Below are positions 1 through 64,000 of a stretch of 64,000 nt of DNA, in pieces (the stretch's first letter is position 1; every line of letters begins with the position of its first letter). This DNA is from Pseudorhodoferax aquiterrae (GTDB taxonomy: Bacteria > Pseudomonadota > Gammaproteobacteria > Burkholderiales > Burkholderiaceae_C), in NCBI RefSeq assembly GCF_014652235.1, contig NZ_BMYK01000003.1, positions 248,001 through 312,000 on the forward strand, written 5' to 3'. Below the pieces are notes generated by a model. The model ran no database searches, was not told the DNA's origin, and saw nothing but the letters and a program-made list of their open reading frames with translations. A program made the translations under genes and the position numbers.

Positions 1-1
1 C

Positions 2-547
2 TTTCCGCGGCCCGATTACCGCATGTACGAGTCGCACCCGGTCGTGAACTCGCTGATCCTGTACCACATCGGCCACGGCGACGTGGGCGTGCGCCCCGAC
101 ATCGCGCGCCTCGAGGGCCACACCGTGCACTTCAAGGACGGCAGCGCACGCGACTACGACCTGGTCCTGGCCGCCACCGGCTACAAGCTGCACTACCCCT
201 TCCTGGACCACGCGCTGCTGAACTGGCAGGGCATGGCGCCGCGCCTGTACCTGAACATCTTCGCGCCGCGCTTCGACCGGCTGGCCGTGCTGGGCATGGT
301 GGAGGCCAGCGGCCTGGGCTGGCAGGGCCGCTACGAGCAGGCCGAGCTGGTGGCGCGCTATTTCAAGGCACTGGACGACGGCAGCCCGCAAGCCGGCGCG
401 CTGCGGTCGGCCAAGGATGCGGATCCGGCCGCCTGGCCCGACCTGTCGGGCGGCTACCGCTACCTGAAGCTCGAACGCATGGCGTACTACGTGCACAAGG
501 ACACCTACCGCAAGGCGGTGCGCGCGGCCGCCGCGGCCTTCCACTGA
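2..547 (+). CDS. Flavin-containing monooxygenase / NAD(P)-FAD oxidoreductase, C-terminal part (5' truncated by window edge)
   Basis: The frame is open from base 2, with no start codon before the edge, so only the last ~181 residues are seen. The stretch LAATGYKLHYPFLD is the ATG(Y) motif that closes the NAD(P)-binding region in flavin monooxygenases and related FAD oxidoreductases. The rest is the C-terminal cap that packs against the flavin. Such enzymes insert one oxygen atom into a carbonyl, N or S substrate using NADPH; the substrate here cannot be read from the tail. The gene ends 8 bases before a BASS transporter on the same strand, suggesting one transcript. It is a different protein from the 610-residue monooxygenase at 4551-6383. 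Confidence 0.8.
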   Translation, partial: FPRPDYRMYESHPVVNSLILYHIGHGDVGVRPDIARLEGHTVHFKDGSARDYDLVLAATGYKLHYPFLDHALLNWQGMAPRLYLNIFAPRFDRLAVLGMVEASGLGWQGRYEQAELVARYFKALDDGSPQAGALRSAKDADPAAWPDLSGGYRYLKLERMAYYVHKDTYRKAVRAAAAAFH

Positions 548-555
548 GAGCCCCC

Positions 556-1482
556 ATGCTGCCCGTCGACGACATCCGCCTGAACTTCAACCCGGCCTCG
601 CTGGCCGTGCTCAACGCGGTGCTGGCCTTCCTGATGTTCGGCATCGCGCTGGACACGCGCATTGAAGATTTCAGGCGCGTGGCGCGCATGCCGCTGGCCT
701 TCGCGGTCGGCGTGGGCGCGCAGTTCATCGCCCTGCCGGCCATCACCTACGTGCTCACGCGCGTGCTGGGCGTGGGGCCCAGCATCGCGCTGGGCATGAT
801 CCTGGTGGCCTGCTGCCCGCCCGGCAACGTGAGCAATGTCCTCACGCACCGGGCCGGCGGCAACGTGGCGCTCAGCGTGTCCATGACGGCGGTGTCCAAT
901 GCCATCGCCATCGTGGCCATGCCGCTGAACTTCGCGTTCTGGGGCGGCCTGCATCCCACGGCATCCGCGCTGCTGCGCAGCATCTCCATCGACCCGCTGG
1001 AAATGGGCGGGCACATCCTGCTCATCATCGGTCTGCCCTTCGTGCTGGGCATCTGGTGCGCCGAGCGCTTTCCGCGCTGGACGGCGCGCTTCAAGAAGCC
1101 CATGCGCATCCTGAGCTTCGTGACGCTGATCGCCTTCATCCTCGGCGCCATCGCGGGCAACTGGCGCTACTTCCTCGACTACATCGGCCTGGTCATCGTG
1201 GCGGTGGCGCTGCACGACGCGCTGGCCTTCGCCACCGGCTGGCTCTGCGCGCGCGCCTTCGGCCTGGCCGACTACGACCGCCGCGCGCTGACCATCGAGG
1301 TGGGCATCCGCAACGCCGGCCTGGGGCTGGTGCTGATCTTCGGGTTCTTCGGCGGCCTGGGCGGCATGGCCGTGGTGGCGGGCGTCTGGGGCTTTTGGGA
1401 CATCATCGCCGGCCTGGTGCTGGCCGGCTGGTGGGGCAAGCGGCCGGTGCAGGGCGGCGCTGCAGCCCCCGAAACGCCATGA
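556..1482 (+). CDS. Bile acid:sodium symporter (BASS) family transporter
   Basis: A 308-residue, strongly hydrophobic protein with about nine predicted membrane helices. It matches the BASS (SBF) fold in length and in conserved Gly/Asn/Pro-rich helix breaks such as VACCPPGNVSNVLT (about residues 84-97) and the later TIEVGIRNAGLGL segment. Members import organic anions such as bile acids, pantoate or keto acids with sodium across the inner membrane. The ATG at 556 lies 8 bases after the monooxygenase stop, and the last codons overlap the next gene by 4 bases (ATGA), so translation is probably coupled. The substrate is unknown; the neighbouring oxidoreductase and epimerase hint at uptake of an organic acid that is then modified. 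Confidence 0.88.
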   Translation: MLPVDDIRLNFNPASLAVLNAVLAFLMFGIALDTRIEDFRRVARMPLAFAVGVGAQFIALPAITYVLTRVLGVGPSIALGMILVACCPPGNVSNVLTHRAGGNVALSVSMTAVSNAIAIVAMPLNFAFWGGLHPTASALLRSISIDPLEMGGHILLIIGLPFVLGIWCAERFPRWTARFKKPMRILSFVTLIAFILGAIAGNWRYFLDYIGLVIVAVALHDALAFATGWLCARAFGLADYDRRALTIEVGIRNAGLGLVLIFGFFGGLGGMAVVAGVWGFWDIIAGLVLAGWWGKRPVQGGAAAPETP

Positions 1483-2453
1483 GGGCCGAGCGCATCCTGG
1501 TCACGGGCGCAGACGGCTTTCTCGGCCGTGGCCTGCTCCATGCGCTGGCGACGCGGCCGGAACCGACCACGGTGGTGGCGGCCGATGTGCGCGAGGTGCC
1601 GGCCACACGCCGCCTGCTTGGCATCGCCTACCTGCGTTGGGACGTGCGCGACGAAGGGCTGGCGCAGGTGCTGGCCCGGCACGGCATCGACACCGTGGTG
1701 CACCTGGCCTCCATCGTCACGCCGCCCAAGGGCTCCACGCGCGCGCTGGAACATGCGGTGGACGTGGGCGGCACGCGCAAGGTGCTGGACGCCTGCCTGG
1801 CGCAGGGCGTGCGCCACCTGCTCGTCTCCTCCAGCGGCGCGGCCTATGGCTACCACGCCGACAACCCCGCCTGGCTGACCGAGGCGCATCCGCTGCGCGG
1901 CAACGAGAGCTTCGCCTATGCCCACCACAAGCGGCTGGTGGAGGAGATGCTGGCCGAGGCCCGTGTCCGGCATCCGCAGCTGGCGCAGACGGTGCTGCGC
2001 ATCGGCACCATCCTGGGCGAGCGCGTGGACAACCAGATCACCGCCCTGTTCGAGAAGACGCGGCCGCTGGCGATCGCGGGCAGCGACAGCCCCTTCGTCT
2101 TCGTCTGGGACGAGGACGTCTGCGGTGCGCTGCTGCACGCGCTCGACGGCAAGGGGCCGCCGGGCTGCTACAACCTCGCCGGCGACGGCGCCCTCACGAT
2201 CCACGCGATCGCCGAGCGACTGGGCAAGCGGCCCCTGGTGCTGCCGGCCGGCCTGCTGCGCAGCGCGCTGCGCCTGGGCCGCTCGCTGGGCATCGGGCGC
2301 TATGGGCCGGAGCAGCTGGACTTCCTGCGCTACCGGCCGGTGCTGGACAACAGCGCGCTCAAGCAGCGCTTCGGCTACGTGCCGCACAAGACCAGCGCCC
2401 AGGCCCTGGAGGCCTTCATCGCCGCGCGCAAGGCCCAGGGCCGGCCGCTCTAA
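1479..2453 (+). CDS. NAD-dependent epimerase/dehydratase (extended SDR)
   Basis: A 324-residue extended short-chain dehydrogenase. The N-terminal Rossmann motif GADGFLGRG (G-x-x-G-x-x-G, about residues 10-18) binds NAD(P). VVHLASIV is the typical strand 4 segment, and SSSGAAYGYH carries catalytic Ser with nearby Tyr; a YAHHK segment (YxxxK, about residues 146-150) supplies the active-site Tyr-Lys pair. The start is the ATG inside ATGA that overlaps the transporter stop. The open frame extends far upstream, but only as a shadow of the transporter. The substrate may be a nucleotide sugar or a small hydroxy/keto compound; the sequence does not decide. Confidence 0.88.
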   Translation: MRAERILVTGADGFLGRGLLHALATRPEPTTVVAADVREVPATRRLLGIAYLRWDVRDEGLAQVLARHGIDTVVHLASIVTPPKGSTRALEHAVDVGGTRKVLDACLAQGVRHLLVSSSGAAYGYHADNPAWLTEAHPLRGNESFAYAHHKRLVEEMLAEARVRHPQLAQTVLRIGTILGERVDNQITALFEKTRPLAIAGSDSPFVFVWDEDVCGALLHALDGKGPPGCYNLAGDGALTIHAIAERLGKRPLVLPAGLLRSALRLGRSLGIGRYGPEQLDFLRYRPVLDNSALKQRFGYVPHKTSAQALEAFIAARKAQGRPL

Positions 2454-2520
2454 GGCTGGCCTAAGTCTGCTGCGGCGGTCCGCGCTAGCATGGGCGCGCC
2501 CCCACGACCGCCGGCATTTC

Positions 2521-4299
2521 ATGCAACTCCGAGAACGGCTTGCGCGCACGCGCCAACAGGCAGGGCGCATCTGGCGCCTGTCCCGTCCCTACTTTCAGTC
2601 CGAGGAAAAGTGGCGCGCGCGCGGCCTGCTGGCCGCCATCGTGCTCCTCAATCTGGCCGGCGTCTGGCTGCTGGTGCAGTACAACGACTGGTACCGCGTG
2701 TTCTACGACGCGCTCGAGAAGCGCGACCAGACCGTGTTCTGGGAGCAGCTGTGGCGCTTCACGGTCCTGGCCTTCGGCATGATCGTCCTGGCGGTCTACC
2801 GCTTCTACCTGACCCAGCTGCTGGAGATGCGCTGGCGCGCCTGGATGACCGGCACGTACCTGAAGCGCTGGATGGCCGACCACGCCTTCTACCGCATGGA
2901 GCTGGCGCGCTACGGCCAGGCCGAAGGCGGCGCACCGCCGGACAACCCGGACCAGCGCATCCAGGAAGACCTGAACCTGTTCACCACCTACACGGTTTCG
3001 CTGACCATGGGCGCGTTCAACGCCTTCGTCACGCTGGTGAGCTTCGTCGGCGTGCTGTGGGGCCTGTCGGGGGCCTTCGGTTTCAGCATCGGCGGCCAGC
3101 ACTACGAGGTACCCGGCTTCATGGTCTGGGTGGCCGTGCTGTACTGCCTGGCCGGCAGCCTCATCACGCACTGGATCGGCCGGCCGCAGATCGGCCTGAA
3201 CTTCCAGCAACAGCGGCTGGAGGCGGACTTCCGCCACCACATGGTGCGCGTGCGCGAGTACAGCGAGGCCATCGCGCTGGACCGCGGCGAACCCGTCGAG
3301 CGCAAGCAGCTGGACCTGCGCTTCTCCAAGGTGCTGGCCAACTACCTGGATCTGATCCGCGCGCAGAAGCGGCTGATCTGGTTCAGCAGCTTCTTCGGCC
3401 AGGCCGCCGTGATCTTCCCCTTCCTCGTGGCGGCGCCGCGCTTTTTCAGCGGCGCGATCCAGCTCGGCGAACTCATGCAGATCTCCACGGCCTTCGGCCG
3501 CGTGCAGGACTCGCTGGCCTGGTTCGTCGACAACTACCAGCAGCTCGCGGTCTGGCGTGCCACGACCGACCGGCTGACGAGCTTCGAGGCGCACCTGGCC
3601 GCCCATGCAGCAGGCGCCGACGGCCGGGTCCGCTACAGCGCGGGCGGCGACACGCTGGCCACCCAGGACCTCGCGCTGGCCCTGCCCGACGGCACGCAGC
3701 TGCTGCAAGGCCTCGACCTGCAGGTGCGGCCGGGCGAGCGCGTGCTGCTCCAAGGGCCCTCGGGCAGCGGCAAATCCACCTTGCTGCGCGCCCTCGCGGG
3801 CATCTGGCCGCAGGCCAGCGGCAGCGTGGCCCAGCCGGCGGACGCCATGTTCATCCCGCAGCGCCCCTACTTTCCGGACGGCCCCTTGCGCGATGCACTG
3901 GCCTACCCGAAGCCGGCATCGGACTACCGCGACGAAGACCTGCGCGCCGCGCTGCGCGACGCCCAGCTGCCGCAGCTGGCGGACGACCTGGACCGCCAGG
4001 ACGCCTGGAGCCAGAAGCTTTCGGGCGGTGAGCAGCAGCGCCTGGCCGTGGCGCGCGTGCTGCTCAAGAAGCCGCGCTGGATCTTCGCCGACGAGGCCAC
4101 CAGCGCGCTGGACGCACCGGCCGAGCAGGCGGTCTACGCCAAGCTCGTGGACCAGGTGCAGGCGGCCGGCGGCGCCTTGCTGTCGATCGCACACCGGCCA
4201 GCGGTCGCCGCCTTCCACGACCGCAGCTGGCAGCTGGTGCCGAACGACGGCGGGGCGGCGCGCTTCCGGTTGCAACAGGCGCCGCTGCCAGCGCATTGA
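2521..4299 (+). CDS. SbmA/BacA-like ABC transporter, fused permease and ATPase
   Basis: A 592-residue half-transporter of the ABC_membrane_2 (SbmA/BacA, YddA, ABCD) type. A membrane domain of about six helices (residues ~35-330) is followed by a nucleotide-binding domain: Walker A GPSGSGKST (about 417-425), signature LSGGEQQR, and Walker B WIFADEATSALD. Family members move peptides, cobalamin-like compounds or acyl-CoA-type substrates across the inner membrane as homodimers. The start ATG at 2521 is followed by a basic amphipathic leader and is preceded by a 67-base gap after the epimerase. The 250 bases downstream hold the control region of the next gene. Confidence 0.88.
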   Translation: MQLRERLARTRQQAGRIWRLSRPYFQSEEKWRARGLLAAIVLLNLAGVWLLVQYNDWYRVFYDALEKRDQTVFWEQLWRFTVLAFGMIVLAVYRFYLTQLLEMRWRAWMTGTYLKRWMADHAFYRMELARYGQAEGGAPPDNPDQRIQEDLNLFTTYTVSLTMGAFNAFVTLVSFVGVLWGLSGAFGFSIGGQHYEVPGFMVWVAVLYCLAGSLITHWIGRPQIGLNFQQQRLEADFRHHMVRVREYSEAIALDRGEPVERKQLDLRFSKVLANYLDLIRAQKRLIWFSSFFGQAAVIFPFLVAAPRFFSGAIQLGELMQISTAFGRVQDSLAWFVDNYQQLAVWRATTDRLTSFEAHLAAHAAGADGRVRYSAGGDTLATQDLALALPDGTQLLQGLDLQVRPGERVLLQGPSGSGKSTLLRALAGIWPQASGSVAQPADAMFIPQRPYFPDGPLRDALAYPKPASDYRDEDLRAALRDAQLPQLADDLDRQDAWSQKLSGGEQQRLAVARVLLKKPRWIFADEATSALDAPAEQAVYAKLVDQVQAAGGALLSIAHRPAVAAFHDRSWQLVPNDGGAARFRLQQAPLPAH

Positions 4300-4362
4300 T
4301 GTGGCGGACCCGGCCCACTGCCGGGCTGCGGCGTCTGGCCCCACAACGGCACTGGACCGGGC

Positions 4363-4397
4363 GCGACAGCTGTCGCAGGCGGGTGCGACAGCTGTCA
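4363..4397. promoter_or_regulatory. Tandem palindromes, probable enhancer-binding sites
   Basis: Two copies of GACAGCTGTC lie with centres 22 bp apart, about two helical turns. The first is a perfect 14-bp palindrome GCGACAGCTGTCGC (4363-4376). The second keeps the 10-bp core (4387-4396). They sit 80-115 bp upstream of a good -24/-12 match, the usual place for sites bound by NtrC/AcoR-type activators. No such activator gene is in the window. Confidence 0.6.
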
Positions 4398-4476
4398 CTC
4401 CGCCTGCGACATTCGGGTCCGTCCTGGCACAGAGGAAATGCTTTCAGAACAAGCACTTGCGCTTCATGACCCGGCA

Positions 4477-4490
4477 GGCATGCGGCTTGC
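4477..4490 (+). promoter_or_regulatory. Candidate sigma-54 (-24/-12) promoter of the flavin monooxygenase gene
   Basis: GGCATGCGGCTTGC has the GG and GC dinucleotides exactly 10 bases apart and the full TTGC -12 element. Against the consensus TGGCACG-N4-TTGC only the leading T and the C at position 6 differ. Transcription would start near 4502 and give a ~50-base leader with the ribosome site AAGGAGA before the ATG at 4551. Confidence 0.6.
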
Positions 4491-4550
4491 GCAGCAGGGA
4501 CCGCCGCGGCCACGCCGGCCCGGCCACACCCACCGCAAGGAGACGACAGC

Positions 4551-6383
4551 ATGACCCAGACCCTGGCCGCAGCGCCGGTCACTTCCCCATCCGACCAGGC
4601 CGCGCAATGGCTACAGGACTTCGGCGCCGCGCTGGCCCGCGGCGACATCGCCGCCACGCTCGAGGCCTTCGCCGACGACTGCTATTGGCGCGACCTCGTG
4701 GCCTTCACCTGGAACCTGCACACGGCCGAGGGCAAGCAGGCCATCGCCGCGATGCTGCAGGCCAACCTGGCCCGCGTCGCGCCCAGCGGCTGGCAGGTGC
4801 AGGACCAGCCCAGCCATGCCGACGGCGTGACCGAGAGCTGGTTCACGTTCGAGACCGCCGTGGCACGCGGGCGCGGCCACCTGCGGCTCAAGAACGGCAA
4901 GTGCTGGACGCTGCTGACCGTGATGAGCGAACTCAAGGGCTTCGAGGAAAAGAAGGGCAAGCGCCGCGTGCTCGGCGCCGAGCACGGTGCGCGCCGCAAT
5001 CGCACCACCTGGCTGGACCGGCGCCAGCAGGAGGAGGCCGCACTGGGCTACACCGAGCAGCCCTACTGTGTGGTCATCGGTGGCGGCCAGGGCGGCATCG
5101 GCCTGGCCGCACGGCTCAAGCGCCTGGGCGTGCCCACGCTCGTGATCGAGAAGAACGCGCGCGCCGGCGACTCCTGGCGCAAGCGCTACAAGTCGCTGTG
5201 CCTGCACGACCCGGTCTGGTACGACCACATGCCCTACCTGCCGTTCCCGGACGACTGGCCCGTGTTCTGCCCCAAGGACAAGATCGGCGACTGGCTGGAG
5301 ATGTACACCAAGGTCATGGAGCTCAACTACTGGAGTTCCACCGAGGCGAAGAGCGCCAGCTTCGACGAGGCCAGCAAGACCTGGACCGTGACGGTGGAGC
5401 GCCAGCATGCCGACGGCCGCCGCGAAACCGTGGTGCTGCGGCCCACGCAGCTGGTGTTCGCGCTGGGCGTCTCGGGCTTTCCGTCCGTGCCGCGCATCGC
5501 CGGTGCCGAGACCTTCGAAGGCGCGCAGCACCATTCCAGCGCCCATCCGGGTGGCGCGGCCTATGCCGGCAAACGCTGCGTGGTGCTGGGTTCGAACAAT
5601 TCGGCCCACGACATCTGCGCCGACCTCTGGGAGCATGGTGCCGACGTGACCATGGTGCAGCGCTCGTCCACGCACATCGTGAAGTCCGATTCGCTCATGG
5701 AGCTGGCGCTGGGCGGTCTGTATTCGGAAGAAGCCTTGGCCCAGGGCATCACCACCGACAAGGCCGACCTGCTGTTCGCCTCGGTGCCGTTCAGGATCAT
5801 GCACAGCTTCCATGTGCCGGTGTACGAGGCGATCCGCCAGCGCGACCGCGACTTCTACGCGCGGCTGGAAAAGGCGGGCTTCCTGCTGGACTTCGGCGAC
5901 GACGGCTCCGGCCTGTTCATGAAGTACCTGCGGCGCGGCTCGGGTTACTACATCGACGTGGGCGCGTCCGAGCTCGTGGCCGACGGCAGCATCCACCTCA
6001 AGAGCGGCGTCAACATCGAGCAGATCAAGCCGCGCTCGGTGGTGCTCACCGACGGCACGGAGCTGCCGGCCGACCTGCTGGTCTACGCCACGGGCTACGG
6101 CTCGATGAACGGCTGGGTCGCCAAGATCGTCTCGCCCGAGGTGGCCGACCGCGTCGGCAAGTGCTGGGGCCTGGGCTCGGGCACGACCAAGGATCCCGGC
6201 CCCTGGGAAGGCGAGCTGCGCAACATGTGGAAGCCGACGCAGCAGCCGCAGCTGTGGTTCCATGGCGGCAATCTGCACCAGTCGCGCCACTACTCGCAGT
6301 ACCTGGCGCTGCAGCTGAAGGCAAGGATGGAGGGGATCGCGACCCCGGTCTACGGCCAGGGCGCCGTGCACCACCTGCGCTGA
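4551..6383 (+). CDS. Flavin-containing monooxygenase with N-terminal SnoaL/NTF2-like domain
   Basis: A 610-residue enzyme. Residues ~15-140 form an NTF2/SnoaL-like domain. Then come the FAD motif VVIGGGQGGIG (about 175-185), the NADPH motif VLGSNNSAHD (about 344-353) and the closing VYATGYGS (about 511-518). The order matches group B flavin monooxygenases that oxidise N, S or ketone groups with NADPH and O2. The start ATG at 4551 has a strong AAGGAGA site 8 bases upstream. It has its own control region with a sigma-54 promoter match and paired palindromes, so expression is probably switched on by a substrate-sensing activator. It is monocistronic, converging on a leftward hypothetical gene 16 bases away. 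The substrate is unknown. Confidence 0.9.
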   Translation: MTQTLAAAPVTSPSDQAAQWLQDFGAALARGDIAATLEAFADDCYWRDLVAFTWNLHTAEGKQAIAAMLQANLARVAPSGWQVQDQPSHADGVTESWFTFETAVARGRGHLRLKNGKCWTLLTVMSELKGFEEKKGKRRVLGAEHGARRNRTTWLDRRQQEEAALGYTEQPYCVVIGGGQGGIGLAARLKRLGVPTLVIEKNARAGDSWRKRYKSLCLHDPVWYDHMPYLPFPDDWPVFCPKDKIGDWLEMYTKVMELNYWSSTEAKSASFDEASKTWTVTVERQHADGRRETVVLRPTQLVFALGVSGFPSVPRIAGAETFEGAQHHSSAHPGGAAYAGKRCVVLGSNNSAHDICADLWEHGADVTMVQRSSTHIVKSDSLMELALGGLYSEEALAQGITTDKADLLFASVPFRIMHSFHVPVYEAIRQRDRDFYARLEKAGFLLDFGDDGSGLFMKYLRRGSGYYIDVGASELVADGSIHLKSGVNIEQIKPRSVVLTDGTELPADLLVYATGYGSMNGWVAKIVSPEVADRVGKCWGLGSGTTKDPGPWEGELRNMWKPTQQPQLWFHGGNLHQSRHYSQYLALQLKARMEGIATPVYGQGAVHHLR

Positions 6384-6399
6384 ACGCAGGCCGCCGGCC

Positions 6400-7107
6400 T
6401 CACAGGCCGGTGGTCTTCTTGGCCGACGGGTCGGCGTAGGTGACCGGGCTGTCGGCTTCCTTGGGCGGGTTGAGCGTGAGGTTGCCGGTCTGCGCCACGT
6501 CGATGGCATTGCCGCCGGCGCGCCACAGGCTTTGCAGGAAGTCCAGCAGCTTCTTGGAGATGGGCTCCTTGGGCGGCTCTGGCGGCTTTTCTTCCTCGAC
6601 CTTGGGCTTTTCGGTCCAGTTCTTGGGCGCGGCATCGTCCGGGCCGGAAGGCTGGTCCGGCCCCGGCTTCTGGCCGGTGGCCTGGTAGCGGCCGAGGGCC
6701 TCGGCCGTCTCGGCGGTCGGTGCGGCGTCCGTCTGCTGGCGCTGTTCGAACGCTTCTGTGGCCGCCTCGATGCTGGACTTGGCCGGCACCGCAGCGGCCT
6801 GCCCGGCGGGGGCGCCCGGCCCGCCCGCTGCGGACGCCGCCACCATGACCGCACCGGCGGAGGTGGCGGCTTCGTCCTCGCCGACACGGCCGGAGCGGAT
6901 CAGGGCATCGGCCTGGGCCGACAGCTCGACCCGGATCGAGGGCTCGGGCTGCTGCGCGACGGCGCGCTCCTGCAGCACCCGGGTCTCCTCGCGCGTGGCC
7001 CGCGCCACGGTTCCGGCGGGCGCGGCTGCGCTGCCGGCGGCCGGCTGCGAATCGGCACCGGCGGCGGCCGGCCCGTTCACAGTGCGATCAACAGAAGGCA
7101 GTTGCAT
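6400..7107 (-). CDS. Hypothetical Ala/Pro-rich, probably disordered protein
   Basis: A 235-residue protein not recognised. It has no signal peptide, membrane segment or cysteine cluster. Residues ~10-55 and ~85-115 are rich in Ala, Gly and Pro; a charged Glu/Lys/Pro segment (PKVEEEKPPEPPKEPISKK) precedes a short predicted helix (LLDFLQSLWRAGGNAIDVA) and a polar tail. The helix may be the one folded, conserved part. ATG at 7107 is preferred because GGTGAG lies 5 bases upstream; in-frame TTG (7119) and GTG (7116) starts are possible. The gene is transcribed toward the monooxygenase and away from the cyanophycin genes. Its codon use is like its neighbours, so it is probably a real gene. Confidence 0.6.
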   Translation of the reverse strand: MQLPSVDRTVNGPAAAGADSQPAAGSAAAPAGTVARATREETRVLQERAVAQQPEPSIRVELSAQADALIRSGRVGEDEAATSAGAVMVAASAAGGPGAPAGQAAAVPAKSSIEAATEAFEQRQQTDAAPTAETAEALGRYQATGQKPGPDQPSGPDDAAPKNWTEKPKVEEEKPPEPPKEPISKKLLDFLQSLWRAGGNAIDVAQTGNLTLNPPKEADSPVTYADPSAKKTTGL

Positions 7108-7247
7108 GGCGCTCACCAAAAGGACTGGACGAACGGCCAGGGAAATGGGTTTTCCCAGGCCTCGCTTGTCTTAACGGCAGAACTGAACCGGAATTTAGGC
7201 CTATTTCTTCGAAAGGCCCAAATTTCTTCACACCACGCCACATCCCG

Positions 7248-7706
7248 TCACAAAAAGCGCTCCAGCAGGCGACGCGAGGCCCGATCCAGGGCCTGGCGGT
7301 CGCGCACGCGGAAGTGCACGCCCTGGCCACTGGCGATCAGCAGGCCGCCGTCGGACAGGCGGCGGATGTCCTCCTCGCTCTTGAGCACGAAATCGCTGCT
7401 GCCGCGGTCCGTCTCCACGCGCCAGATGCTGGGCGTGGAGAAGGTGGACACGCTCAGGAGCCGCCGCACCTCGGGCTGGAACTCCCGCGCCGCGACCTCC
7501 TCGGCGAGCAATGCGCGCTGCGCCTCTGGCAATGCATCCAGCTTGTCGATCCAGACCAGTTCGCGGCCGTCGCTGCCGACCAGGGACAGGCCCTCGCCGG
7601 GCGCGGACAGCGGAAAGGCGCGCACCGGGACCACGCCCACATGGTCGATGCCGTCCAGGCGCAGGACCAGCTGGCCCATGGGGTGGCGTTGCAGTTCGAA
7701 GTCCAT
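7248..7706 (-). CDS. DUF1854 protein associated with cyanophycin metabolism
   Basis: A 152-residue soluble protein of the DUF1854 type, beginning [13 protein letters not shown], with the internal stretch VWIDKLDALP and a C-terminal RVRDRQALDRASRRLLERF. The family is known as a partner of a zinc-ribbon ABC transporter beside cyanophycin synthetase genes, exactly the arrangement here. Its biochemical role is not established. The start ATG (7706-7704) shares one base with the transporter stop (TGATG), so the two are translationally coupled. The conserved part has mixed beta strands and suggests a regulatory or adaptor domain, which is an inference. Confidence 0.8.
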   Translation of the reverse strand: MDFELQRHPMGQLVLRLDGIDHVGVVPVRAFPLSAPGEGLSLVGSDGRELVWIDKLDALPEAQRALLAEEVAAREFQPEVRRLLSVSTFSTPSIWRVETDRGSSDFVLKSEEDIRRLSDGGLLIASGQGVHFRVRDRQALDRASRRLLERFL

Positions 7707-10003
7707 CACACGCCTCCTGCGGGGTGGGCCGGGTGGCTGGCCGGCAGCGCGGGCGGCAGCGCATCGCCGTCGGTGTCCACGCGCCGCACCTGGGCCTCGT
7801 AGAGCCGCCAATAGGCGCCCTGGCGCGCCATGAGCTCGTCGTGCGGACCGACCTCGACGACCTGGCCGCGGTCCATCACCACCAGCCGGTCGGCCTTGCG
7901 CAAGGTCGACAGCCGGTGCGCGATGGCGATCGTGGTGCGGCCCTGCACGAGGTTGTCCAGCGCCTTCTGGATCTCCTTCTCGGTCTCCGTGTCCACGGCC
8001 GAGGTGGCTTCGTCCAGGATCAGGATCTTCGGATCGATCAGCAATGCGCGCGCGATCGAGATGCGCTGGCGCTCGCCGCCCGACAGGCCCTGGCCGCGCT
8101 CGCCGACCAGCGAGTCGTAGCCCTGCGGCAGCCGCAGGATGAACTCGTGCGCGTGCGCGGCGCGCGCGGCGGCCACGATCTCGGCGCGCGTGGCGTCGGG
8201 CCGGCCGTAGGCAATGTTCTCGGCGATGGTGCCGAAGAACAGGAAGGGCTCCTGCAGCACCAGGCCGATGTGGCGCCGGTAGTCGGCCACGCGCAGGCGG
8301 CGCAGGTCCAGGCCATCGACGCGGATCGCACCCTCGCTCACGTCGTAGAAGCGGCAGATCAGGTTCACGAGCGTGCTCTTGCCCGAGCCGCTGTGGCCCA
8401 CCAGACCGATCATCTCGCCGGGTCGGATGTCCAGCGACAGGTCGCGGATCACCGAACGGTTGCCGTAGCGGAAGGCGATGCCGTCCATCTGCAGCCCGCC
8501 GCGCAGGCCGCCGGCCGGCAGCGCGACAGGGTCGGCCGGCTCGGGTACGTTGGAGCGGTGGTCCAGGATGTCGAAGATGCGCTTGGCGCCCGAAGCGGCC
8601 TTCTGCGTGACCGAGACGATGCGGCTCATGGAATCGAGCCGGGTGTAGAAGCGGCCGATGTAGGCCAGGAAGGCCGTCAGCACACCCACCGTGACCTGCT
8701 GGTGCGCCACCAGCCAGATGCCGAAGGCCCAGACGACCAGCAGGCCGATCTCGGTCAGCAGCGAGACCGTGGGCGTGAACAGCGACCAGGTCCTGTTGAG
8801 CCGGTCGTTGACTTCCAGGTTGCGCCGGTTGGCGTCGCGGAAGCGCTGCGCCTCGCGCCCTTCCTGGGCGAAGGCCTTGACCACGCGGATGCCGGGAATG
8901 GTGTCGGCCAGCACGCTCGTGACATCGGACCAGACGCGGTCGATCTTCTCGAAGCCGGTGCGCAGCCGGTCGCGCACCACATGGATCATCCAGCCGATGA
9001 AGGGCAGCGGCACCAGCGTCACCACCGCCAGACCGGGGTGGATGGAGAACAGCACGGCCGCCGTCATCGCGATCATGAGCACGTCGGTCGCGAAATCGAG
9101 CGCATGCAACGAGAGGAACACGCAGATGCGGTCGGTTTCCGATCCGATCCGCGACATGAGGTCGCCCGTGCGCTTGCCGCCGAAGTAGTCGAGCGAGAGC
9201 TGCAGCAGATGGTCGAAGGTGGCTGTGCGCAGGTCGGCGCCGATGCGCTCGGACACCAGGGCCAGCAAATAGGTGCGCCACCAGTTCAGGCCCCAGCCCA
9301 GCAGCGCCGCGGCGAGCAGGCCGCCCAGGTACATCGCCACGGTGCCCGGTGCGATCTGCTGGCCGTTCTGGAACGGGATCAGCACCTCGTCCATGAGCGG
9401 GATGGTCAGGTAGGGCGGCACCAGCGTCGCGGCGGTGGAGGCCAGCGTCAGTAGGAAGCCCAGCAGCAACTGCATGCGGTAGGGATGCGCGAAACGCCAC
9501 AGGCGCAACAGCACCCAGGTGGAGGGCGGCGTATGCAACTCACGGAAACAGACGCTACAGGTTTCGCTGTCCGCAGGCAGCGGCGCATGGCATGTCGGGC
9601 AGGCGCTGCCCTCCTCTTCATCGGCCGGCTCCCGGCTGTCGCGGCGTTCGAACTGGCGCAGCAGGCGCAGCGCCTGGGGGTCGGCTGCCAGCGTGAAGCG
9701 CCATTGCGCGAGGCGCTGCTGCCCGTCGTGCAGCGTGAGCTGGCCAACGCCGGCATGGTCGGAATGGCGCAGCGCGAGTGCCGGCATCAGCGGCCAGCTC
9801 TGCAGCCGCGGCCCCTCTGTCGCCAAAGTGACAAACAGGAGACGCTGGTCCGTTAACACCAGGAGACCGGGCGCAAAACGCAGTTGCGCATCCAGGTCAA
9901 CCGCCACGCTGGCTGTTACGTTTTCACCGCCTGCCAGTTCGGCCCTCAAGGCCGACTGGAGCGTCGAAGAACTGGAAAGGTCGACCTGATGTGGATGATG
10001 CAT
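7706..10003 (-). CDS. Cyanophycin-associated ABC transporter with N-terminal PH-like domain and zinc ribbon
   Basis: A 765-residue fused ABC exporter. Residues ~25-115 form a beta-rich PH-like domain. CPTC (135-138) and CSVC (149-152) make a four-cysteine zinc ribbon. Six membrane helices follow (about 175-460), then an ATPase domain with Walker [10 protein letters not shown] (about 536-544), signature LSGGERQR and [11 protein letters not shown]. The N-terminal extension is unusual for an exporter and distinguishes this group, found beside cphA genes in Burkholderiales. Its cargo is not known; peptide or dipeptide products of cyanophycin turnover are a guess. ATG at 10003 is chosen because the homologous domain begins soon after. 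It diverges from cphA' across 83 bases, so a shared control region is likely. Confidence 0.85.
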
Positions 10004-10086
10004 GTTGAACAAATGAGGCGCGAAATTCTCGCCGAAGCCCGTCGGGCCCAGCCCGGCGGCCACCCACAACGCGCCAGGCGGCCCGC

Positions 10087-12324
10087 ATGACGACAAGCAC
10101 TCCGGCGGCACCCTCGCGCGCCGCCGACATCCAGCTGTTGCGCATCCGCTACCTGCGCGGCCCCAACATCTGGACCTACCGCTCTGCCCTGGAAGTCTGG
10201 CTGGACCTGGGCGAGCTCGAGGACTTTCCGTCCAACCTGATCCCCGGCCTGACCGAGCGCCTGGTGGCCATGCTGCCCGCACTGGTCGAGCACCACTGCG
10301 GCGTGGGCGAGCGCGGCGGCTTCCTGCAGCGCCTGGTCGAGGGCACCTGGGCCGGCCATGTGCTGGAGCACGTGGTCATCGAACTGCTGAACCTGGCCGG
10401 CATGCCGACCGGCTTCGGGCAAACCCGCAGCACCTCGCAGCGCGGCGTGTACCGCATGGTGTTTCGCGCGCGCGATGAGCAGGTCGCACGCACGGCCCTG
10501 GCCTGCGGCCACCGGCTGCTGATGGCCGCCATCCATGGCGAGACCTTCGCCGTGCCCGTGGCCGTGGCCCAGATCCGCGCCAAGGTCGACGACTGCTACC
10601 TGGGCCCCAGCACGGCCTGCATCGTGGCCGCTGCGGCCGACCGCGGCATCCCGCACATCCGCCTCAACGAGGGCAACCTCGTGCAGCTGGGCCATGGCGC
10701 GCGCCAGCGCCGCATCTGGACCGCCGAGACCGACCGCACCAGCGCCATCGCCGAAGGCATCGCCAGCGACAAGGACCTGACCAAGACGCTGCTGGCCTCC
10801 TGCGGCGTGCCGGTGCCCGAAGGCCAGGTGGTCGACAGCCCGGCAGCGGCCTGGGAAGCGGCACAGGACATCGGCCTGCCCGTGGTCGTCAAGCCCTCTG
10901 ACGCCAACCACGGCCGCGGCGTGAGCCTGGACCTGTCCGAGCAGGCCGACATCGAGAAGGCCTTCGGCGTCGCCGACGCCGAGGGCAGCGAAGTCATCGT
11001 CGAGCGCTTCATCCGCGGCGACGAGCACCGCCTGCTCGTGGTCGGTGGCAAGGTCGTGGCGGCGGCGCGTGGAGAAAGCCTGTCCATCACGGGCGACGGC
11101 CGCCAGACCGTGGCCCAGCTGATCGACAGCCAGCTCAACAGCGACCCGCGCCGCGGCGATGCCGAGGAGTTCCCGCTGGAGACCATCGACCTCGAAAAAG
11201 ACGGCGTGATGCGCCTGCTGCTCGAACGCCAGGGCCTGGACGGCGCGTCGGTGCCGGCCAAGGGCCGGCGCGTGCTGGTGCAGCGCACCGGCAACGTGGC
11301 GATCGACTGCACGGACGAGGTGCACCCCGAGGTGGCCCACGCGGCGGCGCTGGCCGCCCGCGTGGTCGGCCTGGACATCGCCGGCATCGACCTCGTGGCC
11401 GAGGACATCGGCAAGCCGCTGCAGGCCCAGGGCGGCGCCATCGTCGAGGTCAACGCCGGCCCCGGCCTGCTCATGCACCTCAAGCCCGCGGAAGGCGCGC
11501 CGCGCCCGGTCGGCCAGGCCATTGTGGACCACCTGTTCGCCGAGGACGAAGACGGCCGCATCCCTATCGTCGGCGTGGCCGGCACGCTGGGCACGGCCAC
11601 CATCGCGCGCCTTGTGGCCTGGCTGCTGCACCTGTCGGGCCGCCGCGTCGGCCTGGCCTGCAGCGACGGCCTGTTCCTGGACAGCCGCCGCGTGGACGCC
11701 AGCGATTGCGCCGGCTGGGAGAGCGGCCACCGGCTGCTGATGAACCGCGCCATCAACGCCGCCGTGCTCGAAAACGGCCCCGCCTCCATCCTGCGCGACG
11801 GCCTGGCCTACGACCGCTGCCAGGTCGGCATCGTGACCGACATGGGCGGCGCCAGCCAGCTGGCGGAGTTCGACATCCAGGAGAGCGACCAACTGGCCCG
11901 TGTGCTGCGCACCCAGGTCGATGTCGTGCTGTCCGACGGCGTGGCCGTGCTCAATGCCAGCGACCCCCGCGTGGCCGCACTGGCCGCCCTGTGCGACGGC
12001 CAGGTCATCCTGTACGGCAAGGAGGCCGAGCTGCCGGCCATCATGGCCCACCGCGCCAATGGCGGCCGTGCCGTGCTCCTGCAGCAGGGCCAGCTGGTGC
12101 TGGCGACCGGCAACAGCGTGACGGCCGTGGCCGGCATCCAGCAGTTGACGGCGCGCCGCGGCAAGGCCATGCGCGACGACAAGCTGGTGTGCAGCGTGCT
12201 CGCCGCCGTGGCTGCGGCCTGGGCGCTGCAGATCTCGCCGGACCTGATCTCCGCCGGCCTCAAGACCTTCGAACTCGATCCCGGATCGACCACCCGTACC
12301 GCCAGGACCCTGGCCGCACGCTGA
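10087..12324 (+). CDS. cphA': Cyanophycin synthetase-like protein CphA' (degenerate Mur-ligase domain)
   Basis: A 745-residue relative of cyanophycin synthetase. The N-terminal domain has the RYLRGPNIWTYRSALEVW signature. A full ATP-grasp domain spans residues ~220-480 (DKDLTKTLL, PVVVKPSDANHGRGV, VEVNAGPG). The C-terminal Mur-ligase-like domain has lost its P-loop: where CphA reads GTNGKTTTT this protein reads GTLGTATIA (499-507), without the essential Lys. The ATP-grasp half, which adds Asp to the backbone in CphA, looks intact; the half that adds Arg should be dead. It is also ~115 residues shorter than the neighbouring CphA. It overlaps CphA by one base (TGATG), so both are made from one mRNA and may form a mixed complex. 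Confidence 0.88.
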   Translation: MTTSTPAAPSRAADIQLLRIRYLRGPNIWTYRSALEVWLDLGELEDFPSNLIPGLTERLVAMLPALVEHHCGVGERGGFLQRLVEGTWAGHVLEHVVIELLNLAGMPTGFGQTRSTSQRGVYRMVFRARDEQVARTALACGHRLLMAAIHGETFAVPVAVAQIRAKVDDCYLGPSTACIVAAAADRGIPHIRLNEGNLVQLGHGARQRRIWTAETDRTSAIAEGIASDKDLTKTLLASCGVPVPEGQVVDSPAAAWEAAQDIGLPVVVKPSDANHGRGVSLDLSEQADIEKAFGVADAEGSEVIVERFIRGDEHRLLVVGGKVVAAARGESLSITGDGRQTVAQLIDSQLNSDPRRGDAEEFPLETIDLEKDGVMRLLLERQGLDGASVPAKGRRVLVQRTGNVAIDCTDEVHPEVAHAAALAARVVGLDIAGIDLVAEDIGKPLQAQGGAIVEVNAGPGLLMHLKPAEGAPRPVGQAIVDHLFAEDEDGRIPIVGVAGTLGTATIARLVAWLLHLSGRRVGLACSDGLFLDSRRVDASDCAGWESGHRLLMNRAINAAVLENGPASILRDGLAYDRCQVGIVTDMGGASQLAEFDIQESDQLARVLRTQVDVVLSDGVAVLNASDPRVAALAALCDGQVILYGKEAELPAIMAHRANGGRAVLLQQGQLVLATGNSVTAVAGIQQLTARRGKAMRDDKLVCSVLAAVAAAWALQISPDLISAGLKTFELDPGSTTRTARTLAAR

Positions 12325-14954
12325 TGCCCTCCAACGACGACAACAGCTTCGTGCAAGCACGAGACAACACCATGCACATCTCTCGCGTGCGGGCCCTGCG
12401 CGGCCCGAATCTGTGGAGCCGGCACACGGCGCTCGAGGCCATCGTCTCCTGCGCGCCGCCCGAGCGCTCCATCGTCGAACTGCCGGGCTTCGAGATCGCC
12501 GTGCGCGCACGCTTTCCGACCATCGGCACCTTGCGTTCCGGCCCCAACACCGGCCCCGTGGCGCTGGCCCATGTGCTGGAAAGCGCCGCACTGGCGCTGC
12601 AGGCCCAGGCCGGCTGCCCGGTCACCTTCAGCCGCACGGCGGCCACGCTGGAGCCCGGCATCTACCAGGTCGTGGTCGGCTATAGCGAGGAAGCCGTGGG
12701 CCGCCGCGCGCTCGAGCAGGCCGAGGCGCTGATCCAGGCCACGCTGCAAGGCCAGCCCTTCGATGTCGACGCCGCGATCGCCGAACTGCGCGCGCTGGAC
12801 GAAGACGAGCGCCTGGGCCCGAGCACGGGCTGTATCGTCGAGGCCGCCGTGGCGCGCGGCATCCCCTACCGCCGGCTCACGCGCGGCTCCATGGTGCAGT
12901 TCGGCTGGGGCTCGCGACAGCGCCGCATCCAGGCCGCCGAGCTGGACGCCACCAGCGCCGTCTCCGAGTCCATCGCGCAGGACAAGGACCTGACCAAGAA
13001 GCTGCTGCACGCCGCGGGCGTGCCGGTGCCGCACGGCCGCCCGGTCGCCAGCGCCGAAGAGGCCTGGGCCGTGGCCCAGCAGATCGGCCTGCCCGTGGTG
13101 GTCAAGCCGCAGGACGGCAACCAGGGCAAGGGCGTCACGGTCAACATCGTCGACCGGGCGCAACTGGACGGCGCCTTCGCGGCCGCGGCCGAGTACGGTG
13201 AGGTCATGGTCGAGCAGTACCTGCCCGGCAGCGATTTCCGCCTGCTGGTGGTCGGCGACAAGCTGGTGGCGGCCTCGCGCCGCGACCCGCCGCAGGTCAC
13301 GGGCGACGGCGAGCACACGGTGCGCGAACTGGTGGACCTGGTCAACGCCGACCCGCGCCGCGGCGACGGCCACGCGACCGCGCTGACCAAGATCCGCTTC
13401 GACGACATCGCCATCGCGCGCCTCGCCGTGCAGGGACTGGAGCCGGACTCCGTGCCCAAGAAGGGCCAGCGCGTGGTCCTGCGCAACAACGCCAACCTGT
13501 CCACCGGCGGCACCGCCACCGACGTGACCGACGACGTGCACCCGGCCATCGCCGCGCATGCCGTAGCCGCCGCGCAGATGGTGGGCCTGGACATCTGCGG
13601 CGTGGACCTGGTCAGCGAGACCGTGCTCAAGCCGCTCGAGCAGCAGCGCGGCGGCATCGTGGAAGTGAACGCCGCGCCCGGGCTGCGCATGCACCTGTCG
13701 CCCTCGTACGGCAAGGCGCGCAACGTGGGCCAGGCCATCGTCGACACGCTGTACGGCGCCGGCGAGGACGGCCGCATCCCGGTCGTGGCCGTGACCGGCA
13801 CCAACGGCAAGACCACCACCACGCGCCTGATCGCCCACCTGTTCACGGCCGCCGGCCTGCGCGTGGGCATGACCAACACCGACGGCGTCTACGTGGAAGG
13901 CCGCCAGATCGACAGCGGCGACTGCAGCGGCCCGCGCAGCGCGCGCAACGTGCTGATGCATCCGGACGTGGACGCGGCCGTGTTCGAGACCGCGCGCGGC
14001 GGCATGCTGCGCGAGGGCCTGGGCTTCGACCAGTGCCAGGTGGCGGTGGTGACCAACATCGGCGCGGGCGACCACCTCGGCCTGAACTACATCACCACGG
14101 TGGAAGACCTTGCGGTGCTCAAGCGCGTGATCGTGCAGAACGTGGCCACCAGCGGCTACGCCGTGCTCAATGCCGCCGACCCCAATGTCGCGGCCATGGC
14201 CGCGGCCTGCCCGGGCCAGGTGATCTTCTTCGCGGCCGACCGGCACCACCCGGTGATGGCAACGCACCGCGCCCAGGGCCGGCGCACCGTGCACGTGGAC
14301 GGGGACCACCTGGTCGCCGCCGTGGGCTCGTGGCGCGAAACCATCGCGCTGCGCGACATCCCGATCACGCGCGGCGGCACCATCGGCTTCCAGGTCGAGA
14401 ACGCGATGGCCTCGGTCGCCGCGGCCTGGGCCGCGGGCCTGTCCTGGGACGCGGTGCGCCGCGGCCTGGCCAGCTTCGCCAACGATGCCGACAACGCACC
14501 GGGCCGCTTCAACGTGATGGACTACCGTGGCGCCACCGTGATCGCCGACTATGGCCACAACCCGGACGCCATGCGCGCCCTGGTCGCCGCCGTGGACGCG
14601 ATGCCGGCACGCCGGCGCAGCGTGGTCATCAGCGGCGCGGGCGACCGGCGCGACGAGGACATCCGCGAACAGACCGCCATCCTGGGCAATGCCTTCGACC
14701 ACGTAATCCTGTACCAGGACGCCTGCCAGCGCGGCCGCGCCGACGGCGAGGTGCTGGCGCTGCTGCGCCAGGGCCTGGCCCAGGCCAGCCGCGCGCGTGC
14801 GGTCGACGAGGTGCATGGCGAGTTCAAGGCCATCGACCAGGCGCTGGCGGCGCTGCAGCCGGGCGACCTGTGCCTGGTGCTGGTCGACCAGGTCGAGGAG
14901 GCGCTGGCCCACCTGGCGCGCTGCGTCGAGGAAGCGTCCGCCGTCCCGGCCTGA
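12324..14954 (+). CDS. cphA: Cyanophycin synthetase
   Basis: Makes the storage polymer multi-L-arginyl-poly-L-aspartate from Asp, Arg and ATP without ribosomes. Domains: N-terminal domain (RALRGPNLWSRHTALEAIV), ATP-grasp (DKDLTKKLLHAAGVPVPHG, VVVKPQDGNQGKGV, VEVNAAPG) and Mur-ligase-like domain with an intact P-loop TGTNGKTTTT (about residues 491-500), plus the ligase C-terminal segment IADYGHNPDAMRAL. The listed start (876 residues) is the ATG in the TGATG junction with cphA'. By similarity, translation may instead start at the ATG at 12372 (860 residues, MHISRVRALRG); neither has a clear ribosome site. No cyanophycinase gene is seen in the window. Confidence 0.93.
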   Translation: MPSNDDNSFVQARDNTMHISRVRALRGPNLWSRHTALEAIVSCAPPERSIVELPGFEIAVRARFPTIGTLRSGPNTGPVALAHVLESAALALQAQAGCPVTFSRTAATLEPGIYQVVVGYSEEAVGRRALEQAEALIQATLQGQPFDVDAAIAELRALDEDERLGPSTGCIVEAAVARGIPYRRLTRGSMVQFGWGSRQRRIQAAELDATSAVSESIAQDKDLTKKLLHAAGVPVPHGRPVASAEEAWAVAQQIGLPVVVKPQDGNQGKGVTVNIVDRAQLDGAFAAAAEYGEVMVEQYLPGSDFRLLVVGDKLVAASRRDPPQVTGDGEHTVRELVDLVNADPRRGDGHATALTKIRFDDIAIARLAVQGLEPDSVPKKGQRVVLRNNANLSTGGTATDVTDDVHPAIAAHAVAAAQMVGLDICGVDLVSETVLKPLEQQRGGIVEVNAAPGLRMHLSPSYGKARNVGQAIVDTLYGAGEDGRIPVVAVTGTNGKTTTTRLIAHLFTAAGLRVGMTNTDGVYVEGRQIDSGDCSGPRSARNVLMHPDVDAAVFETARGGMLREGLGFDQCQVAVVTNIGAGDHLGLNYITTVEDLAVLKRVIVQNVATSGYAVLNAADPNVAAMAAACPGQVIFFAADRHHPVMATHRAQGRRTVHVDGDHLVAAVGSWRETIALRDIPITRGGTIGFQVENAMASVAAAWAAGLSWDAVRRGLASFANDADNAPGRFNVMDYRGATVIADYGHNPDAMRALVAAVDAMPARRRSVVISGAGDRRDEDIREQTAILGNAFDHVILYQDACQRGRADGEVLALLRQGLAQASRARAVDEVHGEFKAIDQALAALQPGDLCLVLVDQVEEALAHLARCVEEASAVPA

Positions 14955-14978
14955 CGCGTTTCGATACGGTTTCGGCGC

Positions 14979-15007
14979 AGCCTGCGGGGCCGACCCGCAG
15001 GCTAAAA
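14979..15007 (+). promoter_or_regulatory. Hairpin after cphA joined to a -10-like box for minC
   Basis: AGCCTGCGGG (14979-14988) and CCCGCAGGCT (14994-15003) form a perfect 10-bp stem with a 5-base loop, 25 bases after the cphA stop. No T-run follows, so as an intrinsic terminator it is weak. TAAAAT at 15003-15008 matches five of six bases of the -10 consensus and would give a ~20-base leader to minC; no good -35 is seen. Confidence 0.4.
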
Positions 15008-15034
15008 TCCGCCCCTTTGCCGAAACCCTCCCCC

Positions 15035-15784
15035 ATGTCCGCTGCACCCGCTGGGCACGCCCGTGCCAGCTTCGAATTGAAGAGCGCCAGCCTGCCGTTG
15101 ATTTCGGTGGTGCTCAAGACGCCGAATCTCGCGGTGCTGTCGCAGGAACTGCAGGCCCGTTTCGGCGAAACCCCGGACTTCTTCGATGACGACCCGGCCG
15201 TGATCGTGCTCACGCAGATCGCGCAGGACCCCACGCCGCTGAGCTTCTCGGTGCTGCTGACGCTGCTCAAGCACTACCGGCTGCGGCCCTTCGGCATCCA
15301 CGGTGGCAGCCCCGCGCACAAGGAGCAGGCGGCCGCCGTCGGCCTGATGGACCTGCCCGAGATCTCCTCGTCCGCCGTGGCCGTTCCCGGCGAAGGGCCG
15401 GCACCCGCGCCGGCGCCGGCACCGGTGGCCGCTCCCGCTGCGGCGCCTGCTGCCAGCAACACCATGGTGATCGACCGGCCGCTGCGGTCGGGCCAGCAGA
15501 TCTATGCCCGCGGCGCCGACCTGATCGTGCTGCAGGCCGTGAACTTCGGCGCCGAGATCATCGCCGACGGCAACATCCACGTGTATGCGCCGCTGCGCGG
15601 CCGGGCCATCGCCGGCGCGCGCGGCAACACCGAGGCCCGCATCTTCAGCACCTGCATGGAAGCGCAGCTGATCTCGATCGCCGGCATCTACCGCACCAGC
15701 GAAGTCGCCCTGCCCGCCGAAGTGCTGGGCAAGCCCGCCCAGGTGCGCCTGGTCGGCGAGAGTCTGGTGCTCGACCCCATCTGA
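15035..15784 (+). CDS. minC: Septum site-determining protein MinC
   Basis: A 249-residue FtsZ-polymerisation inhibitor that blocks division at the cell poles. The N-terminal domain (residues ~10-105) contacts FtsZ. A Pro/Ala linker rich in APAP (about 120-145) joins it to the C-terminal beta-helix domain (RPLRSGQQIYARGADLIVL onward, ~150-245) that dimerises and binds MinD; GNTEARIFSTCMEAQLISI is a conserved C-terminal segment. ATG at 15035 is the first start in frame after the cphA hairpin. MinD follows after 31 bases, giving the classic minC-minD-minE order. Function is not in doubt. Confidence 0.96.
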   Translation: MSAAPAGHARASFELKSASLPLISVVLKTPNLAVLSQELQARFGETPDFFDDDPAVIVLTQIAQDPTPLSFSVLLTLLKHYRLRPFGIHGGSPAHKEQAAAVGLMDLPEISSSAVAVPGEGPAPAPAPAPVAAPAAAPAASNTMVIDRPLRSGQQIYARGADLIVLQAVNFGAEIIADGNIHVYAPLRGRAIAGARGNTEARIFSTCMEAQLISIAGIYRTSEVALPAEVLGKPAQVRLVGESLVLDPI

Positions 15785-15815
15785 CTTCATCCCTTAGAAA
15801 AAGGACCTCCATTCC

Positions 15816-16628
15816 ATGAGCAAGATCATCGTGGTCACCTCCGGCAAGGGAGGTGTGGGCAAGACCACCACCAGCGCCAGTTTCTCCTCGGGCCTGGCCC
15901 TGAAGGGCCACAAGACGGTGGTCATCGACTTCGACGTCGGCCTGCGCAACCTGGACCTGATCATGGGCTGCGAGCGCCGCGTGGTGTACGACCTGATCAA
16001 CGTGATCCACAACGAGGCCAACCTGAACCAGGCCCTGATCAAGGACAAGCAGTGCGAGAACCTGTTCGTGCTGGCGGCCTCGCAGACGCGCGACAAGGAC
16101 GCGCTGACGCAGGACGGCGTGGAGAAGGTGCTCAAGGACCTGGCCGAGATGGGCTTCGAGTACATCGTCTGCGACTCGCCGGCCGGCATCGAGACCGGTG
16201 CGCTCATGGCCATGCACTTCGCCGATTACGCGCTCGTGGTGACCAACCCCGAGGTGTCTTCGGTGCGCGACTCCGACCGCATCCTGGGCATGCTGGGCTC
16301 CAAGACCAAGCGCGCCATGGAAGGCGGCGAGCCGATCAAGGAGCACCTGCTGATCACGCGCTACAACCCCAACCGCGTGGCGGATGGCCAGATGCTGTCG
16401 CTGGAGGACATCCAGGACATCCTGCGCATCCCGCTGATCGGCGTGATCCCAGAGTCCGAGGCCGTGCTGCAGGCCTCCAACCAGGGCGTGCCGGCCATCC
16501 ACGGCAAGGACACCGATGTGTCCGAGGCCTACAAGGACGTGGTGGCCCGCTTCCTCGGCGAGGACAGGCCCATGCGCTTCGTCGATGCCGAGAAGCCCGG
16601 CTTCTTCAAGCGCCTGTTCGGGAGGTAA
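15816..16628 (+). CDS. minD: Septum site-determining ATPase MinD
   Basis: A 270-residue deviant-Walker ATPase (ParA/MinD family). The motif KGGVGKTTT (about residues 11-19) has the signature lysine, and the Walker B segment reads [14 protein letters not shown]. The C-terminal amphipathic helix ([17 protein letters not shown]) is the membrane-targeting sequence. ATP-bound MinD dimers sit on the inner membrane and recruit MinC; MinE triggers hydrolysis, producing pole-to-pole oscillation. AAAAAGGACCT upstream of the ATG serves as ribosome site. Length and motifs are standard. Confidence 0.98.
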
Positions 16629-16633
16629 GGCCG

Positions 16634-16894
16634 ATGTCCTTTCTGTCCTTTCTGCTCGGGGAGAAGAAGAAGACCGCCAACGTCGCCAAGGAGCGGCTGC
16701 AGATCATCCTGGCGCACGAGCGCGGCAGCCGTGGCGGTTTGAAGCCCGACATGCTGCAGGAACTGCAGCGCGAACTCGTGGCCGTGATCTCCAAGTACGT
16801 CGCGGTGAACCAGGAGCACATCAAGGTGAACCTGGAGCGCCAGGACACGCTGGAAGTGCTCGAGGTCAAGATCGAGCTGCCCGAGGGCCGCTGA
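16634..16894 (+). CDS. minE: Cell division topological specificity factor MinE
   Basis: An 86-residue protein. The N-terminal membrane-binding and anti-MinCD helix ([21 protein letters not shown], about residues 1-30) is followed by the dimerisation domain (about 35-84). It stimulates MinD ATPase and restricts MinC to the poles. The ATG at 16634 follows minD by 5 bases; its ribosome site GGGAGG lies within the minD end, so the two are coupled. The length is typical. Confidence 0.97.
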
Positions 16895-16897
16895 CCC

Positions 16898-17368
16898 ATG
16901 CGGGGCTGGCTGCTGCTCACCACGTTGCTGGTGCTGGCCTGCACGCGCGCCGACGCGCAGAAGGTCGGCGAGGTCGACACGGCCTTCCAGTGGCTGGGCC
17001 CCAACCACAAGATCGTCGTCGATGCCTACGACGATCCGCGCGTGCAGGGCGTGACCTGTTACGTCTCGCGCGCCCGCACGGGCGGCCTCAAGGGTGCCGT
17101 CGGCCTGGCCGAGGACAAGGCCGAGGCCTCCATCGCCTGCCGCCAGGTCGGCCCCATCAACGTGCCGCAACCGCTGCCAGCCCAGGAAGAAGTGTTCAGC
17201 GAGCGCATGTCGGTGCTGTTCAAGCGCTTGCGCATCGTGCGCATGGTCGACACCCAGCGCCACACGCTGGTCTACCTGACCTACTCCGACAGGCTGATCG
17301 AGGGCTCGCCGCAGAACGCCATCACGGCGGTGCCGGTGGACCGCGCCACGCCCCTGCCGGTGAAGTGA
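16898..17368 (+). CDS. creA: CreA family periplasmic protein
   Basis: A 156-residue secreted protein: Sec signal (about residues 1-20, ending ADA-QK) followed by the CreA domain, with GEVDTAFQWLGPNHKIVVDA, two cysteines (VTCYVSRA and IACRQVG, a possible disulfide) and VYLTYSDRLIEGSP. CreA proteins are widespread in proteobacteria and their role is not established. It begins 3 bases after minE, so it is probably co-transcribed with the min genes; that link is seen by position only. Confidence 0.88.
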   Translation: MRGWLLLTTLLVLACTRADAQKVGEVDTAFQWLGPNHKIVVDAYDDPRVQGVTCYVSRARTGGLKGAVGLAEDKAEASIACRQVGPINVPQPLPAQEEVFSERMSVLFKRLRIVRMVDTQRHTLVYLTYSDRLIEGSPQNAITAVPVDRATPLPVK

Positions 17369-17372
17369 GCGG

Positions 17373-19001
17373 ATGCCCGACGACCGGCCTTCCGTCCTGA
17401 CGCCCGACGAGGCCTCGTCCCCCGACGCCGACCTTTCCACACTGGCTCCGCTGCGCTGGCCGGTGTTCCGCATGCTGTGGCTGGTCTGGCTGGCCTCCAA
17501 CATCTGCATGTGGATGAACGACGTGGCAGCGGCCTGGCTCATGACCTCGCTGACGACCTCGCCGGTCTGGGTGGCGCTGGTGCAGACCGCCGCCACCATG
17601 CCGGTGTTCCTGTTCGGCCTGCCCAGCGGCGCGCTGGCCGACATCGTGGACCGGCGCCGCTTCTACATCACGACCCAGTTCTGGGTCGCCAGCGTGGCGC
17701 TGCTGCTGTGCGCCACGGTGCTCACCGGCACGGTCACGCCACCGCTGTTGCTGCTGCTGACCTTCGCCAACGGCATCGGCCTGGCAATGCGTTGGCCGGT
17801 CTACTCGGCCGTGGTGCCCGAGTTGATCCCGCGCGCGCAGCTGCCTGCCGCGCTGGCCCTGAACGGCATCACCATGAACGCTTCGCGCATCGTCGGCCCG
17901 CTGCTGGCCGGCGCGCTGATCGCCAGCATCGGCAGCGCCGCGGTCTTCGTGCTCAATGCCGGGCTGTCGCTGACCTCGGCCTTCATGCTCATGCGCTGGC
18001 AGCGCGAGCACAAGCCCGATCCCCTGGGCCGCCAGCGCCTGTGGAGCGCAATGCGCGTGGGCGTGCAGTTCGTGCGGCAGTCGCCGCGGCTCAAGGCCGT
18101 GCTGCTGCGCATCGCATTGTTCTTCTTCCACTCCACGGCGCTGATCGCGCTGCTGCCGCTGGTCGCGCGCGGCCTGCAGGGCGGCGACGCCGCCACCTTC
18201 ACAGTGCTGCTGGCCTCGATGGGCATGGGCGCCATCGCCACGGCCTTCCTGATGCCGCGGCTGCGCCAGTGGCTGGCGCGCGACCAGGTCGTGCTGTACG
18301 GCACGCTGCTGCAGTCCGGCGCCACGCTGGTGATGGCCTTCGCCTCCAACGTGGCAGTGGCCGTGCCGGCGATGTTCGTGGCCGGCATGGCCTGGATCGC
18401 CACGGCCAATTCGCTGTCGGTCTCGGCCCAGCTCGCGCTGCCGGACTGGGTGCGCGCCCGCGGCATGGCGATCTACCAGATGGCCATCATGGGCGCGAGC
18501 GCCTTCGGCGCCGGCCTGTGGGGCCAGGTGGCGGCGCTCAGCACTGTGCAGCTGAGCCTGCTCGTGGCGGCGCTCACGGGTGGCACCGCCATGTGGCTGG
18601 CGACGCGCTTCGTGGTCGATCTGCAGATCGAGGAAGACCTCACGCCCTCGCATGTGCTGCCGGTGCCGGTGGCGAAACAACCGCCGGCCACGGGCCACGT
18701 GCTGGTCAGCATCGACTACCGCATCGACCCCGCGCGCGCGGCCGATTTCGAGCGCGTGATGCAGGACAGCCGGCGCAGCCGCCTGGCCCAGGGCGCGCTG
18801 GAGTGGCACTTGCTCCGCGACATCAGCGACCCCGGCCACTACACCGAGCAGATCGTCGACGAATCGTGGACCGAGCACCTGCGCCGCTTCGACCGCGTGA
18901 CCGCGGCCGACATCGCGCTGCGCGAGCGCAAGCTTGCCTTCCACCTCGAGGAAGCGCCGCCGCGCGTGACGCGCTACGTGGTCGACACGCCGCGCACGTA
19001 G
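17373..19001 (+). CDS. MFS transporter of the MFS_3 (EntS-like) group with C-terminal soluble domain
   Basis: A 542-residue protein. About eleven to twelve membrane helices cover residues ~25-420, including the early cytoplasmic-loop segment GALADIVDRRRFY, a variant of the MFS GxLaDrxGrr motif. Residues ~435-540 form a soluble ferredoxin-like fold resembling antibiotic-biosynthesis monooxygenase domains (RAADFERVMQDSRRSRL, ALEWHLLRDI). This extra domain is typical of this transporter group. Such proteins usually export small molecules such as siderophores; the substrate is not known here. ATG at 17373 lies 4 bases after creA. Its last 28 bases overlap the end of the convergent PAP2 gene. Confidence 0.87.
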   Translation: MPDDRPSVLTPDEASSPDADLSTLAPLRWPVFRMLWLVWLASNICMWMNDVAAAWLMTSLTTSPVWVALVQTAATMPVFLFGLPSGALADIVDRRRFYITTQFWVASVALLLCATVLTGTVTPPLLLLLTFANGIGLAMRWPVYSAVVPELIPRAQLPAALALNGITMNASRIVGPLLAGALIASIGSAAVFVLNAGLSLTSAFMLMRWQREHKPDPLGRQRLWSAMRVGVQFVRQSPRLKAVLLRIALFFFHSTALIALLPLVARGLQGGDAATFTVLLASMGMGAIATAFLMPRLRQWLARDQVVLYGTLLQSGATLVMAFASNVAVAVPAMFVAGMAWIATANSLSVSAQLALPDWVRARGMAIYQMAIMGASAFGAGLWGQVAALSTVQLSLLVAALTGGTAMWLATRFVVDLQIEEDLTPSHVLPVPVAKQPPATGHVLVSIDYRIDPARAADFERVMQDSRRSRLAQGALEWHLLRDISDPGHYTEQIVDESWTEHLRRFDRVTAADIALRERKLAFHLEEAPPRVTRYVVDTPRT

Positions 19002-19801
19002 CGCCGCCGCAGTTCGATGGCGGCGATGCACACCGCCAGCCAGGTCAGGCCCGAAGCGAAGCCGGCCAGCACGTCGCTGGCCCAGTGCACCTGCAGCAGC
19101 ACGCGGCTCACGCCCATGCAGTAGGCCAGCAGTGCCGCGAGCAGCACCGCCGGCAGATGCCAGCGCACGGGCAGCAGGCGCACGCAGAGATAGGCCAGCA
19201 TGCCGTAGACCACCACCGAGCCCGAGGTGTGCCCACTCGGAAAGCTGTAGCCCTCGGCGACGGCGAAGCCGTGCTCGTGCAGCGGGCGCACGCGCGCGAA
19301 GACGCGCTTGAGGCCCTGGTTCAGCAGGCCGTTGCCGGCGCAGGCGACGACCCAGCCCAGCGCGAGCCAGCGGTGGCCGCGCCACAGCAGCCCACCGGCC
19401 ACCAGCACCACGAGCGCGACCAGAGCCAGCGGATCGCCCAGGTGCGTGGCCGTGCCGACCAGGCGCAAGGCGGCTGCGGGCAAGCGCTGCGACAGCGCCT
19501 CGGCCAGGCGCTGGTCGAACAGGCCCAGTTCCTCGTCGGCGTCCACGTCCATGGCCTCCATGGCCTCGGCGAACAGTGCTGCCGTGGCCAGCATGAAGCC
19601 GCCGCCCAGCGCGAGCCACATGCCCAGCCAGGCCCAGGGCGGCAGCCAGGCGCGGGGCGTGTGCAGGTGCAGATGGCGCAGCCCTGCGAACAGCAGGCCC
19701 GCGCACACCAGGGTGGCCAGCAGCCCACCGCCGGCCGCCACCAGCGCATGCTGGCCCAGCCAGTCGGCCAGCGCCTGGACGCGCAGCGCGTCCTCAGCCA
19801 T
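18974..19801 (-). CDS. PAP2-family phosphatase (membrane)
   Basis: A 275-residue protein with about six membrane helices. It carries the three PAP2 motifs in order: KRVFARVRP (KxxxxxxRP), PSGHTSG, and SRVLLQVHWASD (SRxxxxxHxxxD), in the C-terminal half. Family members remove phosphate from lipid phosphates such as undecaprenyl pyrophosphate or phosphatidic acid on the periplasmic side. The start ATG at 19801 overlaps the metallophosphoesterase stop by 8 bases, so the two form an operon. The last 28 bases overlap the MFS gene tail to tail. Confidence 0.88.
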   Translation of the reverse strand: MAEDALRVQALADWLGQHALVAAGGGLLATLVCAGLLFAGLRHLHLHTPRAWLPPWAWLGMWLALGGGFMLATAALFAEAMEAMDVDADEELGLFDQRLAEALSQRLPAAALRLVGTATHLGDPLALVALVVLVAGGLLWRGHRWLALGWVVACAGNGLLNQGLKRVFARVRPLHEHGFAVAEGYSFPSGHTSGSVVVYGMLAYLCVRLLPVRWHLPAVLLAALLAYCMGVSRVLLQVHWASDVLAGFASGLTWLAVCIAAIELRRRYVRGVSTT

Positions 19802-20600
19802 GGGCGCTCCGGTCCAGGTCCAGTGCGTGGCGGGCCACGCAGGCAAAGCGCTGCGTGGCCTCGTCGAAATCCCAGCGCTCCACATGCGCCACGCCCTCGC
19901 CCCGGTGCAGCACGTTGACCGAGTTGTTGGCCTCACGGCGCAGCCGCGAGGACAGCGCCGTGCCGGCCTGCACGCACCACATGCGCCGTGCCAGGCCGGC
20001 GTGCAGCGCGTGCAGGGGCAGGACGTAGGGCAGGTGGATGTGGCCGCCGGCCACCACGTCCGCACCGGCCTGTGCCCAGGCGCGCACGGCGGCCTCGTGG
20101 CCCCGCAGAAGGTCGCGCGCATCGCGCGGCGTCGGCACGGCCACGGGCTGGTGCACCACCACCACACGCAGCTGGCCGGGCGCGGCCTGGCGCAGCCGCG
20201 CCGCCACGCGTGCGATCTGCTCGGCCGAGACCTGGCCATGCTGGTGGCGCCAGCGGCGCGTGGTCTTCACGCAGACCACCAGCCAGTCGGCGCTGTCATG
20301 CACGGGTTCGAGGTCGGCACCGAAGGCCCGCCTCTGGCGCGCATAGGGCCACAGCAGGCGCGCCGCGAGGTTGACGAGCGGGATGTCGTGGTTGCCCGGG
20401 ATTGCGAGCACGGGCCGGCCCAGCCGCGCACAGAACGCCCGGGCGGCCGCGAACTGCGCCGCGGTGGCGCGCTGGGTGATGTCGCCGGACAGCAGCACGC
20501 GTTCGGGCGCGAGCTCCTCAGCCAAGGCCAGCAGCGCCTCGACCACGGGCGCCCGCTCGGTGCCGAAATGCGTGTCCGAGATCTGCAGCAGGACGCTCAT
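19794..20600 (-). CDS. Calcineurin-like metallophosphoesterase
   Basis: A 268-residue two-metal phosphoesterase. Metal-ligand motifs appear in order: QISDTHFG (D-x-H, about residues 7-14), LSGDIT (GD), PGNHD (GNH-E/D, about 68-72), VVHQP, and GGHIHLP (GHxH, about 187-193). These are diagnostic of the class that includes cyclic-nucleotide and nucleotide-sugar phosphodiesterases. No signal peptide is seen, so it acts in the cytoplasm. It begins an apparent operon with the PAP2 phosphatase and follows the lipid-kinase-like gene by 58 bases; the shared theme may be lipid or nucleotide phosphate chemistry. Confidence 0.9.
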   Translation of the reverse strand: MSVLLQISDTHFGTERAPVVEALLALAEELAPERVLLSGDITQRATAAQFAAARAFCARLGRPVLAIPGNHDIPLVNLAARLLWPYARQRRAFGADLEPVHDSADWLVVCVKTTRRWRHQHGQVSAEQIARVAARLRQAAPGQLRVVVVHQPVAVPTPRDARDLLRGHEAAVRAWAQAGADVVAGGHIHLPYVLPLHALHAGLARRMWCVQAGTALSSRLRREANNSVNVLHRGEGVAHVERWDFDEATQRFACVARHALDLDRSAHG

Positions 20601-20658
20601 CGACGGCCTTCGCGCTGCGCGCTGCGGTGCCCAGCACCTTGGGGCGGCCCATCGGTGC

Positions 20659-21642
20659 TCACGCCGGCTCCACGCGGTCTTGCGGCATCGGCATCAGCAG
20701 CCACAGCGGCTGCGGCGAGACGCGGAAGTGCAGCGGCGCGCGCAGCCAGCAGATCTCGCCATCGGTCGCCACCTTGACGCGCGCCGTGCGGCGCGGCGCG
20801 GCCGGCCGCATGGCCAGGCGTTCGAAGCCGAAGCGCAGCACGTCCTCGGCCTCGCCGAGCCGGCCGAAAGCGCCGCGCAGCATCAGGCCCAGCATCGACA
20901 GCGTGCCGACCGGGCGCAGCATCAAAGCCACCAGTTGTCCCTGCGCCAGCAGGCCGGCTTCGGGCACGCCGATCTGCTGCAGCTGCAGGCCGTTGTTGCC
21001 GACGAACAGCGTCGAGGTGCGCACGGACTGCTGCCGGCCCTGGCATTCGAGTTGCAGCCGCAGCGGCCGGTGCGCGTGCAGCAGCGTGACCAGCGCCGAC
21101 CACAGCGCGACGAGCCGGCTGCGGCCATAGCGCCGCTTGTAGGCCTCGCGGTCCTGCAGCAGCTGCGGGTACAGGCCCACGCTGGCGTTGACGAGGAACA
21201 GCCGGTCATTGACCAGGCCCACCTGCACCGGCGCGGGTCGAGCGCGCAGCAGGGCATGCGTCGCCTGCGCCGTGTCCGAGCTGATGCCGTGGGTGCGGCT
21301 GAAGTAGTTGAAGGTGCCCTGCGGCAGCACGCCGAACGGCAGGCCGGCCGGCAGCACGGCCTGGGCCACGGCGTTGAGCGTGCCATCGCCTCCGGCCGCG
21401 ACCACCGCGCCCTGGCAGCCCTGCGCGCGCCGCACCGCCTGGGCCGCGATCTGGGCCACGTCCACGCCGCGTTCGATGCGCAGCACCTCGTGCGCACGTC
21501 CGGCCGCGTCCAGGATCTCGCGGATGGTGCGCTCGGTCGCATCGGCGTCGCTGCGCCCGGAGCCGGCATTGAGCACGATGACCAATGGACCGTCGGCTGC
21601 GAATGCGGGAGGGCTGGAGGCGACGGTGGTGGCTGGGTTCAC
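20659..21642 (-). CDS. Diacylglycerol kinase catalytic-domain protein (lipid kinase family)
   Basis: A ~327-residue protein with LNAGSG near the N-terminus and AAGGDGTLNAVAQAV (GGDGT, about residues 70-74), the ATP-binding signature of the DAGK/YegS/sphingosine-kinase family, followed by the FGVLPQGTFNYFSR segment that normally reads GTxNxF. Such enzymes phosphorylate diacylglycerol or related lipids at the inner membrane. The start is uncertain: GTG at 21642 is chosen because the conserved domain starts ~15 residues later, but the frame stays open to 21732. Position beside a PAP2 phosphatase suggests opposing lipid phosphorylation and dephosphorylation. Confidence 0.85.
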   Translation of the reverse strand: MNPATTVASSPPAFAADGPLVIVLNAGSGRSDADATERTIREILDAAGRAHEVLRIERGVDVAQIAAQAVRRAQGCQGAVVAAGGDGTLNAVAQAVLPAGLPFGVLPQGTFNYFSRTHGISSDTAQATHALLRARPAPVQVGLVNDRLFLVNASVGLYPQLLQDREAYKRRYGRSRLVALWSALVTLLHAHRPLRLQLECQGRQQSVRTSTLFVGNNGLQLQQIGVPEAGLLAQGQLVALMLRPVGTLSMLGLMLRGAFGRLGEAEDVLRFGFERLAMRPAAPRRTARVKVATDGEICWLRAPLHFRVSPQPLWLLMPMPQDRVEPA

Positions 21643-21773
21643 GGGCGGGCAGCTTAGCAGCGGCCCGCATGGCCGCATGTCGGACGGGGCCGCTGCCGCA
21701 GGGCACGCACGGTTCTGGTGCAACGTGGACAATCGCGGGCTTTCGCGCCGCGAAGGCGCACCGGAGACCGGCC

Positions 21774-22640
21774 ATTCGCTCCCACGACAACACGCGCGGC
21801 ATCCTCGCCATGCTCGGCGCCATCAGCTTCTTCGCCTGGATGGACGCGGTCATGAAACTGCTGGCCGCCCACTACCCTGCAGTGCAGGTGGCGGCCCTGC
21901 GCGGCATCGCGGGCCTGCCGCTGGTCTGCCTGTACCTGTGGTGGCGTGGCGAAGCGGGCCGCGTGCTGCAGGTGCGCTGGCCGCTGCACCTGCTGCGCGG
22001 TGTGCTGGGCGTGGCCATGCTCTCGCTGTTCGCCTACGGCCTGCAAAGCCTGCCCATGGCGGTGGCCTACACGCTGTTCTTCATCGGTCCCATCCTGATC
22101 GCGCTGCTCTCGGTGCCCGTGCTCAAGGAGCGCGTGCGCGCCGCGCACTGGTTCGCACTGGCGGCCGGCATGCTGGGCGTGCTGGTGGCGCTGCGGCCGG
22201 ACCAGGATGCGCTGCTGAGCTGGGGCGCGCTGGCCGTGCTGGGGGCCGCCTGCTGCTATGCGGTCTCGGCCATCACGGGCCGCGTGCTCACGCGCACCGA
22301 CTCCAACGGCAGCCTGGTGTTCTGGATGACGCTGCTGGTGGCCGTGGGCGCCGGCGCGCTGGCCGCGCGCGGCTGGGTGCCGCTGCAGGCCGAGCATGGC
22401 TGGACCATCGTGGCGCTGGCCGTGACCGGCTTCATCGGCCAGATGTGCATCACCGAGGCCTTCCGCCATGGGCAGGCCGCGGTGGTCGCGCCCTTCGAGT
22501 ACGCAGCGCTGGCCTGGGCCGTGGGGTTGGACTGGCTGCTGTGGCGCACGCTGCCCGACGCCGCGACGCTCGTGGGCGCGGCCATCATCGTGGCCAGCGG
22601 GCTGTACCTCGTACAGCAGGAACGCCGCGCGCGCTCCTAG
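21774..22640 (+). CDS. DMT superfamily (EamA) transporter, probable ATT start
   Basis: A ~288-residue membrane protein with ten predicted helices in two EamA repeats of five, the RhaT/YdcZ-like arrangement. The conserved opening helix RGILAMLGAISFFAWMDAV lies just inside the N-terminus. The first in-frame ATG near it (21810) falls inside that helix and would cut it. ATT at 21774 has GGAG 7 bases upstream and gives a typical N-terminus (MRSHDNTRGIL). An upstream ATG at 21669 has no ribosome site. Members export or import amino acids, nucleobases or metabolites; the substrate is not known. It is divergent from the lipid-kinase gene. Confidence 0.82.
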   Translation: MRSHDNTRGILAMLGAISFFAWMDAVMKLLAAHYPAVQVAALRGIAGLPLVCLYLWWRGEAGRVLQVRWPLHLLRGVLGVAMLSLFAYGLQSLPMAVAYTLFFIGPILIALLSVPVLKERVRAAHWFALAAGMLGVLVALRPDQDALLSWGALAVLGAACCYAVSAITGRVLTRTDSNGSLVFWMTLLVAVGAGALAARGWVPLQAEHGWTIVALAVTGFIGQMCITEAFRHGQAAVVAPFEYAALAWAVGLDWLLWRTLPDAATLVGAAIIVASGLYLVQQERRARS

Positions 22641-23132
22641 CTACTTCTTCTTGCGGGCGGCATGGCGTTCATGCCATTCGGCCAGCGAGAAGTCGGGATA
22701 GCCGTCGAAGCGCGGGTCGCCGCGCTGGCCCTCCACCGCCACCCAGTTGGCCTTGGAATCGAGCAGGATGTGCGCGTTCTCGGGCGGCACGGGCAGCGGC
22801 GTGTCGATGGCGCTCGCATGCGGGTGCACGAGTTCGGGCCACTCGGGATCCCACAGCCACAGCGCGCTGCCGCAGCGGCCGCAGAAATGCCGCTGGCCGC
22901 TGCTCTGTCGGTCCGGCTTGCCCTCTTCCCGCATCACGGCCTGGTACTTGCGCAGATAGCGCTTGCCACGCACCTTCAGCGTGCCGGCATCGGCGCCCAG
23001 GTTGATCGCATAGCCGCCACCGCCGGCCGTCTTGCGGCAGATCGAGCAGTAGCAGCGCATGAACGGCACCGGCGAAGACGACGCCACCGAGAAGCGGACA
23101 CTGCCGCAATGGCAGGAACCTTCGAGTTGCAT
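22641..23132 (-). CDS. GFA (glutathione-dependent formaldehyde-activating-like) family protein
   Basis: A 163-residue protein with the Gfa fold. Cysteines at 7, 9 (CHC), 27, 29 and 32 (CYCSIC) and a later CGRCG pair bind zinc. Family members are mostly uncharacterised; a few bind glutathione. ATG at 23132 is chosen because GGAGG lies 5 bases upstream. It lies downstream of erpA on the same strand but behind a hairpin, so it may be only partly co-transcribed. The end abuts the DMT transporter tail to tail. Confidence 0.87.
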   Translation of the reverse strand: MQLEGSCHCGSVRFSVASSSPVPFMRCYCSICRKTAGGGGYAINLGADAGTLKVRGKRYLRKYQAVMREEGKPDRQSSGQRHFCGRCGSALWLWDPEWPELVHPHASAIDTPLPVPPENAHILLDSKANWVAVEGQRGDPRFDGYPDFSLAEWHERHAARKKK

Positions 23133-23149
23133 GCAGGCCTCCAAAAGCA

Positions 23150-23175
23150 GAACCGCCGGGCAAGGCCGGCGGTTC
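23150..23175 (-). terminator. Probable intrinsic terminator after erpA
   Basis: GAACCGCCGG and CCGGCGGTTC form a perfect 10-bp stem with a 6-base loop, 21 bases past the erpA stop. On the minus strand it is followed by TTCTGCTTTTGG, a moderate T-rich tail. The GFA ribosome site lies directly after it. Confidence 0.6.
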
Positions 23176-23196
23176 AGGACAGGGAGCGGGGAAGGA

Positions 23197-23562
23197 TCAG
23201 ACCGAGAAGCTCGAGCCGCAGCCGCAGGTGGTGGTGGCGTTCGGGTTCTTGATCACGAACTGGGCGCCCTGCAGATCTTCCTTGTAGTCGATCTCGGCGC
23301 CGACCAGGTACTGGTAGCTCATCGCGTCGATCAGCAGCGACACGCCGTTCTTGGTCATGGTCGTGTCGTCCTCGTTGCTGATCTCGTCGAAGGTGAAGCC
23401 GTACGAGAAGCCCGAGCAGCCGCCGCCCTGCACGAACACGCGCAGCTTGAGGTCGGGGTTGCCTTCCTCGGCGATCAGGTCGGCCACCTTGGCCGCTGCG
23501 GCGTCGGTGAAGAGGATCGGGTCGGGCATCTGGACTTCGACGTTGTCGGCGACTGCGCTCAT
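23197..23562 (-). CDS. erpA: Iron-sulfur cluster insertion protein ErpA
   Basis: A 121-residue A-type carrier. The three cluster-binding cysteines are present: one in [11 protein letters not shown] and two in the C-terminal CGCGSSF. It delivers 4Fe-4S or 2Fe-2S clusters to apoproteins, including isoprenoid-pathway enzymes. ATG at 23562 has GGAG 9 bases upstream. It sits downstream of rplM-rpsI on the same strand, separated by a strong terminator and ~125 bases, so it probably has its own promoter. This gene order is common in betaproteobacteria. Confidence 0.96.
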
Positions 23563-23640
23563 GGGGTTGTGCTCCGGAAAAAGTACGGGCAATGCTAAGC
23601 GAATCGTCTTGACGTTGCTTGCAATGCGGTCATTCACCAA

Positions 23641-23664
23641 AGAAAAACCGCCCAGCGGGCGGTT
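23641..23664 (-). terminator. Intrinsic terminator of the rplM-rpsI operon
   Basis: On the minus strand AACCGCCC-GCT-GGGCGGTT forms a perfect 8-bp stem with a 3-base loop, followed directly by TTTTTCTTT. It lies 23 bases past the rpsI stop, an ordinary strong rho-independent terminator. Confidence 0.88.
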
Positions 23665-23687
23665 CTTCTCGGGTTCGCCAGGCGCGA

Positions 23688-24080
23688 TCAGCGCTTGGAG
23701 AACTGCTTGCGGCGGCGTGCGGAGTGCAGACCGACCTTCTTGCGCTCGACTTCGCGGGCGTCGCGGGTCACGAAGCCGGCAGCGCTCAGTTGCGGCTTCA
23801 GCGTCGCGTCCCAGTCCAGCAGCGCGCGGGTGATGCCGTGGCGCGTGGCGCCGGCCTGGCCGGATTCGCCGCCGCCATGGACGTTGACCTGGATGTCGAA
23901 GGTCTCGACATGGTTGGTCAGCACCAGGGGTTGCTTCGCGATCATGATGGAGGTCTCGCGGCCGAAATAGGCCTTGATGTCCTTGCCATTGACCGTGATG
24001 TTGCCGCTGCCCTTCTTCAGGAACACACGGGCGACGCTGGATTTGCGACGGCCGGTGCCATTGTTCCAATCACCAATCAT
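23688..24080 (-). CDS. rpsI: 30S ribosomal protein S9
   Basis: A 130-residue ribosomal protein with the universal opening [17 protein letters not shown] and the C-terminal tail ending [11 protein letters not shown], whose last Arg reaches the P-site t[13 protein letters not shown] is the N-terminal leader, as in related betaproteobacteria. It follows rplM after 11 bases, the conserved two-gene operon. Length and motifs are standard. Confidence 0.98.
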
Positions 24081-24091
24081 TGCGCGGCTCC

Positions 24092-24520
24092 TCAGATTTC
24101 CAGGGCTTTGGGCTGCTGGGCGGCGTGCGGATGCTCGGCGCCACCGTAGACCTTCAGCTTCTTGATCATGGCGTAGCCCAGGGGGCCCTTGGGCAGCATG
24201 CCCTTGACGGCCTTCTCGAGCGCGCGGCCCGGGTGCTTGGCCTGCATGTCGCGGAAGTTGGTCGCCGTGATGCCACCGGGGAAACCGGAGTGGCGGTAGT
24301 ACACCTTGTCCAGGGTCTTGGCACCGGTCACGCGCAGCTTGGCTGCGTTGACGATCACGATGAAATCGCCGGTGTCGACGTGAGGCGTGTAAATGGCCTT
24401 GTGTTTGCCGCGCAGACGGAGAGCAACTTCGCTGGCTACTCGTCCGAGGACCTTGTCGGTCGCGTCAATCACAAACCACTCATGCACGACCTCAGCGGGC
24501 TTTGCGCTGAAAGTAGTCAT
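24092..24520 (-). CDS. rplM: 50S ribosomal protein L13
   Basis: A 142-residue protein with standard L13 motifs: [41 protein letters not shown], and [20 protein letters not shown] near the C-terminus. It assembles early in the large subunit. First gene of rplM-rpsI. Its ~115-base leader begins at a good promoter (24647-24675). Confidence 0.98.
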
Positions 24521-24646
24521 GTTTCTCTTCTTAAAAAAGATGGGTTCGGGCAGCTCTTTTCCACGGTCGGTGTTTCTCTGAAGGAAACCTCTTAGGTGGG
24601 AGGACGTTCTTCGCCGCGGAGCCAGCCAGTCGCTGCGAAACCGCGC

Positions 24647-24675
24647 ATTATAGGCAGAACCGCCGAGGGCGGCAA
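24647..24675 (-). promoter_or_regulatory. Sigma-70 promoter of rplM-rpsI
   Basis: On the minus strand TTGCCG (-35, plus 24670-24675) and TATAAT (-10, plus 24647-24652) are 17 bases apart. The -10 is a perfect consensus match; the -35 matches four of six bases. Transcription would start near 24640, giving a ~120-base leader to rplM. The -35 lies just before the kinase stop codon. Confidence 0.82.
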
Positions 24676-26235
24676 CTAGGGGCCGTAGGGGCGCTGGCTC
24701 TCGCGCAGGCGCCGCGTGTTTTCCACGCACACCGGCATGGCCGCGTAGGGCGCCTGCTGGCAGGCGCGGAACAGGCACATGGGCCGCGTGAGGAAGTTGC
24801 TGTCGGGGCAGATCTGCTCGGCCGACAGTGCGCGCGGCGCTGCCGGGGGCGGCGGGCGGCGCACCGCCGGGGGCGGCGCGGGCTGCATCGGCAGTTCCGC
24901 CGGCGCTGGCAGCGCCTGGGGACCCGGCGCAGAAGCCGCTGGTGGCGCCGTGACCGCCACCGGGGCCTCGGCCCTGGCCGGCGCCTTGGACGGGACCGGT
25001 GCCGCAGCCGTCGCCGGCGGATCGCCGGGCGAAGCCACGATGCCCACCGCCGCCAGCAGGCCCACGATCAGCGCAGCCACCCCGGCCTTGGGCCACCACT
25101 GGCGCCTGTGCGCTTGCACCACGGCCGGCGCTGCCACGGCCAGGTCGATGGTGCTGTGCGGTTGCGGCGCCTGCCATAGCGTGGACATGTCGTCGTCCTC
25201 GTGCTGCGGGTCGCTCGCGGCGTGCGGCGCCTGCCAGTCGGGGCCGAGTTCGGCCCGCCAGTCGAAGCGCTCCATGCCCGGGACCGGCTGCAATTGCAGC
25301 AGGGCGCGGAACGCGGCCAGGTCGCGCGGCCGCCGCGCAGGGTCGAGCGCGAGCCCGGCCGTCAGCGCCTCGACGAGCGCCGGCGTGTACGCCAGGCCAT
25401 GGACGCTGCGCAGGTGCTCCGCCAGCTCGGCCGGCGGGCGCAGGCTGTCGCGCACCGCGCGCACGCTGGCCGGCACGGGCGGCGCGCGGTTCAGGCAACC
25501 GTAGACCACGGCGGCCAGTGCATAGACATCGCTCCAGGGGCCCTGGGGCATATCCTGGGCATCGGCGTACTGCTCGATCGGCGCGTAGTTGACCTTCAGG
25601 ATGGCCGTGTGCTGCGGCGCGTCCTGGCCGAGCGCCTGGCGCGCCGCGCCCAGGTCCAGCAACACGGGCGGGCCGATGTCCTGCAGGAAGATGTTGTCCG
25701 GCGAAATGTCGCGGTGCACCGTGCCGCGCCGGTGCAGCAGTTCGAGCGCCTGCAGCACCGACCACAGCAGCTTGCGCAGCCAGGGTTCGGGCGGCGGCGT
25801 GCGCATCTGCGCACAGGCCTCCTTGAGCGTCACGCCCTGGTACAGCGGCATCGCCATGTAGGCCGTGCGGTTCTGCTCCCAGACACGCAGCACCTTGACC
25901 AGCGCGGGATGGTCGAACTGCGCCAGCAGGCGGGCCTCGTTCATGAACGAACGCAGGCCCTCGTCGAAGCGCCGCGCATCGGCCCCGGTGCGCAAGGTCA
26001 CGGCCTGGCCGACACGGTCGGCCACGCCGCCCGGCAGGTACTCCTTGATCGCCACCGTGCGGTGCAACGAGTGGTCGTAGGCGCGGTAGACCATGCCGAA
26101 GCCGCCGGCTCCGAGCAGTCCGTGCAGTTCGAACTCGCCCAGCCGCGTGCCGGGCGGCAAGCCCTGGGAGGGATGGCGGACGGCGGCGTTCACGGGCAGG
26201 ACGGCGGGCGCAAGCCAGCCAGTGTAGAGGGCCAT
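24676..26235 (-). CDS. Membrane-anchored Ser/Thr protein kinase (Hanks type)
   Basis: A 519-residue protein. The kinase domain spans residues ~34-315: glycine loop GAGGFG (42-47), ATP-binding Lys64 (VAIKEY), catalytic HRD with Asp176, and DLG (194-196) replacing DFG. A single membrane helix follows at ~384-402. The rest (403-519) is a Pro/Ala-rich stalk, then a small Cys-containing domain ([28 protein letters not shown]), predicted periplasmic. It resembles a signal receptor whose outer domain has at least four cysteines. Start ATG at 26235 is chosen by the divergent neighbour; GTG at 26193 is possible. No phosphatase or target gene is next to it. Confidence 0.87.
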
Positions 26236-26262
26236 CGGCAACGGCGCCGCTACCATTGGCCG

Positions 26263-27153
26263 ATGTTCAGTTACCGCCACGCCTTCCATGCGGGCAACCA
26301 CGCCGACGTGCTCAAGCACCTGGTGCTGGTCGCCATCCTGCGCCATCTTGCCGAGAAGGAGACCGCGCTGGCCCTGCTGGATTCGCACGCCGGCGCCGGC
26401 CTGTACCGGCTCGATGGCGACTACGCCGCCACCAGCGGCGAGGCCGCCGACGGCGTGCTGCGGCTGCTGCAGGTGCCCGCCGCCCAGCGCAAGGATTGGC
26501 CCGCCGCGCTGACCGACTACCTCGCGCTCCTGGCCAGCTTCAACCCAAGCGGCGGCCACCGCATCTATCCCGGCTCACCCTTCGTGATGCACCGGCTGGC
26601 CCGCCCGCAGGACCGGCTCAAGCTGTTCGAGATGCATCCCACGGACGCCAAGACGCTGCAGGCCAACATCGACCAGCTCGAGGCCGGACGCCAGGTCGCG
26701 GTGTTCCGCGAGGACGGATTCGAGGGCGTGCGCCGCTTTCTGCCGCCGCCCTCGCGCCGTGCCCTGTTGTTGTGCGACCCGAGCTACGAACTCAAGAGCG
26801 ACTACGGCCGCGTGGTCGAGCTGCAGACCATGGCGCTGCAGCGCTTTCCCACGGGCACCAGCATGGTGTGGTACCCGCTCATCGCCCGCAACGAGGCCCA
26901 CATCCTGCCGCGCAAGCTCAAGAGCGTGGCCACGCGCGCGGGCAAACCCTGGCTGCATGCCACGCTGACCGTGAAGGGCGCCAAGCAGGCGGTGGCGGGC
27001 GAACGCCGCCCGGGCCTGCCGGCCAGCGGCGTGTTCGTGGTGAACCCGCCCTACACGCTGAGGCCGGCGCTGGAGCAGGTGCTGCCGCTGCTCGCGGAAC
27101 TGCTCGCGCAGGACCAGCACGCCGCCCATGCGCTGGAGACCCAGGGCGGCTGA
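26263..27153 (+). CDS. rlmJ: 23S rRNA (adenine(2030)-N6)-methyltransferase RlmJ
   Basis: A 296-residue methyltransferase. The start [19 protein letters not shown] is a conserved RlmJ signature, and [11 protein letters not shown] is motif I for SAM binding. The catalytic motif reads [12 protein letters not shown], where most N6-adenine methyltransferases have DPPY; Pro to Ser is an odd change. The C-terminal NPPYTLRP motif is present. It acts on 23S rRNA during ribosome assembly. It is divergent from the kinase across 27 bases. Confidence 0.93.
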
Positions 27154-27189
27154 AGCGCGACTGAGTAGGCCGCGGCGCGCGGCCGCGGA

Positions 27190-28032
27190 TCAAAAGTGGA
27201 AGTCGGCGCGCAGCATCGGCGTCTTGGCCAGCGAGCCCGGCACGGCGTGCGGGTTGCCGAACTTGTTGCGCCAGTACTGGTATCCCACGCCCACACGGAA
27301 CGCGTTCTTGCCCGCGCCGATGTGCGGCGACACGTCGTAGAACAGCGTCATGTCCAGGTTGGTCTCGGGAGAGGTCGGGCCGCCGAATTCGTTCTTGCCC
27401 TTGTCGCCGATGTAGTTCAGGAAGCCCTCGAACGACAGGCCGGTGCTGCCCACCGGGATGCCCCAGGCCAGGTTCAGCATGGGATGAGTGTCGTAGGTGT
27501 AGCGCTCGGTGATGCCGCGCGGCTTGTTGCTCTCCCACAGCGCGTACACGCCGACGTTCAGGAAGCCGGCGGGCACGTCGATCATGAAGGTCGGGCCGGC
27601 CACCACCATGCGCTTCTTGGACGCATAGTTGTCGTCGTTCTTGGTGTTGACGTCGAAACCGGCCGTCAGGCCCAGGCCCTTGACCGGGCCGAAGGCAAAG
27701 GACTTGCCCGTGACCTTGCCCAGGTCCAGCGTATGGCGGTAGACCACGTAGATCTCCTGCGCATTGCTGTCCTTGCCATCGGACATCAGGAAGTCGACGT
27801 TGAGGAAGTTGCTGCCGTACTTGTAGCCGCTGGCATGCGTGAAGTTGACGATGGTCTTCTCGATGTCCTGCGGGTTGTAGGGCTCGGCGAACTTGGTGCC
27901 CCAGCGCACGCCCATGGAGGTGTCGCTCCAGTCGGCGGCCTGGGCGCCGATGGCGGCGCAGGTCAGCGCGGCGGCGGCCGCAAAACGAAAGATGTAATGG
28001 TTTTGGTGCATGGGGAAGGTTTCAGTGGTCAT
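27190..28032 (-). CDS. Tsx-like outer-membrane channel protein
   Basis: A 280-residue outer-membrane beta-barrel protein. The signal peptide ends AAIGAQA-ADWSD (about residue 33 from the listed start). Aromatic/Gly-rich strands (FLNVDFLMSDG, GLGLTAGFDVNT, GFLNVGVYALWES, NAFRVGVGYQYWRN) end with Phe (RADFHF), the hallmark of outer-membrane proteins. Tsx/OmpK-type channels pass nucleosides and related molecules. ATG at 28032 or 28011 could be the start. It lies ~158 bases downstream of a LysR gene on the same strand, with an inverted repeat between (28128-28143). Confidence 0.8.
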   Translation of the reverse strand: MTTETFPMHQNHYIFRFAAAAALTCAAIGAQAADWSDTSMGVRWGTKFAEPYNPQDIEKTIVNFTHASGYKYGSNFLNVDFLMSDGKDSNAQEIYVVYRHTLDLGKVTGKSFAFGPVKGLGLTAGFDVNTKNDDNYASKKRMVVAGPTFMIDVPAGFLNVGVYALWESNKPRGITERYTYDTHPMLNLAWGIPVGSTGLSFEGFLNYIGDKGKNEFGGPTSPETNLDMTLFYDVSPHIGAGKNAFRVGVGYQYWRNKFGNPHAVPGSLAKTPMLRADFHF

Positions 28033-28127
28033 CGCACAGTGCTCACAGCAACCAACGTGCCATGTACTGCGCGAACGATCGTAGCCATGGCCGCCACGCC
28101 GGGCATCTGACTTCCAGTTCGCACGCG

Positions 28128-28143
28128 ATACGCAATCGCGTAT
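28128..28143. promoter_or_regulatory. Candidate operator, inverted repeat ATACGC-N4-GCGTAT
   Basis: ATACGC (28128-28133) and GCGTAT (28138-28143) form a perfect 6-bp inverted repeat with a 4-base spacer, about 96 bases upstream of the Tsx-like start and between it and the lysR gene. The dyad is the size of a transcription-factor half-site pair; it could also be a weak hairpin. It is not a LysR T-N11-A site in the strict sense. Confidence 0.4.
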
Positions 28144-28190
28144 GCCGCGTCGCCGCGGTTCACCTATACGCGCGCACCCTGGCGCGGGCA

Positions 28191-29084
28191 TCAAGGCGCT
28201 GCGGCCAGCACCTCGCGCGCCACGGCCACGAACGAGGCCAGCACGGCCAGACCGGCGTCCTCTTTGCGCCAGGCCAGCGCGCCCACCGTCAGCGGCACCA
28301 GGCCGCGCACGGGCACCAGCCGTGCCCCGCGCATGCCGGCCTGCGCCAGCGATGCCGGCACCAGCGCCACGCCCAGGCCGGCCGCGACCATGGCGACCAC
28401 GGTCAGCCACTGGCGCGCCGCATGGCGCGTGCGCGGGTGGATGCCGGCGCGGTTGAACACCGCGATCACGTTGTCGTAGTTGGCCGGCGCCACATCGCGC
28501 GCGAACATCACGAAGTTCTCGTCGGCCAGGCGCTTCAGGTCGATGCTTTTCTCGCCCGCCAGCGGGTGCGCCTCGGGCAGACAGCAGACCAGCCGGTCGT
28601 CGGCCAATGGCAGGCTGGCCAGCGCCGCAGGAAACGCCTTGGCGTTGAGAAAGCCCGCATGCAGCTGCCCGTGGCGCAACGCCTCGAGTTGCTCGGCCGA
28701 GGACATCTCGCGCAGGTTGACTTCGATGTCGGGCCGGCGCGCCCCGAAAGTCTCGACGATGCGCGGCACCTCGCGGTAGACCATGGAGCCGGTCATGCCC
28801 AATTCCAGCCGACCGCGCATGCCGGCGGCCACGGCCTGGGCCGCCTCGCGCGCCGCGGCCACACGCTCCAGAACCAGCCGCGCCTGGGCCAGATAGGCCG
28901 CGCCGGCCGGCGTCAGCGCCACCTGCTTGCTGTTGCGTTCGAGCAGGCGCACGCCCAACTCTTCCTCCAGCGCCTTGATGGCCGAGCTCAGCGGCGGTTG
29001 GGTGATGGCCAGGCGCTGGGCGGCACGGCCGAAGTGCAGTTCCTCGGCGAGGACGACGAAGTAGCGCAGCAGGTGCAGTTTCAT
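28191..29084 (-). CDS. LysR-family transcriptional regulator
   Basis: A 297-residue regulator. The N-terminal winged helix-turn-helix (residues ~1-60, LHFGRAAQRLAITQPPLSSAIKALEEELG) is followed by a periplasmic-binding-fold ligand domain (about 90-290). It would bind DNA as a tetramer and respond to a small molecule. The only close target candidate by position is the Tsx-like gene downstream, or its divergent neighbour, the lipoprotein gene, 108 bases away. The ligand is unknown. Confidence 0.92.
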   Translation of the reverse strand: MKLHLLRYFVVLAEELHFGRAAQRLAITQPPLSSAIKALEEELGVRLLERNSKQVALTPAGAAYLAQARLVLERVAAAREAAQAVAAGMRGRLELGMTGSMVYREVPRIVETFGARRPDIEVNLREMSSAEQLEALRHGQLHAGFLNAKAFPAALASLPLADDRLVCCLPEAHPLAGEKSIDLKRLADENFVMFARDVAPANYDNVIAVFNRAGIHPRTRHAARQWLTVVAMVAAGLGVALVPASLAQAGMRGARLVPVRGLVPLTVGALAWRKEDAGLAVLASFVAVAREVLAAAP

Positions 29085-29192
29085 GGTGGGCCAGCAGTAT
29101 GGTCCTTCGCCGGCGCAGCATGACCCGGGACACTGGGGCCGGGCCGCCCCGGCGGCCTATGGTGGCGGTCCCTTGTGCCATCGGTGTCCGCC

Positions 29193-31682
29193 ATGCCCAT
29201 CTGCCTGCGCTTCCCGCGATCGCTGCTTCGGCCCTGGCGCTGGCTGGCCACCGGCCTCTGTGCTGCACTGCTGGCCGCCTGCGGCGGTGGCGGCGGCGAC
29301 GAGGGGCCGACGCCGCCCCCGCGCACGCCGGACACCGTGAGCGCCGTGATCGGCCCGGCCGGCGGCACCGTGACCGGCAGCGACGGCGTACAGGTCATCG
29401 TGCCACCCGGCGCACTCCGCGAGGACACGCGGATCGCCGTCACGCGCCATGCCGACGATGGCCCCCAGTTCGACCTGGCGCTGGCGACCCCGCCGACCGT
29501 CTATGCCTTCACACCGCACGGCCTCGTGTTCGACCAGCCGGTGACGGTGCGCATGCCGGTGCCGGCGGGCGCGACCGCGCCGCGCGCGCTCTTCGCCGCC
29601 AGCGGCGCGGACTGGAGCGAGCAGGACGCCGTGGCCGAAGCCGGCTTCCTGAACGTGCAGCGCAACACCTTCTCCTGGGGCACGGTGTACTGGGGCCAGG
29701 GCTGCACGGGCAGCGCTGATGGCAACCCCGACTGGTGTTTCGTCCCCTGGGGCACCACCGCCGTCGCGGCCACGCCGGCCAGCGCGCTGATCCCACTCCA
29801 GACGCCCGGCCCCTACAGCGCGGGCAGCTACCGACTGGACGCTGCCGCCGCCTTGAGCGTCACCGCCACCTATGTGATGTACCCCAGCTGCGTCACGGCC
29901 CAGCTGCGGCTGGTGCGCCGCAAGCTCGACGTCCCCTCGGCCGTGCTGGAGACGCTGGCCACAGCGCAGAGCAGCTTGCAGATCGGCGGCCACCCCTGGA
30001 GCACGCGCGGCGCCGCCGGCAGCACCACCTTCGCGCCGATCGCGCTGGACCACCGCGACGCGGGCCGCCATGCCTACGGCGTGTACGTCAGCTGCACGCG
30101 CAGCAACGGCCAGACGCGCGAGTTCGGCGAATCCCTGGTGCTGCACATCGCCGTGCCCACGCCCACCGTGCTCCACACCGTGGGCGGCAGCGTCAGCGGC
30201 CTCACGGGCGCGGGCCTGGTGCTGCGCAACAACGGTGGCGACGACCTGGCCGTGGCGGCCGATGGAAGCTTCCGCTTCGCCACCGCCATCGGTGCGGGAA
30301 CACCCTATGACGTGACGGTCGCCGCAGCACCCGCCGGCCAGCGCTGCACCGTGACCAACGGCAGTGGCACCGCCAGCGCCGACGTGCGCAATGTGACGGT
30401 CAGCTGCAGCACAGCGCCCGGCGGCGCCAGGACCTGGCAGCCGGCAGCGCCACTGCCGCCCGTAGCCAGCGGCTCGGCCACCGAGCCGCAACTGGCCGTG
30501 GCCGCCGATGGCTCGGCCACGGCCCTGTGGTTGCAGGCATCGGGCCTGTGGTCCAGCCGCTACACGCCCGCGGGTGGCTGGGGTGCCGCGCAGCGCGTGG
30601 ACAACGCCAGCAGCAGCGTGCCGCGCGCGCCGCGCGTGGCCGTCGACGGCCAGGGCCATGCCATGGCGCTGTGGGTACAGGCCGACGCGAACGACACCGC
30701 CCGCCTTGCGATCTGGGCCAGCCACCACGACGGCAGCGGCTGGTCCACACGCCAGATCGACGAGGGCAGCGAACATGCAGGCGAGCCCGAGCTCGCGGCA
30801 GACCCGGTCGGCAACTTCATGGCCGTGTGGTCCGAACAGGTTTCGGGCAGCAGCCGCATCCGCGCCCGACGCTTCGTGGCCGGCGACGGCTGGTCCAGCG
30901 GGCCGATGCCGGTGGACGGCGGCATCGGGCGCGCCACCACGCCGCGCGTGGCCATGGACGGCAACGGCATGGCCATCGCGGTGTGGACGCAGTACGACGG
31001 CACGCGCGAGCGCATCGTGGCCAACCGCTTCAATGGCATCGGCTGGTCCACCGCCGACACCATCGACGCCAGCAACACGGGCGAGCACAGCGATCCGCAA
31101 CTGGTCGGCAACGCGGCCGGCCAGGCCATCGTGGCCTGGATCCACCGCGGCAGCGCCACGCCACAACTGCTGGCGCGCAGCTACACGCCATCGACCGGCT
31201 GGAGCGGGACGGTCCAGCCGCTGAACATCGGCGCGGCCAGCCCGCTGGCGCACCGCCTCGCACTGAACAGCCAGGGCCAGGCCATGGCGCTCTGGCAGGA
31301 AGGCATCGGCGATGTGAACACGCTCTGGTCGCGCAGCTACCAGACCACGACCGGCTGGAACGGCACGGTGCAACAGGTCGACGCCGCCCTGCCCGCCACC
31401 GACGCCATGGCCAGGCTGTGCCTCGCCAGCGACGCGGGCGGCGACGCGATCGCGGTCTGGTCGCACAAGGCGGCGGGCGGCCACCGCGACCTCTATGCGA
31501 GCCGCTGGAGCCCGGCCGGCAGCGCCTGGAGCACCGCCACGCTGCTGGAGACCGACGACAGCGGCAGCATGGGCGTGGACCAGTGCGGCCTGGGCACGGA
31601 CGCAGGCGGCAATGCCGTCGCGCTCTGGAACCAGGCCGGCAGCGACGACGTCTTCCGTCTGCACAGCAGCCTGTTCCGCTGA
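29193..31682 (+). CDS. Large lipoprotein with ZU5-like domain and beta-propeller repeats
   Basis: A 829-residue secreted protein. The signal peptide ends with lipobox LLAAC (Cys ~30), followed by a Gly-rich linker, so it is lipid-anchored. Residues ~45-145 resemble a ZU5/IPT-like beta domain (GPAGGTVTGSDGVQVIVPPG). About eight repeats of a ~50-residue unit from ~430 share a D/N-x-x-G-x-x-(M/A)-A-(L/V)-W core (GHAMALWVQ, GNFMAVWSEQ, GMAIAVWTQ, GQAIVAWIH, GQAMALWQE, GDAIAVWSH, GNAVALWNQ), a likely eight-bladed propeller. Role unknown; adhesion or ligand binding at the cell surface is a guess. GTG at 29175 is an alternative start. The sensor kinase follows 33 bases later. Confidence 0.83.
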   Translation: MPICLRFPRSLLRPWRWLATGLCAALLAACGGGGGDEGPTPPPRTPDTVSAVIGPAGGTVTGSDGVQVIVPPGALREDTRIAVTRHADDGPQFDLALATPPTVYAFTPHGLVFDQPVTVRMPVPAGATAPRALFAASGADWSEQDAVAEAGFLNVQRNTFSWGTVYWGQGCTGSADGNPDWCFVPWGTTAVAATPASALIPLQTPGPYSAGSYRLDAAAALSVTATYVMYPSCVTAQLRLVRRKLDVPSAVLETLATAQSSLQIGGHPWSTRGAAGSTTFAPIALDHRDAGRHAYGVYVSCTRSNGQTREFGESLVLHIAVPTPTVLHTVGGSVSGLTGAGLVLRNNGGDDLAVAADGSFRFATAIGAGTPYDVTVAAAPAGQRCTVTNGSGTASADVRNVTVSCSTAPGGARTWQPAAPLPPVASGSATEPQLAVAADGSATALWLQASGLWSSRYTPAGGWGAAQRVDNASSSVPRAPRVAVDGQGHAMALWVQADANDTARLAIWASHHDGSGWSTRQIDEGSEHAGEPELAADPVGNFMAVWSEQVSGSSRIRARRFVAGDGWSSGPMPVDGGIGRATTPRVAMDGNGMAIAVWTQYDGTRERIVANRFNGIGWSTADTIDASNTGEHSDPQLVGNAAGQAIVAWIHRGSATPQLLARSYTPSTGWSGTVQPLNIGAASPLAHRLALNSQGQAMALWQEGIGDVNTLWSRSYQTTTGWNGTVQQVDAALPATDAMARLCLASDAGGDAIAVWSHKAAGGHRDLYASRWSPAGSAWSTATLLETDDSGSMGVDQCGLGTDAGGNAVALWNQAGSDDVFRLHSSLFR

Positions 31683-31715
31683 ACCGCTGCGCGCCGGGCC
31701 CTAACATGGGGTCCC

Positions 31716-33503
31716 ATGCCCCCAGCCCCGCCCTCCGCCAGCACCGATGCGCGCGTGCTGCGCGAACAGGTGGCCGCGCTGTACGCCACGATGCCGGCGT
31801 CCACCGCCATCGACGTGCTGCTGGCCTGGGGCCTTTGCGCCCTGCTGTACTGGCAGACGCGCAACGCAGGCATCCTCGTCTGGCTGGGCCTGCACTTCAT
31901 CCAGGTGCTGCGCTACCCGCTGATCCACGCCTACTTCCGCGACCCGCAGGCGGCCGAGCGCAGCGCCTTCTGGGCCCGACGCCATTGGCGCGAACTGCTG
32001 TACTACAGCATCACCTGGGGCCTGGCGCCCTGGCTGTTCCTGCCGGCCGACAGCCTGCCGCTGACGGCGCTGATGATGCTCACCATGCTGGGCCTGTGCA
32101 GCGGCGGCGTGCCCTCGGTGGCACCGCGCTGGCCCTCGGTGCTGGCCTTCGTCGTGCCGATGACGGTGGGACTCATCACGGCCCTGGCCTGGCGCGCCGA
32201 CACCATCCACCTGTTCCTGGCGGCCTGCGCCGTTCTGCACGTGGGCGCCACGCTGCACTTCGCGCACGCCCAGCACCGGCTGCTGACCACGGCACTGACC
32301 ACGCGCTTCGAGAAGGAGGCCCTGGCCGACGCGCTGGCGCACCAGGTGCAGATCACGCAGCAGGCCAGCGAAGAGAAGACGCGCTTCTTCGCGGCCGCCA
32401 GCCACGACCTGCGCCAGCCGCTGCACGCGATCGCGCTGTTCGGCGTGGTGCTCGAGCGCGAGCTGCAAGGCCATGCGAGCCAGCCGCATGCGCAGCGCCT
32501 CATGCGCGCCGTGAACGCACTGAGCGGCTCGCTGGACACCATGCTGGACGTCTCGCAGCTCGACGCCGGCGTGGTGCCCGCGCAGCCGCAGGCCGTGCCG
32601 CTGCGCAGCGTGCTGCTGGCCGTGCAGGCCCTGGCCGCCACGCGCGCCGAGGCGCGCGCGCTGCAGCTGCGCGTGCGCACCACGCCGCTGTGGGTGCGCA
32701 CCGACCCGCAGCTGCTGCAGCGCCTGCTGGCCAACCTGGTGGAGAACGCCATCAAGTACACGCCCACCGGCGGCGTGCTGGTGCTCGCGCGTGCGCGCGG
32801 CGCCGAGGTCTGGCTGGACGTGGTGGACACCGGCGTGGGCATCGCGCCCGAGCACCACGAGCGCGTGTTCCAGGAGTTCTACCAGGTGCACAACCCGGGC
32901 CGCGACCGCGCCCAGGGCCTGGGCATCGGCCTGTCCATCGTCCGCCGGCTCTCGCGCCTGCTGGACCATCCGGTCGCGCTGCACTCGCGGCCCGGCCGCG
33001 GCAGCCGCTTCCGCGTGCGGCTGCCGCTGGCCCAGGCACCGGCCCAACTGCCCACGCCGGCCGCCGCACCGGCGGGCGCGCTGGCCGCCGCCACCCTCCC
33101 ACGCCATGTGCTGCTGCTAGACGACGAGGCCGACATCACCGATGCGCTGGCCGCCTTCCTGCGCGGCGAGGGCATCGCCACCGCAAGCGCGCGCGACGAG
33201 CACGAAGCCATGCAGCAGCTGGAGCGGGCCACGGCCGCCGGCCAGCCCTTCGACGCACTGCTGTGCGACTACCGCCTGGCCGACGGCGCCGACGGCCTGG
33301 ACGCCGCGCTACGCCTGCAGGCACATGCGGGCAATACTCCGGGCCTGCTGCTCATCACCGGTGAGACCGCGCCCGAGCGCCTGCAGCGCGTGCACGACTC
33401 GGGCGTGCCGGTGCTGTTCAAACCGGTACAGCCCGAGCGGCTGCTGCAGGCGCTGGCCGAACTCAGTACGACTTCGGCAGGCCCAGCACCTTCTCCGCGA
33501 TGA
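31716..33503 (+). CDS. Hybrid sensor histidine kinase/response regulator, inner membrane
   Basis: A 595-residue protein. Four to six helices lie in residues ~25-185, a short coiled linker follows, then HisKA with the H-box FFAAASHDLRQPLHAI (phospho-His ~230) and an ATPase domain (NLVENAIKYT N-box, VDTGVGI G1 box, GLGIGLSIV G2). The C-terminal receiver (about 465-585) has acceptor Asp ~518 (LLCDYRLADG), acidic pocket DDEAD and conserved Lys in LFKPVQP. It is a membrane sensor with short loops, so it may sense in the bilayer. No separate response regulator is adjacent. Its last 41 bases overlap the convergent acyl-CoA dehydrogenase gene. Confidence 0.9.
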   Translation: MPPAPPSASTDARVLREQVAALYATMPASTAIDVLLAWGLCALLYWQTRNAGILVWLGLHFIQVLRYPLIHAYFRDPQAAERSAFWARRHWRELLYYSITWGLAPWLFLPADSLPLTALMMLTMLGLCSGGVPSVAPRWPSVLAFVVPMTVGLITALAWRADTIHLFLAACAVLHVGATLHFAHAQHRLLTTALTTRFEKEALADALAHQVQITQQASEEKTRFFAAASHDLRQPLHAIALFGVVLERELQGHASQPHAQRLMRAVNALSGSLDTMLDVSQLDAGVVPAQPQAVPLRSVLLAVQALAATRAEARALQLRVRTTPLWVRTDPQLLQRLLANLVENAIKYTPTGGVLVLARARGAEVWLDVVDTGVGIAPEHHERVFQEFYQVHNPGRDRAQGLGIGLSIVRRLSRLLDHPVALHSRPGRGSRFRVRLPLAQAPAQLPTPAAAPAGALAAATLPRHVLLLDDEADITDALAAFLRGEGIATASARDEHEAMQQLERATAAGQPFDALLCDYRLADGADGLDAALRLQAHAGNTPGLLLITGETAPERLQRVHDSGVPVLFKPVQPERLLQALAELSTTSAGPAPSPR

Positions 33504-34626
33504 AGCACAGGATCAGCTGCGGGCTGACCGGCGCTAGCCGCGGGATCCAGGCCTCGCGCATGTAGCGCTCCACGTGGTATTCCTTGGCGTAGCCCATGCC
33601 GCCGTGCGTGAGGATGGCGTTCTCGCAGGCGTGGAAGCAGGCCTCGGCCCCCAGGTACTTGGCGGCATTGGCCTCGGCACCGCAGGGCTGGTGGGCGTCG
33701 TAGAGGCTCGCGGCCTTGTGCACCATGAGGTGGGCCGCCTCGAGTTCCATCCACGACTTCGCCAGGGGATGCTGGATGCCCTGGTTCTGGCCGATCGGCC
33801 GGTCGAACACCACGCGCTCCTTCGCGTACTGGGCACCACGCGCGAGTGCCGCGCGGCCCAGGCCGATGGCCTCGGCCGCGATCAGGATGCGCTCGGGGTT
33901 CAGGCCGTGCAGGATGTAGCTGAAACCCTTGCCTTCCTCGCCGATGCGGTCCTCCACCGGAATGCGCAGGCCGTCGATGAAGACCTGGTTGGAGTCCACC
34001 GCCTTGCGGCCCATCTTCTCGATCTCGCGCACCTCCACCGTGCTGCGGTCCAGGTCGGTGTAGAACAGGGAGAGGCCCTCGGTTCCGCGCGCCTCCTCCA
34101 CCGGCGTGGTGCGCGCCAGCAGCAGGATCTTGTTGGCCACCTGGGCCGTGGAGATCCAGACCTTCTGGCCCGACACCCGGTAGTGGTCGCCCTGGCGCAC
34201 GGCGCGCGTCTTCAGGCGCAGCGTGTTCAGGCCGGTGTTGGGCTCGGTCACGCCGAAGCAGGCCTTGTCGCGCCCGGCGATCAAGGGCGGCAGCCAGCGC
34301 TGCCTCTGCGCGTCGCTGCCGAAGACCACGGCCGGATGCAGGCCGAAGATGTTCATGTGCACGGCCGAGGCGCCCGACAGGCCGGCGCCCGTGGCGCTGA
34401 TGGTGTGCATCATGAGCGCGGCCTCGGTGATGCCCAGGCCGGCCCCGCCATAGGCCTCGGGCATGGCGATGCCGAGCCAGCCGGCCTGCGCCATGGCCTG
34501 GTGGAAGTCGTCGGGAAAGCCGCCCTCGCGGTCGCGGCGCAGCCAGTAGTCGGCATCGAAGGGCGCGCAGACGCGCTGCACGGCATCGACGATCTGCTGC
34601 TGTTGTTCGCTCAGGTTGAAGTCCAT
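33463..34626 (-). CDS. Acyl-CoA dehydrogenase
   Basis: A 387-residue flavoprotein that introduces a 2,3 double bond into an acyl-CoA and passes electrons to ETF. It has the signatures FGVTEPNTG (flavin/substrate loop) and KVWISTAQVANKILL, and the C-terminal half includes GAEACFHACENAILTHGGMGYAKEYHVERYMR. The catalytic base is usually Glu in this C-terminal region; it cannot be assigned with certainty here. It is the last gene of the operon Bug protein - CoA-transferase - cupin - acyl-CoA dehydrogenase, starting 8 bases after the cupin gene. Its 3' end overlaps the sensor kinase tail to tail by 41 bases. Confidence 0.93.
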   Translation of the reverse strand: MDFNLSEQQQQIVDAVQRVCAPFDADYWLRRDREGGFPDDFHQAMAQAGWLGIAMPEAYGGAGLGITEAALMMHTISATGAGLSGASAVHMNIFGLHPAVVFGSDAQRQRWLPPLIAGRDKACFGVTEPNTGLNTLRLKTRAVRQGDHYRVSGQKVWISTAQVANKILLLARTTPVEEARGTEGLSLFYTDLDRSTVEVREIEKMGRKAVDSNQVFIDGLRIPVEDRIGEEGKGFSYILHGLNPERILIAAEAIGLGRAALARGAQYAKERVVFDRPIGQNQGIQHPLAKSWMELEAAHLMVHKAASLYDAHQPCGAEANAAKYLGAEACFHACENAILTHGGMGYAKEYHVERYMREAWIPRLAPVSPQLILCFIAEKVLGLPKSY

Positions 34627-34634
34627 GGGGGCTC

Positions 34635-35012
34635 TCAGGGGCGGCGGACCAGGGCCGGGTTCTCGCCGTAGGGGGGGCTGTAGATGACGAGCAGGCGCGC
34701 GGGCTGTTCGCTCGTCACGGTGAAGACATGCATGGTGTCGGCCGGGAACAGGCAGCAGTCGCCGGGCTGCATCTCGAACACCTCGCCGCCGACCTCGGCG
34801 CGCGCCTGGCCTTCGAGCAGGTAGCAGACCTGCTCCATGCCTGGGTGCGCATGGGGCAGCGCGCCGCCGCCGGCGCCTATGGTGCCCAGCACCACTTCCA
34901 GATGCCGCGCGCCGTTGGCCGGGCCGATCAGGCGCTGGTTGTGGGTGTGGTCGTGGTTGGCCGGGCTGTAGGCGGGCACTTCGCTGCTGCGCACGAACAG
35001 GGGCGATCTCAT
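34635..35012 (-). CDS. Small cupin-domain protein
   Basis: A 125-residue single-domain cupin. The metal-binding motifs are visible: motif 1 PHAHPGMEQVCYLLEG (H-x-H ... E) and motif 2 PGDCCLFPADTMHVF, the last His completing the site. Such cupins act as isomerases, decarboxylases or dioxygenases, or as regulators. The start ATG overlaps the CoA-transferase stop by 4 bases (ATGA), so it is made with that enzyme. The substrate is probably a small organic acid or its CoA ester, judged only by context. Confidence 0.85.
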   Translation of the reverse strand: MRSPLFVRSSEVPAYSPANHDHTHNQRLIGPANGARHLEVVLGTIGAGGGALPHAHPGMEQVCYLLEGQARAEVGGEVFEMQPGDCCLFPADTMHVFTVTSEQPARLLVIYSPPYGENPALVRRP

Positions 35013-36238
35013 GGGCAGGTCTCCTCGGGGGCTTGGTGGCAGGCGCCGCTGTGCAGCAAGGCGGTGATCTCGGTTTCGGTGAAGCCGGCCTCGCGCAGCA
35101 CCGCGTGTGAGTCCTGGCCCAGCCGCGGCGCGGGGCCGGGCTGGTCGGCCGGCGGCGTGCCGCTCCAGCGCGTGGGCACGCCGGTGCCGACCAGCCGGCC
35201 TTCGCTGGGGTGGTCGAAACGGCGCACGAAACCGGTGGCCGCATGGTGCGGGTCGGCCAGCAGTTCGGCCGGCCCCAGCATCGGCATGTTGGGCACGTCG
35301 GCTGCGTCCAGCAGCGCCTGCCACTCGGCCGTGCTGCGCCCCCGCATGAGGCGCGCGACCTCGGCGTACACCGCGTCGATGTGCGCGGCACGCGCGCCGT
35401 GCGTGGCGAAGCGCGGGTCCTGGGCCAGCGCGGGCGCGTCGATGGCGGCAAAGAAGCTGCGCCAGTGCTTGTCGTTGTAGATCAGCACGCACAGATGGCC
35501 GTCGCGCGTGCGGTAGGGCCGGCGGTGCGCCGTGAGCAGCCGCGCGTAACCGGCATCGCCCTGCGGCGGGTCGAAGGCCAGGCCGGCCAGGTGGTCGCCC
35601 AGCACGAACTGCGTCATGGCCTCGAACATGGGCACGACCACGGCCTGGCCCTGGCCCGTCTTCTCGCGCGCATAGAGTGCGGCCGTCACGGCGTAGACCA
35701 CGTGCAGGCCGGTCACGCGGTCGGCCAGCGTGACGGGCGCATAGGCCGGCTCGCCGCCCGCGTAGGCCTGCGTGAGCCAGGGGATGCCGGTGGCGCCCTG
35801 GATCAGATCGTCGTAGGCCGGCCGTGCGGCGTAGGGCCCGTCCTGGTCGAAGCCGCAGCAGCTCACATGGACCAGGCGCGGGTGCGCGGCGCGCAGGCTG
35901 GCCGCGTCCAGGCCCAGCCGTGCCAGCGCCTGCGGCCGCATGTTGCTGACCAGCACATCGCTTTGCCCGGCCAGGCGCAGCGCGGCGGCCCGCCCGGCCG
36001 GCTGCTTCAGGTCGAGCACGATGCTGCGCTTGCCCTGGTTGGCCTGCAGGAAGATGGGGCCCATGCCGGGGTTGCGCATGGGGCCCACATGGCGCATGTT
36101 GTCGCCCTCGGGGCTTTCGAGCTTGGTCACCTCGGCGCCCAGCGAGGCCAGGATCTGGGTCGCGAATGGCCCCATGATGACCGCGCTGAGGTCCAGCACC
36201 TTGACGCCCGCGAGCGGGCCGCTCGTCCTGGCGCTCAT
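35009..36238 (-). CDS. CaiB/BaiF family (class III) CoA-transferase
   Basis: A 409-residue family III CoA-transferase. The N-terminal VLDLSAVIMGPFATQILASLGAEVTKLE is the diagnostic Rossmann segment; YDDLIQGATG holds the catalytic Asp region, and GGEPAYAPVTLADRVTG is the downstream conserved stretch. It moves CoA between carboxylic acids, activating an acid for degradation. It overlaps both neighbours by 4 bases (ATGA), a tight operon with the Bug binding protein before and the cupin after. The acid is not identified. Confidence 0.92.
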   Translation of the reverse strand: MSARTSGPLAGVKVLDLSAVIMGPFATQILASLGAEVTKLESPEGDNMRHVGPMRNPGMGPIFLQANQGKRSIVLDLKQPAGRAAALRLAGQSDVLVSNMRPQALARLGLDAASLRAAHPRLVHVSCCGFDQDGPYAARPAYDDLIQGATGIPWLTQAYAGGEPAYAPVTLADRVTGLHVVYAVTAALYAREKTGQGQAVVVPMFEAMTQFVLGDHLAGLAFDPPQGDAGYARLLTAHRRPYRTRDGHLCVLIYNDKHWRSFFAAIDAPALAQDPRFATHGARAAHIDAVYAEVARLMRGRSTAEWQALLDAADVPNMPMLGPAELLADPHHAATGFVRRFDHPSEGRLVGTGVPTRWSGTPPADQPGPAPRLGQDSHAVLREAGFTETEITALLHSGACHQAPEETCP

Positions 36239-37200
36239 TCCGGCTTCACCCCGGCCTGGCGGATCAGTTGGCCCCAATGCGCCAGCTGGTCGGCCACGTA
36301 CTGCGTGAACTCCTCGGGCGTCTTCGAGGGCCAGACCTCGAAGCCCAGCTGGCGCAGCTTGTCCTGCGTGTCCGGATCGGCCAGCACCTGCTGCAGCGCG
36401 GCGTTGACGCGGTCCACGGCCGGCTTGGGCAGACCGGCCGGGCCGAAGATGCCGTTCCAGGAGGTCAGGTCGAAGCCCTTGACGGTGGCGCCCACGGGCG
36501 GCACGCCGGGCAATATCTGCGATTCGCGTGCGGTGGTGATGGCCAGCGTGCGGATCTTGTCGGTCTTGAGCATGGCCATGCCCGAACCGAGGTCGGCCAC
36601 GTAGACCTGCACCTGGCCGCCGACCAGGTCGGTCATGGCCTGCGGGCTGCTCTTGTAGGGAATCTGTGCGATGTCGATGCCGGCGATGCGCTTGATGGTC
36701 TCCATGGCCACCAGCGAGGTGCTGTTGGGCGTGGCGTACGAGAGCTTGCCCGGTTGGGCCTTGGCATAGGCGATGAACTCGGCCAGCGTCTTCGCCGGCA
36801 CGGACGGGTGCACGGCCAGTGCGAACGGCAGTTCGCCCACGCGCGCGATCGGCGTGAAGTCCTTGATCGGGTCGTAGCGCAGCTCCTTGTACAGGGCCGG
36901 ATTGGCCGAGTGCGAGGTGTTGGTGGTCATGAACAGCGTGAGCCCGTCGGGCTTGGCCTTGGCCACGTACTGGGCTGCCACCTGGGCGTTGGCGCCGGGC
37001 TTGTTGTCGATGACCACGGTCTGGCCCAGCTTCTCGGCCAGCTTCTGGCCCACAGTGCGGGCCACGGCATCGGTGCCGCTGCCGGCCGCGAAGGGCACGA
37101 CCAGGGTCAGGGGCTGGGTGGTGGGGGCCTGTGCCATCGACAGGCCGGGCAGGCCGGCGGCCAGGGCCACGGCGAGGGCGGTACGGCGCGAAAAGCGCAT
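36235..37200 (-). CDS. Tripartite tricarboxylate transporter substrate-binding protein (Bug family)
   Basis: A 321-residue periplasmic binding protein. Signal peptide ends LSMA-QA; the mature chain has the Bug signature TLVVPFAAGSGTDAVAR near its N-terminus and GPAGLPKPAVDRVN near the end. Bug proteins capture carboxylates for TTT membrane components (not in the window) or for signalling. ATG at 37200 has AAGGAGA 8 bases upstream, a strong start. As first gene of the acyl-CoA operon, it probably captures the acid handled by the CoA-transferase. Confidence 0.92.
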   Translation of the reverse strand: MRFSRRTALAVALAAGLPGLSMAQAPTTQPLTLVVPFAAGSGTDAVARTVGQKLAEKLGQTVVIDNKPGANAQVAAQYVAKAKPDGLTLFMTTNTSHSANPALYKELRYDPIKDFTPIARVGELPFALAVHPSVPAKTLAEFIAYAKAQPGKLSYATPNSTSLVAMETIKRIAGIDIAQIPYKSSPQAMTDLVGGQVQVYVADLGSGMAMLKTDKIRTLAITTARESQILPGVPPVGATVKGFDLTSWNGIFGPAGLPKPAVDRVNAALQQVLADPDTQDKLRQLGFEVWPSKTPEEFTQYVADQLAHWGQLIRQAGVKPE

Positions 37201-37332
37201 GGACTTGTCTCCTTCGGAATCGTTGGGCGAAGTGCGCACGCATCTTCCCCATCCCGAGCATTCGAGTCCAATTGCTCTTTCGGCTCAGATCATTGCTTTC
37301 GCAAATGGTCGGCCGGCCGCTGGCCGCCGGCG

Positions 37333-38025
37333 TCAGACGCGCTGGCGGATCTGGGCCAGTCGCGCCTGGTCGTAGACCGGCTGCGGTGGCATGCCGTCCA
37401 GGTGGGCGATGTCGGCCCAGTCCAGGATGTCCAGCCGGTGCGGGTCCACATCCACATACACCTGGACGCGGTTGACGCCGCCATTGGGGATGTGCGTCAC
37501 GCGCGGACCGTCCAAGGACAGCGCGCGGGCGCTGCGCCAGACCATGTCGAGCACGCCACCGTGCGTGACGGCCACCACGGTCTCGCCCGGATGCGCCAGC
37601 ACCAGCGCACGCAGCGCCGCCATGACCCGGGCGTGGAAATGGCGCGTGCTCTCGCCGCCCTCGAAGGCGTAGTCGGCGCGGTAGTCGATCCACGCGTTCC
37701 AGGCGGCGGGATGGCGGCGCTTGATCTCGTCCACGCTCATGCCGTCGACGATGCCGAAGCTCTGCTCGCGCAGGCCGGCGATGGCAACCGGATCCGGCAG
37801 GCCACGCCGCGCCAGCAGCTCGGCCAGCGGGTCGGCCGTCTGGCGTGCCCGCACCAGGTCGCTGCTGACCACGCGGTGCACGGGGTCGCCGTCCGCCAGG
37901 CGCCGGGCGACCCTCAGCGCCTGCTCGTGGCCCGTGGCGTTCAGCGGCACGTCCACCTGGCCCTGAAAGCGCAGTTGGCGATTCCACTCGGTTTCACCAT
38001 GGCGCACGAGAATCAGACGGGTCAT
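37333..38025 (-). CDS. Histidine phosphatase family protein
   Basis: A 230-residue phosphatase of the phosphoglycerate-mutase branch. The opening LVRHGETEWN carries the catalytic RHG(E); VTHGG near residue 165 is the second active-site His, and SDLVRARQTA gives the phosphate-binding Arg. Family members dephosphorylate small metabolites such as alpha-ribazole phosphate, fructose-bisphosphate or mutase substrates. It lies between the Bug gene's upstream region and an oppositely transcribed hydrolase; a 75-base intergene separates their starts. Substrate not assigned. Confidence 0.9.
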   Translation of the reverse strand: MTRLILVRHGETEWNRQLRFQGQVDVPLNATGHEQALRVARRLADGDPVHRVVSSDLVRARQTADPLAELLARRGLPDPVAIAGLREQSFGIVDGMSVDEIKRRHPAAWNAWIDYRADYAFEGGESTRHFHARVMAALRALVLAHPGETVVAVTHGGVLDMVWRSARALSLDGPRVTHIPNGGVNRVQVYVDVDPHRLDILDWADIAHLDGMPPQPVYDQARLAQIRQRV

Positions 38026-38100
38026 GCCACGGATTATCCGAAAGCCCTCTGCGGATAAGCTCAGGCAGTGCACGAGTTCCATCGTCGATTCTGAGCATAA

Positions 38101-38802
38101 ATGGACAAGTTGATCCTGATCCCCGGCCTGGCCTGCGATGGCGGGCTCTGGTATGCGCAATTGCAGGCCTTGCCCGCGCGCTGGAGCGCCAGCGTCACGG
38201 ACGTGGCGGAGCGCAGCGCCAGCATCGAGGAGATGGCGCAGCGCCTGCTGGCCGAACACGCCGGTCCGCTGGTGCTGTGCGGCGCGTCCATGGGTGGCAT
38301 GGTGGCCATGGAGGCCGCGCGCCAGGCTCCGGCGCGCGTGCGCGGCCTGGCCTTGTTGGGAACCTCGGCCCGGCCCGAGACGCCGGACATACGCCAGTTG
38401 CGCGAGCAGGCCATCGGCCTGTTCGAAAGCGGCCGTGCCGACGAGGTGCTGCGCGCCAACGTGCCCTTCGCCTTCGACCGGCGCCATCCCGAGCTCAAGG
38501 CCCTGGCCAGGAGCTATCTGGAGATGGTGTTGCGCGTGGGTGCCGCGCAGCTCGTGCGCCAGAACCGCGCCGTGATGGCCCGGCCCGATGCGCGCATGCA
38601 CCTGCCGCAACTGCGCTGCCCGGTGCTGGTGGCCAGCGGCGAATCCGACAGCCTGACGCCGCCCGACTGCGCGCGCGAGATTGCCGCCCTCGTGCCGCAG
38701 GCCGAGCTGCACCTGCTGCCGCTGTGCGGCCACATGCTGACGATGGAGCAGCCCGGCGCGGTCAACGCGCTGCTGCTGGACTGGCTGGCGCGGCTGGCGT
38801 GA
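38101..38802 (+). CDS. Alpha/beta hydrolase
   Basis: A 233-residue hydrolase. The nucleophile elbow reads LCGASMGGMVAME (G-x-S-x-G, Ser ~63); the later GESDSLTPPD carries the probable catalytic Asp and CGHMLTMEQP the His. It has no signal peptide, so it is cytoplasmic. Likely an esterase or lactonase; substrate unknown. It ends 4 bases before the convergent coaD end. Confidence 0.9.
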   Translation: MDKLILIPGLACDGGLWYAQLQALPARWSASVTDVAERSASIEEMAQRLLAEHAGPLVLCGASMGGMVAMEAARQAPARVRGLALLGTSARPETPDIRQLREQAIGLFESGRADEVLRANVPFAFDRRHPELKALARSYLEMVLRVGAAQLVRQNRAVMARPDARMHLPQLRCPVLVASGESDSLTPPDCAREIAALVPQAELHLLPLCGHMLTMEQPGAVNALLLDWLARLA

Positions 38803-38806
38803 AGCT

Positions 38807-39301
38807 TCAGCCCGCGCGGCCGACCTTGGCCAGCAGGCAGCGCAGAACATAAGGCGAGACGAACTTTTCGACCTCGCCGCCCAGTGTGGCGATCTCGCGC
38901 ACGAAGGTGCTGGAGATGAACTGGTACTTGTCGCCCGGCGTCAGGAACACGGTTTCCACATCGGGCATCAGCGCGCGGTTCATGCCGGCCAGCTGGAATT
39001 CGTAGTCGAAATCGGTCACGGCGCGCAGGCCGCGCACCATGGCCTTGCCGCCCTTGGCCACGACGAAGTCGCGCACCAGGCCGGAGAAGCTCTCGACCTG
39101 CACCTGCGGATACGGCTTGACCGATTCGCGCACCATCTCGATGCGCTCGTCGAGCGAGAACAGCGTCTTCTTGTGGTGGCCGGCCGCGACCGCCACGATC
39201 ACGGTGTCGAACAGCTGGGCCGCGCGACGCACCACGTCTTCGTGGCCCAGGGTCATGGGGTCGAAGGTGCCGGGATAGACGGCGATCACAGGGTGGCGCA
39301 T
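38807..39301 (-). CDS. coaD: Phosphopantetheine adenylyltransferase
   Basis: A 164-residue essential enzyme of CoA synthesis: 4'-phosphopantetheine + ATP to dephospho-CoA. Signature motifs are YPGTFDPMTLGHEDVV (TxGH nucleotidyl-transfer motif) and ISSTFVREIATLGG (ISSTxVR). Length is typical. It follows rsmD on the same strand after 39 bases, a common pair in betaproteobacteria. Confidence 0.98.
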   Translation of the reverse strand: MRHPVIAVYPGTFDPMTLGHEDVVRRAAQLFDTVIVAVAAGHHKKTLFSLDERIEMVRESVKPYPQVQVESFSGLVRDFVVAKGGKAMVRGLRAVTDFDYEFQLAGMNRALMPDVETVFLTPGDKYQFISSTFVREIATLGGEVEKFVSPYVLRCLLAKVGRAG

Positions 39302-39340
39302 GGGCGGCTTGCTCCTCTGGGCTTGTCTCGTGCGGCGCGA

Positions 39341-39943
39341 TTATGCGCGGGCCAGCAGGTGGGCATGGACGGCGCCGGCCTTGAGGTGGCGCAATTCCGC
39401 CAGGCCCTGGCCGGCTAGCCTGTCGGCCGCCCAATGCTCGGGCGCTTCCAGGTACAGCCGCCCTGACGGAGCAAGCACGCGCAGCGCAACCGCCACGGCG
39501 GCCGGGTACTGCGTGGTGCCGAAAGGCGGGTCCAGCAGCACGAGATCGATGCTGCCGGCAGCCAGGCGGCCCGCCAGCGCGATGCCGTCACCGCGCGCGA
39601 TCTGCAGCGCCCCCGCACCGAGCCGGGCCTTGAGCTGCTGCAGCTGGGCCACCAGGGCTGCATCGGTCTCGAACAGGTGCACTTCTGCGGCGCCGCGCGA
39701 GGCCGCCTCCAGGCCCAGCGCACCGGTGCCCGCGAACATGTCCAGGCAGCGCCAGCCCGTGAGGTCCTGGCCGAGCCAGTTGAACAGGGTTTCGCGCACG
39801 CGGTCGGGCGTAGGACGCAGGCCGGGCTTGTCGGCCACGGGCAGCTTGGTGCGTTTCCATCGGCCGCCGATGATGCGGACTTCGTGCGGACGGGCCGGCG
39901 CAGCGGTGGTCTTGGCGGTCTTCTGTGCAGTGGGACGGGGCAT
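39341..39943 (-). CDS. rsmD: 16S rRNA (guanine(966)-N2)-methyltransferase RsmD
   Basis: A 200-residue SAM-dependent methyltransferase. RIIGGRWKRTKLPV is the RsmD opening; DMFAGTGALGLEAASRGA is SAM motif I; LVLLDPPFGT is the catalytic (D/N)PP(Y/F) motif. It methylates G966 of 16S rRNA near the decoding region. It stands just before coaD. The start ATG lies 9 bases after the argO stop on the minus strand; overlap is absent. Confidence 0.95.
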   Translation of the reverse strand: MPRPTAQKTAKTTAAPARPHEVRIIGGRWKRTKLPVADKPGLRPTPDRVRETLFNWLGQDLTGWRCLDMFAGTGALGLEAASRGAAEVHLFETDAALVAQLQQLKARLGAGALQIARGDGIALAGRLAAGSIDLVLLDPPFGTTQYPAAVAVALRVLAPSGRLYLEAPEHWAADRLAGQGLAELRHLKAGAVHAHLLARA

Positions 39944-39952
39944 GCGGCGAGC

Positions 39953-40567
39953 TTACGCGAGCCCAGCGGCACCCAGCGCCAGCCCCGCCGCCAGCGCCAG
40001 CATGGTGGCGCCGATCACGCGGTCCAGCCACTGCCAGGCCCGCGGCCGCGCGAACACCGGGGCCAGCCAGCGCGCGCCGAAGCCCAGCGCCGCGAACCAG
40101 CCGGCACTGGCCAGCGCCGCACCTGCCACGAAAGCCGCACGCGCCAGCGGTGCGTGCTGGGCGCCGACCGAGCCCACCAGCAGCACCGTGTCCAGGTACA
40201 CGTGGGGATTCAGCAGTGTGAACGCCGCGGCCTGGGCCAGCACGGCCGCCCTGCCGCCGGCGCCGGTGGCAGCGGCCTGCAGTGCGGCCGGCTGCCGGCT
40301 GCGCCACAGCGCGCGCAGGCCGTAGCCGGCCAGGAACACCGCGCCCAGCGCCGCAAGCACGCGCGCCAGCAGCGGCTGCGCGCCCAGCAGGCCGGCCATG
40401 CCATAGACGCCGGCGCCCACCAGCAGCGCGTCGGCCAGCGCGCAGAACAGCACCACCTGCGGTACATGGGCACGGCGCAGACCCTGGCGCAACACGAAGG
40501 CGTTCTGCGCGCCGATGGCGACGATCAAGGCGAGGCTCAGCGAGAAGCCCTGGAGGAATGCGGACAT
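39953..40567 (-). CDS. argO: LysE/ArgO family amino-acid exporter
   Basis: A 204-residue inner-membrane protein with five to six predicted helices and the LysE-family opening ALIVAIGAQNAFVLRQGL (residues ~12-29) plus NPHVYLDTVLLVGSVG. LysE/ArgO exporters release excess lysine and arginine, and toxic analogues such as canavanine. The divergent argP gene, 87 bases away, is the usual LysR regulator that activates it, so the shared gap should hold the ArgP site. Arg vs Lys preference cannot be told. Confidence 0.93.
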   Translation of the reverse strand: MSAFLQGFSLSLALIVAIGAQNAFVLRQGLRRAHVPQVVLFCALADALLVGAGVYGMAGLLGAQPLLARVLAALGAVFLAGYGLRALWRSRQPAALQAAATGAGGRAAVLAQAAAFTLLNPHVYLDTVLLVGSVGAQHAPLARAAFVAGAALASAGWFAALGFGARWLAPVFARPRAWQWLDRVIGATMLALAAGLALGAAGLA

Positions 40568-40654
40568 GGGGTCAGAGCATGCCGGCGCCCTGCCGCGCGG
40601 GCCAGCGCAAACTTCTAAACTTGGTTCAGTTCTGCTTCATCGCCAGGAGAGCCC

Positions 40655-41542
40655 GTGCTGGACTATGCCGCCCTTGCCGCGCTGGCCGCCGTGGTCCGCG
40701 AAGGCAGCTTCGAACGCGCTGCCCAGGCGCTGCATGTGACGCCCTCGGCCGTCTCGCAGCGCGTGCGCCTGCTCGAGGAACGCGTGGGCTGCGCGCTGGT
40801 GATCCGCGGTCAGCCCTGCCGCGCCACCGAAGTCGGCCAGCACCTGTGCCGCCACCTGGCCCAGGTGCGCCTGCTGGAGCACGACCTGCAGGACGTGCTG
40901 CCGGTGGCCGCCCCGACCGCCGAGCGCGCGCGCCTGCCGGTGGCCGTGAACGCGGACAGCCTGGCCAGCTGGTTCGCGCCGGCCGCAGCGCAGTACGCGG
41001 CCTCGGCGCCGGTGCTGCTGGAGCTGACCGTGGACGACCAGGACCACACGGCCGAGCGGCTGCGCAGCGGGGCCGTGCTGGCGGCCGTGACGGCGCTGGC
41101 CAAGCCCGCGGCCGGCTGCAACAGCCAGGCCCTGGGCACGCTGCGCTACCTGGCCGTGGCCAGCCCCGGCTTCATGGCCCGGCATTTCGCCGAGGGCGTG
41201 CAGGCGCGCAGCCTGGCGCTGGCGCCCAGCCTGCTGTTCGACCGTAAGGACCAGCTGCAGGCCCGCTGGGTGCGCCGGCAGTGCCGCAAGGCGGTGCCGC
41301 TGCCCTGCCACCTGCTTCCTTCGCCGCAGGCCTTCGTCGAGGCCGGGCTGGCCGGCATGGGCTGGGGCATGCAGCCGCTGCCGCTGGTACAGCCGCTGCT
41401 CGCAGCCGGCCGGCTGGTGGAGCTGGTGCCGGGCACGCCAATGGACGTGCCGCTGTACTGGCAGCACGCGCGGGCCGCCTCGGCCTTGCTCGACGGGCTT
41501 GGCCGCGCGGTGCTGGCGGCCGCGCGCGCGGCGCTCGGCTGA
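40655..41542 (+). CDS. argP: LysR regulator ArgP (IciA)
   Basis: A 295-residue LysR-type regulator. The N-terminal helix-turn-helix (residues ~1-60, GSFERAAQALHVTPSAVSQRVRLLEERVG) is followed by the ligand domain. It matches ArgP by its adjacent, divergent exporter and by its short, conserved DNA-binding opening LDYAALAALAAVVREGSFERA. ArgP senses basic amino acids and turns on argO. The start is GTG at 40655, with AGGAGA 4-9 bases upstream. It ends 6 bases before a convergent M16 gene. Confidence 0.92.
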   Translation: MLDYAALAALAAVVREGSFERAAQALHVTPSAVSQRVRLLEERVGCALVIRGQPCRATEVGQHLCRHLAQVRLLEHDLQDVLPVAAPTAERARLPVAVNADSLASWFAPAAAQYAASAPVLLELTVDDQDHTAERLRSGAVLAAVTALAKPAAGCNSQALGTLRYLAVASPGFMARHFAEGVQARSLALAPSLLFDRKDQLQARWVRRQCRKAVPLPCHLLPSPQAFVEAGLAGMGWGMQPLPLVQPLLAAGRLVELVPGTPMDVPLYWQHARAASALLDGLGRAVLAAARAALG

Positions 41543-41547
41543 CCCGA

Positions 41548-42882
41548 TCAGGCGCCGCCGACCACCACCGTCACCATGCGCTCGGGCTGCAGCATGCGCG
41601 CGAACGCGGCGCGGATCTGCGCCACCGTGACGGCCTCCACCCGCTGCGTCCAGGTGTCCAGGTAGTCCAGCGGCAGGCCGTTCCAGGCGATGTTGGCCAC
41701 GTTGCCGAGCAGCTTGCGGTTGCTGTCCAGCCGCAGCGCGAAGCCGCCGACCAGGTTGTCCTTGGCGGCCTTGAGCTCTGCCTCGGTCGGTCCTTCGGCG
41801 ACGAAGCGCGCCAGCGTCTCGCGTGCCACGGCGATGGCCGCATCGGCCTGGTCGGCACGGGTCTGCAGGCCCACCGTGAAAGCGCCCGCATGGCGACCCG
41901 GGGAGAAGTCGCTGGACACGCCGTAGGTCAGGCCGCGCTTCTCGCGCACCTCGTGGGTGAGGCGCGAGGTGAAGCCGCCGGCACCCAGGATGTGGTTGCC
42001 CACGAGCACGGCGAAGAAATCGGGGTCGTCGCGCTGGATGCCGGGCTGGCCGATCAGCACCTGGGCCTGGTTGGACGCGAACGGAATGCGGCGCTCCTCG
42101 GCCTTGGCCAGGGCCGGCACCTCGCCCACCGCAGGCAGCGGTGCACAGGCCGTGTGCGGCAAGCGGGACAGCAGGGCCTGCACCAGCTGGTCGGCCTGCG
42201 CGCGGGTCACGGCACCCACCACGCTGACCTTGGCGCGGCAGGGCAGGATGCTTTGGGCATAGAAGGCGCGCAGGTGGTCGACCGAGATGGCGGCCAGGGT
42301 CTGCTCCGTGGTCTCGCGGCCATAGGGGTGGCCGCCGTAGACCAGTTGCTGGAAGGCGCGGCCCGCCACGGGGCCGGGGCGCGTGTAGGACTCGCGCAGT
42401 GCTGCGCCGATGCGCTCGCGGTCGCGCTGCCACACGGCGGCGTCGAAGGCCGGCGCGCCCAGCTGGCGCGCCGCCAGCGCCACGGCCTTGGGCAGCAGGT
42501 CCGGATAGGTCAGCGTGCGCAGCGAGAAACTCATGCGGTCGCGGCTGGCATTGGCGCCGAACGAGGCGCCGAGGTCGGCCCAGGCCTCTCCGAGCGCGTT
42601 CTCGTCCAGCGCCGGCTCCTGGCCTTGTGCAGCGATGCCCTTGTTGGCCTGCCCGGCCGTGGCATCGGCCAGGCCCGCCTGGGCGGGCGGGTCGCGGCGC
42701 GAGCCGGCATCGAAGTCGAGCTGCACGTCGACCATGGGAATGCCCGGGCTTTCCACGAGGTAGACCTCGGCGCCATTGGCCTGGATCCAGCGCTGCAGCG
42801 GAATCGCGGCGCTGGCCCAGCCAGCCGCCACGAGCAGGGTTGCGGCCAGGGGCAGCCGCGCAAGGGACATCAGCTTGTTCAT
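41548..42882 (-). CDS. M16-like peptidase without the zinc-binding motif (partner subunit)
   Basis: A 444-residue secreted M16-fold protein. Signal peptide ends WASA-AI (about residue 25). In the region where catalytic M16 proteins have H-x-x-E-H, it reads GLADATAGQANKGIAAQ, with no His or Glu in place, so it should not bind zinc. The C-terminal M16C domain is kept (GGFTSRLTHEVREKRGLTYGV). It overlaps its catalytic neighbour by 4 bases (ATGA) and probably forms a complex with it, as PqqL-like or mitochondrial processing peptidase pairs do. Confidence 0.9.
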   Translation of the reverse strand: MNKLMSLARLPLAATLLVAAGWASAAIPLQRWIQANGAEVYLVESPGIPMVDVQLDFDAGSRRDPPAQAGLADATAGQANKGIAAQGQEPALDENALGEAWADLGASFGANASRDRMSFSLRTLTYPDLLPKAVALAARQLGAPAFDAAVWQRDRERIGAALRESYTRPGPVAGRAFQQLVYGGHPYGRETTEQTLAAISVDHLRAFYAQSILPCRAKVSVVGAVTRAQADQLVQALLSRLPHTACAPLPAVGEVPALAKAEERRIPFASNQAQVLIGQPGIQRDDPDFFAVLVGNHILGAGGFTSRLTHEVREKRGLTYGVSSDFSPGRHAGAFTVGLQTRADQADAAIAVARETLARFVAEGPTEAELKAAKDNLVGGFALRLDSNRKLLGNVANIAWNGLPLDYLDTWTQRVEAVTVAQIRAAFARMLQPERMVTVVVGGA

Positions 42883-44309
42883 CGGCTCGGCTCGGTGGTG
42901 GGGTCCTGGCGGGCACCGGCAGGCGCCTTCTTGCGGGCGGCCGGATCGACGGGCTGCGGCCGCAGCACGGCCACATTGAGCTGGTCGTCGCCGAAGTAGC
43001 GCGCCGCCACCGCCTGCACCTGCTCGGCCGTGACCTGCCTCAGCCGCTCGATCAGCCGGTCGGACAGGTCGGGCGCAAAGCCGGTGGCCCACTGGCTGCC
43101 GAGTTCGCGCGCCTGGTTGAACAGCGAATCGCGCTTGTAGACCTGGCCGGCCACCCATTGCGTCTTCACACGGGCGAGCTCCGCCGCGCTGACTCCTTCG
43201 CGCGCCACGCGCGCCACCTGCTCGCGCAGCGCCGCCTCCAGTTGCTCGGTGGTCTTGCCGGGCGCCGGCACGCCGTCCAGCACGAACAGCTGCGGGCCGC
43301 GGCCCATGAGGCCGTTGCTGGCGCCGGCGCTGTCGGCCAGGCGGTCGGGGCCCTGGGTCAGCGCGCGCTCCAGCCGGGCACCGGGGTAGCCATCGAGCAC
43401 GGCCGACAGCACGGTCAGAGCCAGCGCGTCGTCGCTGGCCTCCAGGGTCGTGAGCTTGGGCACCTTGAAGGCCATGGCCAGGTAGGACTGCTCGGCCGGT
43501 GCCTTGAGTTCCAGCCGGCGGATGCCGCGCTGCGCGGGCTCCTCGCGCGGCTTGCGGCCCGGCACGGCGGCAGCGGGGATGGCGCCGTAGATGCGTTCGG
43601 CCTGGGCCCGCACCTGGGCCACGTCCACGTCGCCCACGATGACCACGGCGGCATTGGCCGGCACGTACCACTGGCGGTAGAACTGGCGCACATCGTCCGC
43701 CGTGAGGCTGTCCAGGTCGCCCATCCAGCCGATGATGGGCCGGCGGTAGGGCGCAGCCTGGTAGGTCATGGCGTAGAGCGCCTCGTACAGCCGGGCGCGC
43801 GGCGCATCGTCGGTGCGCATGCGCCGCTCTTCCTTGATGACGGCCAGCTCGCGCGTGAATTCCTCGTCGGCCCAGCGGTTGTGGGCAAAGCGGTCGGCCT
43901 CTAGCCGCATCACCTCTTCGAGCCGGCCGGCCGGGATCTGCTGGTAGTAGCCGGTGTAGTCGTAGGAGGTGAAGGCGTTCTCGGAGCCGCCGATGGCCGC
44001 CACGCGGCGCGAGAATTCCCCGGGCTTGAGTTGCTCCGTGCCCTTGAACATCATGTGCTCGACGGCGTGGGCGACGCCACTGGTGCCGTCCACCTCGTCC
44101 ATGCTGCCCACGCGCAGCCAGACCATGTGCACGGCTGTGGGCGCACGCCGGTCCTGCTTGACGATGAGCGTCATGCCGTTGGCCAACTGGAATTGCTGGG
44201 CGGTGGCTGCCGCCACGGCAGGCGCGGGGGGTGCGGTCTGGGCTTGCAGACCGGGTGCCGCCCAGGCCAGCGCGAAGGCCATGGTGCACGCAGAAAGAAT
44301 GCGTTTCAT
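42879..44309 (-). CDS. M16 zinc metallopeptidase, catalytic subunit
   Basis: A 476-residue periplasmic peptidase. Signal peptide ends GLQA-QT (about residue 24). The inverse zincin motif H-A-V-E-H (81-85) and the downstream Glu in EEFTRELAVIKEE (about residue 160) form the zinc site. The C-terminal M16C repeat covers the second half. Family members cleave peptides or process precursors. Its promoter faces that of ftsY with only 29 bases between starts. It begins a two-gene operon with its inactive partner. Confidence 0.95.
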   Translation of the reverse strand: MKRILSACTMAFALAWAAPGLQAQTAPPAPAVAAATAQQFQLANGMTLIVKQDRRAPTAVHMVWLRVGSMDEVDGTSGVAHAVEHMMFKGTEQLKPGEFSRRVAAIGGSENAFTSYDYTGYYQQIPAGRLEEVMRLEADRFAHNRWADEEFTRELAVIKEERRMRTDDAPRARLYEALYAMTYQAAPYRRPIIGWMGDLDSLTADDVRQFYRQWYVPANAAVVIVGDVDVAQVRAQAERIYGAIPAAAVPGRKPREEPAQRGIRRLELKAPAEQSYLAMAFKVPKLTTLEASDDALALTVLSAVLDGYPGARLERALTQGPDRLADSAGASNGLMGRGPQLFVLDGVPAPGKTTEQLEAALREQVARVAREGVSAAELARVKTQWVAGQVYKRDSLFNQARELGSQWATGFAPDLSDRLIERLRQVTAEQVQAVAARYFGDDQLNVAVLRPQPVDPAARKKAPAGARQDPTTEPSR

Positions 44310-44326
44310 AGAATCATCCGATTCTA
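44309..44326. promoter_or_regulatory. Symmetrical divergent promoter, ftsY and M16 operon
   Basis: TAGAAT (44309-44314) and ATTCTA (44321-44326) form a perfect inverted repeat with a 6-base spacer. TAGAAT matches five of six bases of the -10 consensus on both strands. Read rightward it gives ftsY a ~18-base leader; read leftward it would start the M16 transcript only a few bases before its ATG. No -35 with good match is seen on either strand. Its first base is the M16 start-codon A on the complementary strand. Confidence 0.5.
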
Positions 44327-44338
44327 AGAACGCCCCAA

Positions 44339-45430
44339 ATGTTCAGTTTCTTCAAGAAAAAACCGCCCGCGGCGGAGCCAGCAGCCGTTGAAGCGCCCCC
44401 TGCGCCGGCGGCGCCCGAGCCGGTGGAGCCCGCCGGTCGCAGCTGGTTGCGCAATCCCTTCGCGGCCAAGCCCGAGGCTGCGCCGGAGCCGCCGCCGGCC
44501 GAGGCCGCCGCCGAACCCGTGGCCCGCGCGGGCTGGGTGGACCGGCTCAAGCTGGGCCTGCGCAAGACCGGCAGCAGCATCACCACGGTCTTCACGGGCA
44601 CCCGCATCGACGAGGCCTTGTACGAGGAGCTCGAGGAGGCCCTGCTGATGGCCGACACCGGCGTGAAGGCCACGACGGTGCTGCTGGACGACCTGCGCCG
44701 CCGCGTGAAGGAGGCCCGGGCCACCGAACCGGCCGCCGTGCGCGAACTGCTGATCGATGCCATCGCCGACCTGCTGCGTCCGCTGCAGAAGCCGCTGGTC
44801 ATCGGCGAGCACAAGCCCACCGTGGTGATGGTGGCCGGCGTCAACGGGGCGGGCAAGACCACCTCCATCGGCAAGCTGACCCGGCACCTGGCCGCGCACA
44901 AGGCCTCGGTGCTGCTGGCCGCGGCCGACACCTTCCGCGCCGCAGCGCGCGAGCAATTGGCCGTCTGGGCCGATCGCAACTATGTGGAGATCATCAGCCA
45001 GCAGGGCGGCGACCCCGCGGCCGTGGCCTTCGATGCGGTGAACGCCGGCCGCGCGCGCGGCAAGGACGTGGTGCTGGTCGATACCGCCGGCCGCCTGCCG
45101 ACCCAGCTCCATCTGATGGAGGAGCTCAAGAAGATTCGCCGCACGCTGGTCAAGGCCGACACGGCCGGCACCGGCGTGCCGCACGAGGTGCTGCTGGTCA
45201 TCGATGGCAACACCGGCCAGAACGCGCTGATGCAGGTCAAGGCCTTCGACGACGCGATCGGCCTGACGGGTCTCATCGTGACCAAGCTGGACGGCACGGC
45301 CAAGGGCGGCGTGCTGGCCGCCATCGCGCAGGAGCGGCCGGTGCCGGTCTACTTCATCGGCGTGGGCGAGAAGCTGGAAGACCTGGAGACCTTCGACGCG
45401 CGCGAATTCGCGCAGGCCCTGCTGGGCTGA
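44339..45430 (+). CDS. ftsY: Signal recognition particle receptor FtsY
   Basis: A 363-residue SRP receptor GTPase. The N-terminal A domain (residues 1-60) is rich in Pro/Ala/Glu and unusually short; the N and G domains follow. G motifs are visible: P-loop GVNGAGKTTS (about 166-175), DTAGRLPTQ, TKLDGTAKGG, and the insertion segment with LLAAADTFRAAAREQL. It binds Ffh/4.5S RNA complexes and directs nascent membrane proteins to SecYEG. The ATG at 44339 lies only 29 bases from the divergent M16 start. It ends 6 bases from the convergent periplasmic gene. Confidence 0.97.
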   Translation: MFSFFKKKPPAAEPAAVEAPPAPAAPEPVEPAGRSWLRNPFAAKPEAAPEPPPAEAAAEPVARAGWVDRLKLGLRKTGSSITTVFTGTRIDEALYEELEEALLMADTGVKATTVLLDDLRRRVKEARATEPAAVRELLIDAIADLLRPLQKPLVIGEHKPTVVMVAGVNGAGKTTSIGKLTRHLAAHKASVLLAAADTFRAAAREQLAVWADRNYVEIISQQGGDPAAVAFDAVNAGRARGKDVVLVDTAGRLPTQLHLMEELKKIRRTLVKADTAGTGVPHEVLLVIDGNTGQNALMQVKAFDDAIGLTGLIVTKLDGTAKGGVLAAIAQERPVPVYFIGVGEKLEDLETFDAREFAQALLG

Positions 45431-45436
45431 ACACAC

Positions 45437-46168
45437 TCAGGGCCGGTCGTCGCAATCGCCCTTGAACAGCTGGCGGCCGTTGTCGCGCAGCAAGCGGGCC
45501 TGGCGCTTGCGGGTGTCCACGCGCCATTGCGCACCGGTGCCGAACACGACCTCGTCGCCCGCCACGAAACCCGAACTGAGCCACTGCCCGTTCACGGCCA
45601 CGGCGTTCTCGGCCACGCTGTAGCGCACCTCCACGCGGCGTTCCGCCCGCCCGGCATCGGGCTTCATGCGGCAGTACAGGCTGCGGCTGTCGGGCGGGCT
45701 GCCGCGCGCCGCCAGTTCGGCCGCGATCTGTGCGGCACGGCCCGGCGCGCCGCTGGCCTCGCAGCTGAACTGGGCCACCATGGCGGTGCCGTCCATGGTG
45801 TGCACGGGCTCGAACACCAGGTTGGTGAGGTCGGTGCGGCCGCTGCGGCGCGGCGGCTGCACGAAGGGCTGCTCGGGCTCGAGCCGGCCCGAGGGCATGA
45901 CGGAGTTGAGGATGGCGATGCGCTGCGGCGTGCGGCAGTCCACCACGTAGTTGGCATAGCCGACCAGGGGCGATGGCCGCAGGGCGTGCACGAGGAAGTA
46001 GGTGCCGGCGACATGGTCGCGGTCGACCACGTCGAGCGCGATGGCGTCCACGCCGACCAGCATCTCGTCGATGCGCTGCACCATGTGGAAGCTGGCCACC
46101 GTCTGGGCGGTTGCCGGCAGGGCTAGCAACACGGCGACAACGCAAAGAAGAGGGCGGCAGGAAGGCAT
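45437..46168 (-). CDS. Periplasmic hypothetical protein
   Basis: A 243-residue secreted protein, not recognised. Signal peptide ends PATA-QT (about residue 22). Three or more cysteines occur in the mature chain (VDCRTP, FSCEAS, YCRMKP, GDCDDRP at the end), compatible with disulfides. It is rich in beta-type segments and ends in a short basic tail. No enzyme motif is seen. ATG at 46168 is preferred over the TTG at 46171. It converges with ftsY, and its start lies 40 bases from the GltI-like stop on the same strand, so it may be in that transcript. Confidence 0.7.
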   Translation of the reverse strand: MPSCRPLLCVVAVLLALPATAQTVASFHMVQRIDEMLVGVDAIALDVVDRDHVAGTYFLVHALRPSPLVGYANYVVDCRTPQRIAILNSVMPSGRLEPEQPFVQPPRRSGRTDLTNLVFEPVHTMDGTAMVAQFSCEASGAPGRAAQIAAELAARGSPPDSRSLYCRMKPDAGRAERRVEVRYSVAENAVAVNGQWLSSGFVAGDEVVFGTGAQWRVDTRKRQARLLRDNGRQLFKGDCDDRP

Positions 46169-46208
46169 CAAGGAATTCAGGGCCCGGCCTGCGCCGCACT
46201 GCGCGGAC

Positions 46209-47093
46209 CTACATGGCGGGCTTGTCGCTCAGGGCCTTCAGATTGTCGCGCAGCTGCTGGCTCATCGGCAGGCCGAGGTTGATGCCGCGCGGCGGGATCG
46301 GCGACATGAACCACTTGTTGTACAGGCGCTCGAACTCGCCCGACTTCATGGCATCGGCGAACACGCCGTCGACCAGCGCCTTGAAGGCCGGGTCGTCCTT
46401 GCGCACCATGCAGGCATAGGGCTCGACCTGCAGCGAATCGCCGACCACCTCGAGCTGCTCGGACATCTTGGAGTTCGCGCGCAGGCCGAACAACAGGATG
46501 TCGTCCATCGCGAAGGCGACGGCACGGTCGCTCTCGACCAGCAGTAGCGAATCGTCATGGTCCTTGCCCAGCACCACCGTCATGCCGATGTTGTTGTCCT
46601 GGTTGTACTTGCGGATGACCTGCGCATTGGTCGTGCCGGTCGTCGTGGCCACGGTCTTGCCGGCGAGGTCGGCGTAGTTTTTGATGCCCGAACTCTTCTT
46701 CACGAGCAGGCGCGTGCCGGTGTAGAAGTGGTTGATGGCGAAGGCCACGTCCTTGCCGCGCGCGGTGTTGTTGGTGGTCGAGCCGCATTCCAGGTCGATG
46801 GTGCCGTTGGTGAGCAAGGGGATGCGGTTCTGCGAGGTCACGGCCATGGCGCCAACCTCCAGGTTGGGCTTGTTGAGCTTCTTCTTGACGGCCTCGACGA
46901 CGGCGTCGGTCAGGTCGACGGCGAATCCCACGGCCTTGGTCGAACCCGCCAGGTAGCTGAACGGTACCGACGATTCGCGGTAGGCCACGGTGATCTTGTT
47001 GCTGTCGGCCACCTTCTTCAAGGTGTCGGCATGGACGGCGGACAGGCTGGCGCAGCACAGCGCGATAGCGCTCAGGCGGGACAAGGCAGACAT
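46209..47093 (-). CDS. Amino-acid ABC transporter substrate-binding protein, GltI-like
   Basis: A 294-residue periplasmic binding protein. Signal peptide ends VHA-DT (about residue 22). The core contains SVPFSYLAG, VGFAVDLTDAVV, and the central RGKDVAFAINHFYTGTRLLVKK, typical of family-3 solute-binding proteins for glutamate/aspartate. The permease and ATPase genes (gltJKL) are not next to it; the neighbours are a hypothetical and a Bug gene. It is divergent from the second Bug gene across ~190 bases. Confidence 0.9.
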   Translation of the reverse strand: MSALSRLSAIALCCASLSAVHADTLKKVADSNKITVAYRESSVPFSYLAGSTKAVGFAVDLTDAVVEAVKKKLNKPNLEVGAMAVTSQNRIPLLTNGTIDLECGSTTNNTARGKDVAFAINHFYTGTRLLVKKSSGIKNYADLAGKTVATTTGTTNAQVIRKYNQDNNIGMTVVLGKDHDDSLLLVESDRAVAFAMDDILLFGLRANSKMSEQLEVVGDSLQVEPYACMVRKDDPAFKALVDGVFADAMKSGEFERLYNKWFMSPIPPRGINLGLPMSQQLRDNLKALSDKPAM

Positions 47094-47285
47094 GGGCTTC
47101 CTCGGCAAGCGGATGGGGTTTGCAGTGTAGGCAGGCGGCACACGTCGGGAAGCAAGGGATATGCCTGAGACCGGCTCCCTTGCCGCGCGCCAGCGGCCGC
47201 CGTGGGCCGGTAAAACCCGCTCACGCGCTCGGCGCAGCTTGCTTACGCTGGCGGCCTCGCCCACACGACAAGGAGACCCGCCACC

Positions 47286-48263
47286 ATGCAGACTGCCCCC
47301 CGCCGACTGCTGCTGTCCACCGCCCTGCTCGCCCTCGTGGCCAGCAGCCTGCCCGCCAAGGCGCAGCCGGCGGCCTGGCCGAGCAAGCCGGTCCGCATCG
47401 TCGTCACCTTCCCGCCGGGGGGGGCGCCGGACACGTTGGCGCGCCTCCTGGCCGACAAGTGGAGCGCGCTGGGCCAGCCCGTGACGGTGGACAACAAGCC
47501 GGGCGCCGGCGGCAACATCGGTGCCGACACAGTGGCCAAGAGCCCGGCCGACGGGGCCACCCTGGTGCTGGGTACGGTGGGGACGCACGCGATCAACGCC
47601 GCGCTGTACGACAAGATGCCGTACAACAACCTCAAGGACTTCACGCCGATCAGCTTCCTGGCCAGTACGCCCAACCTGCTGGTGGTCAACAAGGCCGTGC
47701 CAGCCAACAACGTGCAGGAGCTGGTGGCGCTGGCCAAGCGCGAGCCACTGGCCTTCGGCTCGTCGGGCAGCGGTACCTCGATCCACCTGTCGGGGGAGCT
47801 GTTCAACACGCTGGCCGGCGTGAAGATGCAGCATGTGCCGTACAAAGGGCGCGCTCAGGCGATCCCGGACCTGCTGGGCGGACGCATCGCGATGATTTTC
47901 GACAACATGCCGTCGGCGCTGCCGCTCGTGAAGTCCGGCGAACTCAAGGCCCTGGGGGTGACCAGCGCGCAGCGCTCCCCTGCCGCGCCGGACATCCCGA
48001 CCATCGCCGAGGCCGGCCTGCCCGGATTCGAGGCCACCTCCTGGTTCGCGCTGCTCGGGCCGGCCGGGATGCCGCGCGAGGTTCAGTTGCGCATCAACCA
48101 GGAAGTCGCGCGTGTGCTGGCGCTGCCCGATGTGAGGGAGAAGCTCGCCACGCTGGGCCTGGAGCCGAACCCCGGCACCCCCGAAGCCCTGATGTCGCTC
48201 ATGCAGAGCGAGACCGCCAAGTGGGCCAAGGTGGTCAAGGCGTCCGGCGCGAAGCCCGACTGA
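47286..48263 (+). CDS. Second Bug-family tripartite tricarboxylate binding protein
   Basis: A 325-residue secreted binding protein. Signal peptide ends PAKA-QP (about residue 28). Bug signatures are present: PVRIVVTFPPGGAPDTLARL and, near the end, LGPAGMPREVQLRIN. ATG at 47286 is preceded by AAGGAGA. It stands alone, with no TTT membrane gene near it, as is usual for the many Bug genes of betaproteobacteria. It differs clearly from the Bug protein at 36235-37200. The stop (TGA 48261-48263) lies 3 bases before a TACAAT box that may start a small RNA. Confidence 0.92.
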   Translation: MQTAPRRLLLSTALLALVASSLPAKAQPAAWPSKPVRIVVTFPPGGAPDTLARLLADKWSALGQPVTVDNKPGAGGNIGADTVAKSPADGATLVLGTVGTHAINAALYDKMPYNNLKDFTPISFLASTPNLLVVNKAVPANNVQELVALAKREPLAFGSSGSGTSIHLSGELFNTLAGVKMQHVPYKGRAQAIPDLLGGRIAMIFDNMPSALPLVKSGELKALGVTSAQRSPAAPDIPTIAEAGLPGFEATSWFALLGPAGMPREVQLRINQEVARVLALPDVREKLATLGLEPNPGTPEALMSLMQSETAKWAKVVKASGAKPD

Positions 48264-48277
48264 GCTACAATCGGGGG

Positions 48278-48483
48278 CTCACTGGTTCTGCAACCAGTGA
48301 AATCGCCTGGCCAGGCAACGCCGAATCTCACGGCGGCACGTCGACAAGATCGCTCACGACGAAAAACGCAGAGTGGTCCTGCATGCGAAAGTGCCGTAAA
48401 CGTGGACCGCGTAAGAGTCCACGACCAAATTCTTGAAGTCCCGCTGCAACGCCAGTCTGTGTTTTGCCACGACTGGCGTTTTG
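48278..48483 (+). ncRNA. Candidate structured small RNA (or leader)
   Basis: Just after the Bug stop there is a -10-like TACAAT (48266-48271). Downstream are three hairpins: CACTGGTT-CTGC-AACCAGTG (48280-48299, perfect 8-bp), CGTGGAC...GTCCACG (about 48400-48423, perfect 7-bp) and AACGCCAGTC...GACTGGCGTT (48448-48480, perfect 10-bp, followed by TTTTGC). The spacing and the last stem with a short T-run look like a ~205-base transcript ending in a weak terminator. No known family was recognised, and no good -35 was found. Confidence 0.4.
48383..48436 (+). other. Very small basic ORF inside the candidate RNA (17 codons)
   Basis: ATG to TGA encodes MRKCRKRGPRKSPRPNS, with eight basic residues of 17 and three prolines. 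No strong ribosome site is seen (GTGG lies 9-12 bases upstream). It could be chance, or a leader or small-protein ORF inside the hairpin-rich RNA. The middle hairpin at ~48400-48423 covers most of it, so reading it would disturb the RNA fold. Confidence 0.2.
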
Positions 48484-48527
48484 CATGGTGCGCATGCCCC
48501 GTGGCCCCGGCCCGTGTCCTCGCACGC

Positions 48528-48553
48528 AAAAAAGCCCCGCTCACGCAGGGCTT
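48528..48553 (-). terminator. Intrinsic terminator on the minus strand
   Basis: On the minus strand AAGCCCTGC-GTGA-GCGGGGCTT makes a 9-bp stem (one T-G pair) with a GNRA-type tetraloop, followed by TTTT. It lies 25 bases past the stop of the small gene at 48579-48758, so it supports that gene as being expressed leftward. Confidence 0.7.
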
Positions 48554-48578
48554 GGAAAGATGGCGGCCGCAACCCGGC

Positions 48579-48758
48579 TCAGGTTGGCAGCCCCTTGGTG
48601 GCATGCCGTTTGTGGTCTTCGGCGCCGGCGCGGACCGGCACCGATTTGCTCGGCACATATGGAACGGTCATTGCGCTGTTCACATGGGTTCTGGGCTCGA
48701 CGGCCGCCGATGCAGGCGGTGCGGGCTTGGAACTGTCGCTCCTGGTCTGGTCGCTCAT
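48579..48758 (-). CDS. Small hypothetical protein (59 residues)
   Basis: Not recognised. The 59-residue product starts MSDQTRSDSSKP and its C-terminal half is polar and basic (VPYVPSKSVPVRAGAED, then HKRHATKGLP). It has no membrane or signal segment. There is no clear ribosome site before the ATG at 48758. The strongest support is the good minus-strand terminator 25 bases after its stop. It lies in the AT-richer stretch between the Bug gene and the tRNA, and may be lineage-specific. Confidence 0.45.
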   Translation of the reverse strand: MSDQTRSDSSKPAPPASAAVEPRTHVNSAMTVPYVPSKSVPVRAGAEDHKRHATKGLPT

Positions 48759-49233
48759 GCTTGAAGAATCCGGTTGGTCATCAGGTCCGCAGGCGTGCTG
48801 TCCACGCGTCAGGTGCACCTCGGCGTTGCACAGCCCGAGGCCAACGCATCTCGACGCAACATTCGCGCCATGCGGATGACTGCAATGAAATCAACACGGA
48901 ACTTGCCGCGCCGATCGCGCGGCGGCCCAGCTTGTAAAAAGGACCGACAGAACGTCCAATTCGCGTCACGCACGGGGGCAATTCGCCTGGACGCCGACCT
49001 CTGACCAGAAAAGCCACGATTCCCCTCATGTAGCGCTTGGGGCCTCCCATCTCAAGCCCAGCAACAGCACCACCAACGACACCAAATCAAGGCCGCATCG
49101 CGACCATCCATGTGTCCAGTCTTGTAGGACATGGCCGATGACGACCCACGTTACAGGGAGCCCGGGAATACCCTAGGTACTCTCGCAAGTGCTTGAATCT
49201 TAAAGGCGGCACAGTGCTTGCTTGGAGTTCATG
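48759..49233. other. 475-base gap with no supported gene
   Basis: No convincing coding region was seen; the frames here are short or have poor codon use. The last part holds the likely promoter and leader of the small membrane gene at 49234, including the short palindrome TACC-CTA-GGTA (about 49169-49179). Base composition is clearly less GC-rich than in the flanking core genes. Confidence 0.5.
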
Positions 49234-49467
49234 ATGACTCCCATTCAGTTGATGAAGCGTCTCTTGATTGCCATTGCATCGCTGCTTGCTGTGTCAGCGG
49301 CGTTCGCATTGGGCGCATACCCCGACCTTCCCTCCGTTCAAGCCCTGCCCGGCGCAGCGGTTTCGTGGGCGACGTCCACGTTCAGTGGCGACCACAGCGG
49401 CATGTGGGAAGTGGCGGCGGCGATCGCCGTGATGGCTGTGATTGCCAAGCGCAACGGCAAGACATGA
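49234..49467 (+). CDS. Small membrane protein, first copy of a paralogous pair
   Basis: A 77-residue protein, not recognised. Predicted helices: a N-terminal one (about residues 6-28, LMKRLLIAIASLLAVSAAFA, which may be a signal peptide or anchor) and a C-terminal one (about 56-72, MWEVAAAIAVMAVIAKRNGK), with a Pro/Gly/Ser-rich middle. GGAG lies 6 bases before the ATG at 49234. It shares the layout and the C-terminal motif W-x-V-A-A-x-I-A-x-x-(V/L)-I-A-x-R with the protein at 50137-50337, so the two are probably duplicates that diverged. Confidence 0.6.
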   Translation: MTPIQLMKRLLIAIASLLAVSAAFALGAYPDLPSVQALPGAAVSWATSTFSGDHSGMWEVAAAIAVMAVIAKRNGKT

Positions 49468-49566
49468 TCCACCGGCGCGCCGCGCATGGCCGCGGTGCGC
49501 ATGCGACATGCAAAACATGTGCGGCATGTCACATTGGAAATACCGTCTCATGGTTACGCTCGCGCG

Positions 49567-49773
49567 ATGAAACAAATTCGCATTGCAAGCACGCGCGAAA
49601 TCGCGCAGAACGACCAAGGCCAACGTTTCGTCTGCGAGTGGATGGAAGGCTCGCTGATGAACCGGTGGCTGCTGAAGAACCGACTGGCCGAAGCACTGGA
49701 GGTGCACGGCACGGGAAGCCACTGGGTTGAAGTCCGGGACGCGCACCCCGTGCGCCACACAGCACCGGCCTGA
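49567..49773 (+). CDS. Small hypothetical soluble protein
   Basis: A 68-residue protein, not recognised with certainty. It begins MKQIRIASTREIAQNDQG and has FVCEWMEGSLMNRWLLKNRLAEALEV and a C-terminal HWVEVRDAHPVRH. The pattern of hydrophobic and charged residues looks like a small folded alpha/beta protein and not like random frame translation. It sits between two membrane-protein copies and has a terminator about 75 bases downstream. The function is unknown. Confidence 0.55.
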   Translation: MKQIRIASTREIAQNDQGQRFVCEWMEGSLMNRWLLKNRLAEALEVHGTGSHWVEVRDAHPVRHTAPA

Positions 49774-49847
49774 CGTCGAAACAACGTCGCCGAGCGTTGC
49801 AGCCGGCAGAGTCGATCAGGCGCGGTGGTCGTGGTCTCGCGCCAACA

Positions 49848-49885
49848 AAAAGCCTCCCCGGTTCGAAGACCGGAGAGGCTTTGAA
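49848..49885 (+). terminator. Bidirectional-looking intrinsic terminator
   Basis: AAAGCCTC-C-CCGGT...ACCGG-A-GAGGCTTT forms a long stem with one C-A mismatch and a loop around TTCGAAG, followed by TTTGAATTTT. It lies about 75 bases after the 49567-49773 gene on the plus strand. The A-rich 5' side makes it work in both directions. Confidence 0.75.
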
Positions 49886-50136
49886 TTTTGCTGACGCGTC
49901 CCGCCGATAGCGCAAAACCAGCGTCCTGAGAGACGCAGTCCCACGGGTCGCGTTGGCCGGATGTGAACGCGACAAGTCAGGGGGCACGGCGCTGCCAATG
50001 AAACCGTGCGGAAAGTCGCCAACGGTTTGCATGAGTTCCTGCATCATGCCGCACCTCCGCGCCCCGTGCCGGCCAACTTCCCAGCGCATTGCAGGCAGCC
50101 GACGCTCGCCACCTGCGCAGTGCGCATCATCAAAAC
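49886..50136. other. 251-base intergenic stretch, nothing clear
   Basis: Between the terminator and the second small membrane protein no gene, tRNA or strong promoter was recognised. The latter half should hold the promoter of the 50137 gene, but no good -35/-10 pair was found by eye. Confidence 0.4.
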
Positions 50137-50337
50137 ATGCCAATGAAGCGCGCCCTGATCGCTCTCGTCTCGGTAGTGTCCGTCTCTGCCGTCGTGGCCT
50201 TCGGGCCCCGTTCCGACGTTCAACCATCCGCTCAGGAACCGCCGCTGCTGACTGCCAGTTGGTTTGCCGACGACGGCTGGGCGGTGGTCGCGGCGATCAT
50301 CGCAATGGTTTTGATCGCCAACAGAAGAAATCGTTGA
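50137..50337 (+). CDS. Small membrane protein, second copy of the pair
   Basis: A 66-residue protein, not recognised. A N-terminal hydrophobic segment (MPMKRALIALVSVVSVSAVVA) and a C-terminal helix (WAVVAAIIAMVLIANRRNR) are joined by a Pro/Ser/Gln-rich middle of ~20 residues. Size, layout and C-terminal motif match the protein at 49234-49467. ATG at 50137 is listed; a second ATG at 50143 also fits. No clear ribosome site. It could be a small stress-related or channel-like membrane protein, which is only a guess. Confidence 0.55.
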   Translation: MPMKRALIALVSVVSVSAVVAFGPRSDVQPSAQEPPLLTASWFADDGWAVVAAIIAMVLIANRRNR

Positions 50338-50473
50338 GTGTGCCTGTGGCTTGAACGGCCAGTAGTGGCCAAGAGACGCCACACCAGGGTTTGCACCCGT
50401 TCATCAATCCATCGATGGCGCGGAAGATCGCTGGTATCAATTAGTTTCAGATCTCAACGATTGAGACGCTTCC

Positions 50474-50605
50474 ATGACGCTCACCGCACTCATCGCCATC
50501 GCTTGCATTGCATGTCTTGCCCGCGGGGCATTGGCGGCCGGCCTCCGGCTGGAGCAAATCAGCAAGGAGCGCCAGGAAAACGCTGAGTTCCGCCAGGCGT
50601 CCTGA
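50474..50605 (+). CDS. Candidate 43-residue small membrane-helix protein
   Basis: A short frame not recognised: N-terminal hydrophobic helix (ALIAIACIACLARGALAAGL, two Cys) and a charged amphipathic tail (EQISKERQENAEFRQAS). A weak GAG ribosome-site match lies before the ATG at 50474. This is the third tiny membrane-type frame in the same stretch, which argues against chance, but the evidence is weak. Confidence 0.35.
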   Translation: MTLTALIAIACIACLARGALAAGLRLEQISKERQENAEFRQAS

Positions 50606-50853
50606 AGCCTCCGCGAAAGAAACCGTGGGCGCCACCCTCGCGGCCGCTGGAACCGTGCCAATCAACGAGAACGCCGCAACGGCCGCTGTCGGCGACGGCA
50701 ACAGGCTCTTCCACCCACTGCACGCCCGGATGCAGCGCCGTCAGTGGCACGGGCGGTAGCTGGAAGGCCTCCTCACCCGCTCAACCTGCACTGCAACAAA
50801 CGCAGTGCGGAAACCGGTGAAGTGCGCAGCCCACACCACACTCCGGAAAATAA
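50606..50853. other. 248-base stretch between the small frames and the tRNA terminator
   Basis: No convincing gene is seen. A GTG-started frame to 50759 (VGATLAAAGTVPINENAATAA, and so on) exists but lacks a ribosome site and conserved features, so it is not called. Confidence 0.4.
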
Positions 50854-50887
50854 AAAAGCCTTCGAAACCATTGATTTCGAAGGCTTT
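50854..50887 (-). terminator. Intrinsic terminator of the tRNA-Met transcript
   Basis: On the minus strand AAAGCCTTCGAAA-TCAATGG-TTTCGAAGGCTTTT forms a perfect 13-bp stem with a 7-base loop and ends in TTTTTTA. It begins 8 bases after the tRNA's CCA end, so it ends the tRNA transcript. Confidence 0.85.
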
Positions 50888-50894
50888 CGGATGT

Positions 50895-50971
50895 TGGTGG
50901 CGCTTCACGGATTCGAACCGCGGACCTGTGGATTATGATTCCATCGCTCTAACCGACTGAGCTAAAGCGCC
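50895..50971 (-). tRNA. tRNA-Met (anticodon CAT)
   Basis: A 77-base cloverleaf on the minus strand with encoded CCA. Acceptor GGCGCTT/AAGCGCC pairs perfectly; the D arm GCTC...GAGC, the T arm CGCGG-TTCGAAT-CCGTG and the anticodon loop ATCATAA (anticodon CAT) are in place. The anticodon stem has an A-C mismatch at 27-43. CAT could also serve Ile2 after lysidine modification, but the sequence resembles elongator tRNA-Met. A terminator follows. Confidence 0.95.
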
Positions 50972-51006
50972 GAGCCGCTAATTATAGCGTGGATTTCGCG
51001 CCGCCT

Positions 51007-51786
51007 TCAAGTGTTGGTGAAGCCGGCCTTGCGCTTGTTCATGAAGGCGTCCATGCCTTCCTTCTGATCGGCCGTGGCGAACAGGCCGTGGAACAGCCGG
51101 CGTTCGAACATGACGCCGTCGGACAAGCCGCTTTCGAAAGCACGGTTGACGGACTCCTTGGCGGCCATCACGGCGATCTGCGAGAACTCGCAGATCGACA
51201 GCGCAGCGCCCAGTGCTTCCTCCATCAGCTTGTCCAGCGGCACGACGCGGCTGACCAGGCCGGAGCGCTCAGCTTCGGTCGCGTCCATCATGCGTCCCGT
51301 CAATGCCATGTCCATGGCCTTGGCCTTGCCGACCGCGCGCGGCAGACGCTGCGTGCCGCCCGCACCGGGGATCACACCCAACTTGATCTCGGGCTGGCCG
51401 AACTTGGCGTTGTCGGCCGCGATGATGAAGTCGCACATCATCGCCAGCTCACAGCCGCCGCCCAGCGCGAAGCCGCTGACGGCCGCAATGACGGGCTTGC
51501 GCACGCTGCGGATCTGCTCCCAGTTGCGCGTGATGTAGTCGCCCTTGTAGACGTCGGCGAAGCTGTACTTGGCCATGGCGCCGATGTCGGCACCAGCGGC
51601 AAACGCCTTCTCGCTGCCCGTCAGCACGATGCAGCCGATGCTGTCGTCCCGGTCCAGCTTCTTGAGCGCGTCGCCGAGCTCGTTCATGAGCTGGTCGTTC
51701 AGCGCATTGAGCTGCTTGGGGCGGTTCAGCGTGACGACGCCGACTTTGCCGGCTTCCACACGCAAGGTGATGGTCTCGTACTCCAT
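51007..51786 (-). CDS. Enoyl-CoA hydratase
   Basis: A 259-residue crotonase-fold enzyme that adds water to trans-2-enoyl-CoA. [44 protein letters not shown] contains both catalytic glutamates (GGCELA and GQPEIKLG). Oxyanion-hole segment is [11 protein letters not shown]. Two active-site Glu make true hydratase activity likely, in beta-oxidation. ATG at 51786 has GGAGAG 4-9 bases upstream and is preferred over an upstream frame start at 51813. It lies 64 bases past the FadD start's end on the same strand, so the two may be co-transcribed. Confidence 0.95.
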
Positions 51787-51850
51787 GGTCTCTCCGATGT
51801 TGTCGAACAGCAAAAAACGCCGACGACTATAGCGAGCACTGGCGCATCCT

Positions 51851-53539
51851 TCAGGCCCTTTCGCGACGCAGTTCGCGGCGCAGGATCTTGCCTACGTTGC
51901 TCTTGGGCAGCTCGTCGCGGAACTCGATGTGCTTGGGGCGCTTGTAGCCGGTCAGGTTGTCCTGGCAATGGCGCGCGACATCCTCTTCCGACAGCGCGGG
52001 GTCGCTGCGCACCACGAAGACCTTGATGGCCTCGCCCTGCTTCTCGTCCGGAATGCCGATGGCCGCGCACTCGACCACGCCGGGACACAACGAGATCACG
52101 TTCTCCAGTTCGTTCGGGAAGACGTTGAAGCCGCTGACGAGGATCATGTCCTTCTTGCGGTCGACGATGCGGAAGTAGCCGCGCTCGTCCATGGTGCCGA
52201 TGTCGCCGGTGCGCATGTAGCCATCGGACGTGAAGGCCGCCGCGGTTTCCTCGGCCCGCTGGTAGTAGCCGCGCATCACGTTCGGCCCCTTGATGCAGAT
52301 CTCGCCGGCCTCGCCCTGCGCCAGCGACAAGCCGTCGTCGTCCTTGATGGCGACCTCGATGCCGGGCAACGGCAGGCCGATGGTGCCGCTGAAGGATGTC
52401 GCCGTCACCGGGTTGTTGGTGCCGATCGCCACCGTCTCGCTCATGCCCCAGCCTTCGATCATGGGGCAGCCCGTCACCTCGAACCACTGCCGCGCCGTGC
52501 CTTCGGATGCGGCCATGCCGCCGGCCTGCGTGACGCACAGCTGCGAGAAGTCCAGGTGTTTGAACTGCGGATGCTGCAGCAGGGCGTTGAACAGGGTGTT
52601 CACCCCCGGCAGCAGATGGAAGGGCCGCGCCTTGAGCACCTCGACGAACTTGCCGATGTCACGCGGGTTCGGGATCAGCGTGAGGTGCGCGCCGAGCCGG
52701 ACGACCAGCAGGCACAGCGTCAGCGCGAAGATGTGGTACAGCGGCAGCGCCGCGATGCTGTTGACCTTGCGCAGATCGCCCACGCGCGCAAGCGCTGGTG
52801 AGAACCAGGCCTCGGACTGGAGCACGCCCGCGATCACATTGGCATGCGTGAGCACTGCGCCCTTGGACAGGCCGGTCGTCCCACCCGTGTATTGCAGGAA
52901 GGCGATGCTCTCCAGCGTGGCCTGGCCCGGACGCAGGCTGCGCCGCCCGCCCTCCACCAGCACGGTGCGGAAAGGCGTCACACTGCGCCCCCCCTCCAAG
53001 GGCAGCTTGAACTCCGGCACCATCTTGGCGAGGTGGCGCACGGCAAACGTGATCCACGGGCCGTAGAAGGTGCCCAGCATGTCTCCCATCGAGGCCACGA
53101 CCACGTGCCGCAGCGGCGTCTCGGCGATCACGCTCTCCAGCGTGTGTGCGAAGTTTTCCAGGATCACGATGGCGCTGGCGCCGGAGTCCTTGAGCTGGTG
53201 CGCCAGCTCGCGCGCCGTGTAGAGCGGGTTGACGTTCACGCAGGTGTAGCCCGCGCGCAGCACACCGGCCATGGTCACCGCGAACTGCGGAATGTTGGGC
53301 AGCATGATGGCCACGCGCGCGCCCTCCTCCAGCCCCATGCCTTGCAACCAGGCGCCCACGGCCGCGGACGCCTCGTCGAGTTCGCGGTAGCTCATCCAGC
53401 AATCCATGCAGACCGAGAACGGCTGCGCCGCGTTCTTCTTGAACGACTCTTCCAGCAACTGGGCAAGCGAGCGGTAGCGCGCGACATCCACGTCGTGCGG
53501 CACGTTCGGGGGGTAGCTGTCCAACCAGGGCTTTGCCAT
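51851..53539 (-). CDS. fadD: Long-chain fatty acid-CoA ligase (FadD-like)
   Basis: A 562-residue AMP-forming acyl-CoA synthetase. Signature motifs: [14 protein letters not shown] (P-loop-like AMP motif), [15 protein letters not shown], and the C-terminal [28 protein letters not shown] hinge and lid segment. It activates fatty acids with ATP and CoA at the membrane. ATG at 53539 has AAGGAGA 6-12 bases upstream. The enoyl-CoA hydratase follows on the same strand, so activation and a beta-oxidation step share a transcript. Chain-length preference is not decided by sequence. Confidence 0.93.
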
Positions 53540-53640
53540 CTGCGTCTCCTTGTGCGGCGGCATTGTGCTCAGCACCCGCGCCATCGCCAGCGGGGCTTGC
53601 CCTAGGACGACAATGCAGGCCGCTCCACCGCCCCGCGCCC

Positions 53641-54531
53641 ATGCTCGCACGCCTGCAACGACTGCTTTGCCTGCTTCTCACCTCATTGGCCCTGGCCTGG
53701 CTGCTCGGTTTCTGGTCGTCGTCGCCGTTGCTGGCCTTGGCGGGCCTGGCCTTGCCGGTGCTCGGCTACGGCGCTCTGCTGGCCTGCGAGTTCGCGCTGC
53801 TGGCGCGCCAGCACGAGGACCCCGCACCCCGGCCCACGCCGGCGCAGCTGCTGGGGGCCTGGTGGGCCGAGCTGCGCAGCGGCATGCAGGTGTTCTTCTG
53901 GCGCCAGCCCTTCCGCGAACATGCCGAGCCCGACCACCTGCCGGCCGGCACACGGCAGCGCGGCGTGGTGTTCGTGCACGGCCTGTTCTGCAACCGCGGC
54001 TTCTGGGCACCCTGGATGCGGCGCGCCCGGGCATGGGGCCTGCCCCACGTCGCCGTGAGCCTGGAACCGGTGACCGGCTCGATCGATGCCTATGTGCCGA
54101 CCATCGATGCCGCGGTCGCCAGGCTCATCGCAGCGACCGGCCAGCCGCCGGTGCTGGTGTGCCACAGCATGGGCGGCCTGGCGGCCCGCGCCTGGCTGCG
54201 CACGCCCGGTGCGGCAGCCCGCGTGGCGCATGTGGTCACGATCGCGAGCCCGCACAGCGGCACCTGGATGGCCCAACTGGGCCACGGCGAGAACGCCCGC
54301 CAGATGGAGCGCGACAGCCACTGGCTGGCCCAACTGGCGCGCGACGAGGCCCATGCCGCGCCCGTGCCCTTCACCTGCTGGTACTCCAACTGCGACAACG
54401 TGGTGTTCCCGGTGTCCACGGCCGCGCGGGCCGGTGCCGACAACCGCTTCCTGCCGGGCCAGGCGCATGTGGCCTTGGCATTCCACGAACGCGTGGTGCA
54501 CGACAGCCTGCAAGCCGTCCGCAGCGCCTGA
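53641..54531 (+). CDS. Membrane-anchored lipase/esterase (alpha/beta hydrolase)
   Basis: A 296-residue protein. Two N-terminal hydrophobic helices (residues ~8-30 and ~36-55) anchor it in the membrane. The hydrolase domain has FVHGLFCNRGFW (oxyanion hole) and VLVCHSMGGLAARAW, where the nucleophile elbow reads C-H-S-M-G-G; a Cys replaces the usual first Gly. IASPHSGTWMAQL is typical of triacylglycerol lipases. ATG at 53641 is the first after the divergent fadD start; the two starts are ~101 bases apart. Substrate may be an acyl ester; the fadD and ECH neighbours fit fatty-acid release and use. Confidence 0.86.
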   Translation: MLARLQRLLCLLLTSLALAWLLGFWSSSPLLALAGLALPVLGYGALLACEFALLARQHEDPAPRPTPAQLLGAWWAELRSGMQVFFWRQPFREHAEPDHLPAGTRQRGVVFVHGLFCNRGFWAPWMRRARAWGLPHVAVSLEPVTGSIDAYVPTIDAAVARLIAATGQPPVLVCHSMGGLAARAWLRTPGAAARVAHVVTIASPHSGTWMAQLGHGENARQMERDSHWLAQLARDEAHAAPVPFTCWYSNCDNVVFPVSTAARAGADNRFLPGQAHVALAFHERVVHDSLQAVRSA

Positions 54532-54578
54532 ATCCAGCGGCAGAATCGCACCCCATTTCCTTCTGAGCAGGAGCGGCC

Positions 54579-55052
54579 TTGGAAACGCTGGACAAGCTGG
54601 ATCGCCAGATCCTGAACGCGCTGCAGACCGACGGGCGCGCCACCTACGAGCAGATCGCCGAGCAGGTGGGCCTGTCGGCCAGCGCCGTGCTGCGGCGTGT
54701 CAAGCGGCTGGAAGACACTGGCGTGATCGACCGCTACGTGGCGCTCGTCAAGCCCGAGTCCGTGGGCCTGGCGCTCACGGCCTACCTCAACGTGCGGCTG
54801 GAAAAGCTGGCCGAGACGCACAAGCGCAACCCCATGGACCTGTTCCGCGCCAGCGTCGTGACCTGGCCCGAGGTCGTGGAATGCGAGGCCCTGACGGGCG
54901 ACATGGACTATTTGCTGCGCGTGGTGGTGCGCGACATGGCGCACTACCGCAGCTTCGTAATGGGCACGCTGCTCAAGCACCCCAGCGTGCAGGACTGCAA
55001 GACCAGTTTCGTGCTGGACCGCGTCAAAGCCACCACCGCGCTGCCGCTGTAG
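54579..55052 (+). CDS. Lrp/AsnC family transcriptional regulator (TTG start)
   Basis: A 157-residue Lrp-type regulator. The N-terminal winged helix-turn-helix (LDRQILNALQTDGRATYEQIAEQVGLSASAVLRRVKRLED) is followed by the RAM ligand domain (about 70-150). These proteins form octamers and respond to amino acids. The start is TTG at 54579 because AGGAG lies 5 bases upstream and no ATG lies near. It ends 6 bases before a convergent small gene, and follows the lipase by 48 bases. Its target is unknown. Confidence 0.9.
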   Translation: METLDKLDRQILNALQTDGRATYEQIAEQVGLSASAVLRRVKRLEDTGVIDRYVALVKPESVGLALTAYLNVRLEKLAETHKRNPMDLFRASVVTWPEVVECEALTGDMDYLLRVVVRDMAHYRSFVMGTLLKHPSVQDCKTSFVLDRVKATTALPL

Positions 55053-55058
55053 CGTGGC

Positions 55059-55481
55059 TCAATGGTCGGCGCGCATCTGCGCCGCGTGGCGGACCAGGCC
55101 GCGCGGCACGTCGGTGCGCAGCACTTCCAGGCCGGTGCGCGCGTGCTCCTCCCGGTCCAGCAGGCCGGCGAACATGAAGCTGACGTCGCTCATGCGCTGG
55201 CGCGCCAGCAGTAGTCCCTCATGGTCCGCGAGTGCCGCCATCCAGTCGCCACGCAGCGCCCACAGTGCCTCCGGATCGGCGGCCGATTTGATCCGGACGG
55301 CCAGGCCGGCCCGTTGCTCCGAATCGGCGATGGTCGCGAGCTGGGCCAGCATCAGGCGCCGGATCTCGTCCAGGCGACCTTCCCGGCGGGACCAAAGCCA
55401 GCGCAGCCAGCCCTGGCGTCCGGTACGCTGCCCAAAAGCCGAGCGATCGCCGGAAACATTTCCAAGAGGGGTCAAAGGCAC
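55059..55481 (-). CDS. Hypothetical helical protein (140 residues)
   Basis: Not recognised. The product is mostly helical and charged, with no signal or membrane segment: RREGRLDEIRRLMLAQLATIADSEQRAGL, GDWMAALADHEGLLLARQRM and a C-terminal RTDVPRGLVRHAAQMRADH. GTG at 55481 is chosen because AGGAG lies 6 bases upstream. It is convergent to the Lrp gene by 6 bases, and its start faces the GNAT gene 181 bases away. The real start is uncertain. Confidence 0.5.
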   Translation of the reverse strand: MPLTPLGNVSGDRSAFGQRTGRQGWLRWLWSRREGRLDEIRRLMLAQLATIADSEQRAGLAVRIKSAADPEALWALRGDWMAALADHEGLLLARQRMSDVSFMFAGLLDREEHARTGLEVLRTDVPRGLVRHAAQMRADH

Positions 55482-55662
55482 GGGGTACTCCTGCTGCGGA
55501 CCAACTTCACCGACGCAGTATCCAAACGGCTGGTTACAGCCAGATTGCAGCCTGCGCCGCGCTTTGTTTCGTTTGTTGCGCGATACCAATCGCCCCGCAG
55601 GCGGGGCCGAAATCCGTGCAGAACTGCCTGCGACAAGCGCGCATTGGTCGTATATTGCTGCA

Positions 55663-56382
55663 ATGCAGCATAACACCCGATCCCCAGCACCGTCCGCGGC
55701 CGACGGCATTTCGCGCGCCCATGGGCGCGACGGGGCCGAAAAACGCCGCAGCGCTCCGGTCATCGTGCCGATCCGCTCCCTGGGCCCGGAGCACCGCGAA
55801 CGCATTTCCCGCCACCTGATGGCGTTGAATCCGCACGACCGCTACCTGCGCTTCGGCTATGCGGCGGCCGACGAGCACGTGCGCCGCTATGTCCACAGTC
55901 TGGACTTCGACCGCGACGAGATCTTCGGCATCTACAACCGCCGGCTCGAACTGATCGCCATGGCGCACCTGGCCTTCTCCATCGATCCCTCGCTGACCTC
56001 CTGCGCCGAGTTCGGCGTGTCGGTCTCCGAGCATGTGCGCGGACGCGGCTACGGCGCACGCCTGTTCGAGCGGGCCGTCATGCATGCGCGCAACGAGGGC
56101 GTGCAAAGCCTGTTCATCCACGCCCTCAGCGAGAACACCGCCATGCTCAAGATCGCGCGCAACGCCGGCGCCACGGTGGAGCGCGATGGCTCGGAGACCG
56201 AGGCCTTCCTGCGCCTGCCCGCCGCCACGCTGGACTCGCGCGTGACCGAACTCATGCATCAGCACCTGGGCCTGACGGATTACCACCTCAAGGCGCAGGC
56301 CCAGCAGTTCCGCCGCTTCCTGGAAGGCCTGCAGGAAGTACGCCAGGGCGTGCAGGGCGCACGCGGAAAGTCCGGCCGTTGA
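55663..56382 (+). CDS. GNAT family N-acetyltransferase
   Basis: A 239-residue protein with a disordered N-terminal stretch (~30 residues) and a GNAT core at ~35-180: FGVSVSEHVRGRGYGARLFERA contains the acetyl-CoA P-loop motif R-G-x-G-x-G/A (VRGRGYG, about residues 125-131), followed by ALSENTAMLKIARNAG. Such enzymes acetylate amino groups of metabolites or proteins. ATG at 55663 is the first after the upstream -10-like TATATT (about 55651-55656), which would leave almost no leader; this is weak. C-terminal ~50 residues are extra and charged. Confidence 0.85.
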   Translation: MQHNTRSPAPSAADGISRAHGRDGAEKRRSAPVIVPIRSLGPEHRERISRHLMALNPHDRYLRFGYAAADEHVRRYVHSLDFDRDEIFGIYNRRLELIAMAHLAFSIDPSLTSCAEFGVSVSEHVRGRGYGARLFERAVMHARNEGVQSLFIHALSENTAMLKIARNAGATVERDGSETEAFLRLPAATLDSRVTELMHQHLGLTDYHLKAQAQQFRRFLEGLQEVRQGVQGARGKSGR

Positions 56383-56472
56383 ACGCTGCCGGCCGCCCCC
56401 CGGCTGGGTGCCCGGGCAGCGATCCGCTATCCTTGCGGTTCCCCCACAGCCGCACGCCGTGCACCCCCGTCA

Positions 56473-57363
56473 GTGTCAGACCCCTATCCTGGGCGCTCCG
56501 CGCCCGGTAGCCCCGAGCGCGAAGACAAGCGCAGCTTCCTGCAACGCCTGGCCGAATTCATCCATCCCGGCCCGGATTCGCGGGCGGAACTGATCGAAAC
56601 ACTCAACGACGCGGAACAGAACGACATCATCGGGCCGGACGCCCGCGTGATGCTCGAAGGCGTGATCCGCATGGCCGACCAGACGGCCGGCGACGTGATG
56701 GTGGCGGCCACGCGCATGGACTGCCTGGACATCGACGCCCCTTACGAAGAACTGCTGCACCAGGTCATCAACACGGCGCACTCGCGCTTTCCCGTCTACG
56801 AGGGCGAGCGCGAGAACATCATCGGCATCCTGCTGGCCAAGGACCTGCTCAAGCTGCAGCGCGCGCCCGAACTGAACCTGCGCGCACTGCTGCGCCCGGC
56901 CGTGTTCGTGCCCGAGAGCAAAGGCCTGAACGACCTGCTGCGCGAATTCCGCGGCAACCGCAACCACCTGGCCGTGGTCATCGACGAGTTCGGCCGCGTG
57001 GCCGGGCTCATCACCATCGAGGACGTGCTCGAGCAGATCGTCGGCGAGATCGAGGACGAGTTCGACATCGTGGAAGACCACGGCGACATCTTCGGCCTCG
57101 CGGACCGCACCTACCGCGTCAGCGGCGACACGCCGGTCGAGCGTGTCGAGGAGGCCTTCGCCGTCACGCTGCAGACCGGCCCGGAGGATGACCGCTTCGA
57201 CACCATCGGCGGCCTCATCGCGCACGAGGTCGGCCATGTGCCGCGCCGCGGCGAGAGCCACGACCTGGCCGGCCTGCGCTTTCTGGTGTTGCACACCAAG
57301 GGCGGCGCGGTGCGCTGGTTCAAGGTGTTCCCCGCGACCGACACCGGCGACACCACCGCATGA
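56473..57363 (+). CDS. corC: CorC/HlyC-type CBS-domain and transporter-associated domain protein
   Basis: A 296-residue cytoplasmic protein. Two CBS domains (about residues 65-185: ATRMDCLDIDAPYEEL, RGNRNHLAVVIDEFG) bind adenine nucleotides, then a C-terminal CorC_HlyC domain (about 200-285). Members influence magnesium/cobalt efflux. The start is GTG at 56473 by alignment with the family; no ribosome site is obvious. It overlaps lnt by 4 bases (ATGA), the common corC-lnt pair. Confidence 0.92.
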   Translation: MSDPYPGRSAPGSPEREDKRSFLQRLAEFIHPGPDSRAELIETLNDAEQNDIIGPDARVMLEGVIRMADQTAGDVMVAATRMDCLDIDAPYEELLHQVINTAHSRFPVYEGERENIIGILLAKDLLKLQRAPELNLRALLRPAVFVPESKGLNDLLREFRGNRNHLAVVIDEFGRVAGLITIEDVLEQIVGEIEDEFDIVEDHGDIFGLADRTYRVSGDTPVERVEEAFAVTLQTGPEDDRFDTIGGLIAHEVGHVPRRGESHDLAGLRFLVLHTKGGAVRWFKVFPATDTGDTTA

Positions 57364-58904
57364 ACGTGCGCGCCCTGCCAGGCGCCTGGGTGGCCATGGC
57401 GGGTGCGCTGCTGGCCGGCGGGGCCCATGCCTTGTCCATCGCCTCGCCCTGGGACGGCCAGCCGCAATGGTGGCTGCAGCTGTTCGCGCTCGAGGTGCTG
57501 GTGCGCCTGGTCGACAGCGCGCCCAGTGCGCGCGCCGCAGCGCTGCGCGGCTTCCTGTTCGCGCTGGCCTGGTTGGCGGGCACCTTCTGGTGGCTGTTCA
57601 TCTCGCTGCATGTCTACGGCGGGCTCCCGGCTGTGCTCGCGGTGCTCTCGGTCGGCGCCCTGGCGGCCCTGCTGGCGCTCTACTACGCGCTGGCCGCCGG
57701 CATCGCACGCCACTGCGAGCTGCAGAACCCGCTGGGCCGCGCGCTGCTGTGGGCCGCGCTCTGGACGCTGGCCGAGCTCGCCCGCGGCCTGCTGTTCACG
57801 GGCTTCCCCTGGGGCGCGGCGGGCTATGCGCACGTGGACGGCCCGCTGGCCGCCTTCGCGCCCTGGGTCGGCGTCTACGGCATCACGGCCATCGCCGCGC
57901 TGTCGGCGGCGCTGCTGGCTTCGGTCGCCGCCTCCGCGCAAGGTCGCCTGCCGGCCGCGCTGGCGCTGGCGGCCGTCGTCGCGCTGTCCGTTGCGCTGGG
58001 CCGCATCCAGCCCGCCGCCGAGAGCGCCGTCATCGCCCAGCCGCTGCGCGTGAGCCTGTTGCAAGGCAACATCCCGCAGGACGTGAAGTTCGAGCCCGGG
58101 GTCGGCATCGAGCAATCGCTGCAGTGGTATGGCCAGCAACTCAACCTGGCCTCGGCGCCGCTGGTGGTGGCGCCCGAGACCGCGCTGCCGCTGCTGCCCG
58201 AGCAGTTGCCGATCGGCTACTGGCAGGCGCTGCAGGCGCGCTTCGCGTCCGGCGGCCAGAGCGCGCTGATCGGCATGCCCATGGGCGACATGCGCAGCGG
58301 CTACATCAACGCGGCCGTCGGCTTCACGCCCGGCCGCACGGCCCACTACGAATACGCCAAGCACCACCTGGTGCCTTTCGGCGAGTTCATCCCGCCGCTG
58401 TTCCGCTGGTTCACCGAGATGATGCACATCCCGCTCGGCGACTTCCGCCGCGGCGACGTGGGCCAGGCCTCGATGGCACTGGGCGCGCAGCGGCTGGCGC
58501 CCAACATCTGCTATGAGGATTTGTTCGGCGAGGAACTCGCGGCGCGCTTCGTCGACCCGGCCAAGGCGCCCACCGTCTTCGTGAACATGAGCAACATCGC
58601 CTGGTTCGGCGACAGCATCGCGATCGACCAGCACCTGTCCATCTCGCGCATGCGCGCGCTGGAGTTCCGCCGGCCCATGCTGCGTGCCACCAACACCGGC
58701 GCCACCGCCATCGTCGATGCACAGGGCAAGGTCACGCACGCGCTGCCGCGCCTCACGCAGGGCGTGCTGACCGGCGAGGTCTACGGCCGCACCGACATCA
58801 CGCCGTTCGCCTGGTGGGCCGGGCGCTTCGGCCTGGCCCCGCTGTGGGGGCTGGCGCTGGCCGCCGTGGCGCTGGCCCTGCTCCGGCGCAGACGTCACCC
58901 GTAG
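57360..58904 (+). CDS. lnt: Apolipoprotein N-acyltransferase
   Basis: A 514-residue inner-membrane enzyme that adds the third acyl chain to lipoproteins before LolCDE export. N-terminal membrane segments lie at residues ~10-215. The nitrilase-like domain contains the Glu-Lys-Cys triad: [11 protein letters not shown] (Glu), [12 protein letters not shown] (Lys) and [10 protein letters not shown] (Cys). A last membrane helix is at ~485-505. The gene starts inside corC by an ATGA overlap. Presence fits the lipoprotein at 29193-31682. Confidence 0.96.
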
Positions 58905-58907
58905 AAT
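58902..58907 (+). promoter_or_regulatory. -10-like box for glyQS
   Basis: TAGAAT begins at the lnt stop codon (TAG 58902-58904) and matches five of six -10 bases, 70 bases before the glyQ ATG. No good -35 was found, so this is a weak candidate; the lnt transcript may also read into glyQS. Confidence 0.3.
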
Positions 58908-58977
58908 CTGCCGTTTGCGCGTCCCCGGGGCGCGCCGCCTTCGACTTCCTGGCCGGCCCTCGCCCGGCTCCGCATCG

Positions 58978-59886
58978 ATGCTGTCATTCCAACAAATCAT
59001 CCTCAAGCTGCAGGCGTACTGGGCCGAGCAAGGCTGTGCGCTGCTGCAACCCTACGACATGGAGGTGGGCGCCGGCACCTCGCACACCGCCACCTTCCTG
59101 CGCGCCCTGGGCCCCGAGCCGTGGAAGGCCGCCTACGTGCAGCCCAGCCGCCGCCCCAAGGACGGCCGCTACGGCGAGAACCCGAACCGCCTGCAGCACT
59201 ACTACCAGTACCAGGTGGTGCTCAAGCCGGCGCCCAGCAACATCCTGGAGCTGTACCTGGGCTCGCTCGAGGCGCTGGGCTTCGACCTCAAGAAGAACGA
59301 CATCCGCTTCGTCGAGGACGACTGGGAGAACCCCACGCTGGGCGCCTGGGGCCTGGGCTGGGAGGTCTGGCTCAACGGCATGGAGGTGACGCAGTTCACC
59401 TACTTCCAGCAGGTCGGCGGCATCGACTGCAAGCCCATCACGGGCGAGATCACCTACGGCCTGGAGCGCCTGGCCATGTACCTGCAGGGCGTGGACAACG
59501 TCTACAACCTGCAGTGGACGGAAGGCCTCAGCTACGGCGACGTCTACAAGCAGAACGAGGTGGAGCAGTCCACCTACAACTTCGAGCACTCCGACGCCGA
59601 CTTCCTGTTCACCGCCTTCAACGCGCACGAGAAGCAGGCCAAGCACCTCATGGAGCAGCAGCTCGCGCTGCCGGCCTACGAGCAGGTGCTCAAGGCTGCG
59701 CACAGCTTCAACCTGCTAGACGCGCGCGGCGCCATCAGCGTGACCGAACGCGCCGCCTACATCGGCCGCATCCGCAACCTGGCCCGCGCCGTGGCGCAGA
59801 GCTACGTCGACAGCCGCGAGCGCCTGGGCTTCCCCATGGCACCGCGCGAATGGGTCGCGCAGATCCCCCCGAAGAAGGCGGCCTGA
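58978..59886 (+). CDS. glyQ: Glycyl-tRNA synthetase alpha subunit
   Basis: A 302-residue catalytic subunit of the alpha2-beta2 enzyme. Typical segments: [58 protein letters not shown] and [22 protein letters not shown]. It charges tRNA-Gly with glycine. The beta subunit follows after 6 bases. Length is typical. Confidence 0.98.
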
Positions 59887-59892
59887 GAACCT

Positions 59893-62010
59893 ATGACTGC
59901 CCAGAACCTTCTCGTTGAACTGTTCGTCGAAGAACTTCCGCCCAAGGCCTTGCGCAAGCTCGGCGACGCTTTTGCGGGCCAGTTGCTGGAGCAACTGCGC
60001 GCCCAGGGCCTGGCCAGCGCCGATGCGCAGCTGACCGCGTTCGCCTCGCCGCGCCGCCTGGCCGCGCACATCACGGGCGTGCTGGCCCGCGCGGCCGACA
60101 AGCCGCAATCGACCAAGCTGATGCCGGTTTCGGTCGGCCTCACGGCCGACGGCCAGCCCACGCCCGCGCTGCTCAAGCGCCTGGCCGCGCTGGGCGCCGA
60201 TGCCTGCGCCGTGCCGCAGCTCAGGCGCGCGCCCGACGGCAAGGCCGAAGCCCTGTTCTTCGACAGCGTGCAGGCAGGCAGCGCCTTGGCCGACGGCCTG
60301 CAAAAGGCCTTGCTCGAAGCCATCGCCAAGCTGCCGATCCCCAAGGTCATGAGCTACCAGCTGGAAGAAGGCTGCGAGCTGCCGGGCTGGACCAGCGTGA
60401 GCTTCGTGCGCCCGGCCCATGGCCTGGTGGCGCTGCACGGCAGCGAGGTCGTGCCCGTCACCGCCCTGGGCCTGAAGGCCGGCAACAGCACGCAGGGCCA
60501 CCGCTTCGAGGCGGCCAAGTCGCCCGTGGTGATCGCCCATGCCGACCGCTATGCCGAGACACTGGCCCAAGACGGTGCCGTGATCGCCGGCTTCGACGCG
60601 CGCCGCGCCGAGATCGCGCGCCAGCTGGCCGCCGCGGCAGCCGAGGTCGGTGGCGGCGCCCGACCCATCGAGGACGAGGCCCTGCTCGATGAGGTCACCG
60701 CCCTGGTGGAACGCCCCAACGTGCTGGTCTGCGCCTTCGAGGAGCAGTTCCTGGGCGTGCCGCAGGAGTGCCTGATCCTCACGATGAAGGCCAACCAGAA
60801 GTACTTCCCGCTGCTGGATGCGGCCGGCAAGCTGACCAACCGCTTCCTGGTGGTCAGCAACATCCGCCCCGATGACGCCAGCGCCGTGACCGGCGGCAAC
60901 GAGCGCGTGGTGCGCCCGCGCCTGGCCGACGCCAAGTTCTTCTACGACCAGGACCGCAAGAAAACCCTGGCCGCGCGCGTGCCCGGCCTGGACAAGGTCG
61001 TCTACCACAACAAGCTGGGCAGCCAGGGCGAGCGCATCGCGCGCGTGCGGGCCATCGCGGCCGCCATCGCCCGGCAACTGGGCGGTGCCGAACTCGCAGC
61101 CCAGGCCGACCAGGCCGCGCAGCTGGCCAAGAGCGATCTCGTGACCGACATGGTCGGCGAGTTCCCGGAACTGCAGGGCACCATGGGCCGCTACTACGCG
61201 CTCAACGACGGCCTGCCCGAGGCCGTGGCCGACGCCATCGAGGACCACTACAAGCCGCGCTTCTCAGGCGACGCGCTGCCGCGCAACGACGTGGGCCTGG
61301 TGGTCGCGCTGGCCGACAAGCTGGAAACCCTGGTCGGCATGTTCGGCATCGGCAACCTGCCCACGGGCGACCGCGACCCCTTCGCGCTGCGCCGCCATGC
61401 GCTGGGCGTGCTGCGCATGTTGTCCGAGAAGAACCTGCCGCTGGCACCCGAGGCGCTGGTGCGCGCGGTCGTGCCGGCCTTCGGCGACAAGATCCAGGAT
61501 CCGACCGAGGCGCTGCTGAATTTCCTCGACGAACGGCTGGCCGGCAGCCTGCGCGAGCAGGGTTACAGCGCCCAGGAAGTTGATGCCGTGCTGGCCCTGC
61601 GCCCGGCCCGCCTGGGCGAAGTGCCCAAGCGCCTGGCGGCCGTGCGCGCCTTCGCCGCCCTGCCCGAGGCCGCCGCGCTGGCCGCCGCCAACAAGCGCGT
61701 GTCCAACATCCTCAAGAAGGCCGGCGATGTCGATGCCCATGTCAGCGAAGTGCTGCTGCAAGAGCCCGCCGAGAAGGAGCTGTACGCCGCGCTGCAGCGC
61801 ATCGCGCCGGCGGCCGACGCGCAGTTCGAAGCCGGCGACTACACCGCCTCGCTGCAGACCCTGGCCGCACTGCGTGCACCGGTGGACGCCTTCTTCGACG
61901 GCGTGATGGTCAACGCCGAGCAGGCGGACCTGCGGCTGAACCGCCAGGGACTGCTCAAGTCCCTGCATGTGGCCATGAACCGGGTTGCCGACCTGTCGGG
62001 ACTTGCCTAA
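59893..62010 (+). CDS. glyS: Glycyl-tRNA synthetase beta subunit
   Basis: A 705-residue beta subunit that binds tRNA and adds editing-like and anticodon-recognition parts. It begins LLVELFVEELPPKALRKLG, contains the HD-type segment (YYALNDGLPEAVADAIEDHYKP), and ends in the anticodon-binding domain (VDAFFDGVMVNAEQADLRLNRQGLL). Length (~700) is typical. Confidence 0.98.
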   Translation: MTAQNLLVELFVEELPPKALRKLGDAFAGQLLEQLRAQGLASADAQLTAFASPRRLAAHITGVLARAADKPQSTKLMPVSVGLTADGQPTPALLKRLAALGADACAVPQLRRAPDGKAEALFFDSVQAGSALADGLQKALLEAIAKLPIPKVMSYQLEEGCELPGWTSVSFVRPAHGLVALHGSEVVPVTALGLKAGNSTQGHRFEAAKSPVVIAHADRYAETLAQDGAVIAGFDARRAEIARQLAAAAAEVGGGARPIEDEALLDEVTALVERPNVLVCAFEEQFLGVPQECLILTMKANQKYFPLLDAAGKLTNRFLVVSNIRPDDASAVTGGNERVVRPRLADAKFFYDQDRKKTLAARVPGLDKVVYHNKLGSQGERIARVRAIAAAIARQLGGAELAAQADQAAQLAKSDLVTDMVGEFPELQGTMGRYYALNDGLPEAVADAIEDHYKPRFSGDALPRNDVGLVVALADKLETLVGMFGIGNLPTGDRDPFALRRHALGVLRMLSEKNLPLAPEALVRAVVPAFGDKIQDPTEALLNFLDERLAGSLREQGYSAQEVDAVLALRPARLGEVPKRLAAVRAFAALPEAAALAAANKRVSNILKKAGDVDAHVSEVLLQEPAEKELYAALQRIAPAADAQFEAGDYTASLQTLAALRAPVDAFFDGVMVNAEQADLRLNRQGLLKSLHVAMNRVADLSGLA

Positions 62011-62017
62011 TTCCGCC

Positions 62018-62605
62018 ATGAAACTGGTCATCCTGGACCGCGACGGCACGATCAACGTCGACAGCGACGAGTTCATCAAGTCGCCCGAGGAATGGGAGCC
62101 CTTGCCCGGCGCGCTGGAGGCCATCGCCAAGCTCAACCACGCCGGCTGGCATGTGGTGATCGCCACCAACCAGTCGGGCCTGGGCCGCGGCCTGTTCGAC
62201 GTGGTCTCGCTCAACGCCATCCACGCCAAGATGCACAAGGCCCTCGCGGCACTGGGCGGCCGCATCGATGCGGTGTTCTACTGCCCCCACACACCCGATG
62301 ACCACTGCGCCTGCCGCAAGCCGCAGCCCGGCCTGTTCCAGCAGATCGGCGAGCGCCTGGGCGTGGACCTCCAGGACGTGCCCACGGCCGGCGACAGCGC
62401 GCGCGACCTGCAGGCCGGCGTCGCGGCCGGCTGCGAACCGCACCTGGTGCTGACCGGCAAGGCCGCCGCCTGGCGCGACCAGGGCGCGGCACCGCCGCTG
62501 CCCAACGACTTCCCCGCCCACACCATCGTGCACCAGGACCTGGCGGCCTTCGCCGAATTCCTGACCGCGCGCGAACTGCTGCAACGCCCGGCCCCTGCAC
62601 CATGA
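62018..62605 (+). CDS. gmhB: D-glycero-beta-D-manno-heptose-1,7-bisphosphate 7-phosphatase
   Basis: A 195-residue HAD phosphatase. The opening VILDRDGTINVD carries the nucleophile Asp and the acid/base Asp; ATNQSGLGRGLF is motif II; the zinc loop CPHTPDDHCACRKP has Cys and His ligands. It removes the 7-phosphate in the ADP-heptose route for lipopolysaccharide. ATG at 62018 lies 7 bases after glyS and is preferred over an upstream frame start at 61985. It overlaps plsC by 4 bases. Confidence 0.93.
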   Translation: MKLVILDRDGTINVDSDEFIKSPEEWEPLPGALEAIAKLNHAGWHVVIATNQSGLGRGLFDVVSLNAIHAKMHKALAALGGRIDAVFYCPHTPDDHCACRKPQPGLFQQIGERLGVDLQDVPTAGDSARDLQAGVAAGCEPHLVLTGKAAAWRDQGAAPPLPNDFPAHTIVHQDLAAFAEFLTARELLQRPAPAP

Positions 62606-63378
62606 GAAACGGTTTGTCTGCCGGCGCCTGGCTGCTGGCCTTCGTGCGCTCGGTGCTGCACCTGCTCTGGATGGTGGTCACCATCGTGCCCTGGGCCACC
62701 TTCGCGATCATCGCCTCGCTGTTCGTGAGCCCCACGCGCATGTACTGGATCTGCGCGGGCTGGCTCAAGACCGCCGTCAGCGGCGGCCAGTGGATCCTGG
62801 GCATCCGCAACCGCATCACGGGCTTCGAGAACCTGCCGCATGGCGAACTCGACGCCGCCGTGCTGCTGGTCAAGCACCAGTCGACCTGGGAGACGCTGGT
62901 GATGCCGGCCATCATGCCGCACCCGCTGGCCTATGTGTTCAAGCGCGAGCTGCTCTACATCCCGTTCTTCGGCTGGTCCATGGCCCGCATGGACATGATC
63001 CACATCGACCGCTCGCAGGGCGCACGCGCCTTCGCCAAGGTCGTGCAGCAGGGCCGCCGCCTGCTCAAGCAGGGCAACTGGGTCATCATGTTCCCCGAGG
63101 GCACGCGCATCCCGCGCGGCGGCGTCGGCAACTACAAGTCGGGCGGCACGCGGCTGGCGATCGCCTGCGGCGCGCCCGTGGTGCCGATCGCCGTGACCTC
63201 GGCCAAGTGCTGGCCGCGCAAGGCCTTCGTCAAGCGGCCCGGCATCGTCGACATCTCCATTGGCAAGCCGATTCCCACCGAGGGCCGCCAGGCCGACGAA
63301 CTCATGCGCGAGGTGCAGGCCTGGATCGAATCCGAGATGCACCGGCTCGACCCCGAGGCCTATCCGGGCTTGAAGTGA
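62602..63378 (+). CDS. plsC: 1-acyl-sn-glycerol-3-phosphate acyltransferase (PlsC family)
   Basis: A 258-residue membrane enzyme. It starts with a hydrophobic helix (about residues 10-50). The motif H-x-x-x-x-(D) appears as LVKHQSTWETLVM, with Glu in place of the usual Asp. FPEGTRIPRGG is the glycerol-phosphate-binding motif. It adds a second acyl chain to lysophosphatidate, or acts on a related lipid. It overlaps gmhB and the M48 gene by 4 bases on each side, so the three form a tight operon. Confidence 0.93.
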   Translation: MRNGLSAGAWLLAFVRSVLHLLWMVVTIVPWATFAIIASLFVSPTRMYWICAGWLKTAVSGGQWILGIRNRITGFENLPHGELDAAVLLVKHQSTWETLVMPAIMPHPLAYVFKRELLYIPFFGWSMARMDMIHIDRSQGARAFAKVVQQGRRLLKQGNWVIMFPEGTRIPRGGVGNYKSGGTRLAIACGAPVVPIAVTSAKCWPRKAFVKRPGIVDISIGKPIPTEGRQADELMREVQAWIESEMHRLDPEAYPGLK

Positions 63379-64000
63379 AGCCCCTGGTCCAGCTGGCGCT
63401 CGACTTCTTCGCGCCACCGCCGCCACCGGAACCCAGCGCGCCTGCCGCGCCGCTGGCGCCGGCCGGCAGCGCCGTGCGCTTCTCCCATCCACAGGCCAAC
63501 CGCCAGGCCCTGCTCGGCCCGGCCGTGGTCGACTACCTGTTCAAGCGGGCCAAGCGGCGCAGCATCGGCTTCGTGGTCGCGGCCGACGGTCTGGTCATCA
63601 GCGCGCCGCGCTGGGTACCGCTCGCCGAAGTGGACAACGCCGTGCGCGACAAGAGTGGCTGGATCCTGCGCAAGCTCGGCGAGGCCCAGGACCGGCAACA
63701 GCGCATGTCCCAAGCCCGCATCGTCTGGCAGGACGGCGCCGAACTGCCCTTCCTGGGCCAGCGCATCCGGCTCGTGCTCGACCCGAGCCACCGCTTCGCG
63801 GGCAGCGGCGGTGCCGCGCTGGACGCCGAACGCGGCCTGTTGCAGCTGGCCCTGCCCGGCAGCGCCGCGCCCGAGCAGATCCGCGACACCGTGCAGGCCT
63901 GGCTCATGCGCCAGGCCAAGCACCTGTTCACCGAACGGCTGCAGCACTATGCGCCGCAGCTGGGCGTGCAGTGGACCCGGCTCACGCTGTCCAGCGCCGG
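63375..64000 (+). CDS. YgjP-like metal-dependent hydrolase (M48/DUF45), 3' truncated by window edge
   Basis: The frame is open to the edge, so only the first ~208 residues are seen. GTG at 63375 overlaps the plsC stop (GTGA). Residues ~30-200 show the YgjP/DUF45 opening: KRAKRRSIGFVVAADGLVIS, RDKSGWILRKLGEAQ, and RQAKHLFTERLQHYAPQLGV leading toward the expected zinc-binding HExxH, which would lie past the edge. It could be a peptidase or a hydrolase; the zinc motif itself cannot be checked here. Confidence 0.8.
   Translation, partial: MKPLVQLALDFFAPPPPPEPSAPAAPLAPAGSAVRFSHPQANRQALLGPAVVDYLFKRAKRRSIGFVVAADGLVISAPRWVPLAEVDNAVRDKSGWILRKLGEAQDRQQRMSQARIVWQDGAELPFLGQRIRLVLDPSHRFAGSGGAALDAERGLLQLALPGSAAPEQIRDTVQAWLMRQAKHLFTERLQHYAPQLGVQWTRLTLSSA

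Follow-up and report, generated by a model that had tools for sequence, protein, structure and literature searches.

Small genes and a structured RNA beside a Bug gene and tRNA-Met

In the 64-kb window, the whole stretch of DNA that was analysed, the interval bounded on the right by a tRNA-Met gene holds two unrelated things: five small-protein genes, labelled A to E here, and a predicted free-standing structured RNA gene.

48280..48482, plus strand: structured RNA gene of about 200 nt, with a putative start
48532..48553, minus strand: intrinsic terminator of gene D
48579..48758, minus strand: gene D, 59 aa; 90–97% identity in four other species, dN/dS 0.03–0.18
49234..49467, plus strand: gene A, 77 aa, two hydrophobic helices; in 5/6 genus genomes, dN/dS 0.05–0.20
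49567..49773, plus strand: gene C, 68 aa, of a multicopy family that reaches 6 full copies in a genome
50143..50337, plus strand: gene B, 64 aa (66 aa if read from 50137), paralogous to A; in 5/6 genus genomes, dN/dS 0.14–0.39
50474..50605, plus strand: gene E, 43 aa, a single hydrophobic stretch, charged tail; dN/dS 0.08–0.28
50895..50971, minus strand: tRNA-Met, the right neighbour, outside the small-gene set

The first-pass annotation of this DNA had described an AT-richer island with small frames at 49234, 50137, 49567, 48579 and 50474; all of these are present where they were placed, and the GC content is about 58–64% inside the interval against about 62–74% in the flanks. The 77-aa and 66-aa products, proposed to be paralogous two-helix proteins, are indeed true paralogues (E 2.3e-5, 48% identity in a comparison within the genome), and the hydropathy of A displays two hydrophobic helices. 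The C-terminal helix motif ascribed to both is present but one residue longer than had been written, and reads W-x-V-(A/V)-A-A-I-(A/I)-(V/A)-M-(A/V)-(V/L)-I-A-(K/N)-R in the window. The 66-aa frame corresponds to a real gene, but the start codon that is conserved lies at 50143, and 3/5 species have no ATG at 50137. The supposed tiny membrane frame at 50474 has a single hydrophobic stretch by hydropathy and is under purifying selection, and this gene adjoins B in four genomes, while the product of D has no evident hydrophobic stretch as judged by eye. Intrinsic terminators had been reported after both the 48579 and the 49567 frames. The former stands (48553–48532, minus strand), but the latter is weaker because the plus-strand T run following the hairpin at 49851–49871 is broken, and the terminator scan returns this hairpin on the minus strand only.

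Comparative data indicate that the five tiny frames are genuine genes, beyond chance, since they are conserved as proteins in the genus and their pooled pN/pS is low: 0.19 (49234), 0.40 (50137), 0.25 (49567), 0.12 (48579) and 0.31 (50474). Over 4–5 Pseudorhodoferax-type genomes the dN/dS values of the five lie between 0.03 and 0.39, and all five are conserved. Their supposed character as lineage-specific, undescribed proteins is borne out by the absence of any Pfam, NCBIfam or PHROG family above cut-off and by the near lack of relatives outside the genus; no description of the small proteins or of the RNA was found in the openly licensed literature searched. For A and B, NCBIfam gave no family, PEP-CTERM models included, up to E 10, and Pfam gave solely a sub-cut-off holin match for B (E 0.43). 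Both possess a hydrophobic helix plus a basic end, and the PEP motif is absent, which leaves them outside the PEP-CTERM families TIGR02595 and PF07589. A profile of C matched none of the solved structures, and the models of C and A, each protein folded alone, are too weak for use because their mean pLDDT is 61.5 and 66.6, respectively.

The set had been read as a possible single cassette. The 77-aa and 68-aa genes do stay together by the Bug gene in 5/6 genomes, but the 66-aa and 43-aa genes lie on another contig in two, and gene order thus resolves the set into at least two units, 77+68 aa and 66+43 aa.

Promoter elements and PEP-CTERM neighbours

Many environmental bacteria possess PEP-CTERM/exosortase systems, which are important in exopolysaccharide and floc formation; to our knowledge, the regulation of the sorting process is poorly known. 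Several elements upstream of the small genes bear on this system.

48855..48870, minus strand: sigma-54 element TGGCGCGAATGTTGCG of D; 9–10/11 positions in 5/5 orthologues
48933..48949, minus strand: 17-nt box TGTCGGTCCTTTTTACA of D, 62 nt from the sigma-54 element; fits motif 1 as given in PMC1569441
49123..49155, plus strand: A upstream box TGTAGGA-N5-CCGATGACG...TTACA; in 6/6 A genes
49207..49222, plus strand: sigma-54 element CGGCACAGTGCTTGCT (GG-N10-GC) of A; 10–11/11 consensus positions in 6/6 A genes
49518..49533, plus strand: CRP-like site TGTGCGGCATGTCACA, centred at -41.5 relative to the ATG of C
49555..49560, plus strand: -10-like box TACGCT, 6 nt ahead of the ATG of C

In Haft et al. 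(2006, PMC1569441), the PEP-CTERM promoter element is described as a 17-nt motif 1 ending in TTTACA and followed by a sigma-54 motif 2, with a spacer of 62.8 (SD 10.6) nt; a further distance of 71 (SD 38.5) nt is the counterpart of the 96–117 nt that separate the sigma-54 element of D from the ATG in 5/5 orthologues. The D promoter, with its 17-nt box, 62–63-nt spacer and sigma-54 element in all five orthologues, fits this account of the PEP-CTERM (Prs) element, the letters of our motif-1 scan being taken from D itself and from the text of that paper. The sigma-54 pattern alone is not rare (36 places with at least 9/11 positions in the window); the box and sigma-54 pair has 0 occurrences in 320 kb of control stretches, and with a spacer of 63 it precedes PEP-CTERM genes at two loci, L253 and L208. 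Judged by its sequence, the D promoter has the make-up of a PEP-CTERM (Prs) regulon element. In the D family of seven genes, the G004 member has a weaker element (9/12, spacer 52) and a paralogue in G001 has none; it is in G004 that D adjoins both C and a PEP-CTERM gene.

The last 17 nt of the A upstream box resemble motif 1, with a score of only 8–10/12 and a spacer of 51–52, and the ATG of A comes 10–11 nt past the sigma-54 element. In three genomes the same box also precedes a THxN PEP-CTERM gene; with one mismatch allowed, its pattern is rarer than the reversed control in 5/6 genomes. A metagenomic homologue of A occupies the chromosomal slot of this box-sharing THxN gene, flanked by a tRNA-Arg end and by a gene that shares 92% identity with the gene next after the THxN gene. 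The copy of A in viral_contigs lies past a 25-nt tRNA-Arg remnant, ahead of which an integrase-like frame was read by eye. For B and E, no convincing sigma-54 site was found.

The C family is under a different kind of predicted control. CRP-like sites (TGTGA-N6-TCACA) are located before 14/24 of its genes, that of the window among them, between -41.5 and -45.5 relative to the ATG, where 0.17 were expected and 2000 shuffles gave at most 3; these genes have the layout of putative CRP-activated class II promoters, and the other 10 have no site. The site of C is the sole match in the window with at least 9/10 positions. A TAnnnT box was seen by eye 6–9 nt ahead of the start in 20/24 genes, and from the position of its promoter we infer that the C mRNA is leaderless. 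In four genomes a THxN gene immediately follows a C paralogue, and in a fifth the order is reversed, with the THxN gene directly upstream of C. The THxN genes of these operons have no sigma-54 site of their own, and the two scored C copies of this type have no CRP-like site. PEP-CTERM genes are found near C at 6/17 loci versus 1/20 (p 0.026), a modest excess in which four of the six loci are orthologous or at the same orthologous place; with spurious tails discounted, 10/17 loci are devoid of PEP-CTERM genes. The 66/43-aa pair adjoins a THxN gene in 1/5 genomes (G003). The 64-kb window itself yielded no PEP-CTERM-like tail; PEP-CTERM genes are present in the genome G000.

The structured RNA gene

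48268..48273, plus strand: -10-like box TACAAT of the RNA gene; TACAAT or TATAAT across the genus
48451..48482, plus strand: intrinsic terminator of the RNA gene

The RNA gene at 48280–48482, at the left end of the interval, had been missed in the first-pass annotation. Its parts are, in order, a 5' hairpin, small hairpins, an H-type pseudoknot, a hairpin with a CGCGUAAGA loop and the terminator. The core (48305–48426) is 100% identical in 4 genomes and 97% in a fifth, and members of the family occur in 14/126 genera. Over 25 members, 22/32 pairs have compensatory changes (0/500 shuffles as high) in an alignment fitted to all helices except the first and the pseudoknot; in the unfitted alignment the count is 12/28, again with 0/500 shuffles as high. 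In the fitted alignment, 97.2% of cells are paired, and slid structures reach 29–50%. Against Rfam, the RNA had no match at the gathering score, and even up to E 5 nothing overlapped it; over the window and 13 homologous loci only tRNA reached the threshold.

TATAAT-like boxes were seen by eye ahead of the other members listed, and the surroundings of the gene change within the bacterial family. The RNA is, as far as can be predicted, a free-standing gene that has both a sigma-70-type -10 box and a terminator of its own. A riboswitch reading was considered and dropped because the downstream genes vary among genomes and the terminator follows immediately after the RNA. 6S RNA and other stand-alone structured RNAs of bacteria have their own promoter and terminator, a strong fold and conserved unpaired loops. 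The RNA of the window resembles them in all of these respects but matches no Rfam family either in the window or at the 13 homologous loci. Most likely it acts in trans, and it probably binds a protein, with the 3' hairpin as a recurring module. As an RNA family it is new, well supported and open to testing, and the bacterial family in which it occurs is a common one.

Possible roles of the small genes

We consider it fairly probable that the small genes constitute an accessory layer, specific to Pseudorhodoferax, around the PEP-CTERM/exosortase system, next to a separate, trans-acting structured RNA. The functions of the proteins are deduced from sequence. PrsK/PrsR together with sigma-54 would switch on D and A alongside the PEP-CTERM proteins during exopolysaccharide production, while many C copies, the one in the window among them, would be expressed from leaderless mRNAs driven by a CRP-type regulator. 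A and B would be inserted in the inner membrane with a secretion-signal-like helix and a C-terminal helix with a basic end, in the manner of a PEP-CTERM protein pared down to its two ends, with neither the PEP motif nor the folded middle, and they might modulate or escort the sorting machinery. Frames this small are readily overlooked, and small proteins in or next to the PEP-CTERM regulon are natural candidates for the regulation of sorting.

Among the closest known systems is the PEP-CTERM/PrsK/PrsR–sigma-54 regulon. The D promoter shares its box, spacing and sigma-54 element as given by Haft et al. (2006, PMC1569441), A has a sigma-54 element and a box common with a PEP-CTERM gene, and some C, B+E and D genes adjoin PEP-CTERM genes in relatives; unlike PEP-CTERM proteins, the products in the window are 43–77 aa long and have no PEP-CTERM signal. 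In a study of Aquincola tertiaricarbonis (PMC9850573), PEP-CTERM expression is RpoN-dependent by experiment and the PEP-CTERM gene PepA has a mapped -24/-12 promoter; the small proteins differ from PepA, which belongs to the true PEP-CTERM proteins and whose floc phenotype is known. The THxN family (NF038125) provides the partner of some C genes, that of B+E in one genome, and the gene sharing the A box. These partner genes match NF038125 at E 1e-72 to 8e-66 and their products of about 261–271 aa have a middle part and a VPEP tail, whereas none of the five small proteins matches this model.

The same data might be explained by independent orphan genes of unrelated functions, with sigma-54-like and CRP-like sites serving nitrogen or carbon responses and the nearness to PEP-CTERM genes incidental. 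The ten C loci without a PEP-CTERM gene, the failure of A and B to match any PEP-CTERM model, the short spacer of A and the apparent division of C copies into THxN-operon and CRP-driven subgroups all speak for it. However, the full promoter of D fits the PEP-CTERM element in 5/5 orthologues, with the pair absent from the 320 kb of control, and there is no family among the five without some link to a PEP-CTERM gene or element, which makes this explanation unlikely, if still a serious one. Far harder to accept is a role of A and B as small toxins, holins or toxin–antitoxin membrane peptides: their two hydrophobic helices and the very weak holin likeness of B (below the cut-off) would agree with it, but vertical conservation under purifying selection and the tie of the A promoter to a PEP-CTERM gene argue against. 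A bolder form of the accessory-layer reading would make A and B "empty" exosortase-pathway proteins that gate or occupy the sorting enzyme, A under the same sigma-54 control, with C as a small soluble THxN partner encoded in THxN operons or on CRP-driven leaderless mRNAs, jointly an undescribed layer of exosortase control beside an undescribed pseudoknotted RNA family; taken as a whole, we regard it as rather improbable.

The first-pass annotation had also suggested a cassette acquired at the tRNA. Site-specific integration at tRNA-Met, for instance by a phage or an integrative element of which the interval would be a remnant, accords with the lowered GC content, the adjoining tRNA and the occurrence of a 68-aa homologue beside tRNA-Arg on an IMG/VR contig, but the last 14–25 nt of tRNA-Met have no further copy in the 64-kb window, as an integrated element would be expected to leave. 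The 77+68-aa pair, moreover, is kept by the Bug gene although its right-hand neighbour differs (the enoyl-CoA hydratase past the tRNA adjoins the set in just 3/5 genomes having the 77-aa gene), and a comparison of the 68-aa protein with 50,697 phage and 72,556 plasmid records brought up no match, for which reason a phage or plasmid origin of C was also dropped. We therefore hold acquisition at tRNA-Met to be very improbable. The 68-aa family may nevertheless be mobile, since one IMG/VR contig has a 68-aa relative next to an intact tRNA-Arg; a search of viral_contigs returned one homologue of C and one of A.

Conserved small genes beside the Bug-type gene

The five frames between the Bug-type gene, so named in the first-pass annotation, and tRNA-Met are conserved small genes. 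They lie in a genome of 7.1 Mb, whose enoyl-CoA hydratase is 97% identical to its counterpart in Pseudorhodoferax sp. Leaf274, and share the interval with a structured RNA gene.

Features of the interval (window coordinates)
end 48263: Bug-type gene, left border
48280-48482 (+): structured RNA gene
48579-48758 (-): gene D, 59 aa
49234-49467 (+): gene A, 77 aa
49567-49773 (+): gene C, 68 aa
50143-50337 (+): gene B, 64 aa
50474-50605 (+): gene E, 43 aa
50895-50971: tRNA-Met, right border

The Bug-type gene had no NCBIfam match at E 1e-5. Among six genus genomes, our own counted, A and B are each present in five, E was found in four and D is present in all six; an orthologue of C occurs in five and C paralogues in all. 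In pairwise comparisons (Nei-Gojobori; five sequences per gene, four for E), dN/dS ranged over 0.03-0.18 in D, 0.05-0.20 in A, 0.08-0.28 in E, 0.12-0.32 in C and 0.14-0.39 in B, where one pair was saturated. Nine sequences of the paralogues A and B share 15 invariant columns. Searches with the small proteins gave no Pfam, NCBIfam or PHROG match that passed the family cut-off or had an E value below 0.06. In profile searches of 200 family genomes, three of them within the genus, A was found in three (two genus genomes and one weak match within a larger frame), C in four (all three from the genus plus G027, which belongs to a different one) and D in eight, namely the three genus genomes and five others at E 0.0009-0.007 that we take as noise; because only about 30 candidates per genome were scored, weak relatives may have escaped. 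The first-pass proposal of lineage-specific small proteins was thus borne out by purifying dN/dS, the lack of a known family and near-confinement to the genus.

The same annotation had also suggested an acquired cassette beside a tRNA gene, which was not supported. A and C adjoin the Bug gene in five genomes, and B and E are linked to each other and lie on a different contig in two genus genomes (G002 and G003). A third, G004, yielded no A, B or E, and its D and a C paralogue are about 250 nt apart.

Promoters of A and D, and PEP-CTERM context of A, B, D and E

As sequence elements, the promoters of the small genes are established. All six A genes examined, including a metagenomic homologue (L241) whose protein is 54% identical, carry a sigma-54 element GG-N10-GC that agrees with the consensus at 10-11 of 11 positions and stops 10-11 nt short of the ATG. 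Since sigma-54 transcripts usually start about 12 nt past the GC, the A mRNA would begin at the ATG or about one base before it. In all five D orthologues a sigma-54 element (9-10/11) lies 96-117 nt upstream, preceded at 62-63 nt by a 17-nt block, TGTCGG-N5-TTTACA (11-12/12). The D gene of G004 has a weaker pair (motif 1 9/12, spacer 52), and a D paralogue in G001 has no such pair. The published promoter element of PEP-CTERM genes, which encode exosortase-sorted surface proteins, is described as a 17-nt motif 1 with the 3' end TTTACA, a spacer of 62.8 (SD 10.6) nt and a sigma-54 motif 2 located 71 (SD 38.5) nt before the start, with PrsK, PrsR and PrsT as matching regulators (PMC1569441).

In our scans the TTTACA end was taken as published (PMC1569441) and the letters TGTCGG were derived from D itself. 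The strict pair (motif 1 at least 10/12, motif 2 at least 9/11, spacer 40-90) had no match in 320 kb of own-genome control, made up of 20 stretches on contigs C1 and C3, and occurs, with spacer 63, upstream of PEP-CTERM genes at two loci, L253 and L208. A looser pair (8 and 9) matched six times in the 64-kb window, D and A among them. Sigma-54-like sites alone are common, with 36 places at 9/11 or better in the window. A perfect 11/11 consensus, TGGCACGTTGGTTGCT, was seen at 28062 (-).

The PEP-CTERM context of the small genes is likewise established. The box found upstream of A occurs a second time in each of three genomes, with 0, 1 and 0 mismatches, ahead of a gene of the THxN PEP-CTERM family, NF038125 (E 1.2e-70 in G002, 6.7e-70 in our own genome); G002 has one additional match to the pattern. 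In five of six genomes the reversed control gave more matches than the pattern itself, so that the evidential weight rests on the repeated place and not on the count. The metagenomic A is flanked on one side by a 25-nt tRNA-Arg end and on the other by a gene that shares 92% identity with the one following the THxN gene of our genome and, as judged from these flanks, occupies the slot of the THxN gene. In G003, B and E adjoin a THxN gene (E 2.8e-69); the remaining four genomes showed no such neighbour. In G004, D adjoins C and a PEP-CTERM gene. PrsR would be the presumed regulator of A and D; inference also extends to how A and B lie in the membrane and to any part that the small proteins may play in sorting.

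On two IMG/VR contigs from one metagenome, L240 and L241, probable prophage ends lie at tRNA-Arg(CCT), with tamB on one side and the A gene on the other. Beyond the intact tRNA-Arg, in the direction leading away from tamB, is a C homologue, so that C may travel with a prophage.

Neighbourhoods and promoters of the C family

Of 21 further sites that hold C genes, 17 were inspected for their surroundings. In four genomes (L255, L267, L268 and L269) the gene immediately downstream of C, on the same strand, is a THxN gene, and in G004 (L260) C directly follows a THxN gene; a PEP-CTERM gene is about 3 kb from the C gene in L253 and about 1 kb in L208. A strict tail pattern was matched at 6 of 17 C loci, four of the six being orthologous, versus 1 of 20 control stretches (p 0.026). 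NCBIfam does not class the single control hit as a PEP-CTERM protein, and the THxN gene of L260 was missed by the pattern. Speaking against a PEP-CTERM link, no sigma-54-like site lies within 420 nt of the four THxN genes downstream of C, and the THxN genes of L260 and L115 have weak motif pairs only.

Among 24 distinct C-family genes, 14 carry TGTGA-N6-TCACA with at least 8 of its 10 letters matched and its centre 41.5-45.5 nt ahead of the ATG; 2000 first-order Markov shuffles gave a mean of 0.17 such genes and never more than 3. By eye, TAnnnT stands 6-9 nt before the start in 20 of the 24, a set that includes orthologues and is therefore not independent. This arrangement reads as a CRP-type class II promoter with a leaderless or near-leaderless mRNA; control by CRP and leaderless translation would be the expected consequences. 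Neither feature is found in the two scored GTG-start copies upstream of THxN genes, which suggests that the CRP-driven and THxN-operon copies belong to separate subgroups. A coupling of THxN operons to carbon status through CRP was rejected, as the C copies in them lack the site. A PEP-CTERM gene is no more than a few kb from two CRP-type copies (contig C6 of G004 and C132 of G001).

GDSL-type lipase/esterase-like genes adjoin C genes in two genomes, at L255:8319-9317 (-), called by NCBIfam below cut-off, and in L143, called by eye. A C gene fragment with a stop codon lies at G000:C50:371-460 (-) in our genome, about 1.4 kb from an intact copy.

The structured RNA

Four genus genomes share the 122-nt core of the RNA without a difference, a fifth has it at 97% identity, and relatives of 75-85% identity over the length occur in nine non-genus genomes among 200 of the family; G027, the genome of another genus with a C relative, holds four copies. 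With a model built from 15 members, 24 of the 299 family genomes searched, from 14 of the 126 genera, had members at E <= 1e-15, and 47 had some match at E <= 0.1. In a sample of the order 3 of 300 genomes matched, all of them in the window's own family. Rfam at threshold yielded only tRNAs.

Comparison of the aligned members establishes the fold. In the first, unfitted alignment both-sided changes were present in 12 of 28 pairs and 95.9% of cells pair; with 25 members aligned to the model the values were 22 of 32 and 97.2% (0 of 500 shuffles in each case). An H-type pseudoknot helix outside the model, CGUCG/CGACG, has compensatory changes in two of five pairs (L230; L207 and L233) and single breaks in L202 and L231. 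By eye, members have a -10-like box upstream and a hairpin with a T run downstream. Their neighbours vary among genera, and no link to PEP-CTERM genes was found, a PEP-like tail being present at none of seven RNA loci of other genera.

The 3' hairpin is kept in otherwise diverged copies. A second copy in our genome (L205, G000:C3:141020-141122, -) retains this hairpin and the terminator and has a different 5' part, and weak matches resembling it occur in G001-G004.
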